From Candidatus Uhrbacteria bacterium (lineage in GTDB: Bacteria > Patescibacteriota > Patescibacteriia > 2-12-FULL-60-25), in contig QEVR01000001.1 of assembly GCA_003576745.1 (NCBI GenBank), positions 1 through 64,000 on the forward strand: a stretch of DNA of 64,000 nt. Direction: 5' to 3'. Numbering within the stretch: the first letter of the stretch is position 1; the number at the start of each line of letters is the position of its first letter. Shown in pieces: positions 1 through 64,000 of the stretch. The notes under the pieces are model-generated. The model was not told the DNA's origin, did no database searches, and saw only the letters and a list, made by a program, of their open reading frames with translations. Made by a program: the position numbers and the translations under genes.

Positions 1-80
1 AAAAGACGTTCACGTCTCGACAGGGATCCCTCGTCACGCCTGCGGCGCTTCTCGGGAAGGAAGAATTGAAACGTCGGATG
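1..80. other. window edge, no gene seen
   Basis: Short stretch downstream of the polysaccharide ligase gene. I see no convincing start, promoter or hairpin with a T-run in it. Confidence 0.4.
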
Positions 81-1382
81 CTAAATGCAAGGGCGGGACT
101 CAGGAAGTTTTTTTGGGTGCAAAATGCTACGCCTCTGCATGTGCTCGCCCCGCATTTTTTTCGTCACCGGTGTGGCCGTCGTCAATAGAATCAGCAACCA
201 AAATGCGACTGCAAGATCATTCTTGAAATACGGCACGTCTACGAGGCCATGAACAAGAAGCGCTGCGATGACAGGCAGCGTCACTGGCAGGCTGTCTTTG
301 CCGAAGCGTATCCATGTGCCGAGAATATAAAGGAAGGCAATGACGCCCAATATTCCCGTCTCGCTCCACAAGTTCAGCAAAATGTTATGCGGGTATTGGA
401 ATACTTCGATGAAGGTTGCTTTGTGATAGGGGAGAATAACGGTTGGGTAGGCGGCAAGCCCGGCGCCGAATATGGGACGGTCGCGGAGCATGGCAATGCT
501 CTCTTTCCAAAGAATTACGCGCACCTGTCCGGACCACTCCTGAAAGGTAAATCGTTCCACCACCGCGCCGCGAAGGGGCGAGGCAAAGACGGCGATCATG
601 CCCGCCACGGCAATAACAAGGGCAATCCAGCGCGTACGCCGTTTCATGACAAGCGCGATACAGGCGGCGGCAAGGAAGGCAATGAATCCGCCGTCGCTCC
701 GTGCAAAGAGGATCGCGGAAAGCCCGGCGAGAATGCCCGCAGCTGATATCCATGTTCCAAGGAGGGGCGCGGCTTTTGCGCCTTGATGGTCCGCAATCGC
801 GTCTGCAAATAACAATGCGATCACCGGCGTCACAAAAAGCGCGAGGGCATTCGGGAACGGGAACGGACCCACGGCCCTGCGCCCGGGCCACGCATTCCAT
901 GGAGACGGAATCATCCATCCGGTAAAAAATTGTGCGGCCGACCAGATGCCGAGCAGCATGACAGCCACGGCAAAGGTTTTTGCGAGCATCGCTTTGTCTT
1001 CCCGCGTCCGGATGAGATCAAGGCCCATGAAAAAGATGAGTAAGGGCTCGATGAAATAGGCTCGATAGAGCCCGAGTGCTTGCGCGGTAACCGGGGAAAC
1101 GAGCACGGCAACGAGTCCGGCCGTGAGCCACAGGATCACAGGCCAGCGCCAAAGGGTCGCGCGCATCCAGGCTTCGAGCCATCCACGCCGCATGAACCAG
1201 CCAATAAAGGTTGCGAGCAACAGCAGTTCAAGGAGCGTCGTGGGGATCGGACCGAGATGCAGGCGGACCACATAGGACGGAAGGAGGAGCGGAAGAAACG
1301 CGAATGCTCGCTTCGGCCATTTCCAACTTATGACACCCCAGAGAAGGGCCGCGAGAAAGGAGCCGATAAGCAGATCGTCCAT
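81..1382 (-). CDS. O-antigen ligase/polymerase family (Wzy_C) membrane protein
   Basis: Predicted 433-residue integral membrane protein with about ten hydrophobic segments. The second half carries the Wzy_C/O-antigen ligase signature: a loop with the arginine-bearing RVILWKESIAML, then GAGLAAYPT, YPHNILLNLWSETG and a following membrane segment. Family members polymerise or ligate lipid-linked surface glycans at the outer face of the cytoplasmic membrane. I chose the ATG at 1382 (MDDLLIGSF) because it lies one base past the stop of the upstream flippase gene, giving translational coupling; longer starts would run into that gene. Pairing with a flippase suggests one operon for exporting and joining a surface polysaccharide. 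Whether it is a ligase or a polymerase cannot be told from sequence. Confidence 0.85.
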   Translation of the reverse strand: MDDLLIGSFLAALLWGVISWKWPKRAFAFLPLLLPSYVVRLHLGPIPTTLLELLLLATFIGWFMRRGWLEAWMRATLWRWPVILWLTAGLVAVLVSPVTAQALGLYRAYFIEPLLIFFMGLDLIRTREDKAMLAKTFAVAVMLLGIWSAAQFFTGWMIPSPWNAWPGRRAVGPFPFPNALALFVTPVIALLFADAIADHQGAKAAPLLGTWISAAGILAGLSAILFARSDGGFIAFLAAACIALVMKRRTRWIALVIAVAGMIAVFASPLRGAVVERFTFQEWSGQVRVILWKESIAMLRDRPIFGAGLAAYPTVILPYHKATFIEVFQYPHNILLNLWSETGILGVIAFLYILGTWIRFGKDSLPVTLPVIAALLVHGLVDVPYFKNDLAVAFWLLILLTTATPVTKKMRGEHMQRRSILHPKKLPESRPCI

Positions 1383-1383
1383 A

Positions 1384-2844
1384 TTAAAGGGTATTTTCGC
1401 CCGTTGGTGCCCCTTTGCTTGTGCGCACAAGCTCCAGAACCATGGTTTTGGTCACGGCCTTTGTCGCAAAAACGAGGATGGCGTATACCGCGGCGGCGAC
1501 GAGTATGGTGAGTCCGAGGGAGATATTCAAAAACGGCCGCGCGAGTATGACCATGAGCAGGCTGGCCAGGAGCGATTTGCCCGCCACGCGTAAGGAAAGG
1601 GACATCCGCGCTACGCGCAGGGTCATGACAAGGCTAGCGAGAGCAATGCAGACTTCGGAAAAGACCGTGAGCCATGCCGCCGCGAACATGCCGTATACGG
1701 GGATATAGAGGATATAGCCGATGAGGGTAAGAATGGACACGACGATATACACGGGGAGCATGGCTTTTTGCTTATCCAGGGCTACCACGGCATGCGAAAA
1801 CACGGTGCCAAAGAAAATCGATCCGGTCGCGAGGATTAAAATTTGTAAAATGGCGCCGGATGCTTCAAAATCTTGTCCGGCCACAAGCACCATCACCGGG
1901 TGCGCCACCAGAAGCGTGCCAAACATGAGCGGAAAGGTGATCAGGGAAAAGGCGTCAAAGCTCCGCCGGATGAAATTTTGGAATAGGGCCGCGTCTTTTT
2001 TGGCCCAGGCATTGGCAAGAAGCGGCAACAGCACCCCGGCATACATAAAGGGAAGGGTTATCAGAATTTCCAGCACGCGGTAGGCGGCGCCGTAAATGCC
2101 CACCTCGGTTTGCGGGCGTACAAAGCTCAAAATGAGGGTGTCTGCCTTGAAATAAATCAGGGAGAAAATGATGGACGCTCCGATAGGCCAGCTTCGCTTG
2201 ATTGTTTCCTTCCAGAATGCCCAGTCCACCATAAGGGCGAAACGCGCATATCGCCGGGCAATGAGGAAGTTTACGAAGAAATTGGCGGAGCCTCCGAGAG
2301 ACACCATAAGCACCACGGGCACGAGGCCCCAGTTCATGACCGTGGCAATGAGCACGCCGGCCAAAAGGACGGTGCGTCCGACCACTTCGGCGATGGCCAC
2401 CACATGCATTTTTAAGTGCCGTTGCTGAACCCCGATCACGATTTGATTCAGCGCCGTTACAAAGAATGACGCCCAAATGGCAAAAAGGGCGATTTTTAAT
2501 TCCCGATCGTACGGGAGCAATAGGCCGATGACGGGGGCGATGGAAAGAATGAGAAGCGCGCTCCAGAATCGGAGCGAGAACACGGCCGAGGTGACGCGGT
2601 CTTCATGCGTTTTGTCGCCTGCGCGTTCTCCCAGCATCTGCACGACCATGACATTCAGCCCCATGTCTAGAATGATCGCGAAAATCTGAAGAAAGGCATT
2701 GGCCGTGGAATATTTGCCGAATCCCTCCTGGCCGAGCAGACGCGTCATAAGCCCGACCACAATCACGCCAAGTATGGTCGAAACGATCTTTCCGGCAATT
2801 TGGACGGCTGTATTTGCCGCGAGCGCCCTTGCGATGGCTGACAT
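1384..2844 (-). CDS. oligosaccharide flippase, MOP superfamily (Wzx/MurJ-like)
   Basis: Predicted 486 residues with 12-14 hydrophobic segments and the typical beginning of the polysaccharide transporter family (MSAIARALAANTAVQIAGKI followed by LGVIVVGLMTRLLG and EGFGKYSTANAF). These proteins flip lipid-linked sugar repeats across the cytoplasmic membrane. A longer reading from a TTG at 2874 is possible; the ATG at 2844 is preferred because the family begins here and a GGAG lies just before it. The next gene (Wzy_C family) starts one base after its stop. The C-terminus (TKAVTKTMVLELVRTSKGAP) is cytoplasmic and basic. The specific sugar substrate cannot be inferred. Confidence 0.88.
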   Translation of the reverse strand: MSAIARALAANTAVQIAGKIVSTILGVIVVGLMTRLLGQEGFGKYSTANAFLQIFAIILDMGLNVMVVQMLGERAGDKTHEDRVTSAVFSLRFWSALLILSIAPVIGLLLPYDRELKIALFAIWASFFVTALNQIVIGVQQRHLKMHVVAIAEVVGRTVLLAGVLIATVMNWGLVPVVLMVSLGGSANFFVNFLIARRYARFALMVDWAFWKETIKRSWPIGASIIFSLIYFKADTLILSFVRPQTEVGIYGAAYRVLEILITLPFMYAGVLLPLLANAWAKKDAALFQNFIRRSFDAFSLITFPLMFGTLLVAHPVMVLVAGQDFEASGAILQILILATGSIFFGTVFSHAVVALDKQKAMLPVYIVVSILTLIGYILYIPVYGMFAAAWLTVFSEVCIALASLVMTLRVARMSLSLRVAGKSLLASLLMVILARPFLNISLGLTILVAAAVYAILVFATKAVTKTMVLELVRTSKGAPTGENTL

Positions 2845-2982
2845 GCTCCGTATTGTGCCACGACAGACGCCCAAGGAATAGGGAGAATTCAGCAGAAAGG
2901 GTTCTGGGCATGGGAGGACCGACGGGTACAGGTTTTACTCATTGTTACATTGCCTTAACACAGGGAAAAAAGTCCAGAATTG

Positions 2983-3011
2983 TTGACAATAAAGAGAAAA
3001 AACGGTATTCT
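2983..3011 (+). promoter_or_regulatory. sigma70-type promoter of the Ig/SpoIID gene pair
   Basis: TTGACA at 2983-2988, 17-bp spacer, TATTCT at 3006-3011. Transcription would start near 3018, leaving an untranslated leader of about 95 bases before the small ORF at 3112. Confidence 0.75.
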
Positions 3012-3111
3012 ATTATAGCTTGATGCAAGACCCTTCGCGGGCGGCTCATGCACACCCTCCCGGGCACAAAGCCGGGGAGCGAAAACACACCATAAAAACG
3101 GACCTGACAAT

Positions 3112-3396
3112 ATGGATCCATCGAAGCGTTTGAACGCCATGACCATTGCGTTCAATCACACGATGAAGATGATAGGACAGAAGGCCTGGACGGCCATTCA
3201 TTTAGGATGGCATATCGGGCCTTCTTTCTTTTTCGTCTTTTTGCTTAGCCTTGCCCCTGCGCATCCGGTATATTATGCAGCGCACCTCGAACACACGCAT
3301 CCGGGGTCGGTGCAGAAAATTCAGAAGCCCGATCTTTCGTGGAAGGAAGAGGAACAGCATACGCATTCACCGAAACTTATACGAGTCCTGATATGA
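3112..3396 (+). CDS. small single-pass membrane protein, unknown
   Basis: 94 residues with one hydrophobic segment (about residues 33-52, GPSFFFVFLLSLAPAHPVYY) and a polar tail. I do not recognise the family. Support for its being real: it follows a consensus promoter, and its stop overlaps the ATG of the SpoIID-domain gene in an ATGA arrangement (3393-3396), the usual sign of translational coupling. It could instead be a leader ORF whose main role is to deliver ribosomes to the downstream start. Confidence 0.45.
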   Translation: MDPSKRLNAMTIAFNHTMKMIGQKAWTAIHLGWHIGPSFFFVFLLSLAPAHPVYYAAHLEHTHPGSVQKIQKPDLSWKEEEQHTHSPKLIRVLI

Positions 3397-5339
3397 TGAA
3401 CGCAGGAACCCGCCGCGCATACGGGTTTCGCTCTCGGGGAGCGCGTTTTTTGCCTTGGAAGCGCGTGGCATCGGTATGGCAGACGGCTTTGCTTTCGCTT
3501 GCAACCATCCTCGCGCCGCTCCAGCTGACCTTCCAGCCGCAAATTGCCCTTGCGACGCGAGGCTATGAAGCGTCGGTAAACAAGCCTTCGCTCGACCTTT
3601 CCATGAGCCCGGGCGAAACGCGCACGGTCATTTTGACATACACGAATACGGGAACGGTCACATGGTTTCGCGATGCGAAAACATCGTATGTTTCCCTGTA
3701 TCTCGCCGGAAAAACATCCTCCCCGCTCCGCCATGCATCCTGGAGAACCTCCGATTCGCCTGCGCGCATAAGCGATGTCTCGGTTGCGCCGGGGAAGAGT
3801 ACAACGGTTTTGTTCCATGTTTCCGCGCCTTCTGCGAGCGGAACGTATACGGAAACCTTCCGCCTGGCTGCGGAAGATACGGCATGGATGTACGGTTCGG
3901 AAACCACGGTGACCGTCCGCGTATCCAAAGGCTCCGGAACCGCCGTATCCGCCCCTCTGCCTCCATCCGCGCCTGCGCCCGCGACAGCTCCTGTCTCTCA
4001 GCCCGTTGCGAACGGATCAGGAAATACGATGAAAGCCGTGCTCCTGCTCCGATCTGAAAAATCGCTCACGCTCGGAGGAGATGAGAGCAAAAAGATTACG
4101 CTGGGATTCAAAAACAGCGGATCCGCAGTCTGGAAGAACATGGCGATCAAGGTGGCAAATGTTCAGGCGGCCATGACAAATACGCTCCTTTCTGTATACC
4201 ACCCGTCCTGGACGTCATCCGACACCCCCGCAAACGTGGATGCGGTCACAAATCCCGGTGAAATCGGCTTTATTACCTTTACTCTGCAGGCTCCGCCAAA
4301 GCGCGGCACGTATACCGTACGCGTTCAGCTCGTGGCGAATGGCGCGAATAATGTGGAGGGCGGATTTGTCGATATTCCCGTTACCGTCACCTCGGACGGA
4401 GCGGTGCAGCTTTCCCCGTCCATTGTCCCGCCATCCGCGGAGAGTATTCCGAAAAATTCCGCCTTCATCGCGAATGAACCTATTATTCGCGTGGGACTTT
4501 TCCGTACTGTTGATGATCAGATGATCATAGGTTCTCTCCAGGGTTCGTTCCATTTATTTCAGAACGGCAAAACCGTCTGCGCCTTCCAGCATGGCGAGGA
4601 AGTAAAGGTGCGATTTGATCGCGTTCACGGGGTCTATCAGGCCACAGGTCCTCGATGCAATACGCAGTCTACCGATGTGTATCAGATCCAGAGCCTCGTG
4701 GGTCCGTGGGAGCCGCTCGTGATGACGGACTTCGACCGACCGGTTTCATGGCTTCCCGGCGCGAATGACAACACCTTCCGCGGCATTCTGGAACTCCGCT
4801 GGTCGGGCAAAGACGTGTGGCCCATTAATGAATTGCCCATGGAATTGTATTTGCGCGGCATCGCGGAAACATCGGATGTAAGCCCGCTCGAATATCAGAA
4901 AGCGCTCCTTATCGCCGCGCGCACGTATGCGTATTATCACTGGAAGCGCGGCACCAAGCATGCGGTCGAGCGCTTCCATGTGGACGGAAAATACGATCAG
5001 GTGTATCGCGGATACGGCGCGGAAATTCGCAGTCCGAAAATCGTGCGCGCCGTCATTGAAACGCGCGGACAAATTGTCACATATAACGGCGCGCTCGCCA
5101 TTACTCCATATTTCTCCCGTTCGGATGGACGGACGCGGTCATGGGAAGAGGTGTGGTATGGGGACCCCATCCCGTGGCTTCGAGGTGTATCTGTTCCATG
5201 GGACAATGGAAAAACGTTATGGGGCCACGGCGTAGGCATGAGCGCATCGGGCGCGCTCGGTATGGCGAATGACGGCAAGGGGTATGCGGATATTTTGAAG
5301 CACTTCTATACCGGAATCGAACTTCAGCTTTTCTACTAG
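3393..5339 (+). CDS. cell-wall protein: two NBR1-type Ig domains plus SpoIID/LytB domain
   Basis: 648 residues from the ATG at 3393. Residues about 25-55 form a signal peptide ending in QIALA. Two Ig-like repeats of the kind found in the NBR1 central domain follow (about 65-180 and 220-330), each with VILTYTNTGTVTWF or ITLGFKNSGSAVWK, a W-x-S-x-D/T-P stretch and a GTYT strand. The C-terminal third is a SpoIID/LytB domain: NELPMELYLRGIAE, AARTYAYYHW, DQVYRGYGAE, TPYFSRSDGRTRS and GHGVGMSASGALGMA. In sporulating bacteria SpoIID is a lytic transglycosylase that cuts denuded peptidoglycan. The Ig part probably anchors it outside the membrane. A GTG at 3339 would extend it, but the ATGA overlap favours 3393. 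Confidence 0.85.
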   Translation: MMNAGTRRAYGFRSRGARFLPWKRVASVWQTALLSLATILAPLQLTFQPQIALATRGYEASVNKPSLDLSMSPGETRTVILTYTNTGTVTWFRDAKTSYVSLYLAGKTSSPLRHASWRTSDSPARISDVSVAPGKSTTVLFHVSAPSASGTYTETFRLAAEDTAWMYGSETTVTVRVSKGSGTAVSAPLPPSAPAPATAPVSQPVANGSGNTMKAVLLLRSEKSLTLGGDESKKITLGFKNSGSAVWKNMAIKVANVQAAMTNTLLSVYHPSWTSSDTPANVDAVTNPGEIGFITFTLQAPPKRGTYTVRVQLVANGANNVEGGFVDIPVTVTSDGAVQLSPSIVPPSAESIPKNSAFIANEPIIRVGLFRTVDDQMIIGSLQGSFHLFQNGKTVCAFQHGEEVKVRFDRVHGVYQATGPRCNTQSTDVYQIQSLVGPWEPLVMTDFDRPVSWLPGANDNTFRGILELRWSGKDVWPINELPMELYLRGIAETSDVSPLEYQKALLIAARTYAYYHWKRGTKHAVERFHVDGKYDQVYRGYGAEIRSPKIVRAVIETRGQIVTYNGALAITPYFSRSDGRTRSWEEVWYGDPIPWLRGVSVPWDNGKTLWGHGVGMSASGALGMANDGKGYADILKHFYTGIELQLFY

Positions 5340-5353
5340 TTTCACGAGCATCT

Positions 5354-5791
5354 ATGGCGCAACTCCCACGCATCCCCATGAAAGGAGCTGGCGGATATGC
5401 CGCCAAACGGCAGGAAATCCGCATGGCAAAGGCCGCCACGACGGCAGGTTCTGCGTCAAAGGCGCAGATGCGGGCGATACAAGCAAAACAGCGCTTGGAA
5501 GAGGGGCGTCGCATGGATGCGGCGGAGAGCGTTCTTCGTCGAGGCGCAGTCGAACATCCCCCGAAGGGTGGAATCAGCAAAGAGCTGGAACGACGGCGCA
5601 CGGAGGCAGCCGAGCGGGGAACATCCATTGCGCGTATGAAGCGGCATGGCAATGAAGAAGCGCCAGAGATCGACGAGGAATCAGAGGCTGATATTCATTC
5701 CGACGACATTCAAAAACTCGAACTGGCGAAATTGCCGTCCGAGTTGAAAAACCCGAAACTTTTGCAGAGAAAATTCCGAACGGGCATTTAG
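5354..5791 (+). CDS. charged hypothetical protein, 145 aa
   Basis: Very polar, Ala/Lys/Glu/Arg-rich, with no membrane segment and predicted helical. It starts 15 bases after the SpoIID-domain stop and is likely cotranscribed. Residues 20-60 (KAATTAGSASKAQMRAIQAK) look like an exposed helix; the tail has an acidic patch (EIDEESEADIHSDD). No family recognised. Its stop codon overlaps the stop of the convergent PH-domain gene. Confidence 0.55.
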   Translation: MAQLPRIPMKGAGGYAAKRQEIRMAKAATTAGSASKAQMRAIQAKQRLEEGRRMDAAESVLRRGAVEHPPKGGISKELERRRTEAAERGTSIARMKRHGNEEAPEIDEESEADIHSDDIQKLELAKLPSELKNPKLLQRKFRTGI

Positions 5792-6396
5792 CTCGTTTGT
5801 GTTTTTGGCGGAACAATACGCGGGCCCAGAGCCGGCGTTTGCGCCGGCATATTCCCCTCGCGCTCGTGCTGGACGCGCGCCTCATTGGCGAGTTCGATCA
5901 CGCGTTTGGCAACATGATTCGGATGCGGAATATCCTCGAACACGAAACGCGTGGTTTCCGCCGCAGTCTGAATGTGGATGACGCCATAGTCGAAGAGCGT
6001 GTGAATAATGCCTTTTACTTCGCTCGTGACGTCCTGCACATTGTAGAGCATGAGCTCGCTCATGGTGCGTCCGAACAGCCCGTGCTGTTCGATATTGATA
6101 ATCCGGTGATTAGTGACGATCCAGATATCCAAAAACCAGTCGATGTAGTTCTGGAACAGGAAGAGCCAAGCATACAAAAAGAACATGCTGGATCCGAGCA
6201 CATAGAGCGTAAACCGTTCGGGCGCCTGGAAGAACAGGGGATACTGGATGTGGAGAAGCGCGTACACGGCAAAGGGGAGCGAGAGCACGACGGCAAAGGC
6301 GATGAGAATCGGGATGAGCACGAACCAATGCCTTCGCAGGAAAAAAATGTTTTCTTCCCCCGGGCGCGAAGTCGGCAGATTGCTAAGATCGATCAT
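5788..6396 (-). CDS. bacterial PH-domain membrane protein (bPH2-like)
   Basis: 202 residues. Two hydrophobic segments (about 23-50 and 64-88) come before a bacterial pleckstrin-like module: DWFLDIWIVTNHRIINIEQ, then GLFGRTMSELMLYNVQDVT, strands around IIHTLFDYGVIHIQTA and a closing helix (HPNHVAKRVIELANEA). This arrangement is the membrane-flanked PH-domain type, whose function is mostly unknown. Its ATG overlaps the stop of the upstream two-helix protein (ATGA), so the two are translated together and may form one complex. Confidence 0.8.
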   Translation of the reverse strand: MIDLSNLPTSRPGEENIFFLRRHWFVLIPILIAFAVVLSLPFAVYALLHIQYPLFFQAPERFTLYVLGSSMFFLYAWLFLFQNYIDWFLDIWIVTNHRIINIEQHGLFGRTMSELMLYNVQDVTSEVKGIIHTLFDYGVIHIQTAAETTRFVFEDIPHPNHVAKRVIELANEARVQHEREGNMPAQTPALGPRIVPPKTQTS

Positions 6397-6668
6397 AGCG
6401 AAATGTTTTTTGCTCCTCCCCCGAAGAAGAACAGGTTCAGTCCGTCGGGCAAAAGATCGATACCGCCGGTCCAGTCCACGCCGGAAAAATACAATCCGGA
6501 TCCGATGACCACGGCAAGGATGACGATGATAAAGAGAAACGTGGAAATATAGGCCGCCGGCGTGTGGAGTCCGTGGCGTATCATTTGAAGCAGGGTGAGC
6601 AAAACCAGTACGGCGTACAGGCCGAGCAGGACAATCCAGGCGATGAGGAAATATCCGAGAGGGATCAT
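6393..6668 (-). CDS. small two-pass membrane protein, unknown
   Basis: 91 residues with two hydrophobic stretches (about 4-30 and 40-63) and a short glycine-rich end (LNLFFFGGGAKNISL). No family recognised. It is translationally coupled to the PH-domain gene by a four-base overlap, so a shared membrane role is plausible. Confidence 0.65.
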   Translation of the reverse strand: MIPLGYFLIAWIVLLGLYAVLVLLTLLQMIRHGLHTPAAYISTFLFIIVILAVVIGSGLYFSGVDWTGGIDLLPDGLNLFFFGGGAKNISL

Positions 6669-6701
6669 ACGGGAGGAGTAGGAAGTGGGGGGTAGGGGCG
6701 C

Positions 6702-6735
6702 GCAGTAGGGGCGCAGTATGCTGCGCCCCTACTGC
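6702..6735. repeat. perfect inverted repeat overlapping the ruvB stop
   Basis: 15-base arms (6702-6716 and 6721-6735, GCAGTAGGGGCGCAG and its complement) with a four-base loop. It covers the last codons of ruvB and may stop ruvB transcription, although no long T-run follows on the minus strand. Word content (AGTAGGGGCGCAG next to GGAGTAGGAAGTGGGGGG) resembles the mosaic repeats elsewhere in the window. Confidence 0.7.
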
Positions 6736-7751
6736 GAAGACCCCGGCTGCTCCATGCCGAGATGCTTGTAGGCAATCGGCGTGGCCATGCGTCCGCGGGA
6801 TGTCCGTTCAATCATACCTTCCTGCATGAGAAACGGTTCGATGACTTCTTCAACGGTATCGACTTCCTGCGATGTTGCGGCCGCGAGCGTGGTGAGCCCC
6901 ACGGGACCTCCGCGGAATTTTTCGATGAGCGCGCGGAGCAGGGCACGATCCGCCTGATCCAGTCCTCGCGGGTCGATGTCGAGCCGTTCCAGCGCGTCTA
7001 TGACCACCGATGGCGTTAGTGTACCATCCCCCCTTACCTGCGCGTAGTCGCGGGCGCGTTTTAGAAGACGATTCGCGATGCGCGGCGTCCGTCGGGAGCG
7101 GCCGGCAATGGTGCGCGCCGACGCGTGGTCGATGGGAATATCGAGCAGGGCCGCGGATCTCCGGACAATGCTCGTCATTTCGTCCTCGCCGTAAAAATCG
7201 AGATGATACACGGATCCGAACCGGTCGCGGAGCGGCGCCGAGAGCAGGCTTAATTTCGTGGTTGCGCCCACCAGCGTAAATCGTTTCAAGTCGAGGCGAA
7301 GCGTTCGGGCCGTGGGGCCTTTGCCGATAACGATGTCGAGCGCATAGTCTTCCATGGCCGGATACAGCACTTCCTCGATGGTCCGATTCATGCGGTGGAT
7401 TTCGTCCACGAACAGCACGTCGCCTTCCTCCAGATTGGTGAGGATGGCGGCCAAATCCCCCACGCGGTCGAGCGCAGGCCCGCTCGTCACCTTGGTATGC
7501 GCGCCCATTTCATTGCCGATCACGTGCGCGAGCGTGGTTTTTCCGAGGCCCGGCGGCCCGTAGAGCAATACATGTTCGCACGGTTCGCCGCGCTGTTTTG
7601 CCGCCTCTAAAAAAATCGAGAGATTCTCTTTTACCTTCGGCTGACCGATAAATTCCGACAGGGATTTTGGCCGGAGGGACAGCTCCATGCCCGCGTCTTC
7701 CGGCTGTGCCGAGGCGTCTACGGGCGATACGTCTTTCCGGGCGTCTTCCAT
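6729..7751 (-). CDS. ruvB: Holliday junction branch-migration ATPase RuvB
   Basis: 340 residues, full length for the family. Walker A GPPGLGKT at 65-72, Walker [11 protein letters not shown], sensor 1 [18 protein letters not shown], and the C-terminal winged-helix part ([41 protein letters not shown]). RuvB is the hexameric motor that, with RuvA, migrates Holliday junctions for RuvC to cut. ruvC is in this window too (50.8 kb) but far away; ruvA is not here. The N-terminal 20 residues are a divergent acidic lead-in. No SOS-type operator is visible upstream. Confidence 0.97.
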
Positions 7752-7789
7752 ATTCCAGGGAGGTTACCCAGCGCGCGCGTTGAACGCAA

Positions 7790-7825
7790 AAATCCCCGCA
7801 CCGGAGCAGCGTCGGGCGGGGATTT
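7790..7825 (-). terminator. Rho-independent terminator
   Basis: Arms AAATCCCCGC (7790-7799) and its complement (7816-7825); read on the minus strand the hairpin is followed by TTTTTGCG. It ends transcription of the minus-strand gene at 7838-8179. Confidence 0.8.
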
Positions 7826-7837
7826 GCTAGAGATGGG

Positions 7838-8179
7838 TCAGGCGATGAGATCGGCATCCGTTTCCGGATACGCCGAGTCCAGAAAACGGTCCAGGCGTTC
7901 CTCGGTATCGCCGAGGCTGATGCTTCGCCGTTGCCGCGCGCGTCCGGAGAAATCGACAATGTTCGTTTTTTTCACGAGCCGAAGCGGCGAGCGGTCCGTG
8001 GACGGCAGTCCGTCCATGCGTTCCGCAAGGTCGACGGGGCTTGAGGCATGAAGGCCGTGTTCGGGGAAGGGGGAATGAGCCGTGAGCCGCGGGCCTTGAG
8101 CCGCGGGCCCTTCATTGCATTTTCTTCGTTCCGTCCGTTTCAGTTTGTTCGAGGGCTTTTTCGGTTTGCTTCGTTTCAT
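7838..8179 (-). CDS. basic hypothetical protein, 113 aa
   Basis: Starts at the ATG at 8179, which has an excellent ribosome site (AGAGGAGG, five bases upstream). Lys/Arg-rich N-terminus (MKRSKPKKPSNKLKRTERRK), then a neutral middle and an acidic end. No family recognised. Part of the coding sequence (about 8075-8112) consists of the words GAGCCGTGAGCCGCGGGCC and a near copy, which also occur in the intergenic mosaic repeats; the middle of the protein may therefore be repeat-derived. Confidence 0.6.
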   Translation of the reverse strand: MKRSKPKKPSNKLKRTERRKCNEGPAAQGPRLTAHSPFPEHGLHASSPVDLAERMDGLPSTDRSPLRLVKKTNIVDFSGRARQRRSISLGDTEERLDRFLDSAYPETDADLIA

Positions 8180-8258
8180 GAATCCTCCTCTGAAGGTGCG
8201 GCACATAGTCAATCATGCTTTTCGCATAGCTTCAAGCGCGTATGGCATACTAGGGAGC

Positions 8259-8477
8259 ATGAATCCGTCTTTGCCGCCGCGCCGGACGCTCTCGCGGCCG
8301 CTTCCGACAGCGCGGCAGGATACCGTGTCCGCCATTTCCCATCATCTGGATATGATGACGTCGCGCATCAATCGCATGACTGAAAGCCAGCAGCGCATTC
8401 TGCGCGCCCTGCAATCCCAGGCGCCCGAAGGCGTGTCGCGCTTGGAATGGCTTGCGAGGCAGTTGAACGGACAATGA
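8259..8477 (+). CDS. small hypothetical protein, 72 aa
   Basis: Soluble, helical, basic start (MNPSLPPRRTLSRPLPTARQ) and a helix SAISHHLDMMTSRINRMTES. A TGG-CATACT extended -10 box lies seven bases before the ATG, so the message may start at or near the codon; GGGAG is too close to act as a normal ribosome site. Followed one base later by the 8479 gene, so the two form an operon. Family unknown. Confidence 0.5.
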   Translation: MNPSLPPRRTLSRPLPTARQDTVSAISHHLDMMTSRINRMTESQQRILRALQSQAPEGVSRLEWLARQLNGQ

Positions 8478-8478
8478 T

Positions 8479-8925
8479 ATGGCCGGATACGAACAGGTGC
8501 CTGAATCGTCGGCTCTGGAAAAGCGGCCTTCGAAGCCTAAAGAATCGGCGCGGGAACGCGAAGAGCTTCAGGAGCGCATTGAGGGACTGCGCAATTCGTT
8601 CTTAGACGATCTTCTTCGCCTCGAAGCGATTCGGAATGCAAGAAGGCGACTCAAACCTTCCGATATCGAAACCCTGGATCTTCTCGTGGCAACCCGGCCG
8701 CCGCTTTTGGATCCGCAGGCCATGCAAGACATGAGAGACCAGCTCACCGTTGAAGAAGAAACCCGGGACATGGCCGCATCCGCCATTTCTTTTATCGAAC
8801 TTTTGAACGACGAGGAACGGCGGCTCCGCAAGCATGCGGGCGCTTCCGGAGAAACGCTCAAACGCGAGGCCGCGGTTCGCGAACAGCATGTGAATGTGTT
8901 GAAGCAGGAATGGGGAATACAGTAA
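8479..8925 (+). CDS. coiled-coil hypothetical protein, 148 aa
   Basis: Highly charged and helical (EREELQERIEGLRNSFLDDLL, RRLRKHAGASGETLKREA). No membrane segment, no recognisable family. It begins one base after the stop of the 72-residue gene and ends at a strong terminator. Confidence 0.6.
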   Translation: MAGYEQVPESSALEKRPSKPKESAREREELQERIEGLRNSFLDDLLRLEAIRNARRRLKPSDIETLDLLVATRPPLLDPQAMQDMRDQLTVEEETRDMAASAISFIELLNDEERRLRKHAGASGETLKREAAVREQHVNVLKQEWGIQ

Positions 8926-8949
8926 AAAACTGCCTGACGGCAGTTTTTT
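8924..8949 (+). terminator. Rho-independent terminator
   Basis: Arms AAAAAACTGCC (8924-8934) and GGCAGTTTTTT (8939-8949) around TGAC. It works on the plus strand for the 8479 gene and, by symmetry, on the minus strand for tRNA-Leu. Confidence 0.9.
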
Positions 8950-8951
8950 CA

Positions 8952-9035
8952 TGGTGGGCCCGGCAGGACTCGAACCTGCACGCCTTGCGGCCGGGGTGTT
9001 TAAGACCCCTGCGTATACCATTCCGCCACGGGCCC
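8952..9035 (-). tRNA. tRNA-Leu (anticodon UAA)
   Basis: 84 bases including an encoded CCA. Acceptor GGGCCCG pairs with CGGGCCC; anticodon stem GGGGT/ACCCC encloses CTTAAAC, giving TAA; a long variable arm (about GGCCGCAAGGC) marks a class II tRNA; T-arm has GTTCGAGTC. It sits in the opposite orientation to the preceding protein genes. Confidence 0.97.
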
Positions 9036-9046
9036 GTGGCCGTGCG

Positions 9047-9075
9047 ACAATACCGGATTCAGATCGGTTTTTCAA
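9047..9075 (-). promoter_or_regulatory. promoter of tRNA-Leu
   Basis: On the minus strand TTGAAA, 17-bp spacer, TATTGT; the -10 ends about 11 bases before the tRNA 5' end. Confidence 0.75.
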
Positions 9076-9078
9076 TGC

Positions 9079-10845
9079 TTAACCTCGCTTCCGTTTTTTT
9101 CGGAGATACGCTTCAAGTTCCTTTGCGTTCTTCGTGTTCAGGATGTCGCTTTTCTTCGCCCAGCCACGGCGGGCGAGCGCTTCGCCGAGCGGAAGAAAAT
9201 CAAAATGCTCGGGAGCATGCGCATCCGTATTAATGACAAGCTTGACCCCGGCTTTAACGGCTTCGCGCACGAATTGCGCGTCCAAATCCGAGCGGTCAGG
9301 ATAGCAGTCGATTTCAAGCGCGACCTCATGCTGTTTGGCGGCGGCGAGCACTTCGGCAAAATCGAATTCAATAGGTTCTCGCTCGCCGATAATGCGCGCA
9401 AATGGATGGAAGTAGCAGTCCACGTTTGGGTTGGAAATGGCGCGCACGATACGTTTTGTTTGTTCCTTTGCCGGCAAACGGAAGGCGGAGTGCACGGACA
9501 CGCCGACCCATTCAAGTTTCGCGAGCGTGCGGTTTTCCAAATCCAATGATCCGTCTTTAGCGATGTCGCATTCCGTGCCGGTGAAGATGCGGAAGCCTTT
9601 TAGGGATGCGTTCAGTTTTTTGATTTCGCGGATTTGTTTTTCTACGCCTGCGTCGTCCAGTCCGTGAATGAAGGCGAGGACCTTGGTGTGATCGGTGACA
9701 GCCATGTAGGACAGGCCGGTTTTTTTTGCGGCTGTTGCCATGTCGGCAATGGATGCGCGGCCGTCTGTCCAGTTTGTTTGCACCTGCAAATCGCCTTTTA
9801 CGGATCCGTAGGGGATGAGTTTTGGGAGGCTGTGCGCTTCCGCGGCTTCAATCTCGTTTTCGCCTATGCGTATCTCCGGCGGCGGTGTATCAAGTCCGAG
9901 CTTGTTGTATATGACGTCCTCGGTTTTGCAGGGAATGAGCTTGGACCCTTTGTGTTTGCCTTTGCCGCGTTTGAAAATGCCGTACTCGCTCAAGGTATAG
10001 CCCTTCCCGAGGGCATATTGCCGGAGCAGGACATTGTGGCGCTTGTCGCCCGTAAAGTGCTGGAGCGCGGCGCCATACACCTTGTCGGGAACCACAAGAA
10101 TATCCGCATCCATGCCGATAGCGAGTCGGACGGATGCGCGGTTTTTTCCTTTTTCATGCACACTTTGAACTTCCGGCAGGGAACAAAAGGCGTCCACGAT
10201 GCGTTTGGGCGTATCCGCTGTGGCCACAATGTCGATGTCGCCAATGGTTGTTTTGCGTCGTCGGAGCGATCCGGCATATGCGCAATGTTTCACGCCCTTT
10301 ACACGCTTGAGTTTTTCTACCATCCCTTCCGCAATGGGGAGCACGTCGCCGAGCAGGCGCCGTCCGCTTGCTTGTTTTTTCATGGTGATCCCGCGCGCGA
10401 TGTTTTCTTCGCTCTGCTTTCCGTATCCTTTGAGCTTTTGGATTTTGTGCTTTTTGATGGCGGCTTCGAGGTCCTTTATACTCTTCACCTTTAGGTTTTT
10501 GTAGAAATCTTTGATGGTTTTTGGGCCCACGCCTTCGATGGATGCGAGGCTCCAGATGTCCACGGGAAAGGTTTTCTTCATCTTTTCATATTCCTTCACA
10601 CGCCCGGTGCGATAAAATTCGTCGATTTTCTCCGCCATGCTCGCTCCGATACCCGGGAGTTCGTCCAACGCCTTTTTGCCGCCCTGCTTCCAGGTTTCTT
10701 TGACCTCGTCCCCGAGCGCGATCAGGACCTCCGAGGCCATTTCATAGGCGCGCGGCTTAAATGCCACGCCCTGCATGTCGAGGATATAGCCCATTTCGAA
10801 AAAGATTTTTGCGAGCTTTTGGGCTTCGTATCCGGTGGGTTTCAT
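9079..10845 (-). CDS. polX: DNA polymerase X family protein with PHP domain
   Basis: 588 residues, usual length for bacterial PolX, a gap-filling repair polymerase. Helix-hairpin-helix elements (LPGIGASMAEKI, IEGVGPKTIKDFY), then the nucleotidyltransferase site GSLRRRKTTIGDIDIVA with both aspartates and the third in MDADILVV. The C-terminal half is a PHP domain with AVTDHTK, TGTECDI, VSVHSA, CYFHPFARI and NTDAHAPEHF. The opening motif reads DLQVQTNWTDG, with glutamine at both places of the usual H-x-H; Q at the first is common in PolX, Q at the second is unusual. A TGC-TACACT extended -10 ends about six bases before the ATG, suggesting a leaderless mRNA. Confidence 0.93.
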   Translation of the reverse strand: MKPTGYEAQKLAKIFFEMGYILDMQGVAFKPRAYEMASEVLIALGDEVKETWKQGGKKALDELPGIGASMAEKIDEFYRTGRVKEYEKMKKTFPVDIWSLASIEGVGPKTIKDFYKNLKVKSIKDLEAAIKKHKIQKLKGYGKQSEENIARGITMKKQASGRRLLGDVLPIAEGMVEKLKRVKGVKHCAYAGSLRRRKTTIGDIDIVATADTPKRIVDAFCSLPEVQSVHEKGKNRASVRLAIGMDADILVVPDKVYGAALQHFTGDKRHNVLLRQYALGKGYTLSEYGIFKRGKGKHKGSKLIPCKTEDVIYNKLGLDTPPPEIRIGENEIEAAEAHSLPKLIPYGSVKGDLQVQTNWTDGRASIADMATAAKKTGLSYMAVTDHTKVLAFIHGLDDAGVEKQIREIKKLNASLKGFRIFTGTECDIAKDGSLDLENRTLAKLEWVGVSVHSAFRLPAKEQTKRIVRAISNPNVDCYFHPFARIIGEREPIEFDFAEVLAAAKQHEVALEIDCYPDRSDLDAQFVREAVKAGVKLVINTDAHAPEHFDFLPLGEALARRGWAKKSDILNTKNAKELEAYLRKKRKRG

Positions 10846-11181
10846 GGCGACAGTGTAGCAAGGGAGGACGGGAAGCGGTACGCGAGGGTCAGTGAAGAGT
10901 ACGTAGGACGTGGGACATAGGCGTAGGTCTTGTAGAAGAATTCACTTCCTTCCCCACACCTATGTCCCACGTCCTATGCCCTCATCTTATTCTTTCCTTC
11001 GCCGTGTTTTTCTCGTACCATGCACGCTGTGGGTGCATTGCGATGGGTTACCATCGCGAATGCCCGGGGACATACCGACATGCGGATTCACCGATCGCGC
11101 GTTCGAAAGGGTTCTCATCGGAGCGCCGCTGTTGTACGACGTCCGAACAAAGCGCCGTTGTTGCGGCGGGAGGTAAAAACC
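10846..11181. other. intergenic with large inverted repeat
   Basis: About 335 bases between divergent genes. It holds the mosaic-repeat copy described at 10898-10985; the rest (11000-11170) is upstream sequence of the transglycosylase-like gene, with in-frame codons but no good ribosome site until 11182. Confidence 0.5.
10898..10985. repeat. mosaic repeat with 18-bp inverted arms
   Basis: AAGAGTACGTAGGACGTGGG at the left, and arms 10904-10921 and 10959-10976 (AGGACGTGGGACATAGG and complement) separated by 37 bases. The words CGTAGGACGTGGG and CCTATG recur in the other mosaic-repeat copies. Confidence 0.8.
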
Positions 11182-11673
11182 ATGTTTCTTTCCCTTGCGG
11201 CAGGCACCATTATGGTTGCCGGTTCCGTGGCATACGATCATGCCGTGTCTGCGCAAACGCGCGCTTTTCTTGTGCCGCAGGAAATCTCGCGCGATCGCAT
11301 ATTGTCGCATGATGCGGAGCCGTTCGCGACCATGCTTCTTGATTTGGAGAATCAGGACATGCGCGCGGCATCGCTTAAGCCGTTCCCCCGCGAATACTTA
11401 AAGCTTCGTTCCGAGGAGGGGGGGTTGAATTACCGGTTGCTCGACCGCATTGCCTATTGCGAAAGCAAGTGGCGCATGGTGAAGAACGCGCGGTCTTCCG
11501 CATACGGCTATTTTCAGATTATCGACGGCACCGAACGGCTCACGAATGCCTATCAGGAAGGCCATCGCAAAGAGGATCCGTATGCCAATATCGACATGGC
11601 AATTCATTTATACGAAAAATACGGAACCATTCCCTGGGCCTCTTCAAGGCCCTGCTGGGCCATGTATCAATAA
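11182..11673 (+). CDS. secreted lytic transglycosylase-like protein (SLT/RPF fold)
   Basis: 163 residues from the ATG at 11182, chosen because GGGAGGT lies eight bases upstream. A signal peptide (MFLSLAAGTIMVAGSVAYDH, cleavage near VSAQT) is followed by a short lysozyme-like domain: LLDRIAYCESKWRMV with the presumed catalytic Glu, SSAYGYFQIIDGT, DPYANIDMAIHLYEKYG and IPWASSRPCW. This is the pattern of small transglycosylase or resuscitation-factor-like enzymes that cut peptidoglycan outside the cell. Cysteines in AYCES and RPCW may pair. Longer in-frame starts (11020, 11078) lack ribosome sites. Confidence 0.75.
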   Translation: MFLSLAAGTIMVAGSVAYDHAVSAQTRAFLVPQEISRDRILSHDAEPFATMLLDLENQDMRAASLKPFPREYLKLRSEEGGLNYRLLDRIAYCESKWRMVKNARSSAYGYFQIIDGTERLTNAYQEGHRKEDPYANIDMAIHLYEKYGTIPWASSRPCWAMYQ

Positions 11674-11674
11674 A

Positions 11675-11704
11675 ATTATCGCGGCTAGTGCGCCGCGATG
11701 AATT
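11675..11704. terminator. hairpin between convergent genes
   Basis: ATCGCGGC-TAGTGC-GCCGCGAT just after the transglycosylase stop and overlapping the end of the hydrolase remnant. A-rich and T-rich flanks are short, so termination is plausible but not certain. Confidence 0.5.
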
Positions 11705-11853
11705 GATGGACAAGATTGAACACGTCTTTTCTGAACAAAAGGCCGGTGTGGTCGGTGCCCGCGACGCGGTATTCCGCAAGCGGATGCCGGCAGCGTTCCG
11801 CAGGAACCAGCAGATCGTATTTTCCGGCAATGGAGAGGAAGGGGCGGTTGAAC
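11685..11853 (-). pseudogene. 3' remnant of an alpha/beta-hydrolase-like gene
   Basis: An open frame of about 55 codons ends at 11685 and reads LFNRPFLSIAGKYDLLVPAE, then RCRHPLAEYRVAGTDHTGLL and FRKDVFNLVHQFIAAH. The IAGKYDLLVP and GTDHTGLL parts look like the acid and histidine motifs at the end of alpha/beta hydrolases. The rest of the gene is missing: upstream of about 11853 the DNA turns GC-rich and no frame continues. The gene was therefore probably cut by the insertion or rearrangement that brought in the foreign segment. Confidence 0.5.
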
Positions 11854-12163
11854 AACCCGGGGCGCGATCGCGTCGCGCGGCAGTTGGTACCTGCCGCGCG
11901 CGAGGTCGCCCTCGGTCACCGTGAAGCAACACGATGACAACAAGGCCGATCACCGCGACCACGCCCCGGTCGAGACCCTCCGAGGTGGTCTGGATCGAGG
12001 CGCGGAGCCAGCAAGACCCAGGTTACCTCGCTGTGACGCGGAGCGTCAAGCGCACCGCCGCTGCCCACTTCGTGGGGCCCGCTCGCATCTCCTCCGCGGC
12101 CCGGGTTCCTCGCCGACCCGCACCGCGGGTCGTCTCGGATACCCTTCGACTCCCCAACATCTC
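11854..12163. other. GC-rich segment outside the direct repeat, no gene assigned
   Basis: About 310 bases, one 60-base line reaching roughly 77% G+C by count (12061-12120), unlike nearby host genes at about 60%. All frames give arginine- and proline-rich text. A hydrophobic run (VVAVIGLVVIVLLHG, minus strand near 11920-11962) may be a scrap of a membrane protein. No start, ribosome site or family is convincing. Confidence 0.4.
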
Positions 12164-12203
12164 TAAAACAAATCCGCCCCGGCAGATGCCGGAGCGGATT
12201 TGT
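12164..12203 (-). terminator. terminator, presumably the original one of tRNA-Gly
   Basis: On the minus strand ACAAATCCGC, a GC-rich loop region, GCGGATTTGT, then TTTT. It follows directly after the left copy of the tRNA 3' end, which is where the tRNA terminator would have been before insertion. Confidence 0.75.
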
Positions 12204-12231
12204 TGGAGCGGGTAAGGGGAGTCGAACCCCT
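12204..12231. repeat. left attachment-site-like repeat (tRNA 3' end copy)
   Basis: Identical over 28 bases to 14910-14937: complement of CCA, acceptor stem and T-arm of tRNA-Gly. Sequence beyond it is unrelated to a tRNA. Confidence 0.85.
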
Positions 12232-12489
12232 GCCGAACGCGCCGACGGCGCGGACGCGGCAAAAGCCAGCGAACGAAAATGGCTCAACCGAGCGACGTCG
12301 GAGCGCGAGATGGAGATCGCGCAGAGCGCGGGCTCGCACTCTGCGCGCAGAGTCTGGTCACCAAAGCGGACACCAAGCGGACCCACCGGCTGCACCACAT
12401 GGCGAGGGCGGCGGGGGGCGCTCATGGTTGGTATGGCACTCACCCCTGAACACCTTGCTTCACTGGTCGGCCATCAACGACTGGACGAA

Positions 12490-12891
12490 TCAATCACTCG
12501 GCGTCGGCAGGTCCTGCCGACGGGGCACTCGACCAGATAGCTCGTAGATGCTGACGACTTCCCGTGAGATATAGACTGCGGCCTGTGCCACGCCCCGGCC
12601 ACGGTACCTGCTCGTGAAGGCACAATGAAGTTTCCGCCTCGCGCTCAATTCACTGTCTGCGTTGGGCAACACGTCGACCGAGACCAGTACATGTGGATCC
12701 TCGTCCAGCCGCGCCTTTTCTTCGTTCCACCACCAACCTGAGACGACCGGGAACACGCCTTCACCCGCGAACCATGTCCCGCCGTCCTTGCCGAACTCCT
12801 TCTTGATGTCGCCAAGCGCGCCGATGGCGGCGGCGCGTTGCTCGCTGCCGCTCATCGGAAGGAGCATGCCGAGGCGGATCATCATCTTCAT
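12490..12891 (-). CDS. orphan gene in the element, 133 aa
   Basis: The ATG at 12891 has AGAGG seven bases upstream. The product (MKMMIRLGMLLPMSGSEQRA, then IGALGDIKKEFGKDGGTWFA, GWWWNEEKARLDEDPHVLVS) has a mixed alpha/beta look and no membrane segment or signal. The SDVLPNADSELSARRKLH part reads like a genuine soluble domain. No family recognised. It follows the 12976 gene on the same strand. Confidence 0.55.
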   Translation of the reverse strand: MKMMIRLGMLLPMSGSEQRAAAIGALGDIKKEFGKDGGTWFAGEGVFPVVSGWWWNEEKARLDEDPHVLVSVDVLPNADSELSARRKLHCAFTSRYRGRGVAQAAVYISREVVSIYELSGRVPRRQDLPTPSD

Positions 12892-12915
12892 GTTTGAACC
12901 TCTTCGGAACTGAAA

Positions 12916-12938
12916 CACCGCTGGATAGGCCAGCGGTG
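12916..12938 (-). terminator. hairpin between two element genes
   Basis: CACCGCTGG (12916-12924), five-base loop, CCAGCGGTG (12930-12938), followed on the minus strand by TTTC. Weak T-run; it may attenuate transcription between the two genes. Confidence 0.5.
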
Positions 12939-12975
12939 CAAGGATGAAGAAGCGCCTGCGCGGTTGAGGGCTGTA

Positions 12976-13845
12976 TCAGGCTTCCCTACTACGTGTCTTG
13001 TCTCGGATAACGCGCATCTCTGCAGCAAACGCGCCCGTCTGCTCAAAGACCTCGATTGGAAGGTGATTCGTTCGAAGGGCAGTTTCACGCTCATAGTACA
13101 CGGCGAGCGCCCGGTCCTGGGCCGCTGCGTCCGACCACCGTTGTTTAACGGCGTCTTCGAAGTAGCTGTCAAGCGCTGTCACCGTCGCCGGAGCGCCGTC
13201 GATCAGCGTCTGGAGTTCCTCCGGCAGCTCGTGCTGCCAATCGTCATCCGGAATCTTGTTTCGCACTTGACCTAGATGGCTCCCCGAGGAAAAAGGTGCG
13301 CCTTGACTGGACGCGTCCGGAGAGCCCTCCGCCGTCCCTGCTACGGCTCCCTCGTTGGAGAGGGAACCCGGTGAAGCGTCTGTTGCAGACGCAGCACTTT
13401 GAGCAGAGCCTTCGAAAGGCATCCTGACCTTTTCGTGGGAAGGTGCGTGCGACTCGACGCTGTCGTGGGCGTCATCCTCTCCGAGGATGCGGTCGTAGCG
13501 GGTGCGCACTCCCCGCGCGCGACCCTCGCTCCCGGCTTCAGCCTCGTGCTCAGGTAAGTACGTGTCGGAGGATCTGTCAAGGGACTCGCCGCCAGGGAAT
13601 AGGAGGCCCAGCATCTTTGCCCGAACGTGAGGATCGATATCGATAGGCCGTACGATGTCGCAATACACGCTGTTGAGCAGCAACATGTGCACGTGAATGG
13701 CGTTGACGAGCACCGGAAACCACTCGCTCTTGGGGTCTATTCGCGCGGAGGTTTCCAGGGTCAGGGAACTGCGCCTGTTTTCCAGCACGCCAAGTTCGGC
13801 TCGAATCTCTCGCCAGTGGGGTTCATCCGCATGAGCCCGTGCCAA
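12976..13845 (-). CDS. orphan gene in the element, up to 289 aa
   Basis: Acidic, low-complexity middle (about residues 130-200, rich in Ser, Ala, Gly, Glu) between two ordered parts: an N-terminal part (WREIRAELGVLENRRSSLTL, WFPVLVNAIHVHMLLLNSVY) and a C-terminal part (LPEELQTLIDGAPATVTALD). The last residues include REAxx-type charged helices (FEQTGAFAAEMRVIRDKTRS). The start is uncertain: the first possible codon is TTG at 13845, which overlaps the divergent gene at 13839. GC-rich codon use unlike the chromosome around it. Family unknown. Confidence 0.5.
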   Translation of the reverse strand: MARAHADEPHWREIRAELGVLENRRSSLTLETSARIDPKSEWFPVLVNAIHVHMLLLNSVYCDIVRPIDIDPHVRAKMLGLLFPGGESLDRSSDTYLPEHEAEAGSEGRARGVRTRYDRILGEDDAHDSVESHAPSHEKVRMPFEGSAQSAASATDASPGSLSNEGAVAGTAEGSPDASSQGAPFSSGSHLGQVRNKIPDDDWQHELPEELQTLIDGAPATVTALDSYFEDAVKQRWSDAAAQDRALAVYYERETALRTNHLPIEVFEQTGAFAAEMRVIRDKTRSREA

Positions 13846-14126
13846 CCGCGTCTCCAGTGGACCCGATCGCGTCTCTTGCCGGGGCCAACCCGGCCGCCGA
13901 CGCGGGGTCGAGCGGTGAGGAGGCGTTTCTCCAGGAGCTCGGGCGCGCCGAAGCGAAGTTCGGCGGCGGCTATGTCGGCGTGAACTACTTCATCACGAAG
14001 TGGCAGTGCGAAGCGCTCGATCAATCGCCGGAGGTCCGGCGGCGCATCCTGAACAAGCTCGAACAGGCCGGGCGTGTCGAGGTGTACTTGGCCGAGGACG
14101 GCAGCAAAGCGCTACGGCGGAAGTAA
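13839..14126 (+). CDS. orphan small gene in the element, 95 aa
   Basis: Begins at GTG 13839 or slightly downstream. The product has an Ala/Gly/Ser-rich lead and a compact helical part (GEEAFLQELGRAEAKFGGGY, VNYFITKWQCEALDQSPEVR, NKLEQAGRVEVYLAEDGSKA). It could be a small DNA- or protein-binding module, but nothing identifies it. Divergent from the 12976 gene, with overlapping possible starts. Confidence 0.45.
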   Translation: MPTASPVDPIASLAGANPAADAGSSGEEAFLQELGRAEAKFGGGYVGVNYFITKWQCEALDQSPEVRRRILNKLEQAGRVEVYLAEDGSKALRRK

Positions 14127-14242
14127 AGCGGACGGCGAACGGATCTCCTGTGGGCGGATTTCTACGCCCGACATGAAGCAGATCTGCCGGCTGCACGATC
14201 GGGACGTGGCGCGGCCCCGCACCCCACATCACACTTGAAAAA

Positions 14243-14265
14243 CCCCGCCTCATGATGAGGCGGGG
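14243..14265 (-). terminator. Rho-independent terminator in the element
   Basis: CCCCGCCTCAT and its complement almost back to back; on the minus strand it is followed by TTTTT. No gene that it would terminate is recognisable on its upstream side apart from read-through from tRNA-Gly. Confidence 0.8.
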
Positions 14266-14455
14266 GAGCGGTGCATCGCGAAGCGCGACCAGTTCAAGGC
14301 TCCGCGCTCTGCGAGAACCGTGGAGCAGAGCATCCATCGATCCGACCGCCCGGCAACGCATCCGCGTCCGATGCGTCGTTGGGCAGCCCGATCATCCTCA
14401 AATCGTACCGAGACCGGGCTTGAACGTCAAACGGACGCCGGAAAGGGTGAGCGCC

Positions 14456-14640
14456 ATGCACGAGTTCGACCAGTTTCCTCCTGTCACGCGGAGAACCACA
14501 CTCGTGACCCTTGTCACGGCGGGTGTCACGGGCGTCACGCGACCCGCGGACGCGAATCCCGTCCTGCGTCTCGCCCTCTGGCTGTTGGGTACCGTCGCCG
14601 CGTGGGCAGTCGGACGAGAGTTGGATCGTCTCGTCGATGG
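14456..14640 (+). pseudogene. 5' part of a small gene with a Tat-like start, fused out of frame
   Basis: The ATG at 14456 is preceded by AAAGGGTGA. The product begins MHEFDQFPPVTRRTTLVTLV, then VTAGVTGVTRPADANP and a second hydrophobic segment (LRLALWLLGTVAAWAVGREL). An RR followed by a hydrophobic run resembles a twin-arginine signal. Near 14635 the sequence changes into recombinase code in another frame, so the gene seems to have lost its 3' end by deletion. Confidence 0.4.
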
Positions 14641-14921
14641 GCGTCGCGGTCCACGTGCTCAAGGAGCTTCTCGGCCACTCGAGCATCAAGATGACGCTCC
14701 GCTACATGCATGTGGAGCGCGAGTCCGTGGAATCCACCGTGGCGCTCATCCGGCGGGCCATTCCTGGCCCCGTTGCCGAACATTTTGGTCACCAAATGGC
14801 CACCAAGGCCGAGATCGCGGTTCGAAATCGCTCGTCCGAGCTCCAGCGCGAACCCCTTTTTCCCGCTGAACCAAGCAAAAAGCCGACCTATGCGGTCGGC
14901 CTTCACTCCTGGAGCGGGTAA
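14637..14921 (+). pseudogene. C-terminal fragment of a tyrosine recombinase (integrase)
   Basis: Reads MGVAVHVLKELLGHSSIKMT, LRYMHVERESVESTVALIRR and on to the stop inside the tRNA. LGHSSIKMTLRYMH is the box II end of phage-type integrases, with the second histidine and the nucleophilic tyrosine (RYMH). The arginine and H-x-x-R motifs that should lie upstream are absent, and the frame just before is occupied by another gene fragment, so the enzyme is inactive. Its position beside the tRNA identifies the element's integrase. Confidence 0.8.
14877..14903 (-). terminator. terminator downstream of tRNA-Gly
   Basis: GCCGACC-TATGC-GGTCGGC; on the minus strand the hairpin is followed by TTTTTGC. 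It ends tRNA-Gly transcription after only a few bases and lies inside the integrase remnant. Confidence 0.8.
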
Positions 14922-14937
14922 GGGGAGTCGAACCCCT
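14910..14937. repeat. right attachment-site-like repeat (within tRNA-Gly)
   Basis: Second copy of the 28-bp direct repeat, here part of the complete tRNA. Confidence 0.85.
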
Positions 14938-14984
14938 ATCTCGTCCTTGGCAAGGACGCATAATAGCCGCTATACGATACCCGC
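14910..14984 (-). tRNA. tRNA-Gly (anticodon GCC)
   Basis: 75 bases with encoded CCA. Acceptor GCGGGTA pairs with TACCCGC; anticodon stem CGTCC/GGACG encloses TTGCCAA, anticodon GCC; T-arm has GGGGTTCGACTCCCC. All arms are intact, as expected if the element restored the 3' end on insertion. Confidence 0.97.
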
Positions 14985-15006
14985 AGGTCTGTGATTTTGC
15001 GGGAGG

Positions 15007-15035
15007 ATACTAGCAATATCCTTGCCATAGCGCAA
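15007..15035 (-). promoter_or_regulatory. promoter of tRNA-Gly
   Basis: On the minus strand TTGCGC, 17-bp spacer, TAGTAT, with the tRNA 5' end about 22 bases downstream. Confidence 0.75.
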
Positions 15036-15040
15036 TACGA

Positions 15041-15068
15041 AAGGGGCGGGGGTGCCAGGCCGCCCCTT
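15041..15068 (-). terminator. terminator of the lamin-tail gene
   Basis: AAGGGGCGG and its complement (15060-15068), followed on the minus strand by TTTCG. It sits eight bases after the stop and overlaps the tRNA promoter region by a few bases. Confidence 0.7.
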
Positions 15069-15075
15069 GAGGGGT

Positions 15076-17385
15076 TCAGAGCGATGCGACGCGCGCTTTT
15101 TCAACGAGCATCTGAAGTCTTTTCCGTTTTAGGAATTCGCGAAAGCGTTTGCTGAAGCCCGTTACGGCAATGGCTCCCGCGGCCGCGCCGAACGGCGCCC
15201 AGTCTGGAAAACGGCTTTGCGATTTCGGCTCGACCGGCGCCGCAATGCTCTCCGGCGCGTGGTGGATGAGTTCAATGTCTTCGGGCCGGCGGGGGATAAT
15301 GGTCGGATGATCTTTGCGAATATCCAACAGTCCGGTAACTCGGAGACGATCCTGTTTTGTAAGTCGCGCAATGCGGTAGCCCGCCGCTGCCGGAATTCCT
15401 ATGGTAACGTCAATGCCTTCGTCCGTGCCCAGCACAAAGGATGCGGATTTAATGTCTCGCACCGTTCCTTCCACGGATACAAGGCTCCACGCATCTTCTG
15501 CACCGGGCGCGAGCAAATCTACAATGCGCGGTACGACCGTTCCTTCTTTTGCGAGCGTCATCCACACATCTGTTTTTTTCATGCGCAGTTCCGGACCGCG
15601 ATATGTGGCATTCAGCGTTCCGGCAACGCTCACTACGGAACCGTATGCGGGGACATTCAGGTGCGACGGAAGATACACAATGAGTCCTCGTCCATCCTCA
15701 TTTTCGAGGATAAAGGTATGGGAAGAAGCTCCCAGGAGTTTTGCGACGGAGCCGACAATGCCGGTTACCCGCACGCGGGCTCCGTTTAGGTCTGAATCAA
15801 ACATAGATTCAAAAGGATAGGTATTGATAATCTCGCCTTTTGCGGCGGATGCCGGCTTTGCCCGCGAGCTTTTTGGAGCGAACGCTTGTTCATTTGCGAG
15901 CAGGGCCGCCTGAAGCACGGCATCGAGGCCGGCAGACAGGGACGAGGGGGCGAGCTGGGATGCTTCATCTGCTCCGCGAAGCGGGACATTGGAGGATTCT
16001 TGCAGCGCGGTTGAGGTTAATGCCGTTGCGTCGGACGCAAACGCTTGCGTAGGAGTGATGTTTGCCTTCGTGCGTTCATTCGCTTCCGCTGTTTCTTCCG
16101 GCTCATCAAGAAACAAATTTTCCATGGCAGGCGTAAGAAGCGGCGTCACGCGCCATTCGCCTTGCCTGTCCTTTGCCCACGATTCGCCTTTGCCGAGTTT
16201 TGGAATTGTTGTGCGTTCAAGAACAGTTCCATGCGTTTCACGCAGGCTTAGTTCGTCGCCGGCATTATTCAATCGTGCACTGCTCAGCGTGACAATGAGA
16301 AATCCCGGAATGGTCACCGGCGTTTCTTTTGGAATCGTTGCAATGCGTCCTGACGCATCCCAAAGTTCCAGCGGACGATCCGTCCTTTGAATGTCGTATG
16401 CAAGCGCGAGTTCTATCCATTCCGGTCCGGCAAGCGGATTCGAGATCGCCTCGTTCAAAGAGATATGCATGGGGGGAGGAGTCGCGAGCGGGGCATTGGC
16501 AGGAGAAAGGCTTGATGGTTGCGTTGTTGCAGAGGGCGTGGTTGCGGATGATGCGGATGATATTCCTGCGGTCGAAGCGGGCAATGCCGCAGGTTCAGTT
16601 TCTGTTGTTGTCCTGAAAGGAAAAACAGCCGTTTCCGTTGATGTTGAAGCGTTTTCGTTGCTTTGAATGGAGTCCGTGCGTGTTTCAGCTTTGTTCAAAA
16701 TGGCCGCTGCCTCTTCCGCCCATAGCGAAAGAAGGAGAGAGCAAAAATCGCAATATCCGGGGGTTCCCGCATCCGTTACGCCTTCCTTAAATCCTGTGGA
16801 CGTGGCCGCGGTCATCCACGCGTCCGCTCCCGTGGATGTGGCAACGCGTATCATGCTTGCGCGCGGATCCGATGTTCCAGCCGGCGGCGCGGCTCCGTTG
16901 CCCGCGGCATCAACGAACATACCGTCCGCATTGTTCAGCACAATGCCGAATGCGGTGTTTGAAAGACTCATCGTGGTTGTCGCAAGGTCAATAAGAACGG
17001 AAAGCGCGCTGTTCGTTTCTTCCGCGGCATAATTTGCCACAATGAATGTCCCATGCGGAGGAATAGATGCATCTTCCGGAAAGAAAATGACGCGGCCGTT
17101 TTGTCCCGCGCCGGCAAGCGACCATCCGCCAATTGTCGCCGTGGCATTGCCGATATTCGCGAGTTCAATCCATTCGTCGGAGGCGGATAGTATGGATCCT
17201 GCCCAGGCTACTTCTTGAATAATCACGATTGCGGATTCTTCTGCCGCTACGGGAAGGGGAGCGGCAATTATGCCGCCGTGGGAAATGAGCAGGCTTGCCA
17301 AAACAAGGGCGGCTCTTCGTTGGCGCCTTTGTTTCATGCGGCCGCGCTGAAGCAGCCGGGCATCGTGGAGATGTCGATATGGCAT
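15076..17385 (-). CDS. surface protein with lamin-tail domains
   Basis: 769 residues from the ATG at 17385 (an ATG at 17337, MKQRRQRRAALVLASLLISH, is the other candidate; neither has a clear ribosome site). A signal peptide is followed by a lamin-tail domain: EVAWAGSILSASDEWIELAN, GGWSLAGAGQNG, PPHGTFIVANYA. A second, diverged copy begins SLNEAISNPLAGPEWIELAL. Then come a Ser/Thr/Ala-rich linker, OB-fold-like stretches (RVRVTGIVGSVAKLL, YGSVVSVAGTLNATYRGPEL) and a C-terminal hydrophobic segment with a basic tail. Lamin-tail proteins of this build are frequent in Patescibacteria and probably act in extracellular attachment or DNA binding. Exact role unknown. Confidence 0.8.
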   Translation of the reverse strand: MPYRHLHDARLLQRGRMKQRRQRRAALVLASLLISHGGIIAAPLPVAAEESAIVIIQEVAWAGSILSASDEWIELANIGNATATIGGWSLAGAGQNGRVIFFPEDASIPPHGTFIVANYAAEETNSALSVLIDLATTTMSLSNTAFGIVLNNADGMFVDAAGNGAAPPAGTSDPRASMIRVATSTGADAWMTAATSTGFKEGVTDAGTPGYCDFCSLLLSLWAEEAAAILNKAETRTDSIQSNENASTSTETAVFPFRTTTETEPAALPASTAGISSASSATTPSATTQPSSLSPANAPLATPPPMHISLNEAISNPLAGPEWIELALAYDIQRTDRPLELWDASGRIATIPKETPVTIPGFLIVTLSSARLNNAGDELSLRETHGTVLERTTIPKLGKGESWAKDRQGEWRVTPLLTPAMENLFLDEPEETAEANERTKANITPTQAFASDATALTSTALQESSNVPLRGADEASQLAPSSLSAGLDAVLQAALLANEQAFAPKSSRAKPASAAKGEIINTYPFESMFDSDLNGARVRVTGIVGSVAKLLGASSHTFILENEDGRGLIVYLPSHLNVPAYGSVVSVAGTLNATYRGPELRMKKTDVWMTLAKEGTVVPRIVDLLAPGAEDAWSLVSVEGTVRDIKSASFVLGTDEGIDVTIGIPAAAGYRIARLTKQDRLRVTGLLDIRKDHPTIIPRRPEDIELIHHAPESIAAPVEPKSQSRFPDWAPFGAAAGAIAVTGFSKRFREFLKRKRLQMLVEKARVASL

Positions 17386-17744
17386 AGTGAGTGATTCGCA
17401 GTTGAGAATTAGCAATGAGCGATTGGTGAAAGGGAACAAGTGAGTAGTTAGTAGTGAGTGGGAAGGGGGAAGAGTACGTAGTTGCGTAGGGCGTAGGACG
17501 TGGGTCATGCGCCGTGCGCCTTAACCACTCACTACTTACTTCTGTAGGTCAGTAGGTCCTTAGGTCGTGAGGTCTGCGTCCATATAGTCCATAACTCATA
17601 ACTCACAACCCATAATCTGTTTACTGCCAACCGCGATCTTTTCCCCATACCCTTATTCCATTCAGTCCCACGGAACTCGGAATGCGACAAGGTCAAAGAT
17701 TGTTCCCGGTGGATAACTTAAAATTTTCGCTTAACCATGGCGTC
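17386..17744. other. intergenic before lexA, mostly mosaic repeat
   Basis: No gene. 17440-17560 is a mosaic-repeat copy; 17560-17640 holds short repeated words (CATAACTCATAACTCACAACCCATAA). The stretch next to lexA is AT-richer and leads into its promoter. Confidence 0.5.
17440..17560. repeat. mosaic repeat copy
   Basis: Contains AAGAGTACGTAGTTGCGTAG (identical at about 55280-55299), GCGTAGGACGTGGG and CATGCGCCGTGCGCC, flanked by the imperfect inverted words GTGAGTAGTTAGTAGTGAG and CACTCACTACTTACT. Confidence 0.75.
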
Positions 17745-17773
17745 TTGATTTTGTTTTACAGATGTTCTATTTT
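17745..17773 (+). promoter_or_regulatory. lexA promoter
   Basis: TTGATT (17745-17750), 17-bp spacer, TATTTT (17768-17773). The -10 lies inside the SOS operator, so LexA binding would block RNA polymerase. Confidence 0.65.
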
Positions 17774-17781
17774 TGTTCTAT
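17763..17781 (+). promoter_or_regulatory. LexA operator (SOS box) of lexA
   Basis: TGTTCTAT-TTT-TGTTCTAT, a direct repeat with GTTC-N7-GTTC at its core. The reverse complement, ATAGAACAAAAATAGAACA, matches the boxes at dinB (identical) and recA (one change). Confidence 0.88.
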
Positions 17782-17814
17782 AGCCAAACGTCAATCGCTA
17801 ACGGCCACTCTCTT

Positions 17815-18438
17815 ATGCCCTCGCCACTTACGCCAAAGCAAAAAGAAGTTCTCGACTTCATCATCAGTTTCATTCATGAGCAGGGATATCCGCCCTCCTA
17901 TCGCGAAATCGCGGACGGACTCTCTCTCGCGTCCCCTTCTACGGTGCATGTGCATGTGCAGGCGCTTCGAGAGCGAGGCTTTCTCCGAAGTACGGATGGC
18001 GCCGCGCGCGAGCTCGAGCCCACCAATAAGGCGGTCCGCTGGGGAAAGAGTGTTGTGCTGCCGCTCAAAGGATTCATTATGGCGGGCGCGCCCATTGAAG
18101 CCATTGAGGAATATGAAACCTTCGCCGTACCTGTAGATCTCGCGCCGGATTCCGCAAATTCCTATGTGCTCCGCGTGAAAGGGCAATCCATGATCGACGA
18201 CGGCATTCTCGACGGAGACTATGTGGTTGTAGAGCGGAATCCCAGTCCGAAAAACGGCGATGTGGTCGTGGCTCTCCTCGACAATACCCATGCCACGCTC
18301 AAGCGCTTTTATCGTGAAAAAGGACGCATCCGTCTTCAGCCTGCGAACTCAACCATGAAACCGATCTACGCATTCGACCCGTTGATACAGGGGGTGGTGA
18401 GAGCCGTCATACGTTCCTTTAGACCGAAGTTCACATAA
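17815..18438 (+). CDS. lexA: SOS transcriptional repressor LexA
   Basis: 207 residues from the ATG at 17815; a TTG at 17773 would start inside the operator and is rejected. N-terminal winged-helix domain (LTPKQKEVLDFIISFIHEQG, SYREIADGLSLASPSTVHVH) and C-terminal S24 peptidase domain. Self-cleavage site Ala90-Gly91 in IMAGAP, catalytic Ser125 in VKGQSMIDDG and Lys163 in ATLKRF. LexA represses DNA-damage genes and cuts itself when RecA filaments form. It carries its own operator, so it is autoregulated; recA and dinB in this window share the box. Confidence 0.97.
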   Translation: MPSPLTPKQKEVLDFIISFIHEQGYPPSYREIADGLSLASPSTVHVHVQALRERGFLRSTDGAARELEPTNKAVRWGKSVVLPLKGFIMAGAPIEAIEEYETFAVPVDLAPDSANSYVLRVKGQSMIDDGILDGDYVVVERNPSPKNGDVVVALLDNTHATLKRFYREKGRIRLQPANSTMKPIYAFDPLIQGVVRAVIRSFRPKFT

Positions 18439-18806
18439 ATCCTTTTGTCATTCCGAATCCCCGCCAAAGGCGGGGTGAGGAATCCCTTTTAGACCTGGGC
18501 GCTGACAGATATACGCGGCTTCTCAGTTTGAAAGCGATTCCTCCCTCTCTTCCCGATTGCCATCGGGACTCGGATCGGAATGACAAAGTGAGGGCTGGGT
18601 TTTGTGCATCCTGACGGCCGAATACGAGGGGGGTGAGCACAAGCATGAGCCGGTCTCCATTCCTCTGGAGACAGGTATGCTCCTCCCTCGCATGCGGCGG
18701 TCGTGATAGCAGGGAGTGGAAGTAGGGAGTCGGGAGTAGGTCTTTCTACTTCCCGCTCCCCACTTTCCCTTCTCAAAAAACCATCAACCACAAACAAATA
18801 ACAAAT
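18439..18806. other. intergenic with MITE-like and structured sequence
   Basis: About 370 bases. The first half is the 13-bp-TIR element at 18444-18587. Then comes a stem around GTCTCC-N8-GGAGAC (about 18653-18673) within a longer imperfect pairing (GAGCA to TGCTC). Finally a poly-purine/pyrimidine pair (GGAAGTAGGGAGTCGGGAG and CTTCCCGCTCCCCACTTTCC, 18718-18772) resembles the mosaic repeats. No gene seen. Confidence 0.45.
18444..18587. repeat. MITE-like element with 13-bp terminal inverted repeats
   Basis: TTTGTCATTCCGA at 18444-18456 and TCGGAATGACAAA at 18575-18587, with GGTGAGGAATCCC inside. Repeats opening with GTCATTCCGA and containing GAGGAATC are common in many bacterial genomes. No coding capacity. 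Confidence 0.75.
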
Positions 18807-19088
18807 ATGCTCTCCTTCTTTAATCTCTTTTCCCCTATGGTATACGAAAAAGTGAATCAGCCCGTGGAAGTGTTGGCCGCGTTCCGGAATGACCGCACCG
18901 AACCCATGACCTTCAAGTGGGGGAAGAAGTATTACCAAATACGAAAAGTGAACTTGGTGCACAGCGAGCACAATGGACGGGAAAAGGTGTATTACTTTTC
19001 CGTGTCGGACGATGCGAACGCGTATCGTTTGTCATTTCGCACCGAGTCGCTCAAATGGATGCTCGAAGAGATATGCGAAGCGACGTAA
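18807..19088 (+). CDS. small hypothetical protein, 93 aa
   Basis: All-beta-looking product (VYEKVNQPVEVLAAFRNDRT, MTFKWGKKYYQIRKVNLVHS, GREKVYYFSVSDDANAYRLS) ending in a helix. This resembles small Patescibacteria proteins of unknown function with a single barrel-like domain. The start could also be the ATG at 18837 (MVYEKVNQ). No ribosome site at either. Confidence 0.6.
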   Translation: MLSFFNLFSPMVYEKVNQPVEVLAAFRNDRTEPMTFKWGKKYYQIRKVNLVHSEHNGREKVYYFSVSDDANAYRLSFRTESLKWMLEEICEAT

Positions 19089-19165
19089 AATATTCAGCGT
19101 TCTGTTGATAAGTTAAAAGTTATTCAATTTCTTTCACAGGTTATTGTACTTGTGCGGTGTGCGGG

Positions 19166-19438
19166 ATGGCGGTACTGAATAGATATATGGACAGGCTGAC
19201 TACTGCCGAGCTCGCTGACACCCTCGAAACGCTTAGAAGGAATGTAAGAGATCTTCTGTTCCGGACAGAGCTGGTTTCGGTCGGTGTGGAGTCGACCATA
19301 CGGCATCAGGTCGAGAACCGGCGGCAATGCATTCAGATTCTTCAAGAATTGGAAGCTGTGACGGAGACCTATAAAATCTTTTTGCAACATATCGAATCCA
19401 GAGCCTATGAAAAAGAAGGACACGCAGGAAATTCTTGA
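19166..19438 (+). CDS. small helical hypothetical protein, 90 aa
   Basis: Predicted helical bundle (TTAELADTLETLRRNVRDLL, STIRHQVENRRQCIQILQEL, AVTETYKIFLQHIESRA). No family recognised. It lies just upstream of dinB on the same strand; a further short frame begins inside it. Confidence 0.4.
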   Translation: MAVLNRYMDRLTTAELADTLETLRRNVRDLLFRTELVSVGVESTIRHQVENRRQCIQILQELEAVTETYKIFLQHIESRAYEKEGHAGNS

Positions 19439-19547
19439 AGCGATCTCCCGGGTCGAGTACAGACTCGGCCAAAGAATTGATGATGTCACAGGCAAGTGTT
19501 CTATTTTTGTTCTATGTTTTCCCGTCTCGTCGCCCACCTCGACATGA
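19407..19547 (+). CDS. possible 46-codon ORF running into dinB
   Basis: MKKKDTQEILEAISRVEYRL followed by GQRIDDVTGK looks like the start of the short coiled-coil proteins common in this group, but the rest reads through the SOS box and ends within dinB. Probably a truncated remnant. Confidence 0.25.
   Translation: MKKKDTQEILEAISRVEYRLGQRIDDVTGKCSIFVLCFPVSSPTST
19497..19515 (+). promoter_or_regulatory. LexA operator (SOS box) of dinB
   Basis: Identical 19 bases to the lexA box. It contains TATTTT (19502-19507) as a likely -10 and ends on the first two bases of the dinB ATG. Confidence 0.88.
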
Positions 19548-20830
19548 ACTCGTTCTTCGCTACTGTGGAGCAGCAGGCGAATCCGTTTTTGCGCGGCCGG
19601 CCGGTGGGCGTATGCGCCTACCTGCACCGGAACGGCTGCGTTATTGCAGCCTCCGTCGAAGCGAAACAGCTGGGCATGAAGGTTGGTATGACCATGCAGG
19701 AGGCGAGGGAAAGGGTTCCGAACGCGGTTTTCGTGCAGAATGAACCGGCGAAGTACCGCGCCGTGACGTCTCGCATCTTTTCTATCCTGCACGAACTCAC
19801 GGACCGGGTGGAACACTATTCTATCGACGAGGCATTCCTCGATCTTACGGGCTGGTATCGTGATCACGCCGAAGCGGCCTGGGCGCTCACGCGCGCGCGG
19901 CGGCGCATTTACGCGGAGGTGGGGGAATGGCTGCATTGCTCCATCGGTATTGCGCAGACGCGCTTTTTGGCCAAACTCGCATCGGATTATCAAAAACCCT
20001 GCGGGCTCACGGTTGTGACGCCGGAGAATCTCGACGAGGTTTTGGCATCCCTCGATCTGGAAGACATTTGCGGCATTGGGCCGCGCATGCGACGGCGTAT
20101 TGCGCGGCTCGGGTATGCCACTCCGCTTGAGCTCAAACGCGCACCGCTCGAAAATCTCCTGAACGCCTTCGGGCAATATGGCTACACCATGTGGATGAAA
20201 CTGAACGGGCAGGAGGTGGAGGACGTAGCCTCGGAAGCCGCGCCCCCGAAATCCATCGGACACTCGCATTGCATCCCGAACTCCGTGAACCGCGAAGGAA
20301 GGGTGGAAGCCGTGCTCACCAAGCTTACGGAACGCGCGGCGCGACGTCTCCGCCACGAGAAACTTTTGGCCGGATCCGTGTTCGTGTCCGTGGGGCTTCG
20401 CGGCGATGACGTGAACGGCTGGTATGGCGGAGGCGGCGGAGAATTCTTCCGTCTCGATGAGCCGGCGGACGATTCGTTCACGCTTGCGGGCGCGGCGCGG
20501 GAATTACTCTATGAACTTTGGGACGGCAGGGAACCCGTACGGTTTTTGGCCGTCACGTTTACCGAACTCTGTCACCCTTCCGGTCAGCTCAAATTTGGTG
20601 TGTGGGACGTAGGACGTGGGACGTGGGACGTGGGGAGGGAACGGGAACAGACCATGGAGCGGCTGGCGTGTTTGTCGAAAGCGGCGGATCTTGTGCGGGA
20701 TAAGCACGGCGAAGAGTCCATCTCGCTCGGCGGGATGTTCCGTTTGAGCGGGGAGTATGCTCCCGACCGCATCGGCTTCCGGAAGACGGATGGTGTGGTG
20801 GTGAAGGGAGTGGGGGAGAAGAGTGCGTAG
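19514..20830 (+). CDS. dinB: DNA polymerase IV (Y-family)
   Basis: 438 residues from the ATG at 19514; the upstream GTG at 19496 lies in the operator. Active-site motifs: HLDMNSFFATVEQ, RPVGVCAY, YSIDEAFLDLTGW; helix-hairpin-helix ICGIGPRMRRRI; then the little-finger domain (SIGHSHCIPNSVNREGRVEA). It makes error-prone bypass synthesis during SOS. The -10 box lies seven bases before the ATG, so the message should be leaderless. Just after GQLKF, where beta-clamp binding motifs of the QLxLF type usually lie, the chain has two copies of WDVGR encoded by an inserted mosaic repeat (20599-20637). The extreme C-terminus (GVGEKSA) also reads into repeat words. Confidence 0.96.
   Translation: MFSRLVAHLDMNSFFATVEQQANPFLRGRPVGVCAYLHRNGCVIAASVEAKQLGMKVGMTMQEARERVPNAVFVQNEPAKYRAVTSRIFSILHELTDRVEHYSIDEAFLDLTGWYRDHAEAAWALTRARRRIYAEVGEWLHCSIGIAQTRFLAKLASDYQKPCGLTVVTPENLDEVLASLDLEDICGIGPRMRRRIARLGYATPLELKRAPLENLLNAFGQYGYTMWMKLNGQEVEDVASEAAPPKSIGHSHCIPNSVNREGRVEAVLTKLTERAARRLRHEKLLAGSVFVSVGLRGDDVNGWYGGGGGEFFRLDEPADDSFTLAGAARELLYELWDGREPVRFLAVTFTELCHPSGQLKFGVWDVGRGTWDVGREREQTMERLACLSKAADLVRDKHGEESISLGGMFRLSGEYAPDRIGFRKTDGVVVKGVGEKSA
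20599..20637 (+). repeat. mosaic repeat words inside dinB
   Basis: GTGTGGGACGTAGGACGTGG and GACGTGGGACGTGGGG follow each other in frame, coding GVWDVGRGTWDVGR. The same words fill intergenic repeats at 10.9, 17.4, 39.4 and 55.3 kb. Confidence 0.8.
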
Positions 20831-20921
20831 TTGCGTAGGATTTGGATGGCAAACATTGCGGGAAAATGCACGTATTTCTTACTATTTGACTGTCATGCCT
20901 TTTTCATTTACCGAATAGGAT

Positions 20922-21286
20922 ATGGGCAAAACGTATAATGATCATAAGGGATTACAGGTATGGCGGTCGGGGTATGAACTCGCCAAACGCATTTACCCTC
21001 TCTCAGCTCTCAAATACGAAGAGCAGCCATTTCTGTTCCTTCCAATCTTGCGGAGGGATACCGTAGACGCCGCTTCGGCTCACAGCTTCAATTTGCGCTG
21101 GTTGCCTATGGTTCCGCTTCAGAATTAGAGACACAGCTCATGCTTATCCAGGATTTAAAGTTAGCGGATACCGTACCGGTACGCAGCATCGAACAAGATC
21201 TCGAGCATGTGCTGAGACTCTTGAATGGGTATTGCACATATCTGCGCCATCAACGCAATGGAAAAACATCCGGAAGCAATGATTAA
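20922..21286 (+). pseudogene. broken four-helix-bundle (S23/IVS-type) protein gene
   Basis: The start reads MGKTYNDHKGLQVWRSGYEL, AKRIYPLS in one frame; from about 21000 the family continues in another frame as SSQIRRAAISVPSNLAEGYR, RRRFGSQLQFALVAYGSASE, LETQLMLIQDLKLADTVPVR and on to a stop at 21286. About a dozen residues expected between the halves are missing. These proteins (named after intervening sequences of 23S rRNA genes) form pentamers of four-helix bundles with no settled function. The gene is inactivated by a small deletion and frameshift. Confidence 0.8.
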
Positions 21287-21289
21287 ATG

Positions 21290-21372
21290 ATTACGGTCAT
21301 TTCGCCCTACGCAACTACGTACTACGCCACCACGCAACCCTTGTTTTTCCTACGCCCCACGCCCTACCCCGT
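21290..21372. repeat. mosaic repeat copy at the end of the lipoprotein gene
   Basis: CCTACGCAACTACGTACTAC, GCCACCACGCAACCC and CCTACGCCCCACGCCCTAC, the complements of GTAGTTGCGTAGG and GGGCGTAGG. It comes right up to the stop codon of the lipoprotein. Confidence 0.7.
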
Positions 21373-22011
21373 CTACCTCACACATCCCGCCGTCACTCCC
21401 TCCGCATCCTGTTTGCATCCGTATGTTTTGGTATCGCCGTTCATGCGGCTCATATGGAGCTCGGTCCAGGTGACGCCCGCCTCGGTTGCGCGTACATCGC
21501 ATTGCCACACGAGGGTATCGCGGTTTTGGTATTTCGGTTTGCAGAATTGTTTGCAGTCCCAATCGCGGCCGTCCGTTCTGATATCCGCGGCGCGCGTTTC
21601 CGTGAGAATGCGTAACATGTTTTCTGCCGTGCAGGCGCCGTCCACAGGCTCGTCGCGTTCCACCATCCATGTGCGGATGGTTGCCCGGTCGTCCAGGGAG
21701 CATAAAAACGTAGGCGTTGTTCCTTCGGGCAGGGAATCGCGGAGCTGATCCAGAAACAGCGGTTCCGCCTGTTCCGGAAAATGGATATTGATCGCAAGGT
21801 TGATGCCGTTCTGATCACCCGATGCATATGCATTGAGCCAGTTTTCAAAGCCCTGCCGGTCGCGGAAGGAAATGCAGAGCGGGCTGTACCCGGCCATGGC
21901 CGTGCTTGACGCGACCCGGAATTCGATGCGGGAATCCGCGGAAGGAGGCGCGGATGCGCAGCCCGCGCCTGCAAGAATCACGATGGCAAGGAAGGCGATG
22001 GTCCGTTGCAT
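21373..22011 (-). CDS. lipoprotein of unknown function, 212 aa
   Basis: The ATG at 22011 opens a lipoprotein signal (MQRTIAFLAIVILAGAGC) with lipobox AGAGC. The mature part has many cysteines (CISF, CSLDD, GACTAE, DCKQFCKP, WQCDV, YGCKQ, AGCVR), so it should be disulphide-rich and extracytoplasmic. A WDCKQFCKPKYQNRDTLVWQ segment is striking but unassigned. Divergent from leuS, with about 75 bases between the starts. Confidence 0.7.
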   Translation of the reverse strand: MQRTIAFLAIVILAGAGCASAPPSADSRIEFRVASSTAMAGYSPLCISFRDRQGFENWLNAYASGDQNGINLAINIHFPEQAEPLFLDQLRDSLPEGTTPTFLCSLDDRATIRTWMVERDEPVDGACTAENMLRILTETRAADIRTDGRDWDCKQFCKPKYQNRDTLVWQCDVRATEAGVTWTELHMSRMNGDTKTYGCKQDAEGVTAGCVR

Positions 22012-22087
22012 GAATCTGCATCGTACCCGCCCACGCATGCGGCGTCGAGCCTTGCCTGCATAACGGCATCGGGATAACCTCTCACGC

Positions 22088-24616
22088 ATGGCGGACAAGA
22101 GACCGTTCAGCGAATATGAGCCCAAGTGGCAGGAACGCTGGGAAATTGACGGCGTTTATTGCGCCGAGGATGTTCCGTTATCGAACAAAGCGGAAAAATT
22201 CTACGGCCTGATCGAGTTTCCGTACCCCTCCGGCGAGGGATTGCATGTGGGACACCCGCGTTCCTATACGGCGATCGATGCGGTGACGCGCAAGCGGCGC
22301 ATGGAAGGGAAAAACGTGCTCTATCCCATCGGCTGGGATGCCTTCGGCTTGCCGACGGAAAATTACGCGATCAAAACTAAAACCAAGCCGCAGGATGCGA
22401 CGGCCAAGAATGTCGCGAACTTTAAGCGCCAGTTAAAAAGCATCGGCTTCGGCTTTGACTGGACGCGCGAGGTGAATACGACGGATCCCTCCTATTACAC
22501 ATGGACGCAGTGGATGTTTTTACAGTTCTTCAAAGCACGATTCGACGAGAAAAAGGGAAAAGCGGTTTATGTGAAAGATCCGGACGCTCCCGTCCCCGCA
22601 AATAGTCAAGAACGACACGCCAACAGCCAGCCCCGCCTGGCCTACAAGGCCACGACGAACATCAACTGGTGCCCGCGCTGCAAAATCGGTTTGGCGAACG
22701 AAGAGGTTGTTGCTGGCGCTTGCGAACGCTGCGAGTCGCCGGTGGAACGCCGCGAAAAAGCGCAGTGGATGATCGGCATTACGAAATATGCGGACCGCCT
22801 GATTGAGGATTTGGACACCGTGGATTATCTCGACAAGATCAAAATCCAGCAGGTGAATTGGATCGGCAAAAGCGAAGGCGCATACGTGGATTTCGAGCTT
22901 TCTTCCGGCGATATCGTTACCGTCTTCACCACGCGTCCCGATACGCTTTTCGGCGTAACCTATCTGGTGTTTTCGCCGGAACATCCTTTTGTGCATCAAT
23001 GGGTGCGTGAAGGCGCGGCCCTGAACGGCGACGAGATGATGGCGTATCAAAAACAAGCTGCGGCCAAAACCGATATCGAGCGCGGCGCCGACAACAAAGA
23101 AAAAACTGGGGTACTCGTACAAGGCATTACAGCCGCACATCCCGTAAACGGCGAACAGCTCCCGGTGTACATCGCCGAGTATGTGCTCGCCGGTTATGGC
23201 ACGGGCGCCATTATGGCCGTGCCCGCGCATGATGAGCGGGATTTTGCATTCGCAAAGAAATTTGATCTTCCCATTGTGGAAGTCGTGGAGCCCACGGAAT
23301 CCGTGGAAGGGTGCTTTTCGGGAGAGGGAACGGCGGTCAACTCCGATTTTCTAAACGACCTTTCGACACGGAATGCGAAAGAGACCATGATCGCTTGGTT
23401 GGAAAAGCAGGGGAAAGGAAGCCGCACCATCAACTACAAACTCCGCGACTGGGTGTTTTCGCGCCAGCGATACTGGGGCGAACCCATTCCCATTATCATC
23501 TGCAAAGACTGCGGTTATGTGCCGGTTCCTGAAGACCAGCTCCCCGTGTTTTTGCCGGAGGTTGATTCGTATGAGCCCACGGATACCGGCGAGTCGCCGC
23601 TTTCCAATATCCGAGATTGGGTGGAAGTGCCGTGTCCGCATTGTGGCAAGCCCGCCGAACGTGAAACGGACACCATGCCCAACTGGGCAGGGTCGAGCTG
23701 GTATTTCCTCCGATACTGCGACCCGCATAATGGCAAGGCTTTTGCCGACCCGGACAAGCTCAAATTCTGGATGCCCGTCGACCTCTATAACGGCGGCATG
23801 GAGCACACCACGCTGCATCTGTTATATTCCCGCTTTTGGCACAAGGTATTGTGGGATCTCGGACACATTCCACGCGCATGCGGGCCGGAACCCTACGCCG
23901 TGCGCCGTTCGCACGGACTCATTCTGGCCAAAGGAGGAGAAAAAATGTCCAAGTCCAAAGGCAATGTGGTGAATCCGGACGATATCGTGCGGCAATACGG
24001 CGCGGACGTGCTTCGCGTGTATGAAATGTTCATGGGGCCATTCGATCAGCCCGTGCCATGGGACACGAATGGCATCGAAGGCGTGAAACGGTTCCTCGAT
24101 AAAGTATGGCGCATGCAGGAAATCGTTGATTCAAAAGGTGAAGACCTTGAGCCTCCGACGCTTGTCCATCAAACCGTCAAAAAAGTGAGCGAGGACATTG
24201 ATACGCTCCATTTCAACACGGCGATATCGGCGCTCATGGTGATGGCCAACGCATATGTGACGGGGAAAGCCGTTACCGTTATGCCGCCGAATGTCTATCG
24301 AATCTATCTCAAACTTCTCGCGCCCTTTGCGCCGCATCTGGCGGAGGAGCTCTGGCACAGGCTCGGCGAAGAGTCGTCCATCCATCTTTCCGCATGGCCA
24401 TCGTATGATCCCATCAAAACCGTCACATCGAGCTTTGAACTTGTGGTGCAGGTAAACGGCAGGGTCCGCGATCGCTTTCGGGTTCCGGCAAGCATTTCCG
24501 AACAGGATGCCATTGCCAAAGCGCTTGCATCAGCGAACGTACAAAAGCATCTGGAGGGAAAAGAACCGAAGACTGTCAAGTACATCCAAGGCAAACTGGT
24601 TACTATCGCAACATAA
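22088..24616 (+). CDS. leuS: leucyl-tRNA synthetase
   Basis: 842 residues, near the usual length for bacterial LeuRS. HIGH-type motif GEGLHVGHPRSY, zinc-binding NWCPRCKIGLANEEV with CERCESP, the CP1 editing domain with FTTRPDTLFGVTYLV and GYGTGAIMAVPAHDERDF, second zinc region ICKDCGY, the GGMEHTTLHLLYSRFW leucyl-specific part and KMSKS near residue 618 (GGEKMSKSKGNVVNP). The anticodon-binding and C-terminal domains are complete. An insertion-like stretch (VPANSQERHANSQPRLAYKA) lies near residues 170-190. It charges both Leu tRNAs, including the UAA isoacceptor encoded at 8.95 kb. Confidence 0.98.
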   Translation: MADKRPFSEYEPKWQERWEIDGVYCAEDVPLSNKAEKFYGLIEFPYPSGEGLHVGHPRSYTAIDAVTRKRRMEGKNVLYPIGWDAFGLPTENYAIKTKTKPQDATAKNVANFKRQLKSIGFGFDWTREVNTTDPSYYTWTQWMFLQFFKARFDEKKGKAVYVKDPDAPVPANSQERHANSQPRLAYKATTNINWCPRCKIGLANEEVVAGACERCESPVERREKAQWMIGITKYADRLIEDLDTVDYLDKIKIQQVNWIGKSEGAYVDFELSSGDIVTVFTTRPDTLFGVTYLVFSPEHPFVHQWVREGAALNGDEMMAYQKQAAAKTDIERGADNKEKTGVLVQGITAAHPVNGEQLPVYIAEYVLAGYGTGAIMAVPAHDERDFAFAKKFDLPIVEVVEPTESVEGCFSGEGTAVNSDFLNDLSTRNAKETMIAWLEKQGKGSRTINYKLRDWVFSRQRYWGEPIPIIICKDCGYVPVPEDQLPVFLPEVDSYEPTDTGESPLSNIRDWVEVPCPHCGKPAERETDTMPNWAGSSWYFLRYCDPHNGKAFADPDKLKFWMPVDLYNGGMEHTTLHLLYSRFWHKVLWDLGHIPRACGPEPYAVRRSHGLILAKGGEKMSKSKGNVVNPDDIVRQYGADVLRVYEMFMGPFDQPVPWDTNGIEGVKRFLDKVWRMQEIVDSKGEDLEPPTLVHQTVKKVSEDIDTLHFNTAISALMVMANAYVTGKAVTVMPPNVYRIYLKLLAPFAPHLAEELWHRLGEESSIHLSAWPSYDPIKTVTSSFELVVQVNGRVRDRFRVPASISEQDAIAKALASANVQKHLEGKEPKTVKYIQGKLVTIAT

Positions 24617-24617
24617 G

Positions 24618-24646
24618 GCGGGGAATCTTCCCCGCTGTTGCATTTT
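24618..24646 (+). terminator. terminator after leuS
   Basis: GCGGGGAA-TC-TTCCCCGC followed by TGTTGCATTTT. The T-run is interrupted, so strength is moderate. Confidence 0.6.
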
Positions 24647-24675
24647 CTGCGCGTCTGATAGCGTGTCCGCGCAAT

Positions 24676-25986
24676 ATGCGCGTTGCTGTTATTGGAACAG
24701 GATATGTCGGACTCGTATCCGGCGCCTGTCTGGCGGATGTAGGTCATCGCGTGACGTGTGTGGATGCGGTGTCGGAAAAAATCGAACATCTCCGCCGCGG
24801 CAAACTGTCAATTTTTGAACCAGGGCTGGAAGAACTTTTTGTCCGTAATACCGAGGCCGGACGTCTGTCTTTCACTACGTCATACGGTCAGGCTTTATCG
24901 GGAGCGGACATCGTTTTTGTGGCTGTGGGTACGCCGTCAGCGGACGACGGTTCGGTAGATATGAGCGCCTTTGACGCGGCGGTTTTGTCCATCGCAGAAG
25001 CGCTTTCCGGTTATGCGGTCGTGGCAAACAAAAGCACCGTTCCGGTGGGGACGGCCGAGCGCGCGGAGGGCATGATCCGGTCGGCGTATGGCGGAGATTT
25101 TAACGTTGTTTCGAATCCCGAGTTTCTCCGCGAAGGGCATGCGGTATTCGATTTTTTGCATCCGGCGCGCATTATCGTCGGTTCGGCATCCGCACGCGCG
25201 ACGGATATGATGCTGCGTCTTTATGCGTCTCTCGATGGCAAAAAGCTCGTTATGGACCGGAGGAGCGCGGAGCTCACGAAATATGCGGCAAATGCTTTCT
25301 TGGCCGCGAAAATTAATTTCATCAATGAGATTTCGCATTTGGCGGAATCCGTGGGCGCCGACATCGACGAGGTGGCAAAGGGCATCGGCAGCGATCCGCG
25401 CATCGGCAATGATTTTTTACGGCCCGGTCCCGGATGGGGCGGAAGCTGTTTCCCCAAGGACGTGCGCGCTCTCATTCGTCTCGCGGACCGGCACGGGGAA
25501 GCCCTTCCCATTACGCGGGCCGCATATGCCATGAATGCGCGTGCGCGCGTCCGGATTATTGACCGGCTCGATCGGGCCATAGGCGGCTGTTCGGGCAAGC
25601 GCGTCGCCGTCTTCGGGCTTGCTTTTAAGGGAAATACAAACGATACGCGCGAATCGGCGTCCATTGACCTTATCAATCATCTGCTTCAACGGGGCGCGGA
25701 GGTTCGTGCATATGATCCGGTGGCCCGCCTTCCGTCCGGCGTACTCCATAACGGGTATGAGCTCGTCCATGCCGGAAGCGTGTATGAGGCCGCGGAGGGC
25801 GCGGACGCATGCATTCTTGCCACGGACTGGGAAGAATTCCGCGCCATGAATTTGCCGGAGCTTGCGTCCTGCATGTCGGGAAATTGTCTGTTTGACGCCA
25901 GAAATCTTCTGGATTCCGCGGAGGCCATGCGGTCAGGACTCATGTATCTCTGCATCGGAAAACCGTCCCGTCATTCGCTGTTCTGA
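24676..25986 (+). CDS. ugd: UDP-glucose 6-dehydrogenase
   Basis: 436 residues. Rossmann start MRVAVIGTGYVGLVSGACLA, FVAVGTPSADDGSVDMS, NKSTVPVGTA, SNPEFLREGHAVFDFLHPAR, the lysine-bearing KYAANAFLAAKINFINEISH, and the catalytic cysteine in PGPGWGGSCFPKDV. The last third (KRVAVFGLAFKGNTNDTRES) is the second NAD-binding domain. It makes UDP-glucuronate by two successive NAD-dependent oxidations, a precursor for acidic surface polysaccharide and so a plausible partner for the flippase and ligase genes at the left end. Stops with UGA. Confidence 0.96.
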   Translation: MRVAVIGTGYVGLVSGACLADVGHRVTCVDAVSEKIEHLRRGKLSIFEPGLEELFVRNTEAGRLSFTTSYGQALSGADIVFVAVGTPSADDGSVDMSAFDAAVLSIAEALSGYAVVANKSTVPVGTAERAEGMIRSAYGGDFNVVSNPEFLREGHAVFDFLHPARIIVGSASARATDMMLRLYASLDGKKLVMDRRSAELTKYAANAFLAAKINFINEISHLAESVGADIDEVAKGIGSDPRIGNDFLRPGPGWGGSCFPKDVRALIRLADRHGEALPITRAAYAMNARARVRIIDRLDRAIGGCSGKRVAVFGLAFKGNTNDTRESASIDLINHLLQRGAEVRAYDPVARLPSGVLHNGYELVHAGSVYEAAEGADACILATDWEEFRAMNLPELASCMSGNCLFDARNLLDSAEAMRSGLMYLCIGKPSRHSLF

Positions 25987-26181
25987 TACGGTATTTTGTT
26001 GATTCGGTTCGGGACATCGTTTTGAAAAAGGCGATTTTTTGACCGTACATAACGCTTGACGCGGGAGAGGTTTTATTGCTATGACCGTTTCGGTGTTGAT
26101 TTGCACATTCTTTTTGCACGACATCCTGCAATATGCAGGAACCGGCATACTCGCCTTGGACGCGTATGAGGAATAGGCGCC
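25987..26181. other. intergenic with promoter
   Basis: Holds a promoter for the 26182 gene and an untranslated leader of about 90 bases. A 31-codon frame from 26082 to 26177 begins on the -10 box and is unlikely to be expressed. An ATATTGCAGG-like inverted word pair (TCCTGCAATATGCAGGA, 26127-26143) could form a small hairpin. Confidence 0.45.
26056..26085 (+). promoter_or_regulatory. promoter of the 26182 gene
   Basis: TTGACG (26056-26061), 18-bp spacer, TATGAC (26080-26085). Confidence 0.6.
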
Positions 26182-26652
26182 ATGAAGAACAAAAGAGCCA
26201 TGGCCTATGCCATAACCGTGGATTATGCTCTTCGGCCTGCGGAGGGCCTTCGTGAGGCCTTCGACCGCGTAGGGCAGGAATTTTGGGACGTTTCCGGTTG
26301 GGAACGTTTGGAGGTTTGCCTCAAGGTTCCCTGCGACGGCACCAGGGAAATAACCGTTCATCTCATCGAATTCGGCGAGGGTATTTCAACGGCGGATGCG
26401 CTTCGCGCTTTGGGACAGCGGGGGTATCGCCCAGCGACCTTCGAAGAATTCGTCGCATTCATCTCGGCGTATCCCGGGACAGTCAGCGAAGTGCCGATTG
26501 CGGCCGCAGGCACACGGGGGTTGTGGAAAGGCTGTATACCCTGCCACGCGTTCGCCTCTCTCGAAGACTCGAAACGGTGTCTGACCGTTGCCGACGAATG
26601 GAGCGGACCGTGCTTCCATCTGGCCGTCCGCCACCTCCGTCTCATGCACTAG
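26182..26652 (+). CDS. small Patescibacteria-type orphan protein, 156 aa
   Basis: Soluble alpha/beta product. The central part ALGQRGYRPATFEEFVAFIS, YPGTVSEVPIAAAGTRGLWK, CIPCHAFASLEDSKR resembles a small cytosolic family seen repeatedly in Patescibacteria genomes (RGYRPATxxELLAF type), with no known function. The N-terminal part is divergent. Cysteine pair CIPC may be structural. It is followed by the ComEC gene on the same strand. Confidence 0.65.
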   Translation: MKNKRAMAYAITVDYALRPAEGLREAFDRVGQEFWDVSGWERLEVCLKVPCDGTREITVHLIEFGEGISTADALRALGQRGYRPATFEEFVAFISAYPGTVSEVPIAAAGTRGLWKGCIPCHAFASLEDSKRCLTVADEWSGPCFHLAVRHLRLMH

Positions 26653-26747
26653 GGCCACAATGTTTTCCGCGGCGCGTTTGCAAAAGCAGATGTGCCGCGT
26701 TTTTTTGCCGAAAAACAGCATGCGCAAAATGTGCTACGGAATGGAAT

Positions 26748-28223
26748 ATGGGCGCACATTCCGTTCCGCGCATCATGACGGCGGCATCTTTTGGATTCCT
26801 GTCCGGCATTCTGCTGCATGCCGGGTGGCTCCGGCCCGTCCCGTTTCTGGCGATGGCCGTCGCCATGCTTCCGCTTCTGTTTGTCCGCCACCGTATCGTC
26901 TGCATCGGGTATGCGGCCTGTCTCTTCGGCTTTATCCGCTTCGACATGACGCTTCCATTGCCTTCCGAGGCGCTGGCCGAAGCGGTTGGGCGCGAGGCGA
27001 GCTTTATCGGGATTGTCCGGGAGATGCGCATCTATCAGGCAACGATTGCCGTGCGGACTATGGACGATAGGGTCGTTTCATCGCGTTCGCTCATTTCGGT
27101 TTCCCCGGGAAGCGCAACGCTCTCCGAAGGGCAGACGGTGCGCGTCGCATGCCGCCTCGCCATGCTGGACCTTGCGGACAAGAAATCTCGTTTTCTTGCG
27201 CGCCGCGGGGCCTTCTTTCAATGCAAAGGAACAACCGTCGTTCGTCTTGTCGCATTCGCGCCGCCGTATTTCGCACCCGCTGCGCTTGCCAATTGGCGCA
27301 AGGCCTTGTCCGCGCGCATACGCGCGGTTTTTCCCGGCGATGAAGGCGCGCTGCTTTCCGGCATTCTGTATGGCGAGCGCGGCTTTACCAAACGCATGAA
27401 CGACGCGTTCCGCATGGCGGGCATGACGCATCTTATTGCTGTGTCCGGTTCGAACATTACGCTCGTTGTTTCACTCTTTGTGCCTTTTTTGCTCGTGCTC
27501 GGCTATCGTCGCACATCGGCCATTGTCCTTTCCGGACTGGGAATTCTTTTGTTCGCGTTTTTCGTAGGCGCGGAAGCCTCCGTCATTCGCGCCGCCATTA
27601 TGGGCTGGCTCGCCCTGCTTGCGCGCGCTTTCGGCCGCAAGCCGAAAGCCGGGCACCTGCTCCTTGTGGCTGCGGCCGTTATGACGCTCGCCGATCCCTG
27701 GGCGCCTGCCTTTGATGCCGGATTCGCTCTGTCGTTTTTGGCTACGTGGGGGCTCATTGCATTGAGTCCATTCGTCTCAGAGCGTCTCCGTTTCGTACCC
27801 GAGCGTTTCGGGCTGCGTGAAATCACCGCGACGACCTTTTCGGCCACCCTCGTCACGACGCCATACAGCCTGTGGGCGTTTCAAGAGAGCTCGCTCGCCG
27901 GGCTCATCACCAATCTTTTCGCCATCCCGCTCATCGGGCTTGCCATGGCATGGGGCGCCCTTGCCATTGCCGTCGGTCCCGTCATTCCGGCAGTTGCATG
28001 GCCTGCGCAGGGCTTCCTGCATGCCATCCTCCGCATCGCAGAAACGGCGAATCGATTTCCCTGGCTCGCATATGCATTGCCGATCCCGCTTTGGGCCATG
28101 GCGGCGATTTATACACTGATCGCAGGCGCCGGCATGCATCTCAAACGGAAAAAATATCCACAGCCTGGGGTCCTGGAGGCCCATATTCCGTCCCGCATCC
28201 GCGCCTTTGTCAGAGCGTTCTGA
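26748..28223 (+). CDS. comEC: ComEC/Rec2 competence channel core
   Basis: 491 residues from the ATG at 26748 (26775 is the alternative; no strong ribosome site). An N-terminal membrane part and OB-like region (EASFIGIVREMRIYQATIAV, GQTVRVACRLAM) precede the competence domain: SGILYGERGFTKRMNDAFRM, AGMTHLIAVSGSNITLVVSL, GAEASVIRAAIMGWLALLAR, DAGFALSFLATWGLIALSPF. ComEC forms the inner-membrane pore for single-stranded DNA uptake. The C-terminal metallo-beta-lactamase-like nuclease domain of full-length ComEC (usually 700 or more residues) is absent; the protein ends with a basic tail after the last membrane segment. Confidence 0.9.
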   Translation: MGAHSVPRIMTAASFGFLSGILLHAGWLRPVPFLAMAVAMLPLLFVRHRIVCIGYAACLFGFIRFDMTLPLPSEALAEAVGREASFIGIVREMRIYQATIAVRTMDDRVVSSRSLISVSPGSATLSEGQTVRVACRLAMLDLADKKSRFLARRGAFFQCKGTTVVRLVAFAPPYFAPAALANWRKALSARIRAVFPGDEGALLSGILYGERGFTKRMNDAFRMAGMTHLIAVSGSNITLVVSLFVPFLLVLGYRRTSAIVLSGLGILLFAFFVGAEASVIRAAIMGWLALLARAFGRKPKAGHLLLVAAAVMTLADPWAPAFDAGFALSFLATWGLIALSPFVSERLRFVPERFGLREITATTFSATLVTTPYSLWAFQESSLAGLITNLFAIPLIGLAMAWGALAIAVGPVIPAVAWPAQGFLHAILRIAETANRFPWLAYALPIPLWAMAAIYTLIAGAGMHLKRKKYPQPGVLEAHIPSRIRAFVRAF

Positions 28224-28926
28224 CGTGAGGCGTTTGTCATGTTCCCCAAGGATTCTTTTAGGCATGCGCCGGATGTCGAGCGTCGAGAAGATGCATTCCG
28301 TGTCATCCCGGAACGTGACAGTTTTCTACGATGTATGCGCATTGTCATGTCTCGTTATGCGTTTCTGACACATTCGATTGACCGTCTTTCCATGTATTTT
28401 ACGATGAAGATGTGACCGTAATGCGCCGGAGAGGGCGCAGAACGGACGCACCTCAACATTGCGAAGACGATCGATGCAGAAGCAGAAGAGGTCGCCGGTA
28501 CGGGCGGCGTGTCACGGGTGGTGCCGGCACGACTGCCGCGGGATGGTTGTTCGTCGCAACTGGCCCGCCGAAGTACCCCGGGGGAATGCGATCTCAAGCT
28601 CTCGGTTCACGGAAGGAAAACGCTTCCGAAAGACGCATGCGCGGCGTTCCGCCTGCAATGTGCAAAGCCGTCCGGCAAAGCATTGCACGGCCCGATTGTC
28701 GGCACCCGACACGGCGCCGCCGCTCATGGCGCATCGACATCGCCATCCGCCGCTCCGCGCCTGCCCGACGAAGGCATGCCGCGAACGGCGCATGTGGGGA
28801 GGGACCTGTATGGAGGCCCTCCCCCGCGAGGCCCTTCTTTTCATCCCACGGACATGTAGGTGGGATGCCGGAACGGGCGTCACCGTGACGTTTCATCCGT
28901 CGCACTTTTCACAAAAGGAGATTGAC
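28224..28926. other. 700-bp intergenic region, no confident gene
   Basis: A 58-codon frame at 28239-28415 (MFPKDSFRHAPDVERREDAF, VIPERDSFLRCMRIVMSRYA) is open and not repeat-derived but has no ribosome site. The following 500 bases give only Arg-rich, low-quality frames on either strand. A hairpin GGGGAGGG-N13-CCCTCCCC lies at about 28796-28826, and CGTCACCGTGACG at about 28879, near the lipoprotein start. The region may hold a long leader for the lipoprotein gene. Confidence 0.35.
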
Positions 28927-30735
28927 ATGGTTTCTCGAAAGGCTCTTTGCCTGATGCTGTTTTGCGCGGCGGTCGTTCTGGCGATCGCCTGCGGAAGTTC
29001 GGACAACAGGGAACCTCAAGACCCCGGCGTCCCCATCAATTCAATTGCGGAGCAGGGCAGCGCGGCTTGCACTGCCGCATGGTTCCGCTATCCCACCACC
29101 CCGGCCGATTTCGCGAAGCTCTACAAGAACCGCGGCTTCTATACGGACGGGAATCATCTGGGTCGCGACATCGCCTATCCCGAAGGTACGGGGATTCATC
29201 CAATCGCCTGCGGGGCCATCAGGGTCTATCGTCCGGCAACGGGCTATGGCCGCCTCGTTACGGTCATCGAACACACGCTTCCGGCCCCGGTGAGCGTCGA
29301 GAACGGCGTCGGCAAAACCGTCAGCGTCAAAACCTTCCTGTCCATCTACGGGCATCTTCGGACGAGTCTGGGTCCAAAGCCGGACGGATCGGTGACGGAT
29401 CTTGATTTTCGGCCCGGCGACGGCATTGGGACGGACGAGACGCTGGGGTATGTGGACGCGGATGCCACGAACGGGGACGGCGCGGAACACTTGCATCTCG
29501 GCATTCGGCTGCAAAGCTATGCCGAGGCCGTCGCCACCGACCCGTATCCCTTCCGCGGCTATGACGATCCCGTGTCGAGCAAGAGAACATGGTTTGCGGA
29601 TCCCGACACTTTCCTGAAAAGTCTTATGAAGGCGAACATGACGGTACGCTGGCATCCGACGGGAACCATTCTCACGCGGCAGACCGACGGGACGCATTGG
29701 CGCGTCGGGAAGGAATCGCTTTCTTTCATTCCACCGGCGGTGTTTCTCGCGGATCATCTTGCCGGCCGCGATATACCGGTGTCGGATGAAGAATTCCACT
29801 GCCTTGGCGGCCGGACACAGGATGTCGTTTCCGAGCTGGCCGGTCACAAGCTCATCCGTTTCAGCGGCAAGCCGGCAGTGTACGAATACGCGGGCACGGC
29901 TCCCGGTTCCTCGCGATGGACATTCCTGAATGAACCGTCGTTCTTTTCGTGGGGGTGGGCATTCGGACAGGAAGAAGTCCAACCCGCGTCTGCGGAAGCC
30001 GCGTTTTTCGGCCAAACGAAAAACGCCGGATATCGGCGGCTTCGCGAAGGCTCGCTCGTGAAAGGAAAAGGGGAAAGCGAGGTATCCGTGGTCTCGGACG
30101 GGCGCCGTCTGCCAATCTACGACTGGGCAACCTTTCTCGCGCTCGGCTACAAGCCGGAGCAGATTTACGAGGTCGACCCGGGAGTCATCGACGAGACCGC
30201 AGGTCCGCGAGGCCCGGTGATAACGCCGGATGACATTCAGGTGTGTCATACGCCAACGTCATGCGTTACGGATTGCGGGGGACCTCCTCCGCCGTCTTCA
30301 CATGCGGATGCGGGGAATAATGCGCCTGCCGATGCCGGAGCGCCACCGGATCAACCCAAACCTGCAGACGCGGGATCCGTGAATGAGAGCCAACTTCTCC
30401 TCACGTTTCAGGGTCCCATTGCCGGAGCGTATACACTTGCCGGATGGTGGCCCGGGCATGACTGGCAGACCATTGCCGCATGCCCTGACACGAATACGGG
30501 CGACAAGGAGTTCGTCTGCGATCTCGGATTTCTTTCCGGCGCATCCTCGTTCGAGTTTCAGGTGAATCTCCCGGATGGGCGATACTGGGGAGACCAGTCC
30601 TGCGGCACCGGCGGATGCAATACGCCCGTCGGCACGCTCGTCATTACCAAAGGAGGCGCGATCGTTCCATACAGCTTCATCCCTAATCCGTCCGGGGCGC
30701 CGTACTATAATGGACTGCTCGCTCCCGTTCCCTAA
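28927..30735 (+). CDS. lipoprotein with M23 (LytM-type) metallopeptidase domain
   Basis: 602 residues; start ATG 28927 with AAAAGGAGA seven bases upstream. Lipoprotein signal with lipobox AIAC (Cys22). The zinc-site residues of M23 peptidases are visible: H77 and D81 in NHLGRDIAYP, H188 and H190 in AEHLHLGIRL. Such domains cut peptide cross-links in peptidoglycan. A long middle region follows (EEFHCLGGRTQDVVSELAGH), then a proline/alanine-rich linker with repeated ADAG, and a C-terminal beta-rich domain (PIAGAYTLAGWWPGHDWQTI, FEFQVNLPDGRYWGDQSC) that looks like a carbohydrate-binding fold. The linker style and composition recall myxobacterial secreted proteins, so acquisition by transfer is possible. 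Confidence 0.75.
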   Translation: MVSRKALCLMLFCAAVVLAIACGSSDNREPQDPGVPINSIAEQGSAACTAAWFRYPTTPADFAKLYKNRGFYTDGNHLGRDIAYPEGTGIHPIACGAIRVYRPATGYGRLVTVIEHTLPAPVSVENGVGKTVSVKTFLSIYGHLRTSLGPKPDGSVTDLDFRPGDGIGTDETLGYVDADATNGDGAEHLHLGIRLQSYAEAVATDPYPFRGYDDPVSSKRTWFADPDTFLKSLMKANMTVRWHPTGTILTRQTDGTHWRVGKESLSFIPPAVFLADHLAGRDIPVSDEEFHCLGGRTQDVVSELAGHKLIRFSGKPAVYEYAGTAPGSSRWTFLNEPSFFSWGWAFGQEEVQPASAEAAFFGQTKNAGYRRLREGSLVKGKGESEVSVVSDGRRLPIYDWATFLALGYKPEQIYEVDPGVIDETAGPRGPVITPDDIQVCHTPTSCVTDCGGPPPPSSHADAGNNAPADAGAPPDQPKPADAGSVNESQLLLTFQGPIAGAYTLAGWWPGHDWQTIAACPDTNTGDKEFVCDLGFLSGASSFEFQVNLPDGRYWGDQSCGTGGCNTPVGTLVITKGGAIVPYSFIPNPSGAPYYNGLLAPVP

Positions 30736-30756
30736 TCTTCCAATCTTCCTTGTTTC

Positions 30757-30793
30757 GCGCGGCCCTGGACCCTCCGGCAGGGCCGCGCATTTT
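30757..30793 (+). terminator. terminator after the M23 lipoprotein
   Basis: GCGCGGCCCTG (30757-30767), ten-base loop, CAGGGCCGCGC (30778-30788), then ATTTT. Confidence 0.88.
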
Positions 30794-30838
30794 ATCCACA
30801 GCCGCTGTATATGCCTATGTGATAAGGTAGGACGGTTT

Positions 30839-30857
30839 ATAGAACAAATATAGAACA
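30839..30857 (+). promoter_or_regulatory. LexA operator (SOS box) of recA
   Basis: ATAGAACAAATATAGAACA: same direct repeat as at lexA and dinB but in the opposite orientation relative to its gene, with one base different in the spacer. It ends 29 bases before the recA ATG. Confidence 0.85.
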
Positions 30858-30886
30858 CTATCATTCTTGATCCGCGTAATGTTTGT

Positions 30887-31963
30887 ATGACCAAGGCAAA
30901 AATCAGCGACCCGCGCCTTTTGGCCGCGCAGGAAGCCATCGATCAGATTAAAGACCGCTTCGGCGAAGGATCCATTATGCGTTTCGGGGAAGCGAAGCGC
31001 AGTTCCGTCGACGCCATTCCCACCGGGTGCCTGTCTTTGGATATCGCGCTCGGCATTCTCGGGGTGCCGCGCGGACGCATTATCGAAATCTACGGCCCGG
31101 AGGCATCCGGGAAAACCACGCTCGCCCAGCACATTATCGCCGAAGTCCAGCGCATGGGCGGCATGGCCGCGTTTATTGATGCCGAGCACGCGCTCGATCC
31201 GGACTATGCGCGGAAAATCGGCGTGCGCGTGGATGAAATGCTTATTTCGCAGCCCGACACCGGCGAGCAGGCGCTCGATATCGTCGAAACGCTCGTTCGT
31301 TCGAATGCGATCGACGTTATTGTTGTGGATTCGGTTGCCGCACTTACGCCGAAGGCGGAAATCGAAGGCGAAATGGGAGACAGTCACATGGGATTGCAGG
31401 CGAGGCTCATGAGCCAGGCGCTTCGAAAACTCACCGGTATTATTTCCAAAACAAAAACCGTCGTAGTGTTCATCAATCAAACGCGCTTAAAAATCGGCGT
31501 TGTATACGGCAATCCGGAAACCACCACGGGCGGCGTCGCGCTAAAGTTTTATGCATCGCAGCGCATCGAGGTTCGTCGCGCCGCCCAGATTAAAATGGGG
31601 GAGCGCATAATCGGCAATCGCGTGAAAGTCAAAATCGTCAAAAACAAGGTTGCCGCACCTTTCCGAACCTGCGAATTCGACATCATGTACAACGAGGGCA
31701 TTTCCATTGCCGGCGATGTGCTCGACATTGCGCAGGAATACGGCATCGTAAAGCGTTCGGGAAACAGTTATGCCTATGAAGGTGAAAAGCTCGGGCTCGG
31801 TCGAGAACAGGCCAAGAACGCCCTCAAGGAACGGCCGTCCATGCTGGCGGATATCCGGCAGAGGGTTGTGGAGGCATTTAAGAGTCAGGAAGGACTGGAA
31901 CTTGCCGAACCGCTTGTTCCGGCGGATACGGATTCATCCGGCGCACCCGAGGAATTATCCTGA
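30887..31963 (+). CDS. recA: recombinase RecA
   Basis: 358 residues. Walker [10 protein letters not shown] at 70-78, Walker B region [21 protein letters not shown]2-type segment [20 protein letters not shown], and the C-terminal domain ending with an acidic-hydrophilic tail. RecA forms filaments on single-stranded DNA, drives strand exchange and triggers LexA cleavage. The SOS box upstream closes the regulatory loop with lexA. The 3' end overlaps the convergent HIT gene by nine bases. Confidence 0.98.
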
Positions 31964-32350
31964 TATTCGCGCCCGGATAGCTTGGGCCATGGCGGCGAGC
32001 TCCTCGTGCGTCGCTTCGCGCGCATTCGCGGAATCCAAATCCCCGGGTCCATTGATCGGGATGAGTTTGATGTGGGCATGCGGTACCTCCAAGCCTTCGA
32101 TGACAAGTCCGACCCGCACGCTTCCCGCAGCCTCGCGTATGGGTTCGATAAGCTTCTTGGTTGCAAGGAGAAGCGCGCAAAAATCCTCGTCGTTCATATG
32201 GAAGGCATTGTCGATTTCCTGTTTCGGAACCACAAGCGTCATGCCCGGCTGAATGGGTCTGATATCGAGAAACGCGAAGACGCGTTCATCCTCCCAGATT
32301 TTGTGACAAGGAATCTCACCATTTATAATGCGGGTAAAGATGGATGGCAT
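31955..32350 (-). CDS. HIT-family nucleotide-binding protein
   Basis: 131 residues, full length. [40 protein letters not shown] and the histidine-triad region [12 protein letters not shown]. The usual H-x-H-x-H-x-x reads H-A-H-I-K-L-I: the middle (nucleophilic) histidine is present, the third is lysine. HIT proteins hydrolyse or transfer nucleotides from AMP-linked substrates. Catalysis is likely but may be altered. Confidence 0.9.
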
Positions 32351-32398
32351 AGCGTCCCCACTCTAGCAAATACCTTGAAACTCACCTAATCTATCCGC

Positions 32399-34759
32399 AT
32401 GGCTCGCAGACGACGAAGGCGTTTCCGAAAGCTCGATTTTTCTCTGGATCCCGAAACCAGAAGGGGGATATTCACGGTTTTTTTGTTTTTGTGCGCCTTT
32501 CTTATTCTCCTGTCTATTTTTGGCCTTGCCGGGAGCATCGGAAATGCCGTGGATGCGGGCGTTTCACAGGTTTTCGGTTGGGATAAATTGTTCGTGCCGT
32601 TTTTTTTGATCGCTTGGGGCTATCACCTCATCGATCCCGAAAAATTGCCCATGAATGCCTCGAATTTTGTGGGATTCGCGTTGTTTTTTGTGGGGCTGAA
32701 CGGGTTTATGCATGCTGTCAGTTTTCCCTCGGTTACCGTGCTGGATGATGCCGCGCTCCGTGGGGCTGCAGGAAAACTCGGTCAGCTTCTTGCCGAGCCT
32801 GCATTGACCCTGCTGGGGTTCGCGGGGACGATTACCCTGTTCCTGGCGATATTCGTCACATCGCTCCTGCTCATCTTCAATACGTCGTTGCAGGCCATCA
32901 TCGATGTTTTTACGGCTGTTTGGCGTGGATGCGTGTGGCTGCTAAAGCTCCTTGCCCGGCCTTTTGTCTGGCTCTTTCGGAAGAAATCCGCCTCTCCCGA
33001 TACATATGAGGAAGAAACGGGGGAGGATGGGGAAGAAGAAGTTCCGGATGAAGAAGCTGAAGAAGAGGAAGAAGAAGACGAAATTGAAGAAAACGAATCC
33101 GCACCAGATGGAACGCGAAGGACATCCGTTGTTCCGAAGAAAACAAAGCCCAAGCGCCGCCGCGCCATGATCGAGGTGCCCCTTGATCTGCTCACGAAGC
33201 GCGATGACCGTCCGACATCGGGCGACCTCGAGCATAATAAGGAAGTCATTCGGAAAACGCTGGCTCAGTTCGGCATTAAGGTGGAAATGGGGGATGTGGC
33301 CGTGGGGCCCACCGTCACGCAGTTCACGTTTAAGCCAGCCGAGGGAGTTAAGCTCACGCGCATCACCGCCTTGCATAATGATCTCGCGCTCGCACTGGCG
33401 GCACACCCCATACGTATCGAAGCGCCCATTCCGGGTAAGTCTCTTGTAGGCATTGAGGTGCCGAATAAGAGCGTGGCTATGGTCGGTCTCCGGGAAATGC
33501 TGGAATCGGCTGCGTATCAGGACAAACAGCGGAAAATGTCCATTCCATTCAGTCTCGGCAAGGACGTGTCCGGCACGCCCTGCGTGGCCGATCTCGCCAA
33601 AATGCCGCACATGCTCGTGGCGGGGGCAACCGGTTCCGGCAAATCCGTTTGCATGAACATTCTCATCATGTCCCTGCTGTACAATCACGGACCCGATGAT
33701 CTGAAGTTCATTCTTGTGGATCCAAAGCGTGTGGAGTTCCCCGTGTATAACGGCATTCCCCATCTCATTACGCCTGTGATTACGAAGGTGGAGGACACGG
33801 TGAATGCGCTCAAATGGACGCTTCGCGAAATGGACCGGCGCTTCGATATTCTTTCCTCCTTCGGCGCCCGCGATCTCGCGTCGTACAATCAGCGCTCCAA
33901 AGACAAATTACCGTATCTCGTATTCATCATCGACGAGCTCGCCGACCTTATGGTTACCTCCGGCGCGGAGGTGGAAGGACCCATCGTCCGTCTGGCGCAA
34001 ATGGCTCGCGCGGTGGGCGTCCATCTCGTGCTCGCGACCCAGCGCCCTTCCGTGGACGTGCTCACGGGACTCATCAAAGCGAATGTGCCCGCGCGCATGG
34101 CATTTTCCGTCGCCTCTTCCACGGATTCACGGACAATTCTCGATCAGGTCGGGGCGGAAAAACTGCTCGGACGCGGCGATATGCTTTATCAGACGGCGGA
34201 GATGTCGGCGCCCAAGCGCGTGCAGGGGGCATTCGTAGGCGATGATGAAGTGCGCCGTGTGGTGGAGTTTCTCAAGTCCAAATACGGCCCTGCGGATTAT
34301 GACGCAGAAGTCATCGAACGAAAACGCGGCGCATTGGTTTTGGGAAGCGGCTCATCCGACGATGGCGATGCGGATCCGCTCCTGGAGAGCGCCATGGAAG
34401 AAATCGTACGCGCCGGAAAAGCATCCGCCTCGCTCCTTCAGCGGCGGCTCAAAGTCGGATATGCGCGTGCGGCGCGCATTCTGGATTTGCTGGAGCAGTC
34501 CGGATACATCGGTCCGGCTGACGGCGCCAAACCGAGAGACATTCTGAAAGCCGATTTTTCATCGCAAACGGAGGAAGTATTTTCGGACGATGAAGGATCG
34601 GACGACATGTCATCCTCCGCAGGAGAGGACGATGAAGGCGATGAAGACGGGGATATGTCTGACGAGACTCTTTCAGGCGAGGAAGATATGGCTCGAGATA
34701 CGTCCGATGCCGATGATGGGGACGATGAAGAGAACGAGGAGGATGAACGAAGAGTATGA
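32399..34759 (+). CDS. ftsK: DNA translocase FtsK/SpoIIIE
   Basis: 786 residues. Four membrane segments in the first 180 residues, a short very acidic linker (EEEEEEDEIEENESAPDGT region), then the motor: LVAGATGSGKSVCMNILIMS (Walker A near residue 410), YLVFIIDELADLMVTSG (Walker B), ATQRPSVDVLTGLIKANVPA. The DNA-reading gamma winged helix follows (AMEEIVRAGKASASLLQRRL, YARAARILDLLEQSGYIGPA). Past it is an unusual tail of about 70 residues made largely of Asp, Glu and Ser (EDDEGDEDGDMSDETLSGEE). FtsK pumps chromosome DNA at the septum and activates dimer resolution. Coupled by ATGA to the RodZ-like gene. Confidence 0.97.
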   Translation: MARRRRRRFRKLDFSLDPETRRGIFTVFLFLCAFLILLSIFGLAGSIGNAVDAGVSQVFGWDKLFVPFFLIAWGYHLIDPEKLPMNASNFVGFALFFVGLNGFMHAVSFPSVTVLDDAALRGAAGKLGQLLAEPALTLLGFAGTITLFLAIFVTSLLLIFNTSLQAIIDVFTAVWRGCVWLLKLLARPFVWLFRKKSASPDTYEEETGEDGEEEVPDEEAEEEEEEDEIEENESAPDGTRRTSVVPKKTKPKRRRAMIEVPLDLLTKRDDRPTSGDLEHNKEVIRKTLAQFGIKVEMGDVAVGPTVTQFTFKPAEGVKLTRITALHNDLALALAAHPIRIEAPIPGKSLVGIEVPNKSVAMVGLREMLESAAYQDKQRKMSIPFSLGKDVSGTPCVADLAKMPHMLVAGATGSGKSVCMNILIMSLLYNHGPDDLKFILVDPKRVEFPVYNGIPHLITPVITKVEDTVNALKWTLREMDRRFDILSSFGARDLASYNQRSKDKLPYLVFIIDELADLMVTSGAEVEGPIVRLAQMARAVGVHLVLATQRPSVDVLTGLIKANVPARMAFSVASSTDSRTILDQVGAEKLLGRGDMLYQTAEMSAPKRVQGAFVGDDEVRRVVEFLKSKYGPADYDAEVIERKRGALVLGSGSSDDGDADPLLESAMEEIVRAGKASASLLQRRLKVGYARAARILDLLEQSGYIGPADGAKPRDILKADFSSQTEEVFSDDEGSDDMSSSAGEDDEGDEDGDMSDETLSGEEDMARDTSDADDGDDEENEEDERRV

Positions 34760-35514
34760 CGTTCCTGCACAAACGCGTCGGCGATGGCAATACGGCCTTC
34801 GGTGCGGATTTGCGCGACCTCCGCGACCTCCGGGGGATTAGTCTGGAACAGGCGTCTGCGGAAACGCATATTCAACGATCGTTGCTGAAGGCGTTCGAAG
34901 AAGATCGTCTGCGGGATATCAACGATCCTATTTTTGCCGAAAGGCATTTTCTTGCATATGTCGATTATCTCGGCGGGTATCGTCCGTATTTTACGGCCCG
35001 CTACGCCAATCAGCTTGCGGCCCTGAACTCTCGGCGCACCATTGGCGACCTGCTTCCGCGCCAGCGCAGCGTACGGCCTCTGGATTTTTTTGTCGGGCCC
35101 CAGTTTTTGGCATTCCTCGGCGTTCTTACGCTCGCCGGCGTTCTCGGCGCCTATGTGCTGTGGCAGGCTCGCGCCGTGAATACGCCGCCGCCGCTTGTTG
35201 TCTCCGCGCCTGTCGACGGAGCGCGTCTTGATACGGCGCGCGTGCAGGTGGTCGGGCGCACGATTCCCGAGGCAATCGTCACGGTGAATGGCCAAGACGC
35301 GCCGGTAGACGGAGACGGGGTTTTTCACGCGGCGCTCGATATTCGTCGCGGAACCACGGTGATTACCGTCATCGCAAAACGGCGGCGCGGCAGCGAGACG
35401 CGCCTGGAGCGCCATGTTGTCTTTGATCGTCCGCTTCCCGATTCCGAAGAACTGGAGCAACTCCTCGCGCCGCCTCCAGAAGGCGCTACGACCACGAATA
35501 AGACGCCTTTCTAA
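34756..35514 (+). CDS. RodZ-like HTH membrane protein
   Basis: 252 residues. Cytoplasmic HTH_25-type domain (ADLRDLRDLRGISLEQASAE, THIQRSLLKAFEEDRLRDIN, FAERHFLAYVDYLGGY), one membrane segment (about 113-135, FLAFLGVLTLAGVLGAYVLW), and an extracellular Ig-like/glucodextranase-B-type domain (LVVSAPVDGARLDTARVQVV, EAIVTVNGQDAPVDGDGVFH). RodZ links the MreB cytoskeleton to wall growth; here the ftsK neighbour points to division or shape. The four-base overlap with ftsK indicates one operon. Confidence 0.82.
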   Translation: MTFLHKRVGDGNTAFGADLRDLRDLRGISLEQASAETHIQRSLLKAFEEDRLRDINDPIFAERHFLAYVDYLGGYRPYFTARYANQLAALNSRRTIGDLLPRQRSVRPLDFFVGPQFLAFLGVLTLAGVLGAYVLWQARAVNTPPPLVVSAPVDGARLDTARVQVVGRTIPEAIVTVNGQDAPVDGDGVFHAALDIRRGTTVITVIAKRRRGSETRLERHVVFDRPLPDSEELEQLLAPPPEGATTTNKTPF

Positions 35515-35518
35515 ACGC

Positions 35519-35549
35519 ACACATCCCCCAGGGTTTCTGGGGGATGTGT
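35519..35549 (+). terminator. terminator of the ftsK operon
   Basis: ACACATCCCCCAG, five-base loop, CTGGGGGATGTGT. No long T-run follows on the plus strand, but the 13-bp stem is perfect. Confidence 0.7.
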
Positions 35550-35742
35550 CATTCTGCGCACAAGGCTGCAACGGGACGCCACGTAAAGTCGGATGTCTTT
35601 ATCGACGGGAGGAGAGAGATTCCCCGGTTTTCACCGGGGAGGGCCGTCAAAGAAGATATCCTGGGAACGTACGCCACGCCGCAGCCTTTTGAGCATAATC
35701 CTCTCCTCGGAAGCTCTCGGAAGCATTCGGGGAGAGGGCGCG
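35550..35742. other. intergenic with hairpins, possible structured RNA
   Basis: About 190 bases. Stems visible: CCCCGGT-TTTC-ACCGGGG (about 35621-35639) and CTCTCC...GGGGAGAG (about 35701-35738). Both strands lack a convincing gene. It lies between converging transcripts. Confidence 0.35.
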
Positions 35743-35961
35743 TCATTTGCGGACGCGCTTGGAAAAAAGATCATTGAGCTTTTTGCGCCGCTCGAAATTT
35801 GCAAACGTAACCGTGCTGCGTAACGACCGTTTCGTGCGGATTTTTCGTTCGGGTCGGTACCTCGAGAGCAGCACGACGGCGCTGACGGCGCTCAAAATCA
35901 AGATGGCAGGGATGTCAAGATGCGAAATGTGCGAGCGAAGAGCTTCAATGACTGCGTTCAC
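35743..35961 (-). CDS. small membrane protein, 72 aa
   Basis: GTG start at 35961 with GGAAGAG four bases upstream. One hydrophobic segment (HLDIPAILILSAVSAVVLLS) followed by a strongly basic tail (RYRPERKIRTKRSLRSTVTF, NFERRKKLNDLFSKRVRK), so the tail should face the cytoplasm. No family recognised. Confidence 0.55.
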   Translation of the reverse strand: MNAVIEALRSHISHLDIPAILILSAVSAVVLLSRYRPERKIRTKRSLRSTVTFANFERRKKLNDLFSKRVRK

Positions 35962-36053
35962 GTTTCTCTTCCGGGGAGCATAGCGTAGGAAACCCGAGAC
36001 ACGGTGTCAATGAGATGTTGATCGCGGCCGCAATCCGTTCTTGGCGGCCGCGA

Positions 36054-36344
36054 TCAATTGCGCGTTTCGAGCACGGAGAAGCGGAGTTCCGTGATGGCGC
36101 CGAGCTCCCCGTCGGGAGTGACAATCCAGTCATGTGTCCCTGTACAGCGGGCAAGGCGGAACCGGCGATCCAGTTCCGCAATGTAGCGTTCGAACAGGGG
36201 CATGGGTAGCACCACGGTTTCCGGGTCGTCGCATGTCATGGCGACGCATTCCCGATACTCAATGCCGATGAGCGTTAACGTCCGCTGACGGTAGGCGCAG
36301 GCATAGGCAATCAGCGCATCGAATTTTTTTCGATAGAGGTCCAT
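36054..36344 (-). CDS. orphan protein, 96 aa
   Basis: MDLYRKKFDALIAYACAYRQ, RTLTLIGIEYRECVAMTCDD, VVLPMPLFERYIAELDRRFR, ARCTGTHDWIVTPDGELGAI: a compact alpha/beta soluble domain with four cysteines. Not recognised. Same strand as the large orphan gene upstream. Confidence 0.6.
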   Translation of the reverse strand: MDLYRKKFDALIAYACAYRQRTLTLIGIEYRECVAMTCDDPETVVLPMPLFERYIAELDRRFRLARCTGTHDWIVTPDGELGAITELRFSVLETRN

Positions 36345-36737
36345 GAAAGAGGCCTGTCCCTTTCTTCACCTCGCTTTCGTCCGCGATTGGCATCGCGGCC
36401 GCAAGTGAGGCGGGGAGACGAGTGTCGTCAAGACCCTCGCCTCCTCCGAGAAGCGACATATCCGTGAGAATATGTCGTGAAAGCGCCAGCATGGGTGCGC
36501 TTTCGTCCTCCCTCCTCCTCTGTTCTCTCTCCTCTTGGCTCCCGGTTGCGGGAGCCGAAACGAAAGGATGCGCGGCATCCGTTCGTTTCGACCCCCGAAT
36601 CGCCAAAAGGAAATTCAGGAGTCGGGTTGGTATTGAATGTTCGGATCTCTTTCGAGACCGCTTCGATGCTTTTCGTTCGGAACAGCATCGGAGTGGTCTG
36701 CGGTGAAGCGAGTGCTTCACCGCAGGGGAGTGACTCC
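36345..36737. other. 393-bp intergenic region with several stems
   Basis: Stems: GGCTCCC-N6-GGGAGCC (about 36537-36556), GGATGC-GCG-GCATCC inside a longer CGAAACGAA pairing (about 36557-36590), and GCGGTGAAGC-GAGT-GCTTCACCGC (36700-36723) just after the large orphan gene. Short frames exist on both strands but none is convincing. It may be a structured 3' region or small RNA of the minus-strand cluster. Confidence 0.4.
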
Positions 36738-38483
36738 CTAGTTGAGTGCGGGCGTAGACGTTCCCGCGGACGCGGCTTCCGCCTTGTCCGGGGACGTTTC
36801 CTCGCCGCCGGATGAGCTGCCTTCCGCAGAGCTGTCCGGCTCCGCGGGCGGCGTCGTGCTCGGATGCGGAACGGCTGCTACCGTTACCGGGCCGGCATCG
36901 TCGCTCGGAATTCCCGGCTTTGCCGCGACGGACGCGACAACGGCTTCTTTCCGTCCCGCCTTTTTGGCCTCTTTTCGTTCGGCCTTTTTGTCCATTCGTT
37001 CTTGTTCGCGGATTTTTTCGTACGGGTCGTGCGAAATGGCCGCAAATTGTTCGACGAGACTCGGAAGCGTGAGGCTGCCGAGCAGCGTCCGAATGTCCCC
37101 GCCCTTCAGGGTGAGGGTGAGCTCGGCTTCGTCCGGCACGCTCTCCGAGAGCTTGCGGACCATGTCGTGCGGGAGCATGGCGCGTCCCGCGTCCGAGTCC
37201 ACGGACTTGGCGATTTTCTCGATCGTCCTCGACGCGGGCACCACATGCGTCACCGCTTCGAGGAGAACTGCCGGGACGGCCGCGAAGCGGTTCCGGTAGA
37301 AATCCTGCGAAATGACGATGTCGACGATTTGCTCCTTGCGGAGCAAGAGCGCCCAGCCGTAGACGTGCTCCTTGTTCCCGTCGCGGGTTTTTTGTACCCG
37401 TCCGATCAGGATGTTCCCGATCTTGCCGTAGAGCAGAAGATTTTTCACCGTGTCCGGTTTCGCTTCGGCGCCCGGAACCCACTCGTGCCGCGGCAATTGG
37501 GGAGCATACACGAAGTATCCGTGCGTGCCCGGCCTGTAGAGCTTGTTCCGGTTTTCTTCCCGGAAGGCTTCCCAGATATGGCTGATCGGGAAGCTCACGG
37601 TGACGTCCTCCTGATCCTCGCCCGCAGACAGCGGCTGTCCGAGCATGTCGGTGGGAAAAGCGTGCTCGCGCTCGTCGAGCTCATAGAGCTTGACGTTGCG
37701 GTCGTGTCCGACCACGCCGCTGCCGGCGACATGGTAGGTGATGTCCAGCTCTTCCGTGTTCGGCACGCCGTACTTGGCGAGCCTTTTCACGAGTTCCGCC
37801 CGCCGCGAGGCGAGCTCGGAACGCTTCTTGCGTTCGTACCAGAGCTTTTTGCCGGCATCGTCCACGGCCTTTTTGAGCGCGCCCAAGTCCTGCTCGCCGG
37901 GATTCGCCTTCATCCAGGCGATCTTCCAGTTGTCGAGCGCCGCGAAGAGCTCGCGGAGCTGGCGCTTCTTCTCCCGTTCCCGGTCGCGCCCTTCCTTGGT
38001 TTTCACGTTCAGCGTGCGGAGATCTTTTTCGATTTCCGCCACGGCATCCCGCATTTCGCGGTACTCCGGATCCTTCATCCAGAAGCCCTCTCGCGCGGTG
38101 CGCGCCGTCTGATACGGCTCTTCTGCGGCCGCGAGCGCGGCCACTGCCTTTTGGATGTCGGGGTTCTCGTCGAGCGCCCGTTCGAAGGCGCGCTCGAAGA
38201 ACTCGCAGGAGCTTCCGACATGGCACACGAGGTGCGTGTCGAAATCCGGGAGCTCCACGGCGCCTTTCTTCCCTTGGTCGTTCACCAGGGTACGGTCGGG
38301 GAGTCGCCGCGTATTCATTGCGAGCGCCAGGCGCTTATGACCGATGAGTTCGCCGGGTTTGTAGTCCAGCGCGCCGTTTGCAATGAGCGGCAGAACCATT
38401 CCCGTCACCTGCCGGTCGGACCGGATGCGGTCCATGGGCTCGAAGGTTCGTTCGAGCGGCCGATGCTTGTTCTCTTTTCTCAT
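36738..38483 (-). CDS. large orphan protein, 581 aa
   Basis: ATG at 38483 with a near-perfect GGAGGAAAG ribosome site. Hydrophilic, no signal or membrane segment. The first third has a charged coiled coil (about 95-230, with EIEKDLRTLNVKTKEGRDRE and REREKKRQLRELFAALDNWK). A central ordered part (DVTVSFPISHIWEAFREENR, HGYFVYAPQLPRHEWVPGAE, VYGWALLLRKEQIVDIVISQ) may be a folded domain. The end is basic (AERKEAKKAGRKEA) and then Ser/Pro/Ala-rich. No family recognised. Its gene start overlaps a short upstream frame by ATGA. Confidence 0.8.
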   Translation of the reverse strand: MRKENKHRPLERTFEPMDRIRSDRQVTGMVLPLIANGALDYKPGELIGHKRLALAMNTRRLPDRTLVNDQGKKGAVELPDFDTHLVCHVGSSCEFFERAFERALDENPDIQKAVAALAAAEEPYQTARTAREGFWMKDPEYREMRDAVAEIEKDLRTLNVKTKEGRDREREKKRQLRELFAALDNWKIAWMKANPGEQDLGALKKAVDDAGKKLWYERKKRSELASRRAELVKRLAKYGVPNTEELDITYHVAGSGVVGHDRNVKLYELDEREHAFPTDMLGQPLSAGEDQEDVTVSFPISHIWEAFREENRNKLYRPGTHGYFVYAPQLPRHEWVPGAEAKPDTVKNLLLYGKIGNILIGRVQKTRDGNKEHVYGWALLLRKEQIVDIVISQDFYRNRFAAVPAVLLEAVTHVVPASRTIEKIAKSVDSDAGRAMLPHDMVRKLSESVPDEAELTLTLKGGDIRTLLGSLTLPSLVEQFAAISHDPYEKIREQERMDKKAERKEAKKAGRKEAVVASVAAKPGIPSDDAGPVTVAAVPHPSTTPPAEPDSSAEGSSSGGEETSPDKAEAASAGTSTPALN

Positions 38484-38884
38484 TCTTTCCTCCGGGAGCC
38501 CGTGAGGGCTGGAAAAGCCCACATGGGCCGGTTGGAAGTTCCGAGCAAGATCCTTCGTAGGTCAGGCTCAACTAAGGATTGTCGAAGATACGATTGCCAC
38601 AAGAACTGTGGCCTGCGAGGCATTCTTCCTCGCCCGCGTAAACTCGTGATTCGAATTCGCGCCGGCGCGCAAGGAAACCATAGCCCGCACTTTCGGTTTT
38701 TCCAAGAGCATATGTTTGTTTGGGACAATTTAACGGACGATTTCCCGAAACGGAATGGAGTCGGCTCATGCTTCGGCAATAGCCTGACACGAGCGAAGCG
38801 GCATAGACGGATCGGGTCCAGCAGGCGCCGGAGCCGCGTGCGTCCATGCGTTTTTTCCGATCGGATGACGAGATAGTCCCGCAT
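38480..38884 (-). CDS. doubtful 134-codon ORF
   Basis: Argument for: its stop overlaps the ATG of the large orphan gene (ATGA). Argument against: the product is arginine-rich and low quality (RTRLRRLLDPIRLCRFARVR), and another frame of the same strand reads better at its end (GKTESAGYGFLARRREFESR, EEECLAGHSSCGNRIFDNP). The area may be a frameshifted gene. Confidence 0.25.
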   Translation of the reverse strand: MRDYLVIRSEKTHGRTRLRRLLDPIRLCRFARVRLLPKHEPTPFRFGKSSVKLSQTNICSWKNRKCGLWFPCAPARIRITSLRGRGRMPRRPQFLWQSYLRQSLVEPDLRRILLGTSNRPMWAFPALTGSRRKE

Positions 38885-38888
38885 CCCA

Positions 38889-39161
38889 TCAGACCTTGCC
38901 CCCTCCATTCCGCTTCCGGCAATCGATTTCCGCGAACGGTGTGGAGATGGAGTGGATCGCCGCGAGGGCTCCCCTCCAGTCCAGTCGCATACGGGAGAAC
39001 CAGACGGATCCGGCTCGTTCGTACGTAACATGGAACAACCCTGTCATCTCCGTCCTTTCGGACAGAAACGGGGCCTTCCTCTCCACGCCGTTCGCGGCAA
39101 TGTCGCCGCTCACGGAACGATAAAACGCACTCCCGAAGAGTGCGTTCGCGCATACATACAT
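38889..39161 (-). CDS. possible small protein, 90 aa
   Basis: ATG at 39161 (a TTG at 39179 is also possible). MYVCANALFGSAFYRSVSGD, FLSERTEMTGLFHVTYERAG, LDWRGALAAIHSISTPFAEI. A consensus promoter lies 150 bases upstream on the same strand. A hairpin (AACGCACTC-N5-GAGTGCGTT, 39124-39146) with a T-run on this strand lies within its first codons, so transcription may instead end there and the ORF be spurious. Confidence 0.3.
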   Translation of the reverse strand: MYVCANALFGSAFYRSVSGDIAANGVERKAPFLSERTEMTGLFHVTYERAGSVWFSRMRLDWRGALAAIHSISTPFAEIDCRKRNGGGKV

Positions 39162-39316
39162 AATGAAACCGCCGTTCAACGGATTTCCCGCCTCACGGAT
39201 CCTCCCCGGCCATTACCCATGCGGCAACCATTCCTCCACATGGTTGCGAAAAGCTCGAAGCTCTCCTCAGGCCTCTACGATCGATTGTGAATGGCAGGCA
39301 TTCAACCTGACCGGAT

Positions 39317-39345
39317 AATCTATCAAAAAATGGTCTTTTTGTCAA
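39317..39345 (-). promoter_or_regulatory. consensus promoter, minus strand
   Basis: TTGACA, 17-bp spacer, TAGATT on the minus strand. Downstream are a GGAGGAATG with a 12-codon frame (about 39196-39234) and then the hairpin at 39124-39146. It should make either a short RNA of about 180 bases or the mRNA of the orphan cluster. Confidence 0.7.
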
Positions 39346-39364
39346 GGGTACTTGATGAGGGACA

Positions 39365-39535
39365 GGAAATAGGGTTGCGTGGTTGCGTAGGGAGGAAGAG
39401 TACGTAGGACGTGGTTGCGTAGGGGGGCGTAGCGCGTGGTTGCGTAGGCCATGCGCCGTGAGCCATGCGCCCCGTAACCTGAACCCCATAACCAATAACC
39501 TGTTACCCGTTCCCTTTGCCCTGTTTCTTTTGCTG
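39365..39535. repeat. mosaic repeat copy (long)
   Basis: GTTGCGTGGTTGCGTAGGGA, AGAGTACGTAGGACGTGG, GCGTGGTTGCGTAGGCCATG, GCCGTGAGCCATGCGCCCCG, then AACCCCATAACCAATAACC and GTTACCCGTTCCCTTTGCCC. It holds nearly every word of the family. Confidence 0.85.
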
Positions 39536-39663
39536 ATTGCCAACAACTCCCAGCTATAATTTTCTCTTAGTCCATAATAAAAGCGCCTTCCTGTGTTGAG
39601 GATGGCGCAGAGGATTGGTGGGGTCAGGACAGCGGCCTTTTTTCCGCATGGCTTTCCCGCGGA
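39536..39663. other. short intergenic stretch
   Basis: Between the long mosaic repeat and the 39664 gene; only a short A-rich part (TTAGTCCATAATAAAAGCGCC) stands out. No gene seen. Confidence 0.35.
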
Positions 39664-39927
39664 TTACAGTCGAAACGTTTGTCGGATTCCGGCATGGCGA
39701 TGTTCCTGTTCCGGAATCTCATATGGCGCAAATTCGGTGTCGACGCCGGGGAACATGATTACACCTTCCGTGTTCCATGAAGGTACGGGCATGGGAGAAA
39801 TGCAGTGTGAAGATTCGGGTTCCCTGTCCGCGCCGGGAGGGCTTTGCCTGTTCTCGCGGAGGCAGTAGCCGAGCAGACTCCCTGCGAAAAGGACCAAGGA
39901 ATATCGGACGAGCATGCTTGCGTACAT
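39664..39927 (-). CDS. small secreted or membrane-anchored orphan, 87 aa
   Basis: ATG at 39927 with GAGAGGAG seven bases upstream, which decides the start. MYASMLVRYSLVLFAGSLLG forms a signal anchor or signal peptide, possibly lipoprotein-like (GSLLGYC). The rest is polar (ENRQSPPGADREPESSHCIS, GVIMFPGVDTEFAPYEIPEQ). No family recognised. Confidence 0.55.
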   Translation of the reverse strand: MYASMLVRYSLVLFAGSLLGYCLRENRQSPPGADREPESSHCISPMPVPSWNTEGVIMFPGVDTEFAPYEIPEQEHRHAGIRQTFRL

Positions 39928-40003
39928 GGGCACTCCTCTCTTCCCCCGGACGACGAACATGTGGATGCCGGGAGGAATACATCGGGGTTCGTGAGGGAAA
40001 GCA

Positions 40004-40459
40004 TCAGCGTTTTTCTCCGGCCGCTCCGTTTGCGAACGGCATAGGGCTTTTTGAACGGATGCCGCTATCGTTTTCGTCATCGGCTATGTCTCCGTCGTCT
40101 AGCGTATCAATGTACGGTTCATCGTCGCGGAGCCACCGGTTCCGATTGAAGCGGGGGACATAGAGCAGATCGCAACCCGGGCATTCCTTGGCCACGTGAT
40201 GATTCCCTCGATCAATACTGGTTGCGTCGGCCCGTTGGCAATAGCGGCAGAGATCGAGACTCACCTGAAAGCATTCGGGGACCAGAACCGGATGTCCGTG
40301 AATAAGAAGGTCGGGGATGGATCCGCGCATGGCGGGCTGACACTGAACAGATGCGCAATAGTCCTCCACAAGGATCCAGAGACGTTCCGTCCTGTTCAGG
40401 ACAAGCACGCGCGCGTATATCCGTTTCCCGCAAGCGGGACACGGATCATTCGTAGACAT
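40004..40459 (-). CDS. zinc-ribbon-type orphan protein, 151 aa
   Basis: ATG at 40459 (or 40492). Four cysteine pairs: CPACGK near the start, CASVQCQ, CRYCQ and CPGCD, all in patterns suited to zinc binding. Between them lies IYARVLVLNRTERLWILVED and VLVPECFQVSLDLCRYC. The tail is acidic (YIDTLDDGDIADDENDSG). It could bind nucleic acid or protein. Family unknown. Confidence 0.65.
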   Translation of the reverse strand: MSTNDPCPACGKRIYARVLVLNRTERLWILVEDYCASVQCQPAMRGSIPDLLIHGHPVLVPECFQVSLDLCRYCQRADATSIDRGNHHVAKECPGCDLLYVPRFNRNRWLRDDEPYIDTLDDGDIADDENDSGIRSKSPMPFANGAAGEKR

Positions 40460-40586
40460 GTAGAGCCGATTTCCTAAAAGGGTGCCGCTCATGTGTTGAA
40501 GGTCCTGTGTCCACTATGCCATACGGCAGGCTGACGAAAAAGACGCCCGGCCGGACGTCTGAGCGCCTCATGTTTTTGGCTCTCGG

Positions 40587-40772
40587 TCAAGCATGGCTTG
40601 AGAGACCCCGGTCTTCCCGTTTTTTTGCCGAGCGGTTATAGGCCTTCTTGCTTTTGAAGCGTTGCCCAGGAGGCGCGGACGGCTTGCGGACCTTTTTTTC
40701 CAGATCATGGATCCGCAGGGTCCCAATCACCCTGGATGACGGCTTCTTGGTCGGGTGAGACCGCTTCTTCAT
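40587..40772 (-). CDS. small basic orphan protein, 61 aa
   Basis: MKKRSHPTKKPSSRVIGTLR, IHDLEKKVRKPSAPPGQRFK, SKKAYNRSAKKREDRGLSSH: strongly basic, in the style of small nucleic-acid-binding proteins. No family recognised. The start may lie upstream of 40772, but that sequence is repeat-like. Confidence 0.5.
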   Translation of the reverse strand: MKKRSHPTKKPSSRVIGTLRIHDLEKKVRKPSAPPGQRFKSKKAYNRSAKKREDRGLSSHA

Positions 40773-41239
40773 GCGAATATGGTAGCACAGGCAACGGGGG
40801 CGAGGGTCTGGGGAGGGGGGAAGCGGAATGCAGACGGTCACGGGTCATGAGTCTTGAGCCTTGGGTCGAGCATGAGGTTCGTACGATCGTAGGTTCGTAG
40901 GCTACGGATTCTTCCCGCACACGAACCCACGGTCCTGCGAACCAATGATCCATAAGAAATACCCGCCGAGGATCCTGTCCTTCGGCGGGCGTGAGACGCG
41001 AGGCGGTGGCTGCGATTTTTCCAGGGATGACCCGCTCAAGGTCTTCCAGGGCCTGGTCGATGCGGCCGGAGAGATCGCGCATGATTTCGAGCGCGAACAT
41101 TTCGTCATTGGTTGTGTCGGCGTCGCTCTGAATTTCCGCCACCTTTTTCCGCAGCGTTTCCTTTTCTCCCTATTAGGGAGTCGTAGATTTTGAACAGAGC
41201 GTTCTCGGCCAGGGTTTCCAGGATGTCTTCTTCGATCAC
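40705..41239 (-). pseudogene. frameshifted orphan gene
   Basis: From a GTG at 41239 (GGGAGA nearby) the frame reads VIEEDILETLAENALFKIYD, SLIG. After the palindrome CTCCCTA-T-TAGGGAG (about 41169-41183) the sense continues one frame away: EKETLRKKVAEIQSDADTTN, DEMFALEIMRDLSGRIDQAL, EDLERVIPGKIAATASRL, and so on into repeat-derived residues. Together they make a sensible helical protein, so a one-base shift or an insertion at the palindrome has broken it. A sequencing error is possible. Confidence 0.6.
40795..40925. repeat. mosaic repeat copy
   Basis: CACGGGTCATGAGTCTTGAG, CCTTGGG, GAGGTTCGTACGATCGTAGG, TTCGTAGGCTACGG. Read on the other strand it matches the CCCAAGGCTCATGACTTACG and AACCTACGGTCTTACGATC words at about 62140-62185. 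Confidence 0.7.
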
Positions 41240-41373
41240 GACTGCGTTCTCCCTTTTGGGTTCCGCCGTTTCCGTTCAGGATCACAAACCCCGCACGGAT
41301 ATCTTTTTCCGCAAACAGATAGAGCGATGCATGTGCATCGCTCTTCTGAAGTAGGGACAGGCTGGGTTGAGGG

Positions 41374-41694
41374 TCATGCCGCAGCGGTGCGGCGCAAAAA
41401 CATGGAGATTTGGTTGGTGACGTAGATGTCCGAATCCGTCTCGGCTAAGCAAAATAGTGTTCGGTGCCGATTGATTCGTTGTACGTACCGCTTGAGCTCC
41501 GCGGCGAAGCGACCGTACTCGATGTCGAGTACGAAGCTTCGGACCGGCGTTTCGCCGCGTCCGCAGCGCTCGACGAGCGTGACCTTGGTAGGCCACGCGT
41601 CCCTGTGCGTCTCCTCGACGAGCAGGGACTTCTCTGCGACAACGTGGACCATGAAATCATGGATGGCCCAGCGTCGCGTGTCGTGATATTCCAT
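41374..41694 (-). CDS. orphan protein, 106 aa
   Basis: ATG at 41694 with GAGG six bases upstream. MEYHDTRRWAIHDFMVHVVA, EKSLLVEETHRDAWPTKVTL, PVRSFVLDIEYGRFAAELKR, YVQRINRHRTLFCLAETDSD: a soluble alpha/beta domain. No family recognised. It has its own consensus promoter and an approximately 95-base leader that can fold (GCGGGGG-AATCAA-CCCCCGC), so translation may be regulated. Confidence 0.65.
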   Translation of the reverse strand: MEYHDTRRWAIHDFMVHVVAEKSLLVEETHRDAWPTKVTLVERCGRGETPVRSFVLDIEYGRFAAELKRYVQRINRHRTLFCLAETDSDIYVTNQISMFLRRTAAA

Positions 41695-41796
41695 GGTTCC
41701 CTCGGTTTGGAAAGTGCGGGGGTTGATTCCCCCGCGGAAGAATGGGCCGCGAACCCGCTCTTCTGCGGGGGAGTTCCGTTCATTACGGAACCGAAA

Positions 41797-41825
41797 ACTA
41801 TATCAGAAATATGCCGTTTTGTCAA
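41797..41825 (-). promoter_or_regulatory. consensus promoter of the 41374 gene
   Basis: TTGACA, 17-bp spacer, TATAGT on the minus strand. Confidence 0.8.
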
Positions 41826-41826
41826 G

Positions 41827-42268
41827 CCTGATAGGCATTTTAATATGAAAAACCCGATATTTTTCCGTTTCTGGCCTTATGGAGATACGCCTTCCTCCTC
41901 TATCCACCCCTCCGGGCTTGACCATATGCCACATCTTCGCTATTCTTCGCGCGCGCACAGGCGGGATTATAGAAAAGGACGCAAGCCTTTTTGTCCGCCT
42001 CGAGGACACCCTCATCGTCATTCGAATGATTGTTTCCCGATAGAGGAGATGCCGATGCCTCCCGTTTACTCGTCACGGGAGGCGTTTGCGTCTCCGGGCG
42101 CACCGCTCCGATCCCTCATTTTTCGAGCCCGTCTCGACGGAGGGTATCCGACGGCATTACTCATTCTGCGCACCGTTCATCTGATTCTTCCCCTCGGGGT
42201 CCCGGCTTTCCGGTCCTCTTCCCGGGGGTGGGATCGGGGAGCGGGTTCGCGCATGTTCCTCCCTTCAC
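41827..42268. other. rpoB upstream region
   Basis: 440 bases. A 54-codon frame at 41879-42043 (MEIRLPPLSTPPGLTICHIF, ILRARTGGIIEKDASLFVRL, IVIRMIVSR) reads like protein but has no ribosome site. A hairpin GCCTCCCGT-N9-ACGGGAGGC (42057-42083) with a short T-stretch may attenuate rpoBC. No clear promoter found. Confidence 0.4.
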
Positions 42269-45200
42269 ATGGCCGAGCAGATTTTCCGCCGCGTTCCGCC
42301 CCATGAGCCGGAACGCCGCTATTTCACATCGTCGCGCGACGCAATGGCGCTTCCGGATCTCATCGAGGTTCAGAAGGACAGCTATCGCTGGTTTCTCGAG
42401 GAGGGTATCCGAGAGCTCTTGAACGAGCTTACGCCGGTGAAGGATTTTATCGGCCGAGACCTCGAGCTCCATTTGACGGATTACTTTTTTGACGATCCAA
42501 AGTTCGACGAAAAAACCTCCAAACTAAAAAAAATTAATTATGAGGCTCCGCTGCGCGTGAAGGCCAAGCTTCTGAATAAACGAACCAAAGAGGAGCGGGA
42601 GCAGGAGGTGTTCCTGGGCGAGCTTCCTGTCATGACGGATCGTGGCACCTTCGTGATTAACGGCGTCGAGCGCGTGGTTGTGTCCCAGCTTGTGCGGTCT
42701 GCAGGAGCCTTTTTTACCGCCGAGGCCGTACGCGGCCGTCGGTATTACGGGGCGAAACTCATTCCGAATCGCGGCGCTTGGCTGGAATTTGAAACGGATA
42801 CCAACAATGTCATCTGGGTGAAGATCGATCGGAAGCGCAAGGTCGCGGCGACGTCGCTGTTGCGCGCATTCGGCGTATCTTCAAATGAGGATATCGCAGC
42901 CCTGTTCACGGACGTGGATACGCATCCGCTCAATCGTTACATTGATTCGACCATTGCAAAAGACGCTTCTTCAAATGAAGAAGAAGGATACATCGAGGTC
43001 TATAAGCGCATTCGGCCGGGCGATTTGGCAACGGCGGACAATGCAAAGTCCCTCATCCATTCCATGTTCTTCAAGTTTGAGCGATATGACCTTGGGGCCG
43101 TGGGTCGCTTTAAATTCAACCAGCGTTTCGGCCTTCCCGCGGACCGCGATACGGTAAAAAAGGAAGATTTTCGCATTCTCACCAAGGACGACATCGTCCA
43201 TATTCTTCGCGAAATCATCCGTTTGAATATCAGTCAGGAAGAACCGGACGACGTGGACCATTTGGGCAATCGGCGCGTCCGCGCCATCGGAGAGCTTGTG
43301 CAGAGCCGTTTCCGCATTGGGCTCGCGCGCATGGAGCGCATCATTAAGGACCGCATGTCCACGCAGGACATTACCAATCTCACGCCTGCCAAGCTTATCA
43401 ATGCTCGTCCGGTCATCGGGGCCGTTCGCGAGTTCTTTATGAGCTCGCAGCTGTCCCAGTTCATGGATCAGACGAATCCGTTGTCTGAGCTCGAACACAA
43501 GCGCCGTTTGTCCGCGATGGGTCCGGGCGGCCTCACGCGTGAACGTGCCGGATTCGATGTTCGCGATGTGCATCGGACGCATTATGGGCGCATTTGTCCG
43601 ATCGCGTCGCCGGAAGGTCCGAATATCGGGCTTGTCGGCCACTTGGCTTCTTATTCGCGTATCAATGATTTCGGTTTCATCGAAACGCCGTATCGGAAGG
43701 TTAAGGCTTGGGCGAACAATGACGGCAAGGACGCCGTGGACGAAGTCCTCCGGCTCGACATAACGACCGGAGACGGGAAGGCGCTCGGCAAACGGGGAGA
43801 TACGGTCACCAAAGACATGGCAAAAGCCATGAAGGCATCGTTCACGTTGGAGCGGATTCCGATTGAACCGTATGTGACGGACGAGATTGTGTATTTGAAT
43901 GCCTTTACGGAAGAACGCGGAACAACGGCTCCGGCCACCACGCCCATCGATCAAAAGACCGGCCGATTCCTTTTGCCGCGCGCCGCGGCCAGAAAAAACG
44001 GCGAGCCGACCACCGTGGATGTTGCGGACATCGACTATATCGACGTTTCGTCGAAACAAGTGCTTTCTATCGGCACGTCGCTCATTCCGTTCGTGGAGCA
44101 CGACGACGGCCATCGCGCGCTCATGGGAACCAATATGCAGCGGCAGGCCGTTCCCTGCATCAAACCCGACGCCCCTATCGTGGGGACGGGCGTAGAACGC
44201 CGCTCCGCCGTGGACTCCGGACACGTTGTGCTGTCGCCGGACGAGGGCGTTGTGGTGTCGGTGGACGGCAGCCATGTGGAAATTCAAACCGACGCGGGAG
44301 ACATCCGTCGATACGATCTCATTAAATTCCAGCGTTCGAATCATTCCACATGCATCAATCAGCGCCCCCGCGTGAGCAAAGGGCAGCAGATTCATGCCGG
44401 GGAAGTGCTCGTGGACGGGACATCCTGCGATCGCGGCGAAATCGCGCTCGGCCAGAACCTGCTCTGCACCTTCCTGTCCTGGGACGGTTATAACTATGAG
44501 GACGCCATTATTTTGAGCGAACGGTTGGTGCATGCGGACCGGCTCACCTCCATTCATATCGAACATCACCTTATTGATGTCCGCGATACAAAGCTCGGGC
44601 CGGAAGTCGTGACGTCGGATATCCCGAATGTCTCGGAAGAAAAGCTCAAAAATCTGGACGACCAGGGCATTGTTCATATCGGAGCCGAAGTGAAGTCCGG
44701 CGATATTCTCGTAGGGAAAATTACACCCAAGGGCGAAACCGATCTGTCTGCGGAAGAAAAACTCCTCCGCGCGATTTTCGGAGAGAAGGCCCGCGATGTG
44801 CGCGATTCCTCTCTGTATCTTTCGCATGGCGAACACGGGCGCGTTGTGGACGTTAAAGTGTTCTCCCGCGATGCGGGCGATAAACTTCAGCCGGGCGTCA
44901 TCAAGCAATATGTGGTGGCGGTCGCGGATCTCCGGAAAATCCAGGTGGGCGACAAGCTGGCCGGACGCCACGGAAACAAGGGCGTTATCTCAAAGATTGT
45001 TCCGGTGGAGGACATGCCGTTCCTCGAAGACGGAACGCCGGTGGATGTCATTTTGTCTCCGCTCGGCGTGGTATCCCGCATGAACCTCGGGCAGATTCTG
45101 GAAACGCATCTCGGGCTTGCCGCAAATGCCCTTGGGTACACGGTGGCTTCGCCGGTATTCGACGGTGTTCCGGAACAGACAATCCGCGAGGAGCTGGTCC

Positions 45201-45754
45201 GTGCGGGGTTCCCCGAAGACGGGCGCATTCAGCTGTATGACGGGAGAACGGGCGAGGCGTATGACCATCATCCGACCGTCGGCTATATCTACATGCTGAA
45301 GCTGAATCACATGGTCGAGGACAAAATCCACCAGCGATCCATTGGTCCATACTCGCTTATTACCCAGCAACCCCTCGGCGGCAAGGCGCAATCCGGCGGA
45401 CAACGCTTCGGCGAAATGGAAGTGTGGGCGCTCGAAGCCTATGGCGCGGCGCATACGCTTCAGGAAATCCTCACCATCAAATCCGACGATGTTCCCGGAC
45501 GATCCAAAGCATACGAGTCCATTATTAAGGGGGAACCCATCCGCAAGGTGAATGTTCCGGAATCCTTTAACGTGCTTGTCCGCGAACTCAAGGGCCTGTG
45601 CCTGGACGTGGAACTCCTGAAGGAGGGCCAGCGTATCGACGAACATGCATCACGTCCGGATCAATTCCGCCCTCGCGCGCCGCTCACGAATGCTCCGGCA
45701 CCAGAAGACCATATCGAGTGGGGGCCGAGCGAGGGACTCAAACATGAAGCCTAA
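42269..45754 (+). CDS. rpoB: RNA polymerase beta subunit
   Basis: 1161 residues, complete. Protrusion and lobe ([20 protein letters not shown]), fork region with [20 protein letters not shown], then [40 protein letters not shown], the beta flap and the active-site-adjacent [25 protein letters not shown]-type end [20 protein letters not shown]. The rifampicin-pocket residues in the [20 protein letters not shown] segment match the sensitive type. The stop overlaps the rpoC start by one base (TAATG). Confidence 0.98.
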
Positions 45755-48700
45755 TGACCACCCGTATGCCTTTCTTCCAAACTGAAAACATCAAGACAAC
45801 GGATTTCGACGCCATGCGGCTCAAGCTTGCGTCGCCGGAAACCATCCGCGGCTGGTCCTATGGCGAGGTGACCAAGCCGGAAACCATAAACTACCGTACG
45901 CAGAAGCCGGAAAAATCCGGACTGTTCGCCGAGGAAATTTTCGGTCCCTCCAAGGACTGGGAATGTTATTGCGGAAAGTACAAAAAGATCCGCTATAAGG
46001 GCATCGTATGCGACAAATGCGGCGTGGAAGTGACGCACAGTCTTGTGCGGCGAGAACGCTTTGGCCATATCGAACTTTCCGCTCCCGTAAGTCACATTTG
46101 GTTCCTCCGCGGCGTCCCTTCGAAAGTCGGAACTACGCTCGACATGAGCGTGCAGGCGCTTGAAAAAGTCATTTATTTTGCGTCATTCATTGTGACGGAC
46201 GTCAATGAGGAATTGCGGCAGAATACCCTTGAGCAGTTGCGCATGGAATACAAAGGAAAGCGGAAGGCTCTCGAGAGCGAATATGAACGGGAGCTGAAAA
46301 AAGCGAACGAGTCCGCAGCCGAGCAGGGATTGAAAAAGAAGGAGGCCGAGGACATCCTGGAAAAACTCCAGCAGACCAAAACTGCCAAACTCGATGAGCT
46401 TGACGAAGAGTTTACGATCTCGGAGAAGGAGTTGAAAGACCTTCGGCCGCTCAAGATTTTGAGCGAAAGCGAATATCATGATGCGTCGCTTCGGTACGGG
46501 CATGTCTTTGAGGCGAAAATCGGCGCCGAAGCCGTGGACGAGCTTCTGAAAAAAATGGACATGGAGGCCACGGTGAAACTTTTAGCCGATGATTTACAGA
46601 AGGCTTCCGAAGGCAAGCGAGATCGCCTGATTCGTCGCCTCAAGCTCCTGAAGTCCTTTATTCAGCAGGGGCTTGACCCGCACTGGATGATTCTGAAGGC
46701 GATCCCCGTGATTCCGCCGGATCTGCGTCCCATGGTGGCTCTGGACGGCGGACGATTTGCGACGTCCGACCTGAATGATTTGTATCGGCGGGTCATTAAT
46801 CGCAATAACCGTTTGAAGCGCCTGGTAGAGTTGAATGCGCCGGAAGTCATCACGCGAAATGAAAAGCGCATGCTGCAGGAAGCGGTGGATTCTCTCATCG
46901 ACAACAGCGCGCGCCATTCTAAAACCGTTATTGCTGCGACGGGGAAAAAGCGCCAGCTCAAATCCCTCGCGGATATTCTCAAAGGGAAACAGGGACGATT
47001 CCGCCAGAATCTTTTGGGCAAGCGCATCGATTATTCTGGCCGTTCCGTGATTGTTATCGGACCCACGCTCCGCATGCATCAGTGCGGCCTGCCGAAAATC
47101 ATGGCGCTTGAGCTGTTTCGTCCTTTTATTATTTCCCAGCTAATCAAGCGCGAATACGTGCACAATATCCGGAGCGCGAATCGTTTTATCGAAGCGGACC
47201 ATCCCGAAGTTTGGGACATTCTGGAAGAGGTTGCCACGAACTCCGTGGTGCTTTTAAACCGCGCGCCCACGCTCCACCGTCTTGGCATCCAGGGTTTTCA
47301 GCCCGTGCTTATCGAAGGGAAGGCTATTCAGATTCATCCCATGGTCTGCGCCGCATTCAACGCGGACTTTGACGGCGACCAAATGGCCGTGCATGTGCCG
47401 CTTACGGAGGAAGCGAGGCAGGAAGCGCGCAATCTCATGCTCTCCACGAACAATCTGCTCAAGCCCGCCACGGGCCAGCCGGTCGCCCGTCCCGACAAGG
47501 ACATCGCCTGGGGCTGCTTCTACATGACGACCATGACAGAGCCTGTGGACGGGAACATGAAAACGTTCGGTTCGCCGCAGGCGGCGCTGTACGCGTATCA
47601 GTCGGGAAGCATTTCCGTCGGGGAGCGTATTGCCACGCGGCTCTCTCTCGGGGAACCCATGATTGAAACCACGGCAGGGCGTATTCTCCTGAATGACTTG
47701 TTCCCTAAGGAGGTCGGATTCCGGAATGAACCCATCGGCACCAAACAGCTCGCGGAAATCACGCGCGTGACCTTGGAAGTTCGTGGATTTGAACGGACGG
47801 CGCGTTTTCTCGACGAAGTAAAAGAAATCGGCTTCAAGTATGCCACGCGATCCGGCTTTTCCTATGGCATGGGTGATTTGCCGGCCGTCGAATTGAAGCG
47901 GCGCCTTATTCAGGAAGGAGAGCGGAAGGTGGAAGAAATCGAACAGCAGTATAAGGAAGGACTCCTGACCAAATCAGAGCGGTATAATCAGATCATCAAG
48001 ATGTGGGCGGATGTGAAGGACCAGGTTCAGCGCCTGTGCGAAGAAGCCTTGGACCCGCTCGGAACCGTGTACTCCATGATTAAATCCGGCGCCCGCGGAT
48101 CGGTGGGCCAGCTCACGAACGTCGTCGGCATGAAAGGACTCGTGGCGAACCCTGCCGGCCTCACCATCGAGTTGCCGGTGAAATCTTCGCTCCGCGAGGG
48201 CTTGGACGTGCTCGAGTACTTTATTTCTTCCCACGGCGCCAGAAAAGGCCTTACGGATACGGCTCTCAAAACTGCGAACGCGGGGTATCTCACCCGCCGC
48301 CTTGTAGATGTTGCGCAGGACGTGGTGATTATGGAAGAAGATTGCGGCGACACCGACGGGGTGCTGCTCGAAGCCAAGGAATGCGAAGAAATCGGCGAGC
48401 CGCTTATGACGCGCCTTCTGGGACGCGTGCTTCTCGGAGATATCAAGAATCCAAAAACGAAAAAGACGCTGTTCAAAAAGGGGCATCTGATTACCGAAGA
48501 CGATATTCGCGAACTCGAGAAGCATGCGGTGCAGGAAGCTCGCGTGCGTTCGGTGCTCACCTGTCGCATGAAGCGCGGCATCTGCCAGCGGTGCTACGGA
48601 TATGATTTGGCGTACAATGAGCTCGTCAAGCTCGGCACGGCCGTGGGAATTATCGCCGCGCAGTCCATCGGCGAGCCCGGCACGCAGCTCACCATGCGTA

Positions 48701-49704
48701 CCTTCCACACCGGAGGCGTTGCGGGAGGGGATATTACCATGGGTTTGCCGCGCGTGGAGGAATTATTCGAAGCGCGATCGCCGAAACGGAAGGCGATTAT
48801 CGCGGAGGTCGCGGGGAAGATTGCGGTTACCTCTGGAGAGCGGCGGATTATCGAGCTGCAGAACGGCGAACGCGTTTTGGACACCAATTCGGGAGGGAAG
48901 GTGATTACCGTGGAGCATACGGCCGTACAGGAAGATAGCGTATCGCGTGAAAGCGGCGATGAGGTAAAAATCAAGGCGGGTGATACCGTGAAACAGGGCG
49001 ATGTTCTTATCGTCAAAAAGGACGGTACGGAAATTTCTGCCGAGCATGCTGGCGTCATCTCGACGAGCGGCAAGACCATCAAAGTTATTTGGGAGGGACC
49101 GGCGCGAGAGGAATACCAGGTGCCCATCGGATATCAGATCCTCGTGAAAAATGGAGACGAAGTTCAGCCGGGAGACGCGCTGACAGAGGGTCACATGGAT
49201 TTGTCCCAGCTGTTTCGTTACAAGGGCCGCCAGGCGGTGATGCGATATGTCCTCAAGGAGACGCTCTATATTTACGCATCGCAGGGACAAAAGCTGAATG
49301 CCAAGCATGTGGAGGTCATTATCCGCCAGATGTTCAGCCGCATGTATGTGATCGATGCGGGCGACACGGATCTTTTGCCGGGGGAGGTGGTGGACCGCGC
49401 GCGGTATCAGGTGGAAAACGAACGCGTGGAAGCCAAAGGTGAACGGCCTGCGGAAGCAAATGAGCTTTTCATGGGCATTACGAAAATATCCCTGTCCACG
49501 GAATCCTTCCTGTCCGCCGCATCCTTCCAGGAAACGGCAAAGGTGCTCATCAATGCGGCTATTACCGGCAAGGTGGATCGTCTGGAAGGACTGAAAGAAA
49601 ACGTGATTATCGGACGTCTGATTCCCGCGGGAACGGGATTCGGCGATCGCGACGACGAGGAAGTGCCGGAAGACGAAATGGACATCGAAGCCCAACCCGT
49701 CTAA
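45754..49704 (+). CDS. rpoC: RNA polymerase beta' subunit
   Basis: 1316 residues, complete. N-terminal zinc site CYCGKYKKIRYKGIVCDKCG, the catalytic NADFDGDQMAVHVPL, bridge-helix region with GARGSVGQLTNVVGMKGLVA, second zinc site (CGDTDG, LTCRMKRGICQRCYGYDL), trigger loop TAQ-type region QSIGEPGTQLTMRTFHTGGV. Between about residues 150 and 215 lies a charged helical stretch (KRKALESEYERELKKANESA). Ends with an acidic tail. It forms the catalytic core with RpoB. Confidence 0.98.
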   Translation: MTTRMPFFQTENIKTTDFDAMRLKLASPETIRGWSYGEVTKPETINYRTQKPEKSGLFAEEIFGPSKDWECYCGKYKKIRYKGIVCDKCGVEVTHSLVRRERFGHIELSAPVSHIWFLRGVPSKVGTTLDMSVQALEKVIYFASFIVTDVNEELRQNTLEQLRMEYKGKRKALESEYERELKKANESAAEQGLKKKEAEDILEKLQQTKTAKLDELDEEFTISEKELKDLRPLKILSESEYHDASLRYGHVFEAKIGAEAVDELLKKMDMEATVKLLADDLQKASEGKRDRLIRRLKLLKSFIQQGLDPHWMILKAIPVIPPDLRPMVALDGGRFATSDLNDLYRRVINRNNRLKRLVELNAPEVITRNEKRMLQEAVDSLIDNSARHSKTVIAATGKKRQLKSLADILKGKQGRFRQNLLGKRIDYSGRSVIVIGPTLRMHQCGLPKIMALELFRPFIISQLIKREYVHNIRSANRFIEADHPEVWDILEEVATNSVVLLNRAPTLHRLGIQGFQPVLIEGKAIQIHPMVCAAFNADFDGDQMAVHVPLTEEARQEARNLMLSTNNLLKPATGQPVARPDKDIAWGCFYMTTMTEPVDGNMKTFGSPQAALYAYQSGSISVGERIATRLSLGEPMIETTAGRILLNDLFPKEVGFRNEPIGTKQLAEITRVTLEVRGFERTARFLDEVKEIGFKYATRSGFSYGMGDLPAVELKRRLIQEGERKVEEIEQQYKEGLLTKSERYNQIIKMWADVKDQVQRLCEEALDPLGTVYSMIKSGARGSVGQLTNVVGMKGLVANPAGLTIELPVKSSLREGLDVLEYFISSHGARKGLTDTALKTANAGYLTRRLVDVAQDVVIMEEDCGDTDGVLLEAKECEEIGEPLMTRLLGRVLLGDIKNPKTKKTLFKKGHLITEDDIRELEKHAVQEARVRSVLTCRMKRGICQRCYGYDLAYNELVKLGTAVGIIAAQSIGEPGTQLTMRTFHTGGVAGGDITMGLPRVEELFEARSPKRKAIIAEVAGKIAVTSGERRIIELQNGERVLDTNSGGKVITVEHTAVQEDSVSRESGDEVKIKAGDTVKQGDVLIVKKDGTEISAEHAGVISTSGKTIKVIWEGPAREEYQVPIGYQILVKNGDEVQPGDALTEGHMDLSQLFRYKGRQAVMRYVLKETLYIYASQGQKLNAKHVEVIIRQMFSRMYVIDAGDTDLLPGEVVDRARYQVENERVEAKGERPAEANELFMGITKISLSTESFLSAASFQETAKVLINAAITGKVDRLEGLKENVIIGRLIPAGTGFGDRDDEEVPEDEMDIEAQPV

Positions 49705-49708
49705 TGCA

Positions 49709-49745
49709 CCAAGAAAACATCCCGGCCTTCGGGATGTTTTCTTGG
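49709..49745 (+). terminator. rpoBC terminator
   Basis: Perfect 16-bp stem (49709-49724 with 49730-49745) with GCCTT loop; the second arm contains TGTTTTCTTGG. It can act in both directions, ending the convergent 49783 gene as well. Confidence 0.92.
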
Positions 49746-49782
49746 TACTCGATGTTTCGGCTATATCGTATACGGTTTCTCG

Positions 49783-50739
49783 TCACGCAGCTCCCGAGGT
49801 AGGAGGCCGCTCTATGCGTTTAAATGCTTCGTCTACAGCAGTTTCTGTTTTCGCTTTTTCGCGCTGCCGCGCCTCTTCGATGTCCGCAAATGACGGCGCC
49901 TCTTCCGGCGTGATCGGTTCGGCCCGGCCCCGGGAGGGGATGCCTGTGGGCTGCATGACGATATGTTCGATGGGTGACGGAGTGCTCGTTTGCGCCTCGC
50001 GGGCCTGAAGGGCGTCCAAATTGATGAGACCTCCTTCCACTTCCGTGCTTGCCTGCCGCGCGACTGCTTCACCGGCACCTTCGAATGTCGCCGTCGGTGG
50101 CCTCATCTGTCCAAGCCGGATTTCGCGAAAGCCTTCCCTGCGCGAGCGGTCAGGTTCATCCATGGATCGCAGACCGGCTTCTTTGCGCCGCTCGACGATG
50201 CGTTTTGCCATGAGATCTCCGGCCTTGAGCGCCGAAACGCGCTTAAACGGATCCATTTCAACATTGTTCGCGACGAAGTTTCCGTAAGCCGCGAGCACTC
50301 TTCCGCCGACGATATTCATGTCTTCATCAGGAAAATCCGCCCGAAGAATTTCCAGGCCTTGCGAAAAACTCGCTTCGAATACCTTTGACAGCTTGTCGGA
50401 ATCGGACAAATCCTGAAATGCGGGATCCTGTTCCATAGAACGCATGGTCTGCAAGAATGTATCTTCATAGCGTTCCTGACGGAGACGGGCCCGTTCCTCG
50501 CTCTGAGCTTTTTCCCGCGCTTCGGCGCGCTCCCGCGCGTCGCGCATGTCCTTTGATTCATCAATACGTTCAATGCCTGACACCAGATCCTCCCATTCTT
50601 CGGGGGAGGCGGATCGGAGCTGGAGTTTTCTTTGCTCCTCCGGCAAGAGCTCGCTCCCCGGAGTGGCCGCTTCAAGCGGATGCGAACGGAGAGGTTTTTC
50701 TTCCGGAGATGATTGCACGGCTCGTTCGAATGACGGCAT
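49783..50739 (-). CDS. charged orphan protein, 318 aa
   Basis: ATG at 50739, four bases after the predicted transcription start, so the message is effectively leaderless. Charged and helical, with a coiled coil (about 70-110, DARERAEAREKAQSEERARL), a middle domain (SMEQDPAFQDLSDSDKLSKV, DFPDEDMNIVGGRVLAAYGN) and a disordered end (KTETAVDEAFKRIERPPT). No family recognised. Sits convergent to rpoC and divergent from ruvC. Confidence 0.72.
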   Translation of the reverse strand: MPSFERAVQSSPEEKPLRSHPLEAATPGSELLPEEQRKLQLRSASPEEWEDLVSGIERIDESKDMRDARERAEAREKAQSEERARLRQERYEDTFLQTMRSMEQDPAFQDLSDSDKLSKVFEASFSQGLEILRADFPDEDMNIVGGRVLAAYGNFVANNVEMDPFKRVSALKAGDLMAKRIVERRKEAGLRSMDEPDRSRREGFREIRLGQMRPPTATFEGAGEAVARQASTEVEGGLINLDALQAREAQTSTPSPIEHIVMQPTGIPSRGRAEPITPEEAPSFADIEEARQREKAKTETAVDEAFKRIERPPTSGAA

Positions 50740-50749
50740 AGATAGCAAA

Positions 50750-50778
50750 ATCATAGCACGAGAGATGCAACATGTCAA
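50750..50778 (-). promoter_or_regulatory. consensus promoter, leaderless transcript
   Basis: TTGACA, 17-bp spacer, TATGAT on the minus strand; the -10 ends 11 bases before the ATG at 50739. Confidence 0.8.
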
Positions 50779-50844
50779 TTGTACCTTACATATTTTTCGC
50801 TAACTTTGTGGTTTCCGTTTCCGCTCGCTACGCTATGTCCAGAT

Positions 50845-51363
50845 ATGTCCTTCCGCATGCTCGGCGTGGATCCCGGTTTTGGCCGTACGGGTCTTGGTAT
50901 TGTCGAGATTGAAGGAGATGAAGCGAGACATACCTGGCATTCCGTTATAGATACGGATGCCGGATTGCCTTTTTCCGAGAGATTGCTTGCGGTCCGAAAT
51001 GATTTGCAGGAAGCCATACGCCGCTTTCGGCCAGATGCGGCGGCCGTGGAGAGTTTGTTTTTCCAGACGAACGCGAAAACCGCGATGAAGGTTGGCATGG
51101 CGCGAGGCGTTATTTTACTCGCGCTTGCGGATGCGGGCATTCCCATTGTTGACCTCACGCCGAATCAGGTGAAGCAGGGGATTGCGGGATGGGGTGGCGC
51201 GGATAAGCGCCAAGTGCAGGCCATGGTCACTCGCTTGCTCGTCCTTCCCGAGCCGCCAAAGCCCGATGATGCGGCAGATGCGCTTGCGCTGGCCATTGTG
51301 GGCGGATCCGTATATCGACAAAAGCAGGTTCAGGCTGCCGGAGAGGCAAAAAAACTCCCGTAA
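50845..51363 (+). CDS. ruvC: Holliday junction resolvase RuvC
   Basis: 172 residues from the ATG at 50845; a longer reading from 50779 lacks family similarity. Catalytic acids visible: D9 in LGVDPGFGRTG, E69 in AAVESLFFQTN, D142 and D145 in PDDAADALALA. RuvC cuts Holliday junctions in complex with RuvAB; ruvB lies 43 kb away. Followed by the MBL-like gene on the same strand. Confidence 0.96.
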   Translation: MSFRMLGVDPGFGRTGLGIVEIEGDEARHTWHSVIDTDAGLPFSERLLAVRNDLQEAIRRFRPDAAAVESLFFQTNAKTAMKVGMARGVILLALADAGIPIVDLTPNQVKQGIAGWGGADKRQVQAMVTRLLVLPEPPKPDDAADALALAIVGGSVYRQKQVQAAGEAKKLP

Positions 51364-51456
51364 AAACAGGGATTTTTCGACCCCGCAATGTATTCACAAT
51401 TCGGGCGCTTTCGTGGTATTCTTGGCAAGCTTTGAAGAGCTTCAGATGACCACACT

Positions 51457-52101
51457 ATGCAGATTTTCTGGCATGGATACACAAGCGTTCGCATTGAATC
51501 GAAAAACGGCGAAGCCGCGAGTACGTTGGTGACGGACCCGTTTGAAAATGAAACCTCGATTCGATTCCCTCGAACAATTGAGGCGGATCTTCTCGTCTTA
51601 TCGCATCAGGACAGAAAGCGTTTCAATGTCGGCGCCGTGCAGGGAGCGCCGTTTATCATTTCTGATCCCGGTGAATATGAGGCAAAAGGGGTATTCGTGC
51701 GCGGCATCCAGGATTCTTTGGTCGAGGAAGGCCGCGAGCGGCCTGTGATATATCGCATCACCACCGAGGACATGACGCTGGCATTTCTCGGACACATTGC
51801 GCGAAAGCCGACGGATGCGGAACTCGAAGAAATGGAGCGCATTGATATTCTCCTGTTGCCGGTGGGTGGCGGAGATGGTTTGGATGCGAAGACGGCGAAT
51901 GAACTGATCACGCTCATTGAGCCGCGTATTGTGATTCCGCTCGGGTTTGCTATTCCGGGCCTCAAACAGCATCTTGGTTCGATTGATGAATTCTGCAAAC
52001 AGCTCGGCGTCTGCAAGCGGGAACATATGAATCGTTTGAAAATTCAGAAAAAGGATTTGCCCGCAGAAGACACGCTGGTCGCCGTGCTTGACCGCGCATA
52101 A
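51457..52101 (+). CDS. metallo-beta-lactamase-fold-like protein, metal site degenerate
   Basis: 214 residues. The overall order matches the UlaG-like MBL branch: MQIFWHGYTSVRIESKNGEA, TLVTDPFENETSIRFPRTIE, ADLLVLSHQDRKRFNVGAVQ, APFIISDPGEYEAKGVFVRG, MTLAFLGHIARKPTDAELEE, IDILLLPVGGGDGLDAKTAN, PRIVIPLGFAIPGLKQHLGS. The metal loop that should read H-x-H-x-D-H is SHQDRKRF, keeping one histidine and one aspartate. Such diverged forms are frequent in Patescibacteria. Probably not an ordinary hydrolase. Confidence 0.75.
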   Translation: MQIFWHGYTSVRIESKNGEAASTLVTDPFENETSIRFPRTIEADLLVLSHQDRKRFNVGAVQGAPFIISDPGEYEAKGVFVRGIQDSLVEEGRERPVIYRITTEDMTLAFLGHIARKPTDAELEEMERIDILLLPVGGGDGLDAKTANELITLIEPRIVIPLGFAIPGLKQHLGSIDEFCKQLGVCKREHMNRLKIQKKDLPAEDTLVAVLDRA

Positions 52102-52104
52102 GTC

Positions 52105-52692
52105 ATGCCGCGAATTTCCCGTTCCTCCGGATCGAAACGCCGCGTACAGGGGCCGGCTTCCGTGTCTTCCGTCGGAACCCCGTTTTCGGAAACCCCGCGC
52201 ATTCTGACATCCGAGGAAAAGCGTGAGCTTATTCTCGCCCATGCGGCGGCGAGGGCTCCGCGAGATCCCGTTCAGCAGGCCTCGCTATTTGCGGGCGTGA
52301 TGATTGCGGTGCTAGCGATTGGCGCCGGCTGGTGGGCAACGGTGAGGATTCAGGTTCAAGCGTCGGTGCATGGAGGAAGTCAGTCGCTCCGCGAGCTCAC
52401 GAAGGAACTGGAAACGTTCACGGAGGAGGCAAAAACGAACCCCGTGGTGAACCCCCCCGAGCTCCCCGGCCCAACCACGGCCGCGCAGGCCGCCCAGTTC
52501 ACGAAGTTTCTGCAAGCCGTTCTTGAAGGAGCAACGGGAACGCCTGCGGAACGCCGCGGTGATTTGCTCGCCCCGGAGGCCTCGACGAGCGTTCCATCGG
52601 CCGAGCCGGATCCGTCTCCGGAAACCCGGCCTTCAGGATTTCCGTTTGTTCACCCCTCGTCTACCGGATTGACTCCGGACTCATCATCTTGA
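52105..52692 (+). CDS. single-pass membrane orphan, 195 aa
   Basis: Basic N-terminal region, one membrane segment (about 60-83, ASLFAGVMIAVLAIGAGWWA), a helix (QSLRELTKELETFTEEAK) and a long Pro/Ser/Thr-rich tail. It starts three bases after the MBL-like stop and ends 16 bases before gyrA, so the three are probably one transcript. Family unknown. Confidence 0.6.
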   Translation: MPRISRSSGSKRRVQGPASVSSVGTPFSETPRILTSEEKRELILAHAAARAPRDPVQQASLFAGVMIAVLAIGAGWWATVRIQVQASVHGGSQSLRELTKELETFTEEAKTNPVVNPPELPGPTTAAQAAQFTKFLQAVLEGATGTPAERRGDLLAPEASTSVPSAEPDPSPETRPSGFPFVHPSSTGLTPDSSS

Positions 52693-52708
52693 TTGTTATT
52701 TGATTGCT

Positions 52709-55243
52709 ATGCCGAAAACCCCCAAACGCCAAGAGTCGCCTGCGAAAGCCCCGCATGATATCGGGACCGTCGAATTGGCGCCCATCACCGATGAAATGCG
52801 GAAGGCGTATATCGACTACGCGATGTCGGTTATCGTGGCGCGCGCGCTTCCGGATGTCCGAGACGGATTCAAACCTGTTCATCGACGTATTTTGTATTCC
52901 ATGTGGAAAAACGGTCTTCGGTCGAGCGCGCGATTCAAGAAATGCGCGAGCGTGGTGGGAGACGTGATTGCCAAGTACCACCCGCACGGCGACAGCGCCG
53001 TATACGACACGCTCGTGCGCATGGCGCAGGATTTCAACCTCCGGTATCCGCTCATCCGCGGGCAGGGGAACTTTGGGTCGCTGGACGGCGACAGCGCCGC
53101 CGCATACCGGTATACCGAGAGCAAGCTCGAAACCGTGTCGGACGAAATGATGCTCGACATCGAAAAGGAGACTGTGGATTTTGCGCCGAACTTCGACGGC
53201 GCGGAAAAGGAACCCACCGTGCTTCCGGCCAAGCTCCCGAACCTCATCATCAACGGCACGCTCGGCATCGCTGTGGGCATGGCGACGAATATCCCTCCGC
53301 ACAATCTGGGAGAAATTTGCGATGCCATTGTGGCCCTCATCGACGACCCGTCCATGGACATAAACGGGATCATGAAATACGTCAAAGGTCCGGATTTTCC
53401 GACTGGCGGTATTGCTTACAATAAGCAGGATATTCTCGCAGCCTATGCCACCGGGAAGGCGGGTATTGTGGTACGGGCTCAAACCGAGATTGTGGAGGAA
53501 TCGTCCGGCGCGTTCCGCATTCTCGTTACGGAAATTCCCTATCAGGTGAATAAAGCTACGCTTTTGGAGCGCATCGCCGAGCTCGTGCAGACCAAGAAGA
53601 TCGAAGGAATTCGCGATTTGCGGGACGAATCGTCCAAGGGCGATGTGCGCATCGTTATCGAGCTCAAACGCGACGCGTATCCTAAAAAAGTTTTGAATCA
53701 GCTGTTCAAAATGACGCAACTGCAGGACACCTTCCACGTGAATATGCTTGCGCTCGTGGACGGCGTGGTGCCGCGCGTCCTTAGCCTGAAGCAGATGCTC
53801 GAGGAGTATATTAAGCATCGCCAGGTAGTGGTCCGGCGACGTACCGAATACGATTTGGCGAAGGCGAAGGACCGTGCGCATATCCTCGAAGGACTGCGCA
53901 TTGCGCTTCTGAAGATCGACCAGGTCGTGGATACCATCAAAAAGTCCAAGGATCGGGACGATGCGCGCGCGAATCTCATCAAGAAGTTCAAGCTCACGGA
54001 GCGGCAGGCGAATGCGATTCTCGAAATGCGCCTGCAACAGCTGGCCAATCTCGAACGCCTCAAGGTGGAGCAGGAATACAAGGAGAAAACAGATCTCATC
54101 AAGGAGCTCGAATCCATTTTGAAATCGGAAAAGAAAATGATGCTTGTCATACGCACCGAAGTTGTTGACATGCGGAAGAGCTTTGGCGACGAGCGGCGTA
54201 CCAAAATCGTCGCCGGGCCGGTCGGTGAATTTTCTATGGAAGATCTCGTCCCGGACGAACAAACAGTCGTGATGATGACCGCTGGCGGCTACATTAAGCG
54301 CCTGCCGCCAGACACCTTCCGCGCCCAGCACCGCGGCGGCAAAGGCGTTGCCGGGCTGACCACGAAGGAAGAAGACTTTGTCCAGCGCGTCTTTACCACA
54401 TCCACGCATACGGACCTGCTTTTCTTTACCACGCGCGGCCGCGTGTTTCAGCTCAAAGCCTATGATGTGCCGCAGGGGAGCCGCACCTCCAAGGGCCAGG
54501 CAATCGTGAATTTTCTCCAGCTCGCGCCCGGTGAGCGCGTTGCTGTGACGCTTTCCATGGACGATCAGGATGCCACGAAACACCTCCTCATGGTGACGAA
54601 CAAAGGAACGGTCAAAAAGACGGCGCTCGAGGAGTTTAAAAACATGCGGCGTTCGGGTCTCATCGCCATCACGCTCAAACCCGGCGACGACCTGCGCTGG
54701 GTGGAACCCACGAGCGGAAGCGACGAGGTGGTGCTCGTTACCAAAAACGGCCAGTCCATCCGTTTTGAAGAGGCGGATGTCCGCGCCATGGGGCGCACGG
54801 CTGCGGGCGTGCGCGGCATCAAGCTCAAGGGGAGCGATGAGGTTATCGGCATGGACGTGATAAGCCCGTCGCTTGCCAAGAAGGGCCAGCTTGAACTCTT
54901 TACCATTGCGGAAAACGGGCTCGGCAAGTGCACCAATCTTCAGGAATACAAAGTGCAGGGACGCGGTGGCAGCGGCATACGCGCCATGAAGATTACGAGC
55001 AAGACCGGAGGCGTGGTGGGCGCCTATGTAAGCTCCAAGGATGATGACCGCGACCTCATGCTGATTTCTAAAAAAGGCATTGTGCTCCGCACGCCGTTCA
55101 AAAGCGTTCCCACGCTCGGGCGGGATACCCAGGGCGTCCGCGTGATGCGCTTTAAGGAAATCGGCGACCTCGTTTCAAGCGTTGCCTTCCTTACGGCGGG
55201 CATGGAGGAGATGGAGGGGGAGGAAAGAGGTGGTGGGGAGTAG
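52709..55243 (+). CDS. gyrA: DNA gyrase subunit A
   Basis: 844 residues. [40 protein letters not shown], quinolone region [19 protein letters not shown] (serine and aspartate of the sensitive type present), active tyrosine in [10 protein letters not shown], coiled coil ([20 protein letters not shown]), and the C-terminal pinwheel with the GyrA box QHRGGKG, which separates it from ParC. The last residues ([12 protein letters not shown]) run into a mosaic repeat. With GyrB (not here) it introduces negative supercoils. Confidence 0.97.
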
Positions 55244-55480
55244 GAAGTAGGGTGCGCAGGACGTGGCTGCGTAGGGGGAAGAGTACGTAGTTGCGTAGAG
55301 CGAGGCCGTGCGCCATGAGCCTTGCGCCCCGTAACCCGTTCCCTTAGCCCTTTGTCCCCTTTCCCATTCGTTGGAGGAAGATTTCAAAAACTCAAAAACA
55401 CACAGGGATGAACCTTTTGTGTTTTTGAGTTTTTGGGATGTAGGGTTCTTGTAGAGCGCGGTCTGCTGCCTCCTACGCAC
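55244..55480. repeat. mosaic repeat copy with 18-bp inverted arms
   Basis: 55245-55370 has GTAGGAAGTAGGGTGCGCAG, GGACGTGGCTGCGTAGGGGG, AAGAGTACGTAGTTGCGTAG and GCCGTGCGCCATGAGCCTTG followed by CGTAACCCGTTCCC. Next is a perfect stem CAAAAACTCAAAAACACA (55385-55402) with TGTGTTTTTGAGTTTTTG (55418-55435), which can terminate both gyrA and clpP. Confidence 0.82.
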
Positions 55481-55498
55481 GGCGTGAAGACCCCGCCT

Positions 55499-56110
55499 TT
55501 ATGCAATCACTTTATCGATGAGTCCGTACTTCTGCGCTTCTTTGGCATCCATGAAATAGTCGCGGTCCGTGTCTTCTTCTACTTGTTTGATGGGCTTACC
55601 GGTATGCTTTGAGAGAATGCCGTTCAGCAAGTCCTTTGTTTTCAAAATGCGCTCTGCGCGGATTTTGATGTCCGTGGCTTGGCCTTCGATGCCGCCGAGC
55701 GGCTGGTGAATCATGATTTCCGAATTCGGCAAAGCGAATCGTTTATTTTTTGCGCCGCCGGCGAGAATCACCGCGCCCATGGAGGCCGCGAGTCCCATGC
55801 AGATGGTGGAAACGTCGCATTGTACATGCTGCATGGCATCGTAAATCGCAAGACCCGCGGTGACGCTGCCTCCCGGGCTGTTTACATAGAGCTTGATGTC
55901 CTTTTGCTTGTCCTGGCTTTCCAAAAAAAGAATCTGCGCCACAATCACATTCGCAACGTCATCATTAATCGGCGTGCCGAGCATGATGATGCGGTCCTTA
56001 AGAAGGCGGGAGTAGATGTCGTAGGCGCGTTCTCCAAGATTGGTTTTTTCAATCACGGTGGGAATAAGGAACGAAGACGCAGTTTCGGAACGGAGTTCGT
56101 AGGGATTCAT
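55499..56110 (-). CDS. clpP: ATP-dependent Clp protease proteolytic subunit
   Basis: 203 residues, full length. Catalytic triad: Ser in [11 protein letters not shown], His in [10 protein letters not shown], Asp in [30 protein letters not shown] and the handle region [20 protein letters not shown] are typical. ClpP forms a two-ring chamber that degrades proteins fed by ClpX or ClpC. A CIRCE element overlaps its promoter, so it should be repressed by HrcA and induced by heat. Confidence 0.97.
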
Positions 56111-56119
56111 AGAGAATGG

Positions 56120-56146
56120 TTAGCACTCTATCACGTCGAGTGCTAG
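56120..56146 (-). promoter_or_regulatory. CIRCE element (HrcA operator) at clpP
   Basis: TTAGCACTC-N9-GAGTGCTAG, one base from the full CIRCE consensus. It ends ten bases before the clpP ATG and overlaps the stop codon of the DHH gene. Confidence 0.92.
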
Positions 56147-56153
56147 GAGGCAA
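56125..56153 (-). promoter_or_regulatory. clpP promoter
   Basis: On the minus strand TTGCCT, 17-bp spacer, TAGAGT; the CIRCE element covers the -10 and much of the spacer. Confidence 0.65.
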
Positions 56154-57123
56154 GCTCTCCGGAAACAATGCGAGGGATGCCGCTGCCGTCTTCGACAATG
56201 CGTCCCGTGACGGTAAAGCCCGCCGCCCGCGTGTGACCTCCGCCGCCCAGAAGCCTCGCGAGCTTGGTGACATCCCTTTTCAGACTGCGAAAAGATCCTT
56301 TTACCTGCCCGTCTCCGGTTTCTTTGAGGATGAGTATCGTATCGGCCCCATGCACGGTCGCATTCAAAAAGTTCGCGATGCCTGATACGAGGTCCGATTC
56401 CGTATTCGCAATATCGGATTCCAGAATATACGTGGATACAACGTCATAGTCACGGTGATGGCGCAGTCTGGAGAGCATGCGTCCCCAGAGCCGCAACGCT
56501 TCCGTGGACTGGTTTTGCCAGACGTGCGTCAGAATATCGTAGAAACGTCCGCCTTGCGCAAGAAGATCGCTCGCGGCATCCAGCACCCGCGGATTGGTTG
56601 CCGCATTGGAAAAATTCGACGTGTCCGTGCACATGCCGGTGAGAAGGCAGGTGGCAATGGCATGATCGATACGGATGCCGTTTTCGGCAAAAAAACGGTA
56701 TGCGATTTCCGCAGTCGAGCTTGCATTCGTATCCACGATATTCACATGCGCAAAGCGCGTATTGGTTGCATGATGGTCGATATTGACGAGCGCATATCCC
56801 GGCGGCAGTTTCGGAATAAGGCGGTCAATGCCGCAATATGCCAAATCGCCGGAATCGAATACGATAACCACGTCATATGCTTGCTCGAAGACCGCGGGAT
56901 CCGACGTATACACGTGGAGGGCGTCCAGGTATCGGAAATCGTTTGGCGGCGCATCACGGCAAAAGATCGTCGTCTGTTTTTGCTCGCGAAGACACCAGTT
57001 TAAAAACGCGGCGCTGGCCCCGATGGTGTCCCCGTCCGGTTTTTTGTGAGACACAATCAATACGCGATCCGCGCGGCGGAGCATGTCATGAATCCGTTTG
57101 AGATTGTGGGAGATGTCCGGCAT
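56143..57123 (-). CDS. DHH-family phosphoesterase (NrnA-like)
   Basis: 326 residues from MPDISHNLKR (an ATG nine bases upstream is possible). VLIVSHKKPDGDTIGASAAF, VVIVFDSGD, NIDHHATNTRFAHVNIVDTN with the DHH triplet, CLLTGMCTDTSNFSNAATNP, and the DHHA1 motif LGGGGHTRAAGFTVTG. Family members degrade short oligoribonucleotides and dephosphorylate pAp using manganese. The gene overlaps the CIRCE element at its 3' end. Confidence 0.93.
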   Translation of the reverse strand: MPDISHNLKRIHDMLRRADRVLIVSHKKPDGDTIGASAAFLNWCLREQKQTTIFCRDAPPNDFRYLDALHVYTSDPAVFEQAYDVVIVFDSGDLAYCGIDRLIPKLPPGYALVNIDHHATNTRFAHVNIVDTNASSTAEIAYRFFAENGIRIDHAIATCLLTGMCTDTSNFSNAATNPRVLDAASDLLAQGGRFYDILTHVWQNQSTEALRLWGRMLSRLRHHRDYDVVSTYILESDIANTESDLVSGIANFLNATVHGADTILILKETGDGQVKGSFRSLKRDVTKLARLLGGGGHTRAAGFTVTGRIVEDGSGIPRIVSGELAS

Positions 57124-57226
57124 AGCAAGCAAGAAAGCGTACGGAATGATGCAGCTTCCGTCAAGCCTCTGTCCACGGGTTTCGGGCTACACAAAAAGCT
57201 CATGACAGGGTACGCTTTGCCACCGT

Positions 57227-59434
57227 ATGTATCTCCGGCGCCTCGAGCTTTTGGGCTTTAAAACCTTTGCGGCGAAAACCGTTCTTGAGTTTTCTCCGGA
57301 GAGCGCTACGCGCCGCGGCCTCACCGCCGTGGTTGGTCCGAACGGGTCGGGAAAATCGAATATTGCGGACGCCATCCGGTGGGTAATGGGAGAGCAGAGC
57401 ATGAAATTGCTCCGCGGAAAAAAATCCGAGGACGTTATTTTTTCCGGTTCGCAGAAAAAATCCCGGTCCGGCTTTGCGGAAGTGACCATGACGCTTGAGA
57501 ACGATACCGATGCGCGGGCGGAGCTTCCCGAAATCGTCATTACGCGGCGCCTGTACCGCGACGGGAAGTCTGAATATGAAATCAACCGGCGCCAGGCCAA
57601 GCTTGCGGATGTTGCGCTTTTGCTCGCCCAGTCTGGTGTGGGTCAGCGTACTTACAGCGTGATCGGACAGGGCATGGTGGATGCCGTTCTGTCGGCAAGC
57701 CCTTCCGAGCGCAAGGAATTCTTCGACGACGCCGCAGGCCTCCGGCCCCTTCAGCTCAAGCGGCATCAGTCCGTGAATAAGCTGGATGCCGCGAGGGATA
57801 ATCTCCGTCAGACCGAGGCCTTGCTCCGCGAAATAGGGCCCAGGCTGAGCACGCTTGAACGGCATATGAAACGCCTAAAGGAGCGGGATGAGCTGGAGCG
57901 GGACAAGGCGGTCTTGGAGCGGTCATGGTATGGCGGAGGATGGCATGAGATTTTCGGTCACATGACAGAGGCGCAGACGCGGCTTGATCGGTCCAGGCAG
58001 GAGGCGGCGCGACGAACACAAGAAGCGGCCGTCCTTGAGCGCGAGCTTGCCGGCATGGAACAGGAGGCCCCGCGATCAAAGGAGTTCGATGCGCTCCGAA
58101 AAAAAATGGAAACCATTGCCGAAGAACGCGCCGCGCTTCTCACGCGTCAGGCTAAACTTACGGCGAGCATTGAAATCGCAAAAGCGAGAGCAGAAACGAC
58201 CTGGTCACCTCTGCCGCTTTCAAAAATTATTTCCGCGGCAGAACGTTTGGGAGCGCAGCTCGACGAACTGGTACGCGTGCTCGCATCCGACAAACCGGAT
58301 ATCGCCGCCGCGCGGCGTCTGGCCGAAACTATCGCGCAGATGCAGCGCGAGACTCTTGGAAAGCTTCAGCGGCCGGCGCCGGAGCCAGGGAAATCGTCCT
58401 CCGGCGTGGCGGAAAAAGAGTTGACCCTCCTTATGGAGAATTTGTCCGCGCTTTCGAAGCAGGGGTCTGATGTGCAGAAGGAACTGGAGGCGTGGAATGC
58501 GGGCGAGGAAGGCAAGCGGTCATTGGTATTCGAAACACAGCGCAAGCTGAGCCAAAAGCAGGGAGAGGCCAGGACAGCAGAGCATGCGGCGAATGAGGCC
58601 GCCGTGGAACTGGCCCGTTGGGAAACGCGGCGGGATCAGTTTTTGCAGGACCTGCGCGTTCACCGGCCCGATATGGAATCCGAATTGAATGCTCTTGCGC
58701 AGGAGGTAGGCGCGACCCCGGGCTGGGAAACATATTTGCCGAAACTTCAAAAAATCCGGAGTCAGCTTGAATGGATCGGCTCCATTGATCCGGAGACGGA
58801 ACGGGAGTATACGGAAACGAAAAAGCGTTTTGATTTTTTGAGCACCCAGACGGAAGACCTTACGAAGGCGATTGCCGGCCTTGATGCCATTATTCAGGAA
58901 CTCGACCAGACGATTCGGACAAAAAGCGATACAGCCTTTCATTCTCTGAACAGGGAATTCGGGAAGGCATTTACAATGCTTTTCGGCGGGGGCGAAGCAA
59001 GGCTGCTCCAGGTGGCGCCGGAACCCGAGGAAGACGAGGAGGGGAATCTGACGCCTCAAGACCCAGATGCTCCGCCGGCAGGCATAGACATACAGGCGAC
59101 GCCTCCCGGAAAGAGGCTTAAATCCATTGCGCTTCTGTCCGGCGGGGAGCGGGCGCTGACCTCCATTGCACTTATCAGCGCCATTATGGCGACAAATCCT
59201 TCGCCGTTTATTGTTTTGGACGAGGTAGACGCGGCATTGGATGAGGCGAATTCGCGGAAATTCGCGCATATCCTTCACAGCCATGCCGATAAAACCCAAT
59301 TTATCGTAATCAGCCACAACCGGTCCACCATGCATGAAGCGAATATCCTGTACGGCGTCACCTTGGGAGAAGATGGCGCTTCACAAGTTTTGTCCGTTAA
59401 ATTGGAAGAGGCGATGCACGGACTTGGGTCTTGA
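57227..59434 (+). CDS. smc: SMC-like ATPase, short, apparently without hinge
   Basis: 735 residues, against about 1,180 for standard SMC. The head is well conserved: MYLRRLELLGFKTFAAKTVL, Walker A VVGPNGSGKSN (37-45), FSGSQKKSRSGFAEVTMTLE, SVIGQGMVDAVLSASPSERK, signature LLSGGERALTSIALISA, Walker B FIVLDEVDAALDEANSRKF. Between are about 450 residues of coiled coil (KERDELERDKAVLERSWYGG, QEAARRTQEAAVLERELAGM, RTAEHAANEAAVELARWETR). No glycine-rich hinge domain is visible. The coil arms must be shorter than usual and dimerisation different. scpA and scpB are not in the window. Confidence 0.85.
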   Translation: MYLRRLELLGFKTFAAKTVLEFSPESATRRGLTAVVGPNGSGKSNIADAIRWVMGEQSMKLLRGKKSEDVIFSGSQKKSRSGFAEVTMTLENDTDARAELPEIVITRRLYRDGKSEYEINRRQAKLADVALLLAQSGVGQRTYSVIGQGMVDAVLSASPSERKEFFDDAAGLRPLQLKRHQSVNKLDAARDNLRQTEALLREIGPRLSTLERHMKRLKERDELERDKAVLERSWYGGGWHEIFGHMTEAQTRLDRSRQEAARRTQEAAVLERELAGMEQEAPRSKEFDALRKKMETIAEERAALLTRQAKLTASIEIAKARAETTWSPLPLSKIISAAERLGAQLDELVRVLASDKPDIAAARRLAETIAQMQRETLGKLQRPAPEPGKSSSGVAEKELTLLMENLSALSKQGSDVQKELEAWNAGEEGKRSLVFETQRKLSQKQGEARTAEHAANEAAVELARWETRRDQFLQDLRVHRPDMESELNALAQEVGATPGWETYLPKLQKIRSQLEWIGSIDPETEREYTETKKRFDFLSTQTEDLTKAIAGLDAIIQELDQTIRTKSDTAFHSLNREFGKAFTMLFGGGEARLLQVAPEPEEDEEGNLTPQDPDAPPAGIDIQATPPGKRLKSIALLSGGERALTSIALISAIMATNPSPFIVLDEVDAALDEANSRKFAHILHSHADKTQFIVISHNRSTMHEANILYGVTLGEDGASQVLSVKLEEAMHGLGS

Positions 59435-59570
59435 CGCTTTGTTTGACAGTGCGGATATCGGGCGGTATAACCCCCTTAGATCCTTCATTCGGCCTTTCCG
59501 GTCCGTTTTTTAGACTGACAAAGGGCAAGAATAGGCGAAAAATAAGAGGAATGTTGTCAGAAGGGTCTTC

Positions 59571-59599
59571 TTGACAGAATGGGCGGTTTTCGTTACTAT
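59571..59599 (+). promoter_or_regulatory. consensus promoter of the putative RNA
   Basis: TTGACA (59571-59576), 17-bp spacer, TACTAT (59594-59599). Confidence 0.85.
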
Positions 59600-59605
59600 T
59601 CGCCT

Positions 59606-59834
59606 TCCGGAATGAACAGGATTCGTTTCCTTTCCAAAGGAAGACTGCATGCTGGTTGTACTCGATCAAGAGGCTTCCAGCAATCCGTTTCCACGACAAG
59701 CATGGAACCTTTTCGCAGGGTGAAGCAGGTCTTCGGACTCGCTCAAACCTGTCATGAGGTTTCTTGGGAACGGATTGCTCGAGGCTTTTTGTTTTTGGGG
59801 AATTGAAAACCCTCCGTGATTCGCGGAGGGTTTT
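59606..59834 (+). ncRNA. putative structured small RNA, about 190-230 nt
   Basis: Promoter and terminator bracket a transcript with a long rod-like fold: AGCAATCCGTTTCC (59679-59692) pairs with GGGAACGGATTGCT (59766-59779, one G-U); inside, GGAACCT (59704-59710) pairs with AGGTTTC (59757-59763); inside that, GCAGGT (59725-59730) with ACCTGT (59747-59752). A 5' hairpin TTCCTTT-CC-AAAGGAA lies at about 59626-59641. GGCTTTTTGTTTTT near 59783 may be an early stop. The shape resembles 6S RNA, but I cannot confirm that. A 64-codon frame (MNRIRFLSKGRLHAGCTRSR, from about 59612) is the alternative. Confidence 0.55.
59806..59834. terminator. bidirectional terminator
   Basis: AAAACCCTCCG and CGGAGGGTTTT with a seven-base loop, between the small RNA and the convergent VanW gene. 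Confidence 0.92.
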
Positions 59835-59842
59835 GGTATCGG

Positions 59843-61804
59843 TTAGGGGACGATGGCAGAAAGGTCTCCGCTCGTATCCCCCGTCGCCTCAGCGGCGTTT
59901 CCGTCCGGTACGACGCTAGTTCCTCCGGTTGTTCCGCCTGCGGACGCGTCTTCCGTGAGTTTTTCGACACCCACGAGGCACACGGCCTGCCATGGCCGGT
60001 AATGCGATCGGAAGACTTCCTCATGCACACGGCCGTCGGCATACTCGATGCGATACGGAAGTTCGGCATCGGCGCCGGCATGCGCGGATTCTGTGCACAC
60101 GACTTTGCCCGGCGCAAGGTCGGTGGTTTCAACGAGCTTTTTCGGCGGGGGAGACGTAATGTTAAAAATGCGCGGGGGACCGACGGTGACCTTTCGTCCA
60201 TCATCCGTTCCCCAAAATTCGTATATGACGTCGTCCCCGGATATGTAGGCATGAATGTAGATGGAGTTTTTTGTGTCGTTCACGAATCGAAAATCCGGCG
60301 CACCTTCGTATATCGTTGCATCCGTTCCGGCAGGTTCATAATACCGGACGCGATAGCTATGGTTCTGGCGTTGGGTGATTTTCATCCCTGCATTCAGCGC
60401 CGCGCGAAACGTGGTGGTGCCGATTTGGCAAAGGCCGCCGCCGTATTCCGGCTTGGTTTCATTGCCTTTGATGACCAGCTCGGGAAGCCAACCCTGCGCC
60501 GCAGTAAATGTTCCTCCGAGTGTTTTGAGCAGGGAAAATTCCTCCCCCGGGCCGATGAGCGATCCGTTTACGCGGTTGACGCCGAGCGCGATGTTTTTTC
60601 GCCGGTTTGAGGGCGATCCGGAAAAATTCGATGTCCCGATACCCACGATTTCTTTGATGCCCAGACGTTCGGGGTCTGCGCCGGCGAGCGCCGGTTCCTG
60701 GCGGATGGTGATGATGGGGAATGTGGATGAGGCGTCCCAATGCTCCAGAATGCCTTCCAGGGTTTCGCCGTCTAAAATGGCAATACCCTCGGTTCCGGCC
60801 CGAAAGCTCTTCACCTTTCCGTCCTGAAGAACGAGCGAGCCCGGCATGGCCGTGGTTTCGATGTCTGCAAGCGCGCGAACGCCTGTGGCAAATTTTTCCG
60901 GATCGATCGTTACGTTCATGCCGTTTGCGCCGGACACCACGCCGATCCATGACGCAAGCGTTTGTTTCCCGACCTCGAATCGTTTGTTCTCGAATGTCAG
61001 CGTGAATGGAGCATGATCCAATACCGTCCGAACGTCCGGGACAAGTCTTTGGACGTCTTCCGTATGTATGGTCGGTTCTGCGCGGCGATCCGTGAGCGCA
61101 ATCGGAAAGAAATTCAGGCTGCCGGCCTGTTCCCGGAGTTCGCGAAGCGCTGCATCCGTATGCAGTTCGCGGCCCTCGGCGGAGGGGATCGTCTCAATTT
61201 CCGCAGATTTCGTTGCGTCATTCCATGTTACGGAAAGGTCGGCGTTTTTTACCGGATTCAATTGGGGGGCAACGGCCGACTGGAGGGCATCAGCAATGCC
61301 GTTTTCATCGAGGAAGATGCCTACATCAAGATGCACGGGTTTGATTCGTGCCCGCCAACGGGCAATGGTGTCCCGGAGCAGGGAAGTGCTTCTGCCGTAT
61401 CCTGCCGCGGCGAGAATCGCCTCGGAAATGTCATACCGGATAAGGTCGCGTGAAGCGTCCATGTCGGTGGTCGGAACGGTGGACGCGTCCAGCGTTATTT
61501 CTCTGCCCTCGAACGTGAATCGAAGGCCGTCTTTGAGCGCCTGATCGATGGCCGTATGGACGGCCGTGCGCGCCTCTTCCGCGGTGAGTCCGTCAAGCCG
61601 GACGTTCAAAATGCGGACGCCCGGGAAAATCCTGTTTTCATACAGGCGCGCATACCCGAAAACGGCGAATGCCGCCAGTCCGCCGATGACCAAACATACC
61701 GCGCTTGCCGTGAGCGTCCAGGTAAGCGCCGTTTTGATAAGCGCGGTATTCCGCGCAGATTCGGTTGCGTCGCGTTTTTGTTCGCGCGAGTCCTTGTTCG
61801 CCAT
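59843..61804 (-). CDS. VanW-domain membrane protein with peptidoglycan-binding-like repeats
   Basis: 653 residues. Cytoplasmic start, one membrane segment (about 25-50, LIKTALTWTLTASAVCLVIG), then two repeats of the extracellular PG_binding_4 type (PGVRILNVRLDGLTAEEART; VGIFLDENGIADALQSAVAP). The VanW domain follows at about 380-510: IGIGTSNFSGSPSNRRKNIA, GVNRVNGSLIGPGEEFSLLK, LPELVIKGNETKPEYGGGLC, QIGTTTFRAALNAGMKITQR. VanW was named from vancomycin-resistance clusters; its reaction is not established, and the wall context suggests peptidoglycan handling. The tail is Thr/Gly-rich. Confidence 0.9.
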   Translation of the reverse strand: MANKDSREQKRDATESARNTALIKTALTWTLTASAVCLVIGGLAAFAVFGYARLYENRIFPGVRILNVRLDGLTAEEARTAVHTAIDQALKDGLRFTFEGREITLDASTVPTTDMDASRDLIRYDISEAILAAAGYGRSTSLLRDTIARWRARIKPVHLDVGIFLDENGIADALQSAVAPQLNPVKNADLSVTWNDATKSAEIETIPSAEGRELHTDAALRELREQAGSLNFFPIALTDRRAEPTIHTEDVQRLVPDVRTVLDHAPFTLTFENKRFEVGKQTLASWIGVVSGANGMNVTIDPEKFATGVRALADIETTAMPGSLVLQDGKVKSFRAGTEGIAILDGETLEGILEHWDASSTFPIITIRQEPALAGADPERLGIKEIVGIGTSNFSGSPSNRRKNIALGVNRVNGSLIGPGEEFSLLKTLGGTFTAAQGWLPELVIKGNETKPEYGGGLCQIGTTTFRAALNAGMKITQRQNHSYRVRYYEPAGTDATIYEGAPDFRFVNDTKNSIYIHAYISGDDVIYEFWGTDDGRKVTVGPPRIFNITSPPPKKLVETTDLAPGKVVCTESAHAGADAELPYRIEYADGRVHEEVFRSHYRPWQAVCLVGVEKLTEDASAGGTTGGTSVVPDGNAAEATGDTSGDLSAIVP

Positions 61805-61809
61805 GGATA

Positions 61810-62037
61810 TTATGAGGGGTTGGTTCGGAGCAATTCATTCAGCACGGATTTCGCAATAGCCTGCCGCCCGGCGTCTTCGCTGCCCGGAGCCACCACCATG
61901 AGCCGCAACTCCAATCCTTCCGTTGCCGTTCCTTCGCATGCGGTTTCCGGGATGCGCACTGTTTGTCCGTCTTCCAGCTTCATCTGAATAATGCCGTTCT
62001 GTGCGGCGGTCACCACGGCTTTCAGCGGGGTTTTCAT
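61810..62037 (-). CDS. small orphan protein, 75 aa
   Basis: ATG at 62037 (MKTPLKAVVTAAQNGIIQMK, LEDGQTVRIPETACEGTATE, LELRLMVVAPGSEDAGRQAI). Looks like a small beta domain followed by a helix. It precedes the VanW gene by five bases, so the two are likely cotranscribed. Unknown function. Confidence 0.6.
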   Translation of the reverse strand: MKTPLKAVVTAAQNGIIQMKLEDGQTVRIPETACEGTATEGLELRLMVVAPGSEDAGRQAIAKSVLNELLRTNPS

Positions 62038-62069
62038 ATGAGGGCGACCATATCCGAATGTGCGGATGT

Positions 62070-62285
62070 TTTCAAGGGAACAGGGCAAAGGGCAAAGGGA
62101 ACGGGTTATTGGTTAAGGGGTTCGGGTTACGGGGCGCATGGCCCAAGGCTCATGACTTACGAACCTACGGTCTTACGATCTCACGGTCCGCGGGCAAAGG
62201 GCAAAGGGTTACGGGGAGAATTATGCTCCCCCTACGCAACTACGTATCTTCCTCCCTACGCAATCACGTCCTACCCCCTATTCCT
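62070..62285. repeat. mosaic repeat copy (long)
   Basis: GGGCAAAGGGCAAAGGGAAC, GGGTTACGGGGCGCATGGCC, CAAGGCTCATGACTTACGAA, CCCCCTACGCAACTACGTAT, CTTCCTCCCTACGCAATCAC, GTCCTACCCCC. Reverse complement of the 39.4- and 55.3-kb copies in large part. It touches the stop codon of hsp20. Confidence 0.85.
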
Positions 62286-62655
62286 CCACCCGTACGCGGA
62301 TACTTTTCTCCGCAGCCTGGCTAATAGGAACGCGAATTTCCAAAACGCCATTTTTTAATGCTGCGGACGCTTTGTCCGCCGTGACTTCATAGGGGAGCAC
62401 AATGGAGCGGCTGAAATTTCCCCAATAGCATTCGCGATAGAACCAGTTATCTTCCGTAATGTCGTGCTCGGATTCGCGGCGTCCGCGGATGGTGAGCAAG
62501 TCCCCGTGGATAGCGATGTCCAAGTCATCCGGTTTCGCGCCCGCAACCGTGGAACGAATGACGAGATCGTTCTTATCCCGAAAAACGTCCACGGAAAGCT
62601 GGCCTTCGTCGATAGGCGTCGACCATTCCGGCATGTCATGCGAACGTGAAAACAT
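62278..62655 (-). CDS. small heat-shock protein (Hsp20/alpha-crystallin)
   Basis: 125 residues from the ATG at 62655 (MFSRSHDMPEWSTPIDEGQL). Alpha-crystallin domain: LSVDVFRDKNDLVIRSTVAG, AKPDDLDIAIHGDLLTIRGR, FYRECYWGNFSRSIVLPYEV, ALKNGVLEIRVPIS. The usual IxI-like end is replaced by KSIRVRVEE. These ATP-independent chaperones hold unfolded proteins. A TGC-TATACT extended -10 ends eight bases before the ATG, so the mRNA is probably leaderless. No CIRCE found here. Confidence 0.92.
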   Translation of the reverse strand: MFSRSHDMPEWSTPIDEGQLSVDVFRDKNDLVIRSTVAGAKPDDLDIAIHGDLLTIRGRRESEHDITEDNWFYRECYWGNFSRSIVLPYEVTADKASAALKNGVLEIRVPISQAAEKSIRVRVEE

Positions 62656-62663
62656 ATGGAGAG

Positions 62664-62672
62664 AGTATAGCA
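62664..62672 (-). promoter_or_regulatory. extended -10 promoter of hsp20
   Basis: TGC-TATACT on the minus strand, with no good -35. Confidence 0.6.
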
Positions 62673-62792
62673 GGTTTCGGGAGGCGTGGCGGTAAGGATG
62701 TAGGGGGTTAGGGGACGTAGGGTGAGGGACGTGAGGTATCGCGTTCCGTATCGGAGCTGACAGAAACACGGGAAGGTTTCACTGAATGGAGG

Positions 62793-63168
62793 ATGAGCAA
62801 TGTTCGATCACTCAAAGTCTGGCAGAAAGCATTTGAGCTTTCTGAAGCTTCGTATAGACATACCATGCGGATCCGCAACATGCGGACACCGGGCTCTCGC
62901 GGATCAGATGCGGTGTTTTGCGCTTTCGATACTGTCGAACATCTCATAGGGGTATCGCCGCAATCCGCGGGAACGCCGAAGGTTCGTGGATATTGCAAGA
63001 GTGTCCGTTTTAGAGCTGGGAACGCAGCTGCTTTTCGCTGAACGGCTGCAGCTTCTTCCCGCATCTGAATTTTCTGCACTCAAACCGTTACTGATGCACG
63101 TGAATTGTCTGCTGACCCTGTATCGAATATATCTCTCTTTCGTCATTTCCGACTTTGCTCTCCATTGA
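62793..63168 (+). pseudogene. second broken four-helix-bundle (S23/IVS-type) gene
   Basis: Starts MSNVRSLKVWQKAFELSEAS, YRHT; the family then continues in another frame as LADQMRCFALSILSNIS, a stop codon, GYRRNPRERRRFVDIARVSV, LELGTQLLFAERLQLLPASE, FSALKPLLMHVNCLLTLYRI. Expected IAEGY reads IS-stop-GY. At least one frameshift and one nonsense change are present. Same family as the remnant at 20.9 kb but not a recent copy of it. Confidence 0.75.
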
Positions 63169-63224
63169 CATTTATTTCCCTATCCCTACTTCCCTCCCTC
63201 CCTGCCACCCTACCACCCCATACA

Positions 63225-63233
63225 TGGTATACT
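63225..63233 (+). promoter_or_regulatory. extended -10 promoter
   Basis: TGG-TATACT, 15 bases before the ATG of the EF-hand gene. Confidence 0.55.
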
Positions 63234-63248
63234 AGACACCTCCCAACT

Positions 63249-63917
63249 ATGGGGAGTTCGCGTAACCGTGACGGGGTCGTCATTCGTTGGAAAGCCCTCA
63301 CTCGAGAACAAAAATTGTCGGTGGGGGTATTGGGCGTTTTAGGGGTTATCTCTTTGCTCTTCGCCTTTATTCAGGTAAGGCGGGCGCTTATTACCCCGTT
63401 TACCACGCCGGTACAGCGTCTCGTTGAGCTCAAAAAACTTTTCGGTCCGAGCCAGGAGGAGCTCATGGAGGAAGAAAAGAAAAAGGATACGGACGGGGAC
63501 GGCATTTCGGATTACGATGAGCTGAAGATATACCGGACGTCGCCGTATCTCCGCGATTCCGACTCGGACGGCGAACCGGACAATATCGAAATCGCCAAAG
63601 GTACGGATCCGAATTGCCCCAAGGGAGAAACGTGCGCCGCCGCGATTGCGGGAACCGAGGTGGCCACGGGCACCGGTCCGGGCATTGTCCCTCCATCCGC
63701 CCAAACGCAGGGCCTTGTTCCCGGCGTGAGTCCGCTCATGCCGGAACGCGACCCGGCCGCTATTCGAGAATTTCTCCGGCAGAGCGGGGTGAGCGATGCG
63801 GAACTCTCCAATTATACGGATGCCGATTTGCTTCAGGCATATGATGAGTCATCGGCGCAATTCGGCGCCGGGGACGCACCTGAAGACAGCCAGACCATGC
63901 CGAATCCCAGCCCATAA
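63249..63917 (+). CDS. membrane-anchored protein with EF-hand/thrombospondin-3-type calcium repeats
   Basis: 222 residues. Short cytoplasmic start, one membrane segment (about 24-44, LSVGVLGVLGVISLLFAFIQ), a helix, then two calcium-loop repeats: KDTDGDGISDYDELKIYRTS and RDSDSDGEPDNIEIAKGTDP, each with the D-x-D-x-D-G pattern. The rest is Pro/Gly-rich with a helix near the end (PAAIREFLRQSGVSDAELSN). Such proteins probably sit outside the cell and bind calcium. Specific role unknown. Confidence 0.75.
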   Translation: MGSSRNRDGVVIRWKALTREQKLSVGVLGVLGVISLLFAFIQVRRALITPFTTPVQRLVELKKLFGPSQEELMEEEKKKDTDGDGISDYDELKIYRTSPYLRDSDSDGEPDNIEIAKGTDPNCPKGETCAAAIAGTEVATGTGPGIVPPSAQTQGLVPGVSPLMPERDPAAIREFLRQSGVSDAELSNYTDADLLQAYDESSAQFGAGDAPEDSQTMPNPSP

Positions 63918-63922
63918 TTTTT

Positions 63923-64000
63923 ATGCTTCCGCGGCCGCGAATTCATGCGAAAATTCTTGTCATCGCCTCTGCGGTCATTGTTGTTTTTACGCTTCTTCTT
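63923..64000 (+). CDS. partial gene at window end, signal-anchored
   Basis: Starts six bases after the preceding stop: MLPRPRIHAKILVIASAVIV, VFTLLL, a basic start followed by a membrane segment. The rest lies beyond the window. Confidence 0.55.
   Translation, partial: MLPRPRIHAKILVIASAVIVVFTLLL

Follow-up and report, generated by a model that had tools for sequence, protein, structure and literature searches.

A probable decayed tyrosine-recombinase island in tRNA-Gly(GCC) of Candidatus Uhrbacteria, adjoined by a putative mobile tRNA-tail mini-element

Islands and prophages integrated into tRNA genes by tyrosine recombinases are the described systems closest to the locus analysed here, and the recombinases known to target tRNA genes are usually bound to one tRNA sequence. 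In the window, a stretch of 64,000 nucleotides from a Candidatus Uhrbacteria genome (contig QEVR01000001.1, positions 1 to 64,000), the region 12232-14909 shares with these systems a duplicated tRNA 3' end, a regenerated tRNA and an adjoining recombinase remnant, but differs from them in being very small and decayed, in retaining only the tail of the recombinase and in carrying orphan cargo. Judged from sequence, the best reading of this region is that of a decayed remnant of an integrase-mediated island in tRNA-Gly, which is an ordinary kind of element, and we consider it fairly probable that the locus as a whole represents a decayed tyrosine-recombinase island in tRNA-Gly(GCC) adjoined by a separate, mobile tRNA-tail mini-element (Table 1).

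Table 1. Features of the tRNA-Gly locus, in window coordinates
Feature	Position	Strand	Evidence or remark
Host alpha/beta hydrolase, C-terminal remnant	11685..11855	-	cut at about 11857
Unexplained GC-rich stretch (69%) between tail unit and hydrolase remnant	11857..12035		
Remainder of tail unit, stem-3 hairpin	12036..12088	-	comparison with complete units; boundary approximate, inferred
Conserved three-stem tRNA-tail motif	12089..12155	-	model R1, 80.6 bits, E=6.6e-17
Terminator-like hairpin behind left tRNA 3' copy, part of tail unit	12165..12203	-	
Left 28-bp repeat, a displaced 3' end of the tRNA (no full tRNA present there)	12204..12231	-	
Decayed island body, GC 62.8%	12232..14909		
Orphan ORF, ATG start at 12891	12490..12891	-	GC3 0.74
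Orphan ORF encoding 289 aa; 5' part probably missing; head-to-head with the next ORF	12976..13845	-	
Orphan ORF fragment, probably 5'-truncated	about 13881..14126	+	GC3 0.85; without family match
Small orphan ORF running into recombinase tail	14456..14659	+	phase change in codon-position GC
Tyrosine recombinase C-terminal tail (VAVHVLKELLGHSSIKMTLRYMHVE...), 5' part missing	14640..14872	+	Pfam, PHROGs, NCBIfam; codon-position GC
Terminator-like hairpin with T-run behind tRNA, at the island's inner end	14877..14901	-	sequence
Right 28-bp repeat, on the tRNA side (T-arm, 3' strand of the acceptor stem, CCA)	14910..14937	-	
tRNA-Gly(GCC), intact, regenerated at inner island end	14910..14984	-	ARAGORN; Rfam RF00005 E=4.4e-11

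Repeats, genes and relatives of the island

Exact direct repeats of the tRNA 3' end had been proposed in the initial annotation, and the two copies of the 28-nt sequence TGGAGCGGGTAAGGGGAGTCGAACCCCT, placed 2,706 bp apart, are indeed identical at 28 of 28 positions, the right copy forming the 3' end of the intact tRNA-Gly(GCC) on the minus strand. Identity over 28 bp is far more than chance would yield. The repeat spans T-stem positions that differ among congeners, and its left copy has the same T-stem bases as this host (AGGGG/CCCCT), the congeners having GAGGG, ACGGG and GGGGG; in a class-wide pattern scan, only eight other genomes among the matches listed had the matching 23-nt sequence. 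The island comprises 2,678 bp at 62.8% GC, compared with 56.1% in the remaining window, and no other stretch of this length in the window exceeds 61.0%; the shift in composition is genuine yet moderate. The description of the locus as 2.7 kb of GC-rich DNA is thus borne out for the composition but not for the boundary, given that GC-rich DNA already begins at 11857, outside the left repeat.

The truncated tyrosine recombinase reported at the tRNA side is real but short. Only its final ~77 residues are present, which match phrog_1 (E=1.3e-8) and cover positions 143-170 of the 172 of Pfam PF00589, with a score under the curated cut-off; a phage protein was also matched, but weakly (46% over 41 residues). 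Codon-position GC favours coding for the ORFs at 12490-12891(-), 12976-13845(-), ~13881-14126(+) and 14456-14659(+), and strand and coding phase switch abruptly near 13860 and 14640. Judging from composition, two or three island genes look cut at these points, and a fusion junction between the small orphan ORF and the recombinase tail is probable near 14640. Where three orphan genes had been counted, their orphan status and their coding nature hold, but there are three or four ORFs, some of them cut mid-gene. Neither a structural or packaging nor a relaxase or transfer family was detected in the island with Pfam, PHROGs or NCBIfam, so that by gene content it does not qualify as a prophage or a conjugative element; PADLOC assigned no defence function to the cargo.

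Searches for a donor, which had been suggested as a use of the cargo proteins, named none. At the DNA level the island had no relative in plasmids, phages, 57 relatives or 380 phylum genomes, and its proteins had none in plasmids, IMG/VR, the close relatives within 84,980 GTDB genomes or the 380 phylum genomes. This includes the 289-aa ORF, without a relative in any of these protein sets, and the ORF at 12490-12891, which is without relatives and without a Pfam, PHROGs or NCBIfam family.

The empty sites that the initial annotation had proposed to look for do exist: three congeners (G001-G003) have the same gene neighbourhood around tRNA-Gly and no insertion, though the immediate left flank is replaced in the window. 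In these congeners a lamin-tail-domain gene lies on the 5' side of the tRNA, accompanied in two of them by LexA within the fetched stretch, and a transglycosylase and/or an alpha/beta hydrolase lies on the other side. A full-length relative at the same tRNA was also sought, but the island proved to have no intact relative among the genomes searched; what does occur there, in a genome of the same family and another genus (G005), is a different, AT-rich insert of 3.3 kb without a recombinase. Since that genome carries a different insert, the same tRNA-Gly has been targeted more than once, and the class-wide pattern scan indicates that within the class this site is seldom occupied by an insert. 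The G005 insert (contig C1, L048 4071-7415) repeats the tRNA-Gly(GCC) 3' end together with its terminator and encodes a DUF3761 lipoprotein-like protein as well as an orphan of 555 aa. Among the other tRNA-Gly genes that have a 3' copy close by, most of the att-only matches are other tRNA-Gly isoacceptors, and a comparable insert occurs only in G005; regions of G016 matching 14786-14984 have nothing but the tRNA and a similar terminator in common with the window. In that same-family Patescibacterium, tRNA-Gly is adjoined by the gene of a cysteine-rich protein of 1121 aa with DCDG repeats and of myxobacterial appearance (contig C2, L065 8535-11900).

Because no intact relative was found, the integration of the island is read from its scars. 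A tyrosine recombinase would have inserted the island into the 3' end of tRNA-Gly(GCC), and recombination of the tRNA 3' end with a matching site on the element would have restored an intact tRNA at the near end and placed the 28-bp copy at the far end. Later deletions, suggested by the changes of reading frame, would have taken away the greater part of the recombinase and brought truncated genes together; with so little of its recombinase left, the island would no longer be self-mobile. The proposal of a decayed integrative element is accordingly upheld in its repeat, its regenerated tRNA, its recombinase remnant and the uninserted congeners, and falls short in the donor, which was not found, and in the recombinase, of which a tail of ~77 residues is left.

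The left outer flank and the origin of the island

Outside the left copy, the sequence resembles DNA found behind other tRNAs in other Patescibacteria. It contains, at about 12036-12203, a gene-less unit of ~170 bp formed by a terminator and a three-stem fold, here called a tail unit, and this stretch (12036-12203) is a structured tRNA-tail unit and not donor cargo. Compared with complete units, the copy in the window retains the terminator and the stems and lacks the closing tRNA 3' copy near 12036; it is unusually GC-rich (75%), and its closing stem fits the T-arm of this tRNA-Gly. The score of its motif is a score on training data, since the window motif is one of the four copies used to build the covariance model R1. 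No tail unit was present at this tRNA-Gly in the three congeners. The terminator behind the left copy was considered as the host's own, an interpretation set aside because a pair of sites in G492 shows that such terminators move inside the unit, and the motif has a second, weak match at 12216-12277(+), which probably reflects no more than the T-arm and a GC-rich hairpin.

The GC-rich DNA beyond the left repeat (11857-12203, 69%) ends at a second junction, where a host hydrolase is cut: its last ~56 residues remain in the window, and it is complete (235 aa) in the congener G001. For the 180 bp at 11857-12035 no relative was found in the 380 phylum genomes. The second GC step at 11.85 kb is partly explained by the Patescibacteria-specific tail unit, not by the island, and the second junction at 11857 is not accounted for by plain tRNA integration. 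Because 11857-12035 and the truncation of the hydrolase have no explanation, two other origins of the locus keep some share of the probability.

One of them is that 11857-14909 arrived whole from a GC-richer Patescibacterium that had both island and tail unit at its tRNA-Gly, with a crossover within the conserved tRNA at one end and illegitimate joining within the hydrolase gene at the other. Such an import would account for the raised GC on both sides of the left repeat, for the hydrolase cut at 11857 and for a GC-rich tail unit that congeners lack at this tRNA; we consider it unlikely, if credible, given that the left copy has exactly the T-stem bases of the host, which only eight other genomes among the matches listed share, and that no similar block was found in the 380 phylum genomes. 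It is rather improbable, too, that reads of another organism were joined to the contig, with the 28-bp tRNA sequence and position 11857 as the joints. The two sharp junctions with truncated genes at both, and a cargo without relatives, are what an assembly chimera would produce, but this origin becomes less likely because the outer left DNA is specific to Patescibacteria, as the tail unit shows, and because the assembly has only 4 contigs with 0.07% contamination; moreover, the left copy matches the tRNA variant of the host itself. We thus favour the decayed tyrosine-recombinase island, for which the likely order of events would be that a tail unit came to lie behind tRNA-Gly, that the island then inserted between the tRNA and the unit, and that DNA was subsequently lost up to the hydrolase.

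tRNA-tail units in other Patescibacteria

The model R1, whose four source copies include that of the window, gave 55 matches in 29 of 240 class genomes, with a maximum of six in one genome; in the 380-genome phylum sample, another 6 genomes, belonging to other classes, also had matches. Among 51 examined copies, 36 follow a complete tRNA on the same strand at a distance of 17-66 nt, the tRNAs representing 12 isotypes, and 32 of these 36 units are closed by a copy of the 3' end of their own tRNA (at least 14 of 16 nt). The common order is tRNA, terminator hairpin, fold and direct copy of the tRNA 3' end, with a median net size of 176 bp (range 111-250). These counts are lower bounds for the class, since R1 missed a longer, divergent subtype behind the tRNA-Gly(TCC) of G313 (contig C26, L130 1240-1631).

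Several other arrangements were observed at tRNA genes. In G381, tRNA-Gly(CCC) is followed by a different gene-less insert of ~172 bp with a 23-bp copy of the tRNA 3' end (L074 1764-2010), which R1 does not recognise and which may represent a second family of such inserts. In G005, a tail unit with no closing copy nearby separates tRNA-Ser from a type III restriction-modification island that also encodes a BRO-N protein (contig C2, L076 9659-19601 / L108). In G509, contigs C1 and C2 end in the same 127 bases, which is probably an unclosed contig joint at tRNA-Glu.

In an alignment of 27 complete units (A3), the 24 predicted pairs are formed in 93.6% of cells and compensatory changes on both sides occur at 19 of the 24. 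Cells with double changes numbered 158, compared with 51 after shuffling, and none of 500 shuffles reached the observed value; as the unit sequences are related, the shuffles do not give a formal probability, and a control that preserves relatedness, in which the partner was slid by one column, lowered pairing to about 50%. The closing stem is formed by the 5' end of the unit, which is the reverse complement of the T-arm, paired with the copied tRNA 3' end. At six variable positions, this 5' strand matches its own tRNA at 5.44 on average, compared with 4.27 (sd 0.11) for shuffled tRNAs and a maximum of 4.69 in 2,000 shuffles. G-U pairs make up 14 of ~597 paired cells in the unit stems and 4.7% in tRNA stems, values too close to separate RNA from single-stranded DNA. 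Rfam covariance models did not match the tail unit.

Filled and empty sites were found in closely related contexts. A direct repeat of 74 bp flanks the unit behind tRNA-Gly(GCC) in G313, and in the sister species G516 the site is uninterrupted. G492 has one tRNA-Gln with a unit and a second without, the downstream flanks being 98% identical; the filled site shows a 22-bp repeat, and the insert brings its own terminator, the older one being displaced downstream. In addition, one core (93 of 95 positions) lies behind tRNA-Gly(GCC) in G313 and behind tRNA-Gly(TCC) in G516, and the tRNA-Gly(TCC) of G313 carries another unit subtype than that of G516. The filled and empty pairs, together with the swaps of cores and subtypes, thus show precise gain, loss or exchange of units at the sequence level.

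The tail unit carries no integrase of its own, for which 111-250 bp leaves no room. Nine regions around units contain mainly ordinary chromosomal genes, with no consistent partner, no linked recombinase gene and no autonomous transposon sharing the unit ends nearby, and the tail unit matched nothing in plasmids or phages, nor did tail-unit patterns in IMG/VR. The likeliest mechanism is that the fold, perhaps as single-stranded DNA, would be recognised by a recombinase acting in trans, which would insert the unit at the T-loop and end it in a copy of the tRNA 3' end.

A covarying, RNA-like fold that is always on the tRNA strand and amid mainly core genes could also be expected if the units were immobile, that is, conserved untranslated RNAs of tRNA operons lost in many lineages. 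We hold this to be distinctly improbable, considering that the empty sites are precise, one of them within a single genome, that in sister species one tRNA can carry differing subtypes and one core can stand behind different tRNAs, and that the fold lies past a terminator. It is highly improbable that the island, which lies at the same tRNA as the unit, was moved by the tail-unit system as cargo between tRNA and unit and not by its own tyrosine recombinase, because, even if the G005 unit precedes a type III restriction-modification island at tRNA-Ser, complete units fit tRNA, terminator, fold and copy gene-free within 111-250 bp, the island repeat begins 8 nt further 5' than unit repeats, and the island holds a recombinase remnant.

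The tail unit has the appearance of a new class of mini-element, mobile and fitted to tRNAs. We lean towards the view that Patescibacteria harbour undescribed mobile, gene-less mini-elements with a covarying fold, whose closing stem and 3' end are fitted to the tRNA they occupy, which are found at many isotypes, and for which one mobilising system would serve nearly any tRNA, the window holding a truncated copy beside an old island.

Comparison with known mobile elements

Mobile DNA is poorly documented in this phylum, to whose record the island adds a further decayed insertion, in itself of modest interest. For the tail units, the occurrence at 12 or more isotypes and a stem that tracks its own tRNA suggest that the target is chosen by structure or by pairing. 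The natural filled and empty sites offer material for testing this, and the units, if they are what we propose, would provide a marker of gene flow for streamlined, mostly uncultured genomes. No description of such units was found in the literature searched, which left aside subscription journals and preprints. They fit none of the known kinds considered, and they may still be read as MITE-like or have been described elsewhere.

Tail units resemble MITEs in being small and gene-less, with direct repeats and with both filled and empty sites, but their site is always a tRNA 3' end, their repeat consists of 17-31 or more nt of that tRNA, and in place of simple terminal inverted repeats they have a covarying fold of three stems, the closing one being fitted to the target. 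By analogy only, they recall the attC sites and cassettes of integrons in their fold of variable sequence and conserved pairing and in their structured insertion site, whereas they contain no cassette gene and their target is the tRNA T-arm; read from alignment A3 alone, the consensus ends NGGGANTYGAA and GRANTCCCN do not show the GTTRRRY/RYYYAAC boxes. A further analogy is with the mobile group I introns of tRNA genes, which also insert into a tRNA gene and pair a stem to the target; unlike them, tail units match no Rfam intron, leave the tRNA intact and duplicate the target sequence.
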